Shown in pieces: positions 1 through 21,704 of a stretch of 21,704 nucleotides of DNA (positions are counted from its first letter, which is position 1; each line of letters opens with the position of its first letter). The stretch spans positions 1 to 21,704 of IMG/VR virus record IMGVR_UViG_3300047121_000639; one strand, given 5' to 3'. Position numbers and translations under genes: made by a program. A model generated the notes under the pieces. It saw nothing but the letters and a program-made list of their open reading frames with translations, did no database searches and was not told the DNA's origin. Source of the stretch: a virus.

Positions 1-474
1 TACTAACCGTTGTATCATACTTTCAACATCATCACCAACATAACCTGCTTCAGTTAAGGATGTAGCATCTGCAATAACAAATGGTACATCTAGATATTTG
101 GCTACTGTTTTAGCCATTAGTGTCTTACCACCTCCACTTGGTCCAAGGATGAGTACATTGGCTTTTTGAATTTCTAACTCTTTGGTATCTGCTGTGACAC
201 GCTTGTAATGATTAGATACTGCCACACTGATTAAAGTTTTTGCAGCATCTTGTCCAATAATATAATTGTCTAAAAATGATTTAATATCATCAGCATAAAA
301 ACTTATCTTACGTGGTGCATCTTCCTCAAGTGGTTCTTCATCCTTAAGTAAATCATTACATAATTCAACACAATCACTACATATTGCAGTACCTTCACCT
401 ACTATCAGTTTTTTGACAACGTTCTTGTGTTTACCACAAAAACTACATTCTTGAAAATGATATACTTCACCCAT
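1..474 (-). CDS. clpX: ClpX-type AAA+ unfoldase, N-terminal 158 residues (3' end outside window)
   Basis: The visible 158 residues match the ClpX plan: an N-terminal zinc-binding domain with two CxxC pairs (C10/C13 and C32/C35), a short acidic linker, the AAA+ start signature IIGQ (72-75), Walker A GPSGGGKT (111-118), and the segment with the GYVG pore-1 loop (144-147). The start is the ATG at 474, just after the exported-protein gene stops at 482; the Shine-Dalgarno is weak, so translation may depend on the upstream gene. ClpX of bacteria unfolds tagged proteins for ClpP or as a stand-alone remodeller. A phage copy could redirect the host ClpP or remodel phage complexes; that is inference. 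Walker B, sensors and the ClpP-binding IGF loop lie beyond the window, so catalytic competence cannot be judged. It is the third gene of the lipoprotein operon. A cellular origin of this stretch is not excluded by this gene alone, but the neighbours are phage-like. Confidence 0.9.
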   Translation of the reverse strand, partial: MGEVYHFQECSFCGKHKNVVKKLIVGEGTAICSDCVELCNDLLKDEEPLEEDAPRKISFYADDIKSFLDNYIIGQDAAKTLISVAVSNHYKRVTADTKELEIQKANVLILGPSGGGKTLMAKTVAKYLDVPFVIADATSLTEAGYVGDDVESMIQRLV

Positions 475-481
475 GATCTAC

Positions 482-1591
482 TTATTTCCCTATACAATTA
501 CGTACTGCTTTTGTCTCTAGCCTATGATAATTTTTTAAATTATGCAAGTCCATGTTAGACAAATTGATTACATATGATTTGGTTTCCCAACGATCACCAC
601 GAATCAATCCTGTTGAATTACTTTGCAACATAACATTATTTACCTCAATGTTTCTGTCACAAACACGCATTAGAACATTATTTGACCCATCAAGGAAGCT
701 AAATTGGATAGATGCCTGTGATTTTTGAAAACTATTTGCCAATTCTTGATAATTTCCTTCGTTTAGCGTTATCATATCAGATTCACCAATAATGTTGCCA
801 CTTTTACGCATAGTCAATTTTACCGTACGAATACTTTGACTATTACGTGCCATATGCGTAGCACAGCTTTGATCAATCCTATTACCATCACTACAACGTG
901 GATCAAATACGTTAAGAAGTTGTGTTTTAACTTTCATCGAATCTAGCATAGACCATAACCCATGCATAAATTGATAACTAAATTTGTATTCATAATTAAT
1001 TTTTAAAAACGATTGGCGATTGTTTACACCACTCTCAATATTATGAACATTAATATCATATGCACCTTCAGGATAGTAATTAAAATATGCTTGAATTAAT
1101 TTATCCTGCGACTGCCTACTTTTAATTAATGATTGAATAGATGCTTGATGTTGGTCACCTTGTATAGCACCCATGTTAGTACTTTCACCTAACAATCGAC
1201 CATCCACACTATTAGGCGAGGTAGTAACATCCATTTCTACTGCATATCGTTTCTCAGCAACACGATTATAAAACTCATCCGTTGATAATACCGTGTAGTT
1301 TTTTACAAAGCAGCTACTACTTGAAGCAATACGGTCAGTGGCTAAACGACCATTTACTGCACTGCGATCCGTAATTACACTGCTACCCCATGTTTGATTA
1401 CATGCCTCTCTAAACGCACCTTGACGTGCATTTTCAGGTGAATCTGCCTCTACTTTTACACGTACTTTTTGTGTAGGTGGACTATTTGGAAAATTTTCAA
1501 TGATAAATTTAGTCACACTTACAATAGTCCATGCATCTGCGTGAACGATTGTAGGCACCGCAATGAGCAAACTTGCGAGTAGTTTTTTCAT
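482..1591 (-). CDS. Exported protein of unknown function, FlgT-N-like region
   Basis: The 369 aa protein begins with a clear Sec signal peptide (charged MKK, hydrophobic core to about residue 16, likely cleavage near HADA at 17-20). Residues 40-125 have the pattern of the N-terminal domain of flagellar assembly protein FlgT and related LPP20-like folds: an alpha-beta unit with residues AR..A...A, then two cysteines (about 64 and 94) that could form a disulfide, and a strand ending YAVEMDV. The rest (130-369) is not recognised and has further cysteine pairs near 235-244 and in the last 60 residues, consistent with an oxidising periplasm. Its start is separated by one base from the stop of the lipoprotein gene, so the two are translationally coupled and probably work together in the envelope. 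The FlgT resemblance is by eye only and could be a generic fold match; the export prediction is firm. Confidence 0.75.
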   Translation of the reverse strand: MKKLLASLLIAVPTIVHADAWTIVSVTKFIIENFPNSPPTQKVRVKVEADSPENARQGAFREACNQTWGSSVITDRSAVNGRLATDRIASSSSCFVKNYTVLSTDEFYNRVAEKRYAVEMDVTTSPNSVDGRLLGESTNMGAIQGDQHQASIQSLIKSRQSQDKLIQAYFNYYPEGAYDINVHNIESGVNNRQSFLKINYEYKFSYQFMHGLWSMLDSMKVKTQLLNVFDPRCSDGNRIDQSCATHMARNSQSIRTVKLTMRKSGNIIGESDMITLNEGNYQELANSFQKSQASIQFSFLDGSNNVLMRVCDRNIEVNNVMLQSNSTGLIRGDRWETKSYVINLSNMDLHNLKNYHRLETKAVRNCIGK

Positions 1592-1592
1592 A

Positions 1593-2276
1593 TTAACGAC
1601 TCATCATACGACGAACGTCTTGAATATCACTTGTATGTTTTGCATCCCAACGATATACAACAGTAACAACTTTACCGTTATCAAGCACTGAGTTATCGAC
1701 CAATCGTAACCCACTAAGGATACCTTTATTATTAGAACGAATAAAACTATTCATAGTAGTGGCAATCTCTACTGCATCATTGCGAGTAGCTACATTGACA
1801 TTTTGTGGTGTACCTTGTGCTTGGGTAGGTTTACCTTCAACATCAATATCACTGACTGAAATATCTTGATTATCGTAGTTACTAGCGATACGATTAGTTT
1901 TTTGATCACGTGCTCGCTCAAGTGATTTACTAATCATTTTAACGCTAGTATCACTTGACACTGTTTCTTTCCAAATAAAGTCAACAAGTTTCTTCTTGGC
2001 ATCAAGTTCAGCAACTTTGTACGCACTTTCAGTAGCACTAGGACTATTACCCCATACAGGAGCATATCCTGTTACTTCAATGGCTTTAATCTCACGGAAA
2101 AACGTACTGTACTCAACTTTTACCCCTCGACGTTTAAAGTCTTGGGTAACACGTTGTTCACTGATTGCAGTTTGAGGACCGCTAGCGATACCTGGGTCGC
2201 TAAGCATTTTGGTTGCAGTAGAACATCCACCCATGAGTACGCTGAGTACAGCCACGGTCAATAAACCTTTTTTCAT
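1593..2276 (-). CDS. Putative outer-membrane or periplasmic lipoprotein, LPP20-like
   Basis: The 227 aa protein starts MKKGLLTVAVLSVLMGGC, a type II signal peptide with a lipobox ending at Cys18, so it is predicted to be lipidated and anchored in the envelope. Residues 50-110 (KAIEVTGYAPVWG, then AYKVAELDAKKKLVDF) follow the pattern of LPP20-type lipoproteins, in which a beta strand is followed by a helix rich in alanine and lysine. The C-terminal part is charged. The gene is first in its operon, preceded by a sigma70-like promoter (2310-2338) and a Shine-Dalgarno GAGG/AGGT about 8-10 bases before the ATG. The exported protein follows after one base and clpX after that. Phage lipoproteins can act in superinfection exclusion or lysis; no spanin features (small size, proline-rich) are visible, so I do not assign either role. 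Confidence 0.75.
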   Translation of the reverse strand: MKKGLLTVAVLSVLMGGCSTATKMLSDPGIASGPQTAISEQRVTQDFKRRGVKVEYSTFFREIKAIEVTGYAPVWGNSPSATESAYKVAELDAKKKLVDFIWKETVSSDTSVKMISKSLERARDQKTNRIASNYDNQDISVSDIDVEGKPTQAQGTPQNVNVATRNDAVEIATTMNSFIRSNNKGILSGLRLVDNSVLDNGKVVTVVYRWDAKHTSDIQDVRRMMSR

Positions 2277-2309
2277 TTCTTTACCTCACAAAGTAATTAA
2301 TATGGTTGA

Positions 2310-2338
2310 ATTATAGATGAATTAGGATTTCTTGTCAA
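2310..2338 (-). promoter_or_regulatory. sigma70 promoter for lipoprotein-exported protein-clpX operon
   Basis: Reading the minus strand, TTGACA (2338-2333) is separated by exactly 17 bases from TATAAT (2315-2310). The spacer carries the AATCCTAATTC core shared with several promoters in this window (class A). It overlaps the last codons and the TAA stop of the 529 aa membrane gene, so the operator region is partly coding. Confidence 0.85.
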
Positions 2339-3911
2339 CTGCTAAACGTGTTTCTATTTCTTCACGCTCAACTTCGGTTAGTATTTCTATGTCAATACTA
2401 CCATTTTTTAGACATTCAATCAAATAATCAATGTAATTGATGTTAGTCAAATACGTACTGTTTTGTTGCTTATCTACAACAATCCACTTAGTACCATTAA
2501 ATTTGTAAACAATATGTGGTACACGGTCAATACGAATAAAGGTATCACCACTTAATGCTTCATCAGGAAACTTACCACCAAAATTAATTTGGTTGGGCCA
2601 TGGCTTATTAGCAGGATGTATCAAATCAGGGCGTATACCCTTTAAAGCATTCATACTCATACTTTTACCATCATAATTAACATACTCATCGGTTGATTTA
2701 AATAATGGTTTAAGTTTAGTTACATTATCTGTAATAACTTCCTCTGCTTGTGTTACTGTTAAAGGCACAGGTTTAAATTTAAAATCATCTGAATCAGCAG
2801 TTAATTCTTCGCTATCAATCGTAGGTTCTACTATTTCATCCGTAGTATTGATAGGCTCAACAAATTCTTCATCTTTGGTTGGTATTGGAAATTGTGGGGG
2901 TTGATAAACTTGGTGAGGAAAACGTATGCCTGGGACCTTATCGACCCATGGCTTTGTTAAATAAACCTGTTCAGCACGTTTTTCTTCAACAGCTTCTTCT
3001 TTAATTTCTTCTACAATTTCATCAGTAGTTGATTCATTTTGTTTTAATGAATCTTTAACTTGATCAATTTGGTCTTGGGTTAATGCGCCATCATCTGCTT
3101 CATATTGTAGTTCATCTTCCTTACGTTTTTTGATACGATCTTCACGTTCCCATTTTAATGAATTATTAGCAGCAAGAATTAATATAATAGCAAGTGGGTC
3201 AAAAACCGCTACAATTAATATAGTTACCCAACGTACTGCACGTTCAAGTAAGTTTGCATCAGGATTATCTCCATATATTAATGCAGCAATATATTTAATA
3301 GGTCCAACTTCAGCTTCAACTTGGCGTAACTGACTAGCAATTGGCGCACGTTGTTCATTTAAGTCTTTTATAACATTCTGTGATTTTGCAATTTCATTTT
3401 GTAATGAGGTACGTTCTTTAGCTTGTTGTCTACGTATAGCTACTGCTCGCTCAGCATTTTGTTCAGTAGTACCACGTGATAATAATTGATCAACCTGACT
3501 ATCCATTTGTTGCAAGGCTTTTCTTGCAGTTTCAATATTATCACGCTCTGTTTTAATTTTTTCATCAAGTAACGCAACCTGTGCTGCAACATCACCTGTT
3601 GGTATGCCTTGGTCAATATGTGCTTTAGATAAATACCCAAAGATACCCATACTTGTAAGAAACGCTAATGCTATGACTGCGGTAGTAAGGTACGTTTTAA
3701 TGACCCATCCTGAACGCTTCCAATACATATGTAACCACACTGTAGTAGTTACTTTGGCAACTTCAAGCACAGTACCCATAATAACAATAGATACAAACGC
3801 ACCCGCAAAAATTGCAGTCAATCCAATAATACTATAATACGCTGCAATAACACTAATGGCTAATGCAACAAATAGCGTAAACCTACTATAAGTAAAAAAA
3901 TCTTTGAGCAT
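2322..3911 (-). CDS. Phage membrane protein with four TM segments and long coiled coil
   Basis: The 529 aa protein has three closely spaced hydrophobic helices (about 12-30, 33-60, 72-92), a long charged heptad region (about 108-202; segments such as EKIKTERDNIETARKALQ) predicted as coiled coil, a fourth helix (about 226-248, ILIVAVFDPLAIILIL), an acidic low-complexity stretch (about 262-390) and a C-terminal globular part (about 400-510). The design is like large membrane proteins seen in T4-like marine and freshwater myovirus genomes, for which no function is known to me. The inner-membrane position is inferred from the lack of a cleavable signal. It is last in an operon of small membrane proteins and lies six bases after the 67 aa gene. 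No good Shine-Dalgarno is visible, so it may be translated by re-initiation. It could alter host membrane physiology or anchor phage replication, but nothing in the sequence decides. Confidence 0.8.
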   Translation of the reverse strand: MLKDFFTYSRFTLFVALAISVIAAYYSIIGLTAIFAGAFVSIVIMGTVLEVAKVTTTVWLHMYWKRSGWVIKTYLTTAVIALAFLTSMGIFGYLSKAHIDQGIPTGDVAAQVALLDEKIKTERDNIETARKALQQMDSQVDQLLSRGTTEQNAERAVAIRRQQAKERTSLQNEIAKSQNVIKDLNEQRAPIASQLRQVEAEVGPIKYIAALIYGDNPDANLLERAVRWVTILIVAVFDPLAIILILAANNSLKWEREDRIKKRKEDELQYEADDGALTQDQIDQVKDSLKQNESTTDEIVEEIKEEAVEEKRAEQVYLTKPWVDKVPGIRFPHQVYQPPQFPIPTKDEEFVEPINTTDEIVEPTIDSEELTADSDDFKFKPVPLTVTQAEEVITDNVTKLKPLFKSTDEYVNYDGKSMSMNALKGIRPDLIHPANKPWPNQINFGGKFPDEALSGDTFIRIDRVPHIVYKFNGTKWIVVDKQQNSTYLTNINYIDYLIECLKNGSIDIEILTEVEREEIETRLAVDKKS

Positions 3912-3917
3912 AGAATA

Positions 3918-4121
3918 TTATTTATCGATTTTTTGACTGCAATAACCATACTTTCTTATACCATCGGCGCAAAGTGCCGAGTGATCCGTATGATAATATC
4001 GCAAATCATGCGGTGGAAGTATGTCTTTATCCGCATAAGTTTTATCTAAAAACAATATAACATTACGTGCAAACAAAACAACCGCACATACAGTTATAGT
4101 TCTATATAAAAATGACATCAT
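3918..4121 (-). CDS. Small single-pass membrane or exported protein, unknown
   Basis: The 67 aa product has one hydrophobic segment (about 4-25) followed by a hydrophilic domain with two cysteines (CADGIRKYGYC). Its ATG overlaps the TGA of the preceding gene in an ATGA junction (4118-4121), which supports both the reading frame and the start. The topology is likely N-terminal anchor with the rest in the periplasm. I do not recognise the family. Confidence 0.65.
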   Translation of the reverse strand: MMSFLYRTITVCAVVLFARNVILFLDKTYADKDILPPHDLRYYHTDHSALCADGIRKYGYCSQKIDK

Positions 4122-4564
4122 TTAGTGAGTTGATAAACCATCATAAAATTATCGTATGCTGCTTTTACTGCGGGGTTTTGTAATTTTTGTGCAGCTTCAT
4201 ACACAAGTGCAGCTAATCCACTCTCGACTGCTTCGTATATACTAGGATATTGAAGTGGATGACATTCTTCTCCAAAAGCTTCAGACAATCTTATCCAAGC
4301 AATATTTTGTTCTTCAGTAATTGGAACTTTACTAGGACGCATTTCCAAACTTTTACGCAATGATTTACTAATCTCCTCACGTGCAAATGTTGCTGCTGCA
4401 ATTAATGGAGCAAATTCAGGGTCTATGTTGTACTTTCGGATATGGTGGCCTGGGCGACTGATGACCAAATGGCATCCTTCACTAAAGGCATGATCTAAAC
4501 TAGGATCATGTTCAGAAATAGGTATATACTTACTCCCAACTTTTTTATAATAAGTTTCGCTCAT
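4118..4564 (-). CDS. Hypothetical phage protein, 148 aa
   Basis: A soluble, helix-rich protein without recognised motif. The frame is open further to a TTG at 4573, but the ATG at 4564 forms an ATGA overlap with the stop of the upstream membrane gene, so MSETYYKK is the preferred start. The C-terminal half (about 85-148) is predicted helical and contains alanine-rich stretches (SGLAALVYEAAQKL). It sits between membrane-protein genes, with coupled starts at both ends. Confidence 0.7.
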   Translation of the reverse strand: MSETYYKKVGSKYIPISEHDPSLDHAFSEGCHLVISRPGHHIRKYNIDPEFAPLIAAATFAREEISKSLRKSLEMRPSKVPITEEQNIAWIRLSEAFGEECHPLQYPSIYEAVESGLAALVYEAAQKLQNPAVKAAYDNFMMVYQLTK

Positions 4565-4803
4565 AACGGACAATCTTCACTAGCTTCTTTAATACGTTTG
4601 TATTTGATATAACTCTTGGTTACTTTTTCTTTAATCATATAACCTAAACCAATTATTGGAACTAAAGCCATACATGCAAAAAATATTAATGGTTGCTGAA
4701 CAATTAAACTAGAAACACCTACTACAAAACAAAAAATAACCAACCAAGTTTCTTTTTCCCATTGACTAGCTGACCATACGATATAACCTAATATATTACG
4801 CAT
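4561..4803 (-). CDS. Small two-TM membrane protein, unknown
   Basis: The 80 aa protein has two hydrophobic segments (about 18-36 and 38-58) followed by a basic tail (KEKVTKSYIKYKRIK), suggesting an inner-membrane hairpin with the tail in the cytoplasm by the positive-inside rule. A Shine-Dalgarno AAGGAA lies about 7 bases before the ATG. It follows the 83 aa membrane gene after two bases. Confidence 0.7.
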   Translation of the reverse strand: MRNILGYIVWSASQWEKETWLVIFCFVVGVSSLIVQQPLIFFACMALVPIIGLGYMIKEKVTKSYIKYKRIKEASEDCPL

Positions 4804-4805
4804 TT

Positions 4806-5057
4806 TTATTCCTTTGGTGCGGGGTTGATTTTATCACGCATAGCTTCAATGTTTTGATTAACATTGATAAGAATTGCAGTATAGCCACATGTGACAATAC
4901 CAACAATAAGAATACCTAGTGCAGACATAACTGCAGGTAAAAAGTTATCAAACATTTCACCGAAAAATGTTATACCTGCCATAACAACAAATATAAGTGC
5001 CAATAATTTATTCAAAACATCAAGTGATTCAACTATCTTACGATTGAATGATCCCAT
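4806..5057 (-). CDS. Small two-TM membrane protein, first gene of membrane operon
   Basis: The 83 aa protein has two hydrophobic segments (about 16-34 and 39-63), a short amphipathic N-terminus and a charged tail. The start has a strong Shine-Dalgarno (AAGGAG, spacing 7) and lies about 25 bases below the -10 box of a sigma70-like promoter. It resembles holin-like small proteins in topology only; four more genes follow in the same operon and no endolysin is near, so I do not call it a holin. Confidence 0.7.
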   Translation of the reverse strand: MGSFNRKIVESLDVLNKLLALIFVVMAGITFFGEMFDNFLPAVMSALGILIVGIVTCGYTAILINVNQNIEAMRDKINPAPKE

Positions 5058-5081
5058 TAAATTCTCCTTAAGAATAATACT

Positions 5082-5110
5082 ATTGTATCAAAATTACCGA
5101 GTTGAGTCAA
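5082..5110 (-). promoter_or_regulatory. sigma70 promoter for membrane-protein operon
   Basis: On the minus strand TTGACT (5110-5105), 17-base spacer, TACAAT (5087-5082). The TGA stop of the nitroreductase gene (5109-5107) is inside the -35 hexamer. The spacer does not carry the class A core. Confidence 0.7.
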
Positions 5111-5796
5111 TAAAATTGAGCAAAATTGTCAACTATTTCTCGCTCTGTTGTTAATTTGTTGGCAAGTTCTTGTTGGTTTTCATATCCCATAGCCATACCA
5201 CAAATTACAAGATCATCGTTTAAATTTAATTTTTCACGTATGTAACCTTGAATTAAAATCCATGCTGCTTGTGGACATGTTGCCAAACCATGAGATTGTG
5301 CTGATATCATTATACTTTGTATAAACATACCAAAGTCTAACAACGATCCTATAGATAATTTTGGATTCATTGTGAAAATTAATCCTACAGGCGCACCAAA
5401 AAAATTATAATTTTTGGTATGTTGGGTTTGCATAGCATCTTTGTCTTTTTTCTCTATACCTAACACTGCATAAAGATCATATCCTACTTTACGCCTACGT
5501 TCAATATATGGACTAAACCACTCAGTAGGATAGTAGTCAAATGGTTTTTTAGGTTGCTTAGCCATCAACTCAGGATTAGCATAAGTTTCCATCGCACCTT
5601 GCCCAAATTCTACTAGAAAATTACCTGTTAACACATGTACTTTCCATGGTTGTATATTGGTTCCACTTGGGCTACGTGATGCTACAGTAAGTATATGTTT
5701 AATTAATTGTGGGTCAACAGATTGCTCCGTAAACCCACGTACACTTTTCCTACTAGCAATCACAACATCTACTACCGTATGGTAGTTATTTTGCAT
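5107..5796 (-). CDS. Nitroreductase-family FMN oxidoreductase
   Basis: The 229 aa protein is a full-length nitroreductase. It has the N-terminal FMN-phosphate signature RKSVRGF (16-22), the segment SRSPSGTNIQPWKV (40-53) that lines the flavin in this superfamily, the central GAPVGLIF strand (135-142), GLATCPQA (170-177) and the C-terminal GMAMGYE loop (200-206). Family members reduce nitroaromatics, quinones or other acceptors with NAD(P)H and act as cytoplasmic homodimers; the substrate cannot be told here. The start overlaps the end of the Bug gene by 11 bases, so it is in the same operon and probably coupled. Its TGA stop is part of the next promoter. Such a gene is unusual in a phage; it looks intact, with no frameshift, which suggests selection. 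Roles could be redox balance or detoxification during infection, by inference. Confidence 0.9.
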   Translation of the reverse strand: MQNNYHTVVDVVIASRKSVRGFTEQSVDPQLIKHILTVASRSPSGTNIQPWKVHVLTGNFLVEFGQGAMETYANPELMAKQPKKPFDYYPTEWFSPYIERRRKVGYDLYAVLGIEKKDKDAMQTQHTKNYNFFGAPVGLIFTMNPKLSIGSLLDFGMFIQSIMISAQSHGLATCPQAAWILIQGYIREKLNLNDDLVICGMAMGYENQQELANKLTTEREIVDNFAQFY

Positions 5797-6745
5797 CTTT
5801 AACTAACCCTGCCTTGATTAATAATGGTCTAACATCACGAAAATATTGTGCAGCATATGCTTCAAATTCTTGTGGTGTTTTAGTCCATGGAACTAATACA
5901 AACTTTTTCATCAATTCCTGCATTTCAGGTTCTTTTAAAATATCAGTAACCGCATCATGTATAGCTTGTGCAACATGATCAGGTGTACCTTTTGGCGCAA
6001 CTAATCCATATGGACTTTGACCAATTACTTTAATACCTTTTTCAGTTAACGTAGGCACATTAGGATACTTTGCAACACGTTTTTCTGTTGCCATCGCTAA
6101 TGCCCTAAATTGTCCACTATCAACAAATGGTGCCCAATTAGATGCATCAGCCACAAATTGTACCTCACCTGCTAGTAATGCTTGGTTAAATTCAGTGCCA
6201 CCTTTATAAGGCACGTTAGTAAATTTAGCATTAGTGGTATTATCAATTTCTATCATCATAAGTTGACCACCACCCCCAACTCCTACGGTAGCATAGTTAT
6301 ACTTATTAGGTTCAGCTTTACCCGCAGCAATCAAATCATCTAATGATTTCCATGGACTATCAGCACGAACAATAATACCCAACGTATAAGCATTCATACC
6401 AACCACATACTTAAAATCACGTATTGGGTGCCATGACAGTTCATTATAGTGTGGATATCGCCAACTATTCACCGTCAAAATAGCTAGTGTATGTCCATCA
6501 GGCTTAGCAGTGGTCAGTGATGCTGCAGCTAATGTTCCCGCAGCACCTAACCTATTTTGCACAATGACAGGTTGTTTCCAACGTTCAGATAATTTTGTTG
6601 CAATATATCGTAGTTGTTGGTCAGTTACCCCACCTGCAGGAAATGGGTTTAACATCGTTACTGTATATGATGGAACCCATTTATCCTGTGCAAACGTTAT
6701 ACTACTTAAAACCAAAGACAAACCAATTACAAATTTTTTAAACAT
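5786..6745 (-). CDS. Bug/TctC-family periplasmic substrate-binding protein
   Basis: The 319 aa protein has a Sec signal peptide (cleavage likely after residue 19, TFA|Q) and the full Bug plan: PFPAGGVTD (34-42) and VIVQNRLGAAGTLAA (60-74), which form the carboxylate-binding loops in this family, then KPDGHTL (81-87) and a second lobe with the usual YKGG.....LLAGEVQ and PTLTEKG segments. Length is standard (about 320). Bug proteins bind mostly carboxylates or related small molecules in the periplasm, sometimes feeding a TctAB transporter and often as orphans; no transporter genes are here. The start shares one base with the stop of the acidic zinc-ribbon gene (TAATG), and nitroreductase overlaps its end, so it belongs to the long ligase operon. 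Base composition looks like its neighbours. A phage-borne Bug protein implies acquisition from a betaproteobacterium-like host. Confidence 0.93.
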   Translation of the reverse strand: MFKKFVIGLSLVLSSITFAQDKWVPSYTVTMLNPFPAGGVTDQQLRYIATKLSERWKQPVIVQNRLGAAGTLAAASLTTAKPDGHTLAILTVNSWRYPHYNELSWHPIRDFKYVVGMNAYTLGIIVRADSPWKSLDDLIAAGKAEPNKYNYATVGVGGGGQLMMIEIDNTTNAKFTNVPYKGGTEFNQALLAGEVQFVADASNWAPFVDSGQFRALAMATEKRVAKYPNVPTLTEKGIKVIGQSPYGLVAPKGTPDHVAQAIHDAVTDILKEPEMQELMKKFVLVPWTKTPQEFEAYAAQYFRDVRPLLIKAGLVKDAK

Positions 6746-7938
6746 TATTTTACCTCATGTACAGAATAATCTGCCCACTGTCCTCTCCAATTATTGTACT
6801 CCTCATCAATACCTTCATCATCAAGCTGTTCATTGTCATAAAAAATACCTTTAATATGACTAGTACCATCAACATCTACCGTGGTAATTTTAAATTTAGC
6901 TAAGTCTAAATCTTCATTAACAACTAATGTATGTTGATATGACCCACCTTTACCACCTTGTTTGTACATAAGAAAGTAACCTGATCCGTATGAATGTGCA
7001 TACAATTCATCAACTTCTTCACAACATTCTTCCCTTGAATCTTCTTCACCATGTCCGATATTAAAAATTTCAGAGAATTCACCTTCAAAGATAGTTTCAC
7101 CATCGCTATTAATAATTTCTACCGTACAATCTTCTTCAATCCCATAAAAGTCTGCTACATCATTGAATTCATAGTATCCACTACTAGTAAAACGTGCAGC
7201 TTCAGGAGTTTCATTTTCATCGAAATCATATTCTTCATTAATAGCAGCACCTAAGTCTAATTCATGTTCATCCATGCTCCAATGTTCGTATTGTTCTTTA
7301 GTAATTCTTCCAACACCAACTTCAGTGGTACGACCAAAAATACGGATAATATATTCACCTGCGGGATGTATACGTTGATATTCTGATTCAGCTTCAGTAT
7401 CATCATCCAACTCAATATCATCAAGTTCTTGGTACAGTTTTTGCATTTTGGCTTCTTGCTCAACACCTTCAGGGGTAAGTTCTAACGCACTATCGCACAT
7501 TGGGCATACATCACCTGTGTGATGAAATTCTAGTTCATCATCAGTGTGAATAGATCCATCTTCATTATAAAATTCAGTTTTAGTTTCGTATTTGCTACCT
7601 TTCCAACGACATTTGGTGCATTTATGTGTAGGTGAAGGAGGTTCAGGTTCACTATGCCAACTATTTTCATCACCTAATTCATATGTAATTTCATAACCAC
7701 CTTTGCGGTCACTATACCAATCATCATATTGGCGTTCCCACATAATTTCAACATCATTATCCCAAGCATGTTCAATAAGCTCATCAATATCATATGAGCC
7801 ATCTTCTACCGCATCAAGAATTGATTGTAGTTCATCTTCATCCTTATCAGGATAAATTTCTTGTAACAAGTCTATATCAAGCTCAACGGCAAATTGACTA
7901 TCAACACTATGCCATTCATGTTTAACTAACGTAACCAT
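6745..7938 (-). CDS. Large acidic protein with zinc ribbon, phage conserved type
   Basis: The 397 aa protein is very acidic (runs such as DKDEDELQ, DDIELDDDTEAESE) and contains one zinc-ribbon-like unit formed by CTKC (107-110) and CPMC (145-148). The N-terminus (about 15-60) is a short acidic helical region and the middle has aromatic-rich beta segments. Strong acidity suggests nucleic-acid mimicry or binding to a basic partner; this is inference. The next gene, Bug, starts on the last base of its stop. A nine-base gap separates it from the 82 aa gene before it. I do not recognise a named family. Confidence 0.75.
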   Translation of the reverse strand: MVTLVKHEWHSVDSQFAVELDIDLLQEIYPDKDEDELQSILDAVEDGSYDIDELIEHAWDNDVEIMWERQYDDWYSDRKGGYEITYELGDENSWHSEPEPPSPTHKCTKCRWKGSKYETKTEFYNEDGSIHTDDELEFHHTGDVCPMCDSALELTPEGVEQEAKMQKLYQELDDIELDDDTEAESEYQRIHPAGEYIIRIFGRTTEVGVGRITKEQYEHWSMDEHELDLGAAINEEYDFDENETPEAARFTSSGYYEFNDVADFYGIEEDCTVEIINSDGETIFEGEFSEIFNIGHGEEDSREECCEEVDELYAHSYGSGYFLMYKQGGKGGSYQHTLVVNEDLDLAKFKITTVDVDGTSHIKGIFYDNEQLDDEGIDEEYNNWRGQWADYSVHEVK

Positions 7939-7947
7939 ATTTTTCCT

Positions 7948-8196
7948 TTATGAATATTTCAATTTAATGTACGTAATTTCCTCGTCAGGTATGTCTACCA
8001 TAATATCACTTTCATTACTTAAATAAAAGTTATAGTTAGTAATTTTGGATAACTCATTTAAACGATCACTTACTTTAATAGCTAATGAATCTTTTAATGT
8101 TAATTTAACAATGAACTTATATTCATGTGCTTTACATAATGACGTAAACCAATTAAACACCCATGGTTCATCAATATTAAAAACATTGACAATCAT
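7948..8196 (-). CDS. Hypothetical protein, 82 aa
   Basis: Small mixed alpha/beta protein without cysteine motif or membrane segment. The ATG overlaps the TGA of the ligase gene as ATGA (8193-8196), so ligase and this protein are translationally coupled. No function can be given. Confidence 0.65.
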   Translation of the reverse strand: MIVNVFNIDEPWVFNWFTSLCKAHEYKFIVKLTLKDSLAIKVSDRLNELSKITNYNFYLSNESDIMVDIPDEEITYIKLKYS

Positions 8197-9536
8197 TTAT
8201 CATCCCTAAATCGTAGAAACCTTGGAAATCTCAATGAATGTGTACCATCCTGATTTTGCGTTACTGCATCAGCAAGAATTTCTACAGTGCGACCAACAAT
8301 CACATTACGGTTTACCCAATAATCATCACGATCAACATCACTAAACCCACTACCAACGTTAACCACAATGTGCTTTCCATGATCTTCACCTTCGCAAATT
8401 AATGCGCCTAATCGATTTTTATTACGTCCTGTACCTGCTTCTACCCCAACAATCTCTAAATCTACTGAAATGGTTGGTTTCCATTTTAACCAAAATTTAT
8501 TACGTTTGCACTCATATGGAGCATCTACACTTTTAATCATAATGCCCTCAAACCCTTGTGCAACACAATCGTTGGCATAACGCTCTAGTTGATCCTTACC
8601 CTCAGCAATGTCTAAATCAACGACAATATGTGGCAACAATTTGACATGTGGCATATTTTCTAGGGCAGGACGCATATCTTCTAAGATCTTAATTCGTTTG
8701 CTTAATTGTGCGTTCCAATATCCACGCCTAAAATCTGCTAGCGGAAGAATATCAAATACATGGAACACACTATCGCTAGCATCAGCATTGTCTTTTCTAC
8801 GTGCTTGTCGCATTAAGTCTTGAAATGATTCACCCATTACTTCACCATCAAGCACAAATCCTGTATTTAAATTACTTGATGATGCTAGGCGAATCATACG
8901 GACAAAATTATTTTTTACTTCTTCTTCAATGTGTGTAAAATTATTGAATACTTTACCATTACGACTGTAGCATGTTACGACAATTTTATCATCATAGTCA
9001 GAGGGTGGTATAACAACCATTAATACTCGTACACCATCTAGTTTAGGTTCAAGACGTTTAACACCCACCATTTCAGGGCGACCTTCGCTATCAGTGGCAA
9101 GTTGGCAAGAAAAAATCGGTATTTCGTATTCAGTATTTTTACAAATCTTGTTGATAGTTTTATCAGATATACCACAACGTAAATCTTTGCCAATCACATT
9201 GATACAGAAATCATTCCATGTTGGGCTATTAAATCTTACGCTCATAGCTTCAATAGCATCATGTGCAGCATTACCTGTTAAAGTACGTAAAGCTAATTCT
9301 ATTAACAATGAGCTAAAGTCTTGCCATGGGTTTTCAGCATTGATAATACCAACAGTTGGTTCTACAGCTTTTACACCAAAAGTGGTAAATGGATCATAAG
9401 CAAAGTATACAAATTTAAGAAAGTGTTTACAATTTTCATCACCTAGCGTAGCTAAATTTAAAACTTCTTGTATAACTGATTCTTTATGTAACCGACTATT
9501 ACTCTCGTTCAGCTTATAGATCCATGATTCAAGCAT
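8193..9536 (-). CDS. ATP-dependent DNA ligase (T4 gp30-like)
   Basis: The 447 aa protein carries the complete nucleotidyltransferase motif set of ATP-dependent DNA ligases in order: motif I EPKLDGVR with the adenylated lysine K165, SRNGK (191-195), motif III LDGEV (229-233), VFDILP (260-265; motif IIIa), motif IV EGIMIK (330-335) and motif V WLKWKP (349-354). A C-terminal OB domain follows (about 355-447). The N-terminal 150 residues form the helical DNA-binding region typical of the T4/viral type. It seals nicks in duplex DNA during phage replication and repair. Length is close to T4 ligase (487). The start is two bases after the stop of the ribbon-helix-helix gene, and the downstream 82 aa gene overlaps its stop. 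The presence of all motifs indicates an active enzyme. Confidence 0.96.
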   Translation of the reverse strand: MLESWIYKLNESNSRLHKESVIQEVLNLATLGDENCKHFLKFVYFAYDPFTTFGVKAVEPTVGIINAENPWQDFSSLLIELALRTLTGNAAHDAIEAMSVRFNSPTWNDFCINVIGKDLRCGISDKTINKICKNTEYEIPIFSCQLATDSEGRPEMVGVKRLEPKLDGVRVLMVVIPPSDYDDKIVVTCYSRNGKVFNNFTHIEEEVKNNFVRMIRLASSSNLNTGFVLDGEVMGESFQDLMRQARRKDNADASDSVFHVFDILPLADFRRGYWNAQLSKRIKILEDMRPALENMPHVKLLPHIVVDLDIAEGKDQLERYANDCVAQGFEGIMIKSVDAPYECKRNKFWLKWKPTISVDLEIVGVEAGTGRNKNRLGALICEGEDHGKHIVVNVGSGFSDVDRDDYWVNRNVIVGRTVEILADAVTQNQDGTHSLRFPRFLRFRDDK

Positions 9537-9538
9537 AA

Positions 9539-10054
9539 TTACACCTTAGTTTTGTGGTTGTTGATAGCTTCCCATAACATGTTTTCCACTAGTTGGTTTA
9601 GCGTTATGTCACGCTCATGGGCTAAACTCATTAGATTATACATTTCTTCTTTATCTAATTCAAGTGGTACTTGCACTTTGGTATTGTATGGTTGTTTATT
9701 TACAATAGCAGTAAGTTTTTCAATAAAGTCCTCATCAGTTTCTAACGTAACATAATTAACTTCATCATAAGCATTATTCTCAACTACATTTTTATCTTTA
9801 CATTCTTGACGATATGCTTCAACGTAATCAGGATTGATCAAACGATATGACCGTCTTTTTGCGTAATCATGTACAGTGGCGTAATATACCTCTTGTGTTT
9901 GTGTGTCAAAAGTAATATCAGCACTTACTCCATCATGATCATTATCCCAATATGATAGGGTAAATGGGTTGTCACCAAAACATTTCCAAAGGTATTCTGT
10001 ACCCTCAGATATTCTGTAATTAATTGCTTTCATGTAATCTTCAAGGTTTATCAC
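9539..10054 (-). CDS. Phage protein with C-terminal ribbon-helix-helix-like domain
   Basis: The 171 aa protein has an N-terminal alpha/beta part (aromatic-rich, WDNDHDGVSADITFD) and ends in a segment (about 126-168: VQVPLELDKEEMYNLM, then AHERDITLNQLVENML) matching the strand-helix-helix pattern of Arc/MetJ-type DNA-binding proteins, so it may bind DNA or dimerise by that fold. I chose the GTG at 10054 because AAGGA lies 7 bases before it; an ATG at 10033 is a weaker alternative, though it also has a GAAG in front. It overlaps the preceding gene by 14 bases. A role as regulator of the early promoters is possible but only guessed. Confidence 0.75.
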   Translation of the reverse strand: MINLEDYMKAINYRISEGTEYLWKCFGDNPFTLSYWDNDHDGVSADITFDTQTQEVYYATVHDYAKRRSYRLINPDYVEAYRQECKDKNVVENNAYDEVNYVTLETDEDFIEKLTAIVNKQPYNTKVQVPLELDKEEMYNLMSLAHERDITLNQLVENMLWEAINNHKTKV

Positions 10055-10391
10055 TTTCTTTTCCTTCTACTAATCGTTTAAATGTTTGACCTGCACGATA
10101 CTTTTCTTCTTTATTTGTGCGGTTTTTATCATGGTTTTTACCAAATATCATACCATCATAACCACGTGCCCATTCTATACCACGTAACCACATTTGTAAA
10201 TCTTTTATGGTTCCAATAAAAACTTCAGCATCACGTGAATACAAAGGTAATGCTTCATCATCTTTTGGTTTTACTGCAACTACATCACCAAATTCATTAT
10301 AAAAATGCTGTGCGTGACACATCATTAGACCAAGACGCTCACAATCTTCTTCAAGCCTACGTATTTCTTGGATTAAATTATATCCTGCCAT
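10041..10391 (-). CDS. Hypothetical phage protein, 116 aa
   Basis: Soluble protein with an N-terminal amphipathic helix (LIQEIRRLEEDCERLGLMM) and a basic C-terminal tail (KNHDKNRTNKEEKYRAGQTFKR). No named domain recognised. It starts two bases after the 71 aa gene and overlaps the next gene by 14 bases, which puts it firmly in the ligase operon. Confidence 0.7.
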   Translation of the reverse strand: MAGYNLIQEIRRLEEDCERLGLMMCHAQHFYNEFGDVVAVKPKDDEALPLYSRDAEVFIGTIKDLQMWLRGIEWARGYDGMIFGKNHDKNRTNKEEKYRAGQTFKRLVEGKESDKP

Positions 10392-10393
10392 GA

Positions 10394-10609
10394 TTATCGT
10401 GTATTTTTAAATGGGATTAAATTACCGTTTTCATCATAGCGACCAATCATCACCCTACGATCATCTTTACTATAAGCAGGGCGATCTTTCCAATAATGTT
10501 TCTCAGCTAGAATTTTGCACTCAGGATCAATATTTAACTTACCTTCTTCATCACGAATAAATCTGCTAACAAAAGGTGGCAATGCATTTGATGTTGTATT
10601 TTCTTCCAT
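10394..10609 (-). CDS. Hypothetical phage protein, 71 aa
   Basis: Small charged protein without cysteines in pairs or membrane segments. The start has GAGGAT as Shine-Dalgarno and lies just after a GC hairpin and a TATAAT sequence (10624-10629). It heads the block of tightly spaced genes that includes ligase, Bug and nitroreductase. Confidence 0.65.
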   Translation of the reverse strand: MEENTTSNALPPFVSRFIRDEEGKLNIDPECKILAEKHYWKDRPAYSKDDRRVMIGRYDENGNLIPFKNTR

Positions 10610-10629
10610 AATATCCTCATAAAATTATA

Positions 10630-10644
10630 GGGGCATTACGCCCC
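10630..10644 (-). terminator. Short GC hairpin with TATAATTTTA tract between two genes
   Basis: Minus strand: GGGGC, loop GTAAT, GCCCC, followed by TATAATTTTA. The five-base GC stem and AT-rich 3' side could be a weak factor-independent terminator of the 130 aa gene. TATAAT at 10629-10624 could instead be a -10 box, but no -35 match sits 17 bases upstream (ACCACC). Confidence 0.4.
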
Positions 10645-10664
10645 ATGGTGGTTAAAATTTGTAT

Positions 10665-11057
10665 TTACTGCTCTAGAACATAGGGTTTGTTCCACTTACC
10701 GATATTTACCCGAATATAGTGCGAGCAATTGAAGTAATCAATTTGGGCATCGCTTTCATCGTAGTAATCAGGACCGTACATCGCTTGTGTTACTTCAGTA
10801 AGAAACTCTTTTGCAACACCGCTAAAGTGTTCTTGGAACCAATAAGGGTTTACGTCAAGGTAATCACGGTCAGCTTTTAGACTTTGCTTGCATGTTTCGT
10901 TAAAGTTACCTAGAAAGTCAATCTTACTAGACTTAATATTAAGAACTAACGTGCTGTGATAATGCACACCTAACGTGGCTTTTACACCGTATTTCTTAAG
11001 AACGGTTTTGATGGCAACTGCGAGGTTTTGCTTCTTTTCTTGGGAAACGTAAGCCAT
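10665..11057 (-). CDS. LPD29-like conserved phage protein
   Basis: The 130 aa protein starts MAYVSQEKKQNLAVAIKTVL and continues with KYGVKATLGVHYHSTLVLNI, a pattern I know from a widespread phage and plasmid family resembling the large polyvalent protein-associated domain LPD29 (family name from memory, not certain). It is alpha/beta, with a C-terminal region rich in Tyr and Asp (YGPDYYDESDAQIDYF). Function unknown. A strong Shine-Dalgarno AGGAG (spacing 8) and a dedicated class A promoter precede it. The following hairpin may reduce read-through into the ligase operon. Confidence 0.75.
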   Translation of the reverse strand: MAYVSQEKKQNLAVAIKTVLKKYGVKATLGVHYHSTLVLNIKSSKIDFLGNFNETCKQSLKADRDYLDVNPYWFQEHFSGVAKEFLTEVTQAMYGPDYYDESDAQIDYFNCSHYIRVNIGKWNKPYVLEQ

Positions 11058-11075
11058 TTGGCATCTCCTAGTTGG

Positions 11076-11093
11076 TTATCAATCACTACAGAA
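11076..11093 (-). repeat. 18-base leader repeat, copy 1
   Basis: The 5' leader between -10 box and start codon carries an 18-base stretch (minus strand TTCTGTAGTGATTGATAA) identical to 12350-12367. Both lie directly below a -10 box, so the repeat is part of the promoter cassette. Confidence 0.8.
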
Positions 11094-11096
11094 ATA

Positions 11097-11125
11097 ATTA
11101 TGCCACAATGTGGATATACTGTCAA
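11097..11125 (-). promoter_or_regulatory. sigma70 promoter, class A, for 130 aa gene and probably ligase operon
   Basis: Minus strand TTGACA (11125-11120), 17-base spacer beginning GTATATCC, CATAAT (11102-11097). The -35 is preceded by ACTGC as at 12158 and 17127. Confidence 0.8.
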
Positions 11126-11133
11126 GCAGTTTT

Positions 11134-11346
11134 TTACCACTCATCAGTTGTTGTAATTGGGATACGAATTGTTGCCATTCTACCTTTAAATTGTTGATGA
11201 AATTCTAAGTCTACTTCATACCCAATACCACTACCACCTGTTTTGATAATACTAAAATGGTTGACTTCAAACTCTTTTAGTGTATCCATCAATTTTTGTA
11301 AGTCAGTATAATTTAATGTTATCTTTTCTATCATTTCTTCGTTCAT
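11134..11346 (-). CDS. Hypothetical protein, 70 aa
   Basis: Alpha/beta small protein (helix about 12-26, then strands). The ATG overlaps the TAA/TGA region of the preceding gene at 11343-11346, indicating coupling. The stop lies nine bases before the -35 of the next promoter. No recognised family. Confidence 0.6.
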   Translation of the reverse strand: MNEEMIEKITLNYTDLQKLMDTLKEFEVNHFSIIKTGGSGIGYEVDLEFHQQFKGRMATIRIPITTTDEW

Positions 11347-11552
11347 AAATTGTATAATTGTTTAAGTTTGTTAGATATGGTTTTTTCAGGATCTTTGTAT
11401 CCTTCAGTCCACCAAGCATTAAGCATGCAATCATTTGCCACTGCCAATCCAATTTTTTCAATTGTATTTTCTAATGGTAGATCTGATCCTACGATATAAT
11501 CATGAGGTAAAATCTTATGTTCAGTGGCTATTTTAAGTAAACGTCTATTCAT
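11343..11552 (-). CDS. Hypothetical protein, 69 aa
   Basis: The frame is open back to a TTG at 11633, but that would overlap the upstream gene by 89 bases. The ATG at 11552 (MNRRLLKIATEH) overlaps only 8 bases and is preceded by GGGGTGGAG, so it is preferred. Helical, with NDCMLNAWWTEGYKDPEKT near the C-terminus. No family recognised. Confidence 0.6.
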   Translation of the reverse strand: MNRRLLKIATEHKILPHDYIVGSDLPLENTIEKIGLAVANDCMLNAWWTEGYKDPEKTISNKLKQLYNL

Positions 11553-11766
11553 CTCCACCCCAATCTTTAAAATCTGTGCACTCCTCAAACCCACGTTTGT
11601 ATGCATCATACTCAGGTGTACCTTGTAGGGCAACTACACGTTCAGTGCTATATGTTGCACCAATGAAGTAATGTGGGTCAAATACACGACCATAGTATGC
11701 ATCTGCGTTACCACGATCATAAGCACCACCATGGCGAGTATATTGTACAGTTAATTCAGTATACAT
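11545..11766 (-). CDS. Conserved phage protein of the YDRGNADAYYGR type
   Basis: The 73 aa protein holds the pattern GGAYDRGNADAYYGR...PHYF and a C-terminal YKRGFEE...FKDWG, which I recognise from short proteins spread over phage and plasmid genomes with no known role. Two ATGs lie close together: 11772 has AAGGAG directly against it, while 11766 has it 6 bases upstream, so 11766 is the better start. Tyr/Arg-rich composition suggests a compact nucleic-acid- or protein-binding unit, by inference only. Confidence 0.75.
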   Translation of the reverse strand: MYTELTVQYTRHGGAYDRGNADAYYGRVFDPHYFIGATYSTERVVALQGTPEYDAYKRGFEECTDFKDWGGDE

Positions 11767-11777
11767 TGTCATCTCCT

Positions 11778-12104
11778 TTAATCCATCCGACTACCAACAG
11801 TAAAAGTAACATCAGGGAACGCTTCACGCATCACATTAACAAATGCGTACGCACCTTCTTCCTTTGCAGAAATTGATTGCACAGGGGAATAACTTGGGTT
11901 CCACAATTTCAACCCACCTTCAAATGATGTGTCAGCACCATAATTTTTAAGAATTTTTGCTACTTTTTTTGTAGCAGGGCGAATACTTACCCATGCAAAC
12001 CCACATGCATCCGCATCACCATGTGTGGCAAGATATTCCTTAGTAGCGGTGCGAGCAGCTTGGAAAGCACTGTTAATTACATCATGAATTTGAGTGTCGT
12101 TCAT
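11778..12104 (-). CDS. Conserved phage protein, 108 aa
   Basis: An N-terminal helix rich in alanine (VINSAFQAARTATKEYLA) precedes a conserved core CGFAWVSIRPATKK and a glycine-containing GGLKLWNPS loop followed by a helix (KEEGAYAFVNVMREAF). I recognise this as a common small phage protein family without function. It is first behind the class A promoter at 12135-12163, with Shine-Dalgarno GAGGA. Confidence 0.75.
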   Translation of the reverse strand: MNDTQIHDVINSAFQAARTATKEYLATHGDADACGFAWVSIRPATKKVAKILKNYGADTSFEGGLKLWNPSYSPVQSISAKEEGAYAFVNVMREAFPDVTFTVGSRMD

Positions 12105-12134
12105 ATATTCCTCACTAGTTATCTAACAGAAACA

Positions 12135-12163
12135 AGTATAGCAAAATTAGGATATGTTGTCAA
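12135..12163 (-). promoter_or_regulatory. sigma70 promoter, class A
   Basis: Minus strand TTGACA (12163-12158), 17-base spacer ACATATCCTAATTTTGC, TATACT (12140-12135). The TGA stop of the 59 aa gene (12162-12160) is inside TTGACA. Confidence 0.9.
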
Positions 12164-12339
12164 GCAGTTTTTGGTTCTTTAACCTCAAAGACAAATGAGT
12201 TGTTTATTTGCTCACTGTTGTCATCAGGGCATTTAAATTTAACTGAGGTACCACTATATTTAATTTCTTTGGTTTCAAGAATTTTGATGAAGTTTATATC
12301 ATGGCGACCATCACAAGCATAGCATTTAACAAATTTCAT
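12160..12339 (-). CDS. Small protein with CxxC, 59 aa
   Basis: The reading frame extends to 12399, but that overlaps the promoter at 12371-12399; the ATG at 12339 has AAGGA 7 bases before it and is preferred. The product begins MKFVKCYACDGRHD and has a third cysteine in VKFKC, so an incomplete zinc knuckle or simple metal site is possible. The stop codon is TGA inside the next -35 box. Confidence 0.65.
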   Translation of the reverse strand: MKFVKCYACDGRHDINFIKILETKEIKYSGTSVKFKCPDDNSEQINNSFVFEVKEPKTA

Positions 12340-12349
12340 CTCAAGTTCC

Positions 12350-12367
12350 TTATCAATCACTACAGAA
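12350..12367 (-). repeat. 18-base leader repeat, copy 2
   Basis: Identical to 11076-11093 and in the same place relative to the -10 box (TATACT at 12376-12371). It ends just before the AAGGA Shine-Dalgarno. Confidence 0.8.
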
Positions 12368-12370
12368 CAT

Positions 12371-12399
12371 AGTATAACAGAGTTCAAAAGACCTGTCAA
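12371..12399 (-). promoter_or_regulatory. sigma70 promoter, class B
   Basis: Minus strand TTGACA (12399-12394), 17-base spacer GGTCTTTTGAACTCTGT, TATACT (12376-12371). Upstream of -35 lies AACCCTACAGG, shared with two other promoters. Confidence 0.9.
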
Positions 12400-12410
12400 C
12401 CTGTAGGGTT
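12395..12410 (-). repeat. Class B promoter upstream repeat, copy 1
   Basis: Sixteen bases (minus strand AACCCTACAGGTTGAC) are identical at 12395-12410, 12669-12684 and 12916-12931, each including most of a -35 box. AACC and GGTT can pair around CTACA. This could be an operator or remains of a copied cassette. Confidence 0.85.
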
Positions 12411-12615
12411 ATTCAACTCCGAAATGTTCTTTTACATATCTATCAACTTGGACTGTAATATCTTCGTTGCTGGAGGTGTCTAGGCAATTTCTGTAAAAAT
12501 CTACAATACATTCCCTAACAATCAACTCGGCAAACTTTTCAATCTGCCCTTGTTGAGCATCGTAGTATGGCTGTAGACCAGATTGAGTTAATAGTTCTTT
12601 AATTCGTTCGTTCAT
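12409..12615 (-). CDS. MNERI-family small phage protein, copy A (68 aa)
   Basis: Start at 12615 chosen over a longer frame because GGAG lies 7 bases upstream and because the paralogs at 13147 and 13661 begin with the same MNERI. Shared blocks are the N-terminal helix MNERIKELL, the centre EKFAELIVREC and the end VKEHFGVE. The family is all-helical by appearance, of unknown function, and I recall it from environmental phage genomes. This copy has its own class B promoter, unlike its paralogs, and lacks the zinc tail seen in the 118 aa copy. Confidence 0.75.
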   Translation of the reverse strand: MNERIKELLTQSGLQPYYDAQQGQIEKFAELIVRECIVDFYRNCLDTSSNEDITVQVDRYVKEHFGVE

Positions 12616-12644
12616 TTGCTGCTCCTTTTGTTTACTGTAAGCAC

Positions 12645-12673
12645 AGTATAGCACTAGTCCAAAGACCCGTCAA
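12645..12673 (-). promoter_or_regulatory. sigma70 promoter, class B
   Basis: Minus strand TTGACG (12673-12668), 17-base spacer GGTCTTTGGACTAGTGC, TATACT (12650-12645). The stop of the 63 aa gene is TGA (12672-12670) within the -35 box. Confidence 0.85.
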
Positions 12674-12684
12674 CCTGTAGGGTT
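12669..12684 (-). repeat. Class B promoter upstream repeat, copy 2
   Basis: Same 16 bases as 12395-12410; here they also encode the last residues (NPTG) and the stop codon of the 63 aa gene. Confidence 0.85.
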
Positions 12685-12861
12685 AAAACAAAACAGAGAC
12701 ACTGGAGGAATCTTAGATTGGGCAGAGTTCTTGTTCAGAATGTGTTGATACTTTTCAGGGTGAGCCTTCATGTCTTCCAACTTCTTGTAGAATCGCTCTT
12801 CAATCAACTCCATTTGATCTGGTTCATTGAAAAACTCTTTGATCTTCTTGAAAATGCTCAT
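12670..12861 (-). CDS. Small hydrophilic protein, 63 aa
   Basis: The ATG at 12861 (MSIFKKIKEFF) is preferred to 12891 because GGAG lies 6-7 bases upstream and the longer form would reach into the promoter. Helical and charged (EPDQMELIEERFYKKLEDMK). The last codons read through the class B repeat, so the C-terminus NPTG may be a by-product of the promoter sequence. Confidence 0.6.
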   Translation of the reverse strand: MSIFKKIKEFFNEPDQMELIEERFYKKLEDMKAHPEKYQHILNKNSAQSKIPPVSLFCFNPTG

Positions 12862-12891
12862 CGTCTGCTCCTTGTTGTTCACTATAACCAT

Positions 12892-12920
12892 AGTATACTA
12901 CCGTTCGAATACCCTGTCAA
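12892..12920 (-). promoter_or_regulatory. sigma70 promoter, class B
   Basis: Minus strand TTGACA (12920-12915), 17-base spacer GGGTATTCGAACGGTAG, TATACT (12897-12892). Confidence 0.9.
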
Positions 12921-12931
12921 CCTGTAGGGTT
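12916..12931 (-). repeat. Class B promoter upstream repeat, copy 3
   Basis: Same 16 bases as 12395-12410, beginning within the TAA stop of the 67 aa gene. Confidence 0.85.
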
Positions 12932-13133
12932 ACTTAGCTGCGTTTTTAAGATACCAACCTGATTTAAGTTCTTTTGATAATGTACCCTTCTTGGTAAAAT
13001 GCTGTTTTAAAAACTCCGAGAACGTATGATATTCATGAATTTTGTCAATAACTTCTTCAATAGTCTTGCCATGCACAATAGTATAGCGATCTTCGCCCAT
13101 CTTAATTTCTGCTGTAATTATTTTACAACTCAT
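12930..13133 (-). CDS. Hypothetical protein, 67 aa
   Basis: Small basic alpha/beta protein (MSCKIITAEIKMGEDRY, then helix TIEEVIDKIHEY). AAGGAA precedes the ATG. It follows the 118 aa MNERI gene after 13 bases and ends directly at the class B repeat. No family recognised. Confidence 0.65.
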   Translation of the reverse strand: MSCKIITAEIKMGEDRYTIVHGKTIEEVIDKIHEYHTFSEFLKQHFTKKGTLSKELKSGWYLKNAAK

Positions 13134-13146
13134 AATTGTTCCTTAG

Positions 13147-13503
13147 TTATTTGGTAGTCAATACCATAGGGCATCGACCATCAATTGCGGCACTGTTACC
13201 TAGTGGGCAAACAGCCTTGGTGCGATCAGTGCCACACTTAGAACATACCCAACCAAGAGATTCTTCAACTCCGAAATGTTCTTTAATCTTATTGGAAACA
13301 TAAATCATAGCCTCATTAAAGCCTTCATAATATTCTCCCTTGGCTTCACTCCATTGACTTTGTTCTGAAATTTCAGCACATTCCCGTACAATCAACTCGG
13401 CGAACTTTTCTGCAAAGTCTTTACTATATGGAATGGTCACGGGATACCCATCGGGACTTTGATGTGATGCCTGTTCAGCAAGTTCTCGAATTCGTTCGTT
13501 CAT
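13147..13503 (-). CDS. MNERI-family phage protein, copy B, with C-terminal zinc knuckle (118 aa)
   Basis: Same family as 12409-12615 and 13661-13876 (MNERIRELAEQA, EKFAELIVRECA, KEHFGVEE). After residue 82 a tail is added, WVCSKCGTDRTKAVCPLG...GRCPM, with cysteines at 87, 90, 99 and 111 that can form one zinc site. The start ATG overlaps the TGA of the 54 aa gene (13500-13503). The fused tail suggests nucleic-acid or protein binding, by inference. Confidence 0.8.
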   Translation of the reverse strand: MNERIRELAEQASHQSPDGYPVTIPYSKDFAEKFAELIVRECAEISEQSQWSEAKGEYYEGFNEAMIYVSNKIKEHFGVEESLGWVCSKCGTDRTKAVCPLGNSAAIDGRCPMVLTTK

Positions 13504-13504
13504 T
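13469..13504 (-). repeat. 36-base exact repeat (5' end of MNERI paralog B)
   Basis: Identical over 36 bases to 13842-13877, covering the start codon and first eleven or so codons of two paralogs. A second shared block of 23 bases is at 13388-13410 and 13761-13783, and with one mismatch at 12528-12550. This indicates recent duplication or gene conversion. Confidence 0.9.
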
Positions 13505-13664
13505 CTTTAATTCCTTGAACCATTTCGTCCAATTCTTTTGCCAAGTCATTCATACGATACCAACCCTCCATTTTTGATTTAATATAGCGATTATCATAAT
13601 AATCATTACTCTGACGTTCACGCTCGTCCAAATACTCTTCCAATACTTCAGTGAATTTTCTCAT
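13500..13664 (-). CDS. Small phage protein, 54 aa
   Basis: Reads MRKFTEVLEEYLDERERQSN, then DYYDNRYIKSKMEGWYRMND, and ends LDEMVQGIKE. The ATG overlaps the stop of the MNERI copy C gene (13661-13664) and its TGA overlaps the next ATG (13500-13503), so both ends are supported by coupling. Helical, charged, Tyr-rich; I recall similar short proteins in environmental phages. No function. Confidence 0.75.
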   Translation of the reverse strand: MRKFTEVLEEYLDERERQSNDYYDNRYIKSKMEGWYRMNDLAKELDEMVQGIKE

Positions 13665-13876
13665 TCTTCAACTCCAAAATATTTTAATATAGCAGATTCG
13701 CCCGAAGCACTACCACCGTTATGTTGCCATTCCTCAAATGCTATGTTAGCACATTCTCTAACAATCAACTCGGCGAACTTTTCAATAAACTCATTCGGAA
13801 TATTATAATCTCCAAAATGGAATTCTGAAATAATATCACCAGCCTGTTCAGCAAGTTCTCGAATTCGTTCGTTCAT
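13661..13876 (-). CDS. MNERI-family small phage protein, copy C (71 aa)
   Basis: Shares MNERIRELAEQA, EKFAELIVRECA and a FGVEE end with copies A and B, with nearly identical DNA in the first 36 bases to copy B. GGAA lies about 7 bases before the ATG. It overlaps the preceding 88 aa gene by 29 bases and the 54 aa gene by 4. Confidence 0.8.
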   Translation of the reverse strand: MNERIRELAEQAGDIISEFHFGDYNIPNEFIEKFAELIVRECANIAFEEWQHNGGSASGESAILKYFGVEE

Positions 13877-13877
13877 T
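13842..13877 (-). repeat. 36-base exact repeat (5' end of MNERI paralog C)
   Basis: Partner of 13469-13504. Confidence 0.9.
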
Positions 13878-14114
13878 TTTTTGTTCCAATTTATGCTTCT
13901 CAGCAGCTTGTGTAGCTAAAATATAACGTGCGCTATCACTAATTTCTATCTTTACTGCAGGTTCAACTTTACGTGGTTCAGGCTCACTTTTTCTACCTGA
14001 TACTCGTTGTTGTAAATCATGTTGAACACGTTGAGTCATGGTCATACGCCATAACTCCATCATCACGTTACGTGCTCCACTTGAATCTGCTGAACCTACT
14101 GATTGAACTTTCAT
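13848..14114 (-). CDS. Hypothetical basic protein, 88 aa
   Basis: Contains a central basic region (QRVSGRKSEPEPRK) and the phrase VKIEISDSARYILATQAAEK. The last ten residues overlap the start of the next gene by 29 bases, unusually long for this window, so the tail may be less constrained. No family recognised; the start has AAGG upstream. Confidence 0.55.
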   Translation of the reverse strand: MKVQSVGSADSSGARNVMMELWRMTMTQRVQHDLQQRVSGRKSEPEPRKVEPAVKIEISDSARYILATQAAEKHKLEQKNERTNSRTC

Positions 14115-14121
14115 ATGTACC

Positions 14122-14418
14122 TTACTTAACTAAGGTTGACAATTTTACAGCAGCACTAACTTTGCTAATTTTGGTATATGCTTCAGCAAGCGAGTCTACT
14201 TTGGCATCACCAAGTACATCACGCACCATAGCTTCATATTTAACACTAGCACGTTCGTGTTGGGGAACTACCGTGGCAACCGTAGCAGTACCGAAAAACG
14301 TCATGCTATCGAAATTGGCAGCAGTAATCAACGCAGTTTCAACCTTCTTTTCTGCTACTTTCAAGAGAGCAATTTCAGCACGAATCTTGGCAAGTTTGTT
14401 TACTAGGGCTTTACTCAT
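14122..14418 (-). CDS. Helical phage protein, 98 aa
   Basis: N-terminal helix with heptad character (LVNKLAKIRAEIALLKVAEKK) followed by a short alanine/valine-rich part and a second helical region (SLAEAYTKISKVSAAVKL). CGGAG lies 7 bases before the ATG, and a promoter with the class A spacer is upstream. Similar short coiled-coil proteins occur in phage early regions; role unknown. Confidence 0.65.
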   Translation of the reverse strand: MSKALVNKLAKIRAEIALLKVAEKKVETALITAANFDSMTFFGTATVATVVPQHERASVKYEAMVRDVLGDAKVDSLAEAYTKISKVSAAVKLSTLVK

Positions 14419-14454
14419 TTCAATCTCCGTTAAGAATTAATCACCACAAAAACT

Positions 14455-14483
14455 ATTGTACATCAGTTAGGATATTTTTGCAA
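14455..14483 (-). promoter_or_regulatory. sigma70-like promoter, class A spacer with weak -35
   Basis: Minus strand TTGCAA (14483-14478), 17-base spacer AAATATCCTAACTGATG, TACAAT (14460-14455). The -35 lies inside the 3' end of the 102 aa gene. The retained ATATCCTAA core supports membership in the family in spite of the weaker -35. Confidence 0.65.
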
Positions 14484-14775
14484 CAATTCTATTGTAAACG
14501 TCTTTTTTTGACATCATGTATGCATAATCAGGATCAGAGGGAGAAAAATTATTCCATTGATTGACCCGTACATTAGACATAATATTACGCACTAAAGCGT
14601 TAGGATAATCATAAGCAGAAATAAATCCACCTAAATTATAGTGAGCGATAAACCCACTGCAAAGATACAAGAAATTATATCCCGTTTTATTTAATTTTTT
14701 AATGTCTTTACATGCTGCTACAACATTGTTAACAATCAAGGATTTTTGGCGTTCTGTCAGGGGCGTTATTGCCAT
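14467..14775 (-). CDS. Hypothetical protein, 102 aa
   Basis: Start at 14775 (MAITPLTERQKSL) chosen because GGAG is 8 bases upstream; an in-frame start at 14796 is less likely. Mixed helical, aromatic-rich (YNFLYLCSGFIAHYNLGGF). No family recognised. Monocistronic behind the class A promoter 14808-14836, although the 98 aa gene follows after its own promoter. Confidence 0.65.
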   Translation of the reverse strand: MAITPLTERQKSLIVNNVVAACKDIKKLNKTGYNFLYLCSGFIAHYNLGGFISAYDYPNALVRNIMSNVRVNQWNNFSPSDPDYAYMMSKKDVYNRIVAKIS

Positions 14776-14807
14776 TTCTACTCTCCAAAAGATCAATCAA
14801 TATATGT

Positions 14808-14836
14808 ATTGTATATGAATTAGGATATGTTGTCAA
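14808..14836 (-). promoter_or_regulatory. sigma70 promoter, class A
   Basis: Minus strand TTGACA (14836-14831), 17-base spacer ACATATCCTAATTCATA, TACAAT (14813-14808). The TGA stop of the 119 aa gene (14835-14833) lies in the -35. Confidence 0.88.
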
Positions 14837-15192
14837 TCGCTAGAATCAACTTCCATATTCTTGTTGCATTTTTTACACACGTATAAAGTGTAGCATCGAC
14901 CTAGGTTTTGCTTGCGCTCCCACTCATGACCACTGCAAGTTTCAGTAGGTAACGTATAACCATACCCGTTACAATGTGAGCAGTTTGAACGGAAGTGTGA
15001 ATAACGATGACGATTTTCAGCAGTATTAGGATAATTGTGTAAAGGATATGCATTGAGTTTAAGATTCCAACCACCGTAACATTGGCATACAGGACATGGT
15101 TTGGTATAACCTGTATTAACCATTGGTTCAAGCTTTTCGAAATCTACGAATGCATCAGGGTGGGTGTGATCCATATATTGAACTAGTGGCAT
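14833..15192 (-). CDS. Zinc-binding phage protein with CxxC knuckles (119 aa)
   Basis: Has four metal-ligand clusters: CPVC (33-36) in KPCPVCQCYGGWNLKL, CSHCNGYGY (71-79), C86/H89 (CSGHEW) and CKKC (106-109) with C100. The CxxCxGxG-like spacing recalls the DnaJ cysteine-rich domain, but there is no J domain and the pattern fits a stand-alone phage family I have seen in environmental genomes. Likely two zinc sites. AGGAG lies 6 bases before the ATG. Confidence 0.8.
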   Translation of the reverse strand: MPLVQYMDHTHPDAFVDFEKLEPMVNTGYTKPCPVCQCYGGWNLKLNAYPLHNYPNTAENRHRYSHFRSNCSHCNGYGYTLPTETCSGHEWERKQNLGRCYTLYVCKKCNKNMEVDSSD

Positions 15193-15221
15193 GTCAATCT
15201 CCTATATCTGACTATAGAGAA

Positions 15222-15250
15222 ATTATAGTAAAAATTGGATATACTGTCAA
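15222..15250 (-). promoter_or_regulatory. sigma70 promoter, class A
   Basis: Minus strand TTGACA (15250-15245), 17-base spacer GTATATCCAATTTTTAC, TATAAT (15227-15222). It drives the 119 aa zinc protein. Confidence 0.88.
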
Positions 15251-15265
15251 GTTGTATTTTTACAA

Positions 15266-15502
15266 CTACTTCATATATTCTTCAGGATCTTCTTGTTTAA
15301 ATTTTGTCAGGTAATTAAAGTTTTTACGTTGCTGTACATCATCAGGTAACTGCAACAATTCTTTTACTTTTAGCCAATCTTCAGCAGATAATAGTGGGCT
15401 AATTTCTAAGGCAGTTAGCCATATCAAACGTTCAAGTCGAACTTGTTCGTAAGTACTGCTAAATCCCGCACGTTTAATTAATTCAACTAATTTATCAGCC
15501 AT
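15266..15502 (-). CDS. Small helical phage protein, 78 aa
   Basis: Hydrophilic, largely helical (LVELIKRAGFSS, WLTALEISPLLSAEDWLKVKELL). It overlaps the end of the PGDYL-like gene by 8 bases and ends the seven-gene unit starting at 17069. No function known. Confidence 0.7.
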   Translation of the reverse strand: MADKLVELIKRAGFSSTYEQVRLERLIWLTALEISPLLSAEDWLKVKELLQLPDDVQQRKNFNYLTKFKQEDPEEYMK

Positions 15503-15722
15503 TTACAAAATCATATGTTTTTTCAAATACTTCACGGTCGCAAATATACAATTCACCGTTAATACCACGCATAAGATAGTCACCTGCTTTACCTTGTGCG
15601 TAATCACCTTCTAAACTATTTACCCTAAATTCTTCATTAACTTGTACCGCATGTACAACAATAGGTCGCTTCATACATGGTTTCATAGCATCAATAGTTT
15701 CATACGTATCAAACAATTTCAT
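15495..15722 (-). CDS. PGDYL-like conserved protein (75 aa)
   Basis: Pattern KRPIVVHAVQVNEEFRV followed by GKAGDYLMRG and ELYICDREVFEKTYDF matches the short PGDYL-domain family found in phages and bacteria, which is uncharacterised. Start at 15722 rather than 15731: the ATG shares a base with the upstream stop (TAATG) and AAGGA is 8 bases away. Confidence 0.75.
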   Translation of the reverse strand: MKLFDTYETIDAMKPCMKRPIVVHAVQVNEEFRVNSLEGDYAQGKAGDYLMRGINGELYICDREVFEKTYDFVNG

Positions 15723-15856
15723 TACCAACATCCTTTACATTCATAAAAACCACGTGTAAGTGGCGAATAAGTTAATTCTTCAACCCAAAATCCTATGATA
15801 GCTCCAAGTAAGAGACATAATAGCGCACCTAGTATAACCCAAATAATATTACTCAT
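15722..15856 (-). CDS. Tiny membrane protein, 44 aa
   Basis: Reads MSNIIWVILGALLCLLLGAI and on through IGFWVEELTYSP to FYECKGCW. One clear TM segment (about 4-24) and a C-terminal CxxC. No internal stop; the TAA joins the next ATG as TAATG. Probably inner membrane. Confidence 0.65.
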   Translation of the reverse strand: MSNIIWVILGALLCLLLGAIIGFWVEELTYSPLTRGFYECKGCW

Positions 15857-15864
15857 AAAGTTAT

Positions 15865-16002
15865 TTAGAAATATTCTGCTAAAAAAATAGAAAAGTTACA
15901 GGCAGATATGACAAGACTAAACCATCCTAGTTTGCTATTACCATCTTCAAAATCTTTTTTGGCGAAGTATAAACATGACAAGCTAATAACTAAATTAAAC
16001 AT
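15865..16002 (-). CDS. Tiny hydrophobic protein, 45 aa
   Basis: Starts MFNLVISLSCLYFAKKDFED and ends LGWFSLVISACNFSIFLAEYF. Two hydrophobic stretches flank a short charged turn, like a small membrane hairpin. The ATG is one base after the stop of the 70 aa gene (TAATATG). Support is position and coupling; no family. Confidence 0.55.
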   Translation of the reverse strand: MFNLVISLSCLYFAKKDFEDGNSKLGWFSLVISACNFSIFLAEYF

Positions 16003-16003
16003 A

Positions 16004-16216
16004 TTATGTCCCGTACCTAGACTTTAATTCTTTCTTTACAGCATCAATTGCCTTGTCCCATCCTTCATCATCACCCATCCACTTAACCTTGCCTAGTTCA
16101 TCTGTTAAGTCCTTTACAATGGCTTTAGTAAGGGCAATAGCATAAGCATCACCCATATAAGCACAGTCTATATCACGACTTGCTTTGGTCGCAATGTTGC
16201 GTAAATGACTATTCAT
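16004..16216 (-). CDS. Hypothetical protein, 70 aa
   Basis: Helical, charged protein (KAIVKDLTDELGKVKWMGDDEGWDKAIDAV). The ATG shares a base with the TAA of the 47 aa membrane gene (TAATG at 16214-16218), so it is translated by coupling; no strong Shine-Dalgarno is seen. Confidence 0.65.
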   Translation of the reverse strand: MNSHLRNIATKASRDIDCAYMGDAYAIALTKAIVKDLTDELGKVKWMGDDEGWDKAIDAVKKELKSRYGT

Positions 16217-16359
16217 TATCTAAACCATGGCTTTTTACATTCTGCCCAAAATTCTTTAGGATGAAATAGTGCCCATATTGGGATATAAAACAACCCAACC
16301 AACAGAGCTAAAAACAGACCTAGCGGTGTGAACTTGTTGTTTTTAATCAATAATTTCAT
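16216..16359 (-). CDS. Tiny membrane protein, 47 aa
   Basis: Starts MKLLIKNNKFTPLGLFLALL, then VGLFYIPIWALFHPKEFW, ends KKPWFR. One TM segment (about 12-32), positive N-terminus and positive tail. The ATG overlaps the TGA of the 237 aa gene (ATGA, 16356-16359) and its stop overlaps the next ATG, which strongly supports it as a gene. Confidence 0.7.
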   Translation of the reverse strand: MKLLIKNNKFTPLGLFLALLVGLFYIPIWALFHPKEFWAECKKPWFR

Positions 16360-17069
16360 GTTTGAAAACTTTCTTGAATTAGTATGTTCATTGTATTTTT
16401 ACCTTTACCACCTAAAATTGTCAACCAAGAACCTGTTCCTTCACCCATCTCAAAGTGATCTTTTACTTTGGTCTCAACTTTTACAAAACCACCTTTCTCA
16501 GTCAAATACTTAGAACCCTTGTACATATACAAGTTCTCACTAGTATCTTTAATAATAAACTTATTAACTGTACCATAATTTGTAGATAAAACTTCATGTT
16601 TGATGACAGTACCTTCTACAATAATTTCATCACCAACATTACCTACCTTGGTAGATTTTTTTACTTCTTTTGGTTCTTCTTCGGGCAATCCTACTACACT
16701 TGCAGGACGCTCCCACAATAGTTTAGTTTTTTTGGGATCAGGTCCCCAACCATCACGTAGGTTACCCTTACCACCTAACTTGTAAAACGCACGTACACCA
16801 ACACGATCAACGATTGCAACATGAACAAGAGGCATTTGACTACGTGTACCATAACTTGCCCATGATACTACTTGGTCAATAGAAAGTACACGGTCACCTT
16901 TTTTGAAGGGTACACCATAGGGTGTAACACCATCTTCTTGTTGAATGGCATCTTTGTTACGTTCCATCCAAAACCAACGTTGTCCTGTTGAGGTAAAAAC
17001 ACCCTGTGAATACTTAATACGAGAACGCACAAAAATCATCGTTTCTTCAGCTTCACGATTAACGTACAT
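16356..17069 (-). CDS. Phage protein with C-terminal OB-like domain (237 aa)
   Basis: The N-terminal half (1-125) is aromatic-rich and unrecognised. The C-terminal part (about 142-220) follows the pattern GD.I.VEGTV..HE....YG...KFIIKD...NLYMYKGS and ends VETKVKDHFEM......SWLTILGG, a beta-barrel layout known from phage and plasmid proteins with OB-fold-like domains, often fused to variable N-terminal parts. Nucleic-acid binding is plausible, not shown. An acidic/basic hinge (EEEPKEVKKSTK, 130-141) separates the two. It leads a seven-gene unit; AGAGGA precedes the ATG and a promoter lies at 17104-17132. Confidence 0.75.
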   Translation of the reverse strand: MYVNREAEETMIFVRSRIKYSQGVFTSTGQRWFWMERNKDAIQQEDGVTPYGVPFKKGDRVLSIDQVVSWASYGTRSQMPLVHVAIVDRVGVRAFYKLGGKGNLRDGWGPDPKKTKLLWERPASVVGLPEEEPKEVKKSTKVGNVGDEIIVEGTVIKHEVLSTNYGTVNKFIIKDTSENLYMYKGSKYLTEKGGFVKVETKVKDHFEMGEGTGSWLTILGGKGKNTMNILIQESFQT

Positions 17070-17103
17070 TTTTATTTCCTCTTGAAGTATTTACTATACA
17101 GGA

Positions 17104-17132
17104 ATTATAGATTGAAACTTAGTTACTGTCAA
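17104..17132 (-). promoter_or_regulatory. sigma70 promoter upstream of 237 aa gene
   Basis: Minus strand TTGACA (17132-17127), 17-base spacer GTAACTAAGTTTCAATC, TATAAT (17109-17104), preceded by GCTGC. The TGA stop of the 97 aa gene (17131-17129) is inside TTGACA. The spacer differs from class A. Confidence 0.88.
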
Positions 17133-17422
17133 GCAGCAACAAAGTCACTGCGTGTAAACTGTTTTAAGAATGGTAATTCCCACTCTTTACAGAATGACAT
17201 ATCGTCATCATCAAGAATGTTGAAGTTTACAACACACTCCTCAGCAAACTCATTGCTAAAGTTAAATTTGTTGGTAAAAAGTGTGAGGTCGTCTTTGAAA
17301 AAGAAAACGTCAGCAACAGTAAGGTTGTTAATAAGATAGGTTGCACCACCTTTTGACTTCCATTTGGGAAGTTCAGCGGAACCGTAGTTTTCGGAGTATT
17401 GAGTGTACACTGCAATTTTCAT
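17129..17422 (-). CDS. Conserved phage protein MKIAVYTQYSENYG type (97 aa)
   Basis: Begins MKIAVYTQYSENYGSAELPKW and has KGGATYLINNLTVAD, a pattern I recognise from a short uncharacterised protein in many phage genomes. Alpha/beta, with an acidic DDDD near residue 73. AAGGGGA lies 6 bases upstream; it is monocistronic between two promoters. Confidence 0.75.
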   Translation of the reverse strand: MKIAVYTQYSENYGSAELPKWKSKGGATYLINNLTVADVFFFKDDLTLFTNKFNFSNEFAEECVVNFNILDDDDMSFCKEWELPFLKQFTRSDFVAA

Positions 17423-17456
17423 CGTATTCCCCTTGGTGTTGACTGACTATATGGGA

Positions 17457-17485
17457 AGTATAAGTGAATTAGGATATCTTGTCAA
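17457..17485 (-). promoter_or_regulatory. sigma70 promoter, class A
   Basis: Minus strand TTGACA (17485-17480), 17-base spacer AGATATCCTAATTCACT, TATACT (17462-17457). Just upstream AGCGT and ACGCT flank an A-tract; no T-tract follows on this strand. Confidence 0.9.
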
Positions 17486-17498
17486 GCGTTTTTTTACG

Positions 17499-17960
17499 CT
17501 ATATCGTAATATCCTCCATACCTGCAACACGTAAACGCACAATGTGCCCTAGCATAAAGTTCTTGCTCTCCAATGCTTTCATAACACCCAACCATTGGTT
17601 ACGCATCAATGCAACTTCATTGACCAATGTTTCCATGTCAATAACATCTTGCTCAGCATCAGCATATCGTTCAGCATCACGTGATGTTAATTGGCGTGGA
17701 TAATTTTCAAGATATTTTTTAAAGGCTAAGCTACGTGTTTTACGAAGTTGTCCATTCATATAATCTAGAACAGCCTCGATTTCTTGTAGTTGGTTGAAAC
17801 GGTGCTCGGTGATGCCTGGGAGCATGGCGAGCAATCGTTCAACACGTTCACCTTTAATAATTCTTACTTCATGTTTGGCTTGGTTTAGTTCTTCTTGATA
17901 ATGGTCAATAAATTCGGGTAGTGCGGATAAGTTTTGAGTTACTGTATTGAACCAACCCAT
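17499..17960 (-). CDS. UvsY-like recombination mediator (probable)
   Basis: The 153 aa, highly helical protein (heptad-rich 20-75, then YLENYPRQLTSRDAERYADAEQDV and a C-terminal helix ending LRVAGMEDITI) fits UvsY of T4-like phages in length, composition and position two genes after uvsX. UvsY loads UvsX on gp32-covered ssDNA. No single diagnostic motif exists, so the call rests on pattern plus context. It is last in the gp32-uvsX operon and three bases after the acidic 83 aa gene. Confidence 0.6.
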   Translation of the reverse strand: MGWFNTVTQNLSALPEFIDHYQEELNQAKHEVRIIKGERVERLLAMLPGITEHRFNQLQEIEAVLDYMNGQLRKTRSLAFKKYLENYPRQLTSRDAERYADAEQDVIDMETLVNEVALMRNQWLGVMKALESKNFMLGHIVRLRVAGMEDITI

Positions 17961-17963
17961 GGC

Positions 17964-18215
17964 CTACTCATTATCGTACCAATCATCTTCATCTTCAGCG
18001 AAGTCCTCATCATCGTCATAATCTGCTTCATCATCTTGGTAAGCTTTCAATGCAGTAACCATTTCTTTCTCACCTGCGAATGTTTCACGTACCTCATCAG
18101 GGTGTACATCATGATCGATTAATACATTTAGTACATCTTCCGCAGCATCACGCATATCGGTTGTACTAATGTATCGTTTTAAAACTTCATACACTGCTGC
18201 AACTGTGTCAAGCAT
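17964..18215 (-). CDS. Small acidic protein between uvsX and uvsY-like genes
   Basis: The 83 aa protein has a helical N-terminal part (VYEVLKRYISTTDMRDAAEDVL) and a very acidic tail (from about 60: DDEADYDDDEDFAEDEDDW). Such tails interact with basic DNA-binding proteins or mimic DNA. It overlaps the uvsX gene end by 8 bases and may modulate the recombinase; this is inference from position. Confidence 0.7.
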   Translation of the reverse strand: MLDTVAAVYEVLKRYISTTDMRDAAEDVLNVLIDHDVHPDEVRETFAGEKEMVTALKAYQDDEADYDDDEDFAEDEDDWYDNE

Positions 18216-19272
18216 TTTGTTCTTCCTCTGCTAGTTCTGTAGTTACAATTTTTTCTCGTTGTGAAAATTCTTTCATGACTAAATCCATAATACCGTTTTC
18301 ATTTTTTGACCATTCTTTACGGAAGTAACGATGTACTTCACCATGCAAGTCAGTATACATATAACGGTTACCTTCTCTAGTAACAAACCCTTTTTTCTCA
18401 ATCAAATCAAAAAAACCACTGTAAGGATTCATGCCTTTTTCATACGGAATTTGTACTTCAACATCTTCAAATGGTTTGGCAAAACGTGTTTTCATTACTT
18501 TACAACCTGCACGTATGCCTAGCACATCTGATGTTTTGTTACCTTCTTCATCTTCCTTCAACTTTAGTTTTTTCATTGCTACTAGAATACTACTAGCAAA
18601 TACAAAACCTTGTCCACCACTTACGTTAGGGTCAGGATTGTATGGATCCTGCGAAGCATACGTATGGTTAGTGGCAACTAATCCTACATTATAACTACCA
18701 AACATATTTACACAATTTGTAACTAATGCTTTTAGTGCTTTAGCTTTACGTCCCATATCACCTTTCATATCACCACTATCAAATTGGTTTACTTCAGTTG
18801 GACTCATAAGCATGCCTAAACTATCTATAACAAACAATACTTTGGGTCGCTCTGCAAGTGGTGTTTCTTTATAATCTTTCATAAATGTTGAAATAGTTTT
18901 TGCAACATCATCAATCATTGCCATATTTAGTTTTAGCAATTTATCATCGCTTGTATCAACACCTAACGCATGCAACCAACTTTCATCTAATGCGTTTTCG
19001 CTATCAATTAGTACAACAAATATACCTTGCTCTTGTGCATTTTTTACGATATTTCCACTGCAAATATATGATTTGCCACTACCACTTTCACCTGCAAATA
19101 CAGTAACTTTACCAAGTGGTACACCTTTATTAAAATCACCACTGATAAGATAATTCAATGCATAGTTGCCTGTTGAAATCCAATCAGTGGGATCATGAAA
19201 TCCTACGCTAATACCTTCTATACTTTTTGTAACTTCTTTTCTAAATTTTGATATATCAAAGGGTTTTCCCAT
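18208..19272 (-). CDS. uvsX: UvsX/RecA-family recombinase
   Basis: The 354 aa protein has Walker A GESGSGKS (61-68), a Walker B strand VLFVID (145-150), the GLVATNHTYASQDP strand and loop (197-210), loop SGGQGFVFAS (218-227; DNA-binding L2 region) and a KVMKTRFAKPFEDVEVQIPY segment as in T4-like UvsX. Size is near T4 UvsX (391). It polymerises on ssDNA and drives strand exchange, here probably with gp32 upstream and a UvsY-like mediator downstream. A short N-terminus precedes the core and the end is charged (about 340-354). The start has only a weak Shine-Dalgarno, five bases after the BPSL0761-like gene, suggesting read-through translation. Confidence 0.95.
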   Translation of the reverse strand: MGKPFDISKFRKEVTKSIEGISVGFHDPTDWISTGNYALNYLISGDFNKGVPLGKVTVFAGESGSGKSYICSGNIVKNAQEQGIFVVLIDSENALDESWLHALGVDTSDDKLLKLNMAMIDDVAKTISTFMKDYKETPLAERPKVLFVIDSLGMLMSPTEVNQFDSGDMKGDMGRKAKALKALVTNCVNMFGSYNVGLVATNHTYASQDPYNPDPNVSGGQGFVFASSILVAMKKLKLKEDEEGNKTSDVLGIRAGCKVMKTRFAKPFEDVEVQIPYEKGMNPYSGFFDLIEKKGFVTREGNRYMYTDLHGEVHRYFRKEWSKNENGIMDLVMKEFSQREKIVTTELAEEEQNA

Positions 19273-19277
19273 AATCT

Positions 19278-19511
19278 CTACTTTGCCATTGTATTATTTG
19301 TAAATACTCGCAACAATTGTTTATCTAAAATTGTTGGAGCAGAATCAGCAAGACAATCAATTTCATAATCATTGGGGAAATGTTTTAGTGTTGCTCTAGC
19401 TCGATCACGTACTGCGCTAGGCACACGTGGGGTGCGGCCTGGGTCGCACAATTCCTCCAACAATCTTTTACCTTGCTTGAGTGCCCTGTATCTTTCATCA
19501 GGTAATGTCAT
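19278..19511 (-). CDS. BPSL0761-like small protein (77 aa)
   Basis: The pattern MTLPDERYRALKQGKRLLEELCDPGRTPRVPSAVRDRARATLKHFP is close to what I know of the BPSL0761 family, short proteins common in Burkholderiales and in some of their phages; its function is unknown. Helical and basic. AGGAG lies 7 bases before the ATG. It sits between gp32 and uvsX after a strong hairpin, and points to a betaproteobacterial host, as does the Bug gene. Confidence 0.7.
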   Translation of the reverse strand: MTLPDERYRALKQGKRLLEELCDPGRTPRVPSAVRDRARATLKHFPNDYEIDCLADSAPTILDKQLLRVFTNNTMAK

Positions 19512-19528
19512 ATTATTCTCCTAAAGTG

Positions 19529-19556
19529 TAAAGTGGTGGAACTACCCACCACTTTA
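19529..19556 (-). terminator. 11-bp hairpin after gp32-like gene
   Basis: Minus strand TAAAGTGGTGG, loop GTAGTT, CCACCACTTTA: an 11-bp perfect stem with a 6-base loop, 11 bases after the gp32 stop. The 3' flank is ACTTTAGG rather than a long T-tract, so partial termination, processing or 3' protection is as likely as full termination. Confidence 0.7.
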
Positions 19557-19567
19557 TTCACTGCTAT

Positions 19568-20551
19568 TTACGCTTGGGAAGTTTTCTTGCTACGAATCAT
19601 AGCAAGAATGTTTGCAGTTGTATCGGAGGTTTGAGGGGTTGTAACCTTTACTTCAGAGGTTACAACAGGTTCCTCATCCTCATCTACTACAGGAGTCGAA
19701 AATTGTTGGCGTGGTGCAACAACATATGAATCGTCATCATGGTCAGCAGCACTATTTGATGCTTGTACACCACGTGGACGGAAATATGCTCCCCACTTGT
19801 CTGTATCATATTCTTCACCATTAACACTAGCGTCAAACATTTCTTTCATAACACGAAGTTCGATTTCGCTAGGTTTTTTAGGTAAGAAATCTTTTAAATT
19901 AAATAACCCATGCTTTTCAATGGCAGCTTGCTCAGTTTCGTTGAGTGCAGTTTCTTTACGTGCCCATCCACTTGTACTGTAATCAGCATATCCACCTTTG
20001 CTAGTTTTAACGATTCTAAAATCTAAACCACGCAAATAATCTGTAGGATTTTCTTCAATATCAGGATCCATCAAACTACTCTTAATTACACCAAAAATTT
20101 GTGGTGAAATGATAAAGCGACGAATTGCATTTTCAGGCAAACTATCTTCTTTCATCTTGCTATCACGCACAAAACCTTGAAAAATATAAGTACGCTTTTT
20201 CCAATACTTGTTGGCAATTTCTTTCAATGATGCGTCTTTATACCATGTACGTACTTCAGCAAGTATAGGACAATTGTCACCATACATCTCAACACAAGGT
20301 ACTTTGACAAATACTTTGTTTGATGATTGACCCTTAATACCACTAAATTCTAACGTAATTAAATTACGCTCAACCCAAAAATAATCATTCAATCCATCAG
20401 CATCAGGTAAGAAACGAACTGTAGTGGTTGTATTTTCTTCCATGTTCCAAAATGGATAGATGGCATTATCGCCTACATACTGAGTGTTATTTTGGGGATT
20501 TGATTTGGCTTCTTGTGCAGCCAATTTTGCACGAATTGCAGCTAATGACAT
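19568..20551 (-). CDS. gp32-like single-stranded DNA-binding protein
   Basis: The 327 aa protein starts MSLAAIRAKLAAQEAK (N-terminal helix as in the cooperativity region of T4 gp32) and has an OB-type core with aromatic residues (YPFWNM, YFWVERN, IFQGFVRDS) and a pair of cysteines C86 and C94 (PCVEMYGDNCPIL) at the place of the gp32 zinc site; T4 gp32 uses three Cys and one His, so the metal site here is reduced or absent. The C-terminal third is acidic (DHDDDSYVV, DEDEEPVV) and ends ANILAMIRSKK. It coats ssDNA in replication and recombination. GGAG lies 8 bases before the ATG; a promoter and 140 base leader precede it and the hairpin follows. It leads the recombination operon. Confidence 0.9.
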   Translation of the reverse strand: MSLAAIRAKLAAQEAKSNPQNNTQYVGDNAIYPFWNMEENTTTTVRFLPDADGLNDYFWVERNLITLEFSGIKGQSSNKVFVKVPCVEMYGDNCPILAEVRTWYKDASLKEIANKYWKKRTYIFQGFVRDSKMKEDSLPENAIRRFIISPQIFGVIKSSLMDPDIEENPTDYLRGLDFRIVKTSKGGYADYSTSGWARKETALNETEQAAIEKHGLFNLKDFLPKKPSEIELRVMKEMFDASVNGEEYDTDKWGAYFRPRGVQASNSAADHDDDSYVVAPRQQFSTPVVDEDEEPVVTSEVKVTTPQTSDTTANILAMIRSKKTSQA

Positions 20552-20631
20552 TTTTCATTCTCCTTAAAAAGTTAAAAGTGTAGCTAAAATTGAGACCTAA
20601 GTGTAGTTGTGAGAACAACGAACACAGATTA

Positions 20632-20659
20632 AATATACATCATTTTTTTCTGTGGTCAA
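20632..20659 (-). promoter_or_regulatory. sigma70-like promoter for gp32-uvsX operon
   Basis: Minus strand TTGACC (20659-20654), 16-base spacer, TATATT (20637-20632). The stretch from -10 to the gp32 start (about 80 bases) holds only leader sequence; in T4, gp32 autoregulates through its leader, but I see no clear pseudoknot. Confidence 0.7.
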
Positions 20660-20698
20660 TGTATTTAGGATAACAAGGTGCGCAAAAAATATATATTC

Positions 20699-21688
20699 TT
20701 AACGTACTTCATTATGACCCATAAATTTACGTAATTCACGTGCTTGTTTAATTGCTCGCTTGGCATCTTTACGCTTTTGCGCAGGTGTACGTGTATCTTG
20801 TAAATCTTCAGGTGTTCCACCAATTGGGCTTAAACTGCTGCCGCCAAAATAATTTGGATTATCAGCTTCATGTAGTTCATGCCCAATACGTTTTTTCACT
20901 ATGTCCATAATATATTGTACATCATCATCACTCAATTGTGGACTCATACATTTGCGCCAATATCCAAATTTTTGTTCTTCAGATAAATTAGGATCGCTTA
21001 GTACATTACGCATATCAGTGCCACGTGGGCCATTAATGTTTTTATATGGATCATTAGTTTGTTGCCTACTGAGCACATCTAATGTTTCAAAATTATAACT
21101 GCGCCCATTATACTCTTTTACATGTTGCATACTATCAGCACGATCATTGCCAAATATTGCGGTAATATGCTTATATCCTAATTCATTTAACTTTTTTAAT
21201 GCGCTCATCATCGTTGGCATACTATCGTCTGCAGATACAAAACATTGTTTATGATTAGGAAATACTTTATGATAGATTGATAATTTCTCATTAGGTGTAA
21301 GTGGATCATCCTCACCCATTGTTCTACTGATAATAACATAAGGGTCAGCACCTTGTTCTTTAGCCGTAGTAAACACACTATTAGCTAGGTACATATGCCC
21401 ACGATGACCCATACAACGACCAAAAGTAATTACCGCACGATCACTCTTACCATTACGACTGATTGATTCTTTTAAATATTTTGACTCATTCTTAAATTTA
21501 TTTGCTCTAGTAAATGCACCACGTTTAACTAATTTAATAGGGTTGATACCTTCGTTTATATCATATACAAACCCTTCACCACCACGTTGTCCATCAGGTA
21601 ATTCTGCCTGAATGCCTAACTTACGTAATGTGCTTTCTTCAAGTTGATCAACAATCAAATCTTTAATTTTCATAGTAGCACGTATCAT
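20699..21688 (-). CDS. T4-type phage nucleotidyltransferase (HxGH superfamily)
   Basis: The 329 aa protein carries the nucleotidyltransferase HxGH signature as FGRCMGHRGHMYLAN (HRGH at 95-98), then VIISRTMGEDDPLTPNEKLSIY (118-139; like the SRT..NPL....K motif of phage members), AIFGNDRAD (178-185) and GPRGTDMRN (220-228, the place of the SGT.MR nucleotide-binding motif). Family members transfer NMP to small molecules such as nicotinamide mononucleotide, pantetheine phosphate or glycerol phosphate; here the substrate is unknown. The N-terminal 80 residues and a basic C-terminal tail (about 300-325) are extra. Starts at 21688 or 21673 are both possible; neither has a convincing Shine-Dalgarno. 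The promoter lies beyond the window. Confidence 0.85.
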   Translation of the reverse strand: MIRATMKIKDLIVDQLEESTLRKLGIQAELPDGQRGGEGFVYDINEGINPIKLVKRGAFTRANKFKNESKYLKESISRNGKSDRAVITFGRCMGHRGHMYLANSVFTTAKEQGADPYVIISRTMGEDDPLTPNEKLSIYHKVFPNHKQCFVSADDSMPTMMSALKKLNELGYKHITAIFGNDRADSMQHVKEYNGRSYNFETLDVLSRQQTNDPYKNINGPRGTDMRNVLSDPNLSEEQKFGYWRKCMSPQLSDDDVQYIMDIVKKRIGHELHEADNPNYFGGSSLSPIGGTPEDLQDTRTPAQKRKDAKRAIKQARELRKFMGHNEVR

Positions 21689-21704
21689 CCTAAAAGTATC
21701 ATTA

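Follow-up and report, generated by a model that had tools for sequence, protein, structure and literature searches.

A Bug/TctC-type binding protein and a nitroreductase-family partner as candidate auxiliary cargo in a T4-related jumbo phage lineage

The virus record G000 comprises 21,704 bases, and this whole stretch of DNA is referred to here as the window. On its minus strand lies a co-directional run of genes, of which the ATP-dependent DNA ligase (8193..9536; PHROG 114, 320.6 bits) is the first one considered, followed by a small ORF of 82 aa taken from the ORF list (7948..8196), an acidic phage protein of 397 aa (6745..7938), a Bug/TctC periplasmic substrate-binding protein of 319 aa (5786..6745) and a nitroreductase-family flavoprotein of 229 aa (5107..5796; PF00881, 90.7 bits), with all gaps or overlaps being 11 bp or shorter. 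The acidic protein, the left neighbor of Bug, is conserved and aligned in relatives and gave no Pfam or PHROG match. Its stop codon TAA overlaps the ATG of the Bug ORF in a TAATG junction, as an earlier sequence-only reading had claimed, and the Bug and nitroreductase genes in turn overlap by 11 bp. The same reading had placed Bug in one operon with the ligase; the shared direction and the tight spacing stand, and we describe the run more cautiously as operon-like, as read from the genes alone. The right neighbor of the pair, also on the minus strand, is a small membrane-type protein of 83 aa (4806..5057), delimited by its ORF and the junction alignment.

The UvsX-like, gp32-like SSB and ATP ligase proteins of the window match PHROGs, which identifies a phage contig, and the UvsX protein is 64-67% identical to those of Vibrio phage 2.275.O, Atu_ph07, CBB and GAP32. 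Judged from these proteins, the core genes are of the T4-related jumbo phage type, within a phage group which we take to be Rak2-like. A decayed bacterial chromosome carrying degraded phage genes, the case that the sequence-only reading had held against itself, is unlikely and was rejected given the PHROG matches of the core genes, the UvsX identity and the status as a virus record. Elsewhere in the window, two adjacent proteins (482-1591 and 1593-2276) have signal- or lipoprotein-like N-termini and no Pfam match above cut-off, and are possible phage envelope proteins; this stretch (482-2276) aligns in near relatives. Furthermore, three small ORFs (12409-12654, 13147-13503 and 13661-13876) have a common MNERIREL...FAELIVREC pattern by eye, and the stretch that holds them (12409-13876) varies between relatives.

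The Bug ORF begins with ATG, has no internal stop and matches the TctC family PF03401 with an E-value of 3.4e-67 over profile positions 3-271 of 274, the score of 227.3 bits against a cut-off of 27 indicating that the match is not due to chance. In a PDB sequence search, 2dvz was the nearest solved sequence (E 1.5e-38). Moreover, an AlphaFold model built from the window protein and six viral-contig relatives (mean pLDDT 85.5) had Bug27 (2qpq) as its top fold match (Z 37.4, rmsd 1.9, 291 aligned), and the first eleven solved-fold matches were all TctC-type with Z 31.5-37.4, the next row following at Z 17.4. As modeled, the phage protein has a complete two-lobed Bug-type binding-protein fold. 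Nine bacterial orthologs agree at 164 positions, of which the mature phage protein retains 118; the share is 43 of 49 in motif windows representing putative ligand contacts and 75 of 115 elsewhere, a comparison that is no valid test since the windows were picked after viewing the alignment. The N-terminus appears signal-peptide-like by eye (MFKK, a hydrophobic core, SSITFA and then QDKW), and the earlier description of an intact, signal-peptide-bearing Bug protein thus holds for the ORF, the family match and the N-terminus. In family and fold, the window protein resembles TTT-family Bug/TctC proteins (Bug27, 2qpq; AdpC/Rpa4515, 5oei; TphC/TBP, 7nds/8hka; BugD, 2f5x; MatC, 6hke), which likewise have a signal-like N-terminus and an orphan arrangement without TctAB nearby, whereas it differs from them in being encoded on a jumbo phage and in overlapping a nitroreductase gene. 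For this partner, 3gr3 is the nearest solved sequence (E 8.5e-61).

Two further IMG/VR contigs, of 93 and 60 kb, hold the same Bug-nitroreductase pair at 100% protein identity. These carriers match the window at 99.99% DNA identity over the 11.8-17.3 kb fetched, and both junctions, at 5796 and 6745, fall inside the continuous matches; as the carriers have other metagenome ids, independence of the three samples is likely, though not proven. A misassembled junction was judged unlikely because two near-identical contigs have identical junctions. The flanking genes are present and the pair is absent in five close relatives (L005, L006, L007, L016 and L022, representing four distinct sequences as L016 equals L022 at the pair site), which are the closest without the pair among 25 loci with a ligase relative and in which the small membrane-type gene comes directly after the acidic gene. 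Their alignments reach window positions 5058-5113 on one side and start from 6729-6768 on the other, with a short intergenic stretch between, and from these breaks the insert follows the stop of the acidic gene and precedes the small membrane gene. Among 18 related records, none of which is rated 90% complete, PF03401 and PF00881 occurred in only two, namely both carriers.

Just past the insert lies a promoter-like site, TTGACT-17-TACAAT (5082..5110, minus strand, by consensus match), whose first hexamer overlaps the nitroreductase stop. Consensus matches of this kind are not significant in themselves, with 20 in the region against an average of 25.3 after shuffling, and the promoter argument therefore rests on position. 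Inspected by eye at this place, L006 has the same hexamers at the same spacing, L016 and L022 have TATAAT instead at the same spacing, and L005 and L007 fit less well. The alignments show the pair as an insertion of 1.6 kb specific to one lineage, bounded by the stop of the acidic protein and the promoter-like site.

Investigating the bacterial relatives of Bug, we observed that 33 of 399 genomes from the order of a Burkholderiales genome match at E <= 1e-60 (best G259, 59% identical), and that 11 of 74 genomes of the family of G259 match at E <= 1e-85, with best matches being 52-59% identical. Tree building with 52 Bug/TctC proteins placed the phage Bug next to these 11 orthologs as their sister (100/94); its branch is long (0.87), which could also reflect relaxed selection, and the tree program calls its place unsure. 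An origin near Betaproteobacteria is supported by the Burkholderiales matches and by the tree; the sequence-only reading had pointed to the abundance of Bug genes in that class and had proposed a phylogeny as a check. Searching 349 genomes of the order with the nitroreductase gave 29 with a match at E <= 1e-60 (best 51%). Matches at E <= 1e-20 are present in all 11 genomes that bear a Bug ortholog, and the best matches of both searches are G452 and G449 (52%), with which the nitroreductase groups at 91/92 in a tree of 34 rows, again on a long branch (1.34). Both of these genomes also hold a Bug ortholog, located on contigs other than the one with the nitroreductase ortholog. Both gene searches and the separate contigs thus point to the same bacterial family and to no ready operon, and capture of a preexisting bacterial Bug-nitroreductase operon is unsupported. 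What links the two genes, as far as their sequences tell, is solely their overlap and their joint insertion.

The GC3 values of Bug (0.207) and nitroreductase (0.223), as well as their codon-usage correlations (0.877 and 0.839, respectively), are within the range of eleven phage genes compared. By contrast, GC content is 62-70% at nine of the 11 bacterial ortholog loci and 49-52% at the remaining two. It follows that the acquisition is not fresh or came via a low-GC carrier. A further difference concerns the leader: in all 11 bacterial orthologs, the frame ahead of a conserved AQ-x-W region has an RR pair before its hydrophobic stretch, as read by eye from frames with predicted starts, while the Sec-like leader of the phage protein, MFKKFVIGLSLVLSSITFAQDKW, showed no RR pair when compared by eye with the 11 orthologs. 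The leader would accordingly have changed from Tat-type in the bacterial orthologs to Sec-type in the phage protein. Overall, the Bug gene is, like other phage auxiliary cargo, host-derived (bacterial clade) and dispensable in close relatives (empty sites), and Bug and nitroreductase are almost certainly an inserted cassette of host origin.

The sequence-only reading had also stated that transporter genes are absent. In agreement with this, TctA (PF01970) was found in none of 12 virus records searched, all of them fragments or not rated complete and comprising the window, both carriers, seven relatives and two other TctC contigs, whereas it is present in 11 of 11 bacterial genomes with a Bug ortholog; the phage Bug protein is therefore an orphan TctC. 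In B. pertussis and its relatives, orphan Bugs commonly share a small number of TctAB sets, and the same is described for other genera (PMC5812351). The genomic context of the bacterial orthologs differs between genomes, with a luciferase-like monooxygenase, hydrolases, ABC-type uptake genes and Fe-ADH around one of them (L106) and TRAP transporter and FMN-dependent dehydrogenase genes around another (L110). Given that ORF picking in these high-GC loci was simple and is unreliable, such neighbors may suggest a connection to organic-acid breakdown and name no substrate.

Our main reading, to which we assign a probability of roughly 45%, is that the phage Bug protein is host-derived auxiliary cargo, serving as an exported carboxylate-binding subunit for host permeases. 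For its transcription, export, ligand class, permease use and benefit we infer the following course. The two-gene cassette in one Rak2-like lineage would probably be transcribed by read-through from the ligase/acidic-protein run, and the Bug protein would be exported through Sec into the periplasm of the infected cell, where it may close on a small, probably carboxylate, ligand and pass it on to a permease of the host, the simplest candidate being TctAB, whose presence in the host is assumed here. Uptake of one substrate by the infected cell could thereby be raised or redirected, with the phage providing the binding subunit only, as with phage PstS, and the nitroreductase, a putative cytosolic NAD(P)H-flavin enzyme, perhaps acting on the imported compound or meeting another need. 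Cyanophage pstS is usually found without its permease genes. That uptake is the benefit of the cassette to the phage is a reading which we favor tentatively and at somewhat less than even odds. Raised carboxylate uptake by the infected cell, as the sequence-only reading had suggested, stays plausible; its other suggestion, a surface or decoy function, drew no support from the analysis. PstS of T4-like cyanophages, too, is a periplasmic binding subunit that a T4-related phage has acquired from its host (PMC6359870); the window protein differs in belonging to another family, in presumably binding a carboxylate and not phosphate, and in being known from its genes alone.

The least unlikely of the alternatives is that the phage took up the pair by accident and has kept it with little effect, selection on it being weak or absent. 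The long branches of Bug (0.87) and nitroreductase (1.34) would fit this, as would the restriction of the pair to a single near-identical lineage, but both frames are intact, the phage-like codon usage suggests long residence and the Bug protein has kept 118 of 164 invariant positions, and we regard chance persistence as unlikely on balance. Unlikely as well is a role in signaling or sensing, in which the ligand-loaded Bug protein would act on a sensor or a membrane protein of the host, altering host gene expression rather than uptake. Such a role has been proposed for the excess of orphan Bugs, and citrate-bound BctC of B. pertussis regulates as well as transports (PMC5812351); signaling would, however, depend on the Bug protein fitting a particular host protein, for which the window gives no indication. 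Quite improbable is sequestration or protection, with Bug buffering a toxic or signaling compound and the nitroreductase detoxifying the same class (nitro-aromatics, quinones) in the cytosol: the joint insertion with a nitroreductase-family gene and the existence of phage nitroreductases in PHROG 18935, to which the window protein has a weak match of 26.4 bits, speak for it, yet a single binding protein would be a poor stoichiometric sink. Finally, an assembly artefact joining a bacterial fragment to a phage contig is hardly credible in view of the identical junctions in two IMG/VR contigs with different metagenome ids, the phage-like codon usage of the pair and the non-adjacent Bug and nitroreductase orthologs in the bacteria examined.

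Compared with the uptake reading, which concerns a single lineage, the occurrence of TctC proteins in other phages is a wider question, and here the statement of the sequence-only reading that Bug is no usual phage cargo needs to be divided. It stands for the annotated phage collection, in which tblastn with Bug gave four weak records and none with an annotated isolate-phage Bug: two faecal scaffolds lacking annotation and two Salmonella records, one of S. enterica (691 kb) and one of a Salmonella phage (2,964 bases). The S. enterica record (AGRM01000002.1) itself looks bacterial. As a general statement it is too strong in view of phage Bugs already named in BFVD and of the TctC frames in 23 of 42 contigs described below. 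Five BFVD proteins of uncultured Caudovirales phages (A0A6J5T247, A0A6J5L7K0, A0A6J5T9X7, A0A6J5M1T7 and A0A6J5LDG7), already named PBP2_Bug_TTT or Bordetella uptake protein, belong to the same fold family as the window Bug, although they are only 17-22% identical to it by structural alignment. For the nitroreductase, the phage collection yielded two records of one name. One of these, L152 (CAKLQH020000002.1, 'Acinetobacter phage MD-2021a'), was rejected as a precedent because its match is flanked by genes of chromosome type (sbmA, tdcB, cysJ).

IMG/VR searches with Bug alignments returned 4 and 10 loci, which comprised the carriers, small or edge contigs and two large contigs, L124 and L137; these searches ran via short peptide patterns, and viral Bug counts are therefore lower bounds. 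In both large contigs, a gene encoding a PP-loop-like motif borders directly on TctC. In the Bug/TctC tree their TctC proteins lie apart from the window Bug, although their branches are very long. The label PP-loop-like rests on an SGGxDS motif seen by eye and on a weak QueC match (25 bits) of a neighboring related protein; three members of the family had no Pfam match, and a PDB sequence search gave nothing convincing. A search with this family yielded 42 distinct contigs, and a home-made TctC profile detected 30 TctC frames, one of them with only 37 bits, in 23 of them (L138, L139, L141-L143, L145-L147, L156, L159-L161, L165-L168, L171, L176-L178, L182, L184 and, weakly, L185), a proportion that is not an unbiased rate because the search seeds were themselves TctC neighbors. 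All 30 frames are on the same strand as the PP-loop-like frame, with 23 overlapping it or lying within 67 bp and the other seven 0.9-2.1 kb off; grouping them at 90% identity leaves 20 clusters, and at 35% identity 14. TctC exceeded the Pfam cut-off in 5 of 5, 8 of 10 and, in L137, 2 of 2 cases, and also in L124. Counted outside the 23 of 42, though with TctC frames, are three contigs of 4.6-5.8 kb (L129, L123 and L136), four records of 12-19 kb with TctC near their ends (L131-L134), which were taken by eye for prophage edges, and L130. The last of these is a 55-kb viral contig with a TctC gene at 7959-8930 and 70% GC in the part fetched.

P450, desaturase and hydroxylase genes were found in L137 and L142 by Pfam and in L141, L145, L148 and L150 by blastp grouping. 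L141, L142, L145, L147, L148 and L150 share a conserved gene cluster, biosynthetic by the look of its gene content, in which small repeated families and several PP-loop-like proteins accompany a fatty-acid desaturase and a cytochrome P450. One of these loci, L150, belongs to G009, a relative of the window phage with 348 kb. G009 is the one record with the PP-loop-like family among 19 of the window phage group, and the family is absent from the window and its two carrier records, so that the window Bug represents a separate arrangement. The TctC proteins that abut a PP-loop-like gene (L138, L141, L145, L147 and others) share with the window Bug the TctC family, the signal-like N-terminus and the location on a phage genome, and no TctA was found in the two such records searched; they differ in being about 23-30% identical to it (ten compared) and in having the PP-loop-like gene, and not a nitroreductase, as neighbor. 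Taken by their sequences, these contigs show that TctC capture by large phages recurs, and TctC with the PP-loop-like gene looks like a recurring phage gene pair. A more sweeping view, which we consider rather improbable, would be that large phages repeatedly capture an orphan TctC/Bug to plug the shared permeases of the host into a phage-suited substrate, here with a Tat-exported Burkholderiales Bug given a Sec leader and a nitroreductase processing the import, and elsewhere with TctC feeding the biosynthetic-looking PP-loop/P450/desaturase cluster.

The Bug family, phage-borne binding proteins and phage Bugs named in databases are already known. In the open-access literature, excluding subscription papers and preprints, we found no paper on a phage-encoded Bug/TctC, the nearest being a SUP05 viral contig with a domain match to tctA (PMC4164917), and no description of a phage TctC/PP-loop-like module. 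The SUP05 tctA is likewise a TTT-system gene on a viral contig, whereas it encodes a membrane permease, known by domain match only, and the window Bug is a binding protein.

In conclusion, the phage-encoded uptake subunits known so far are mainly those for phosphate (PstS), and an orphan carboxylate-type Bug on a jumbo phage would extend the idea of phage-borne uptake subunits to organic acids and to Burkholderiales-type hosts. Because many Bugs share few permeases in such hosts, one small protein could redirect uptake, and the phage Bug offers a handle on the role of orphan Bugs. In addition, TctC beside a PP-loop-like gene in phage contigs provides a concrete lead to a phage gene module.
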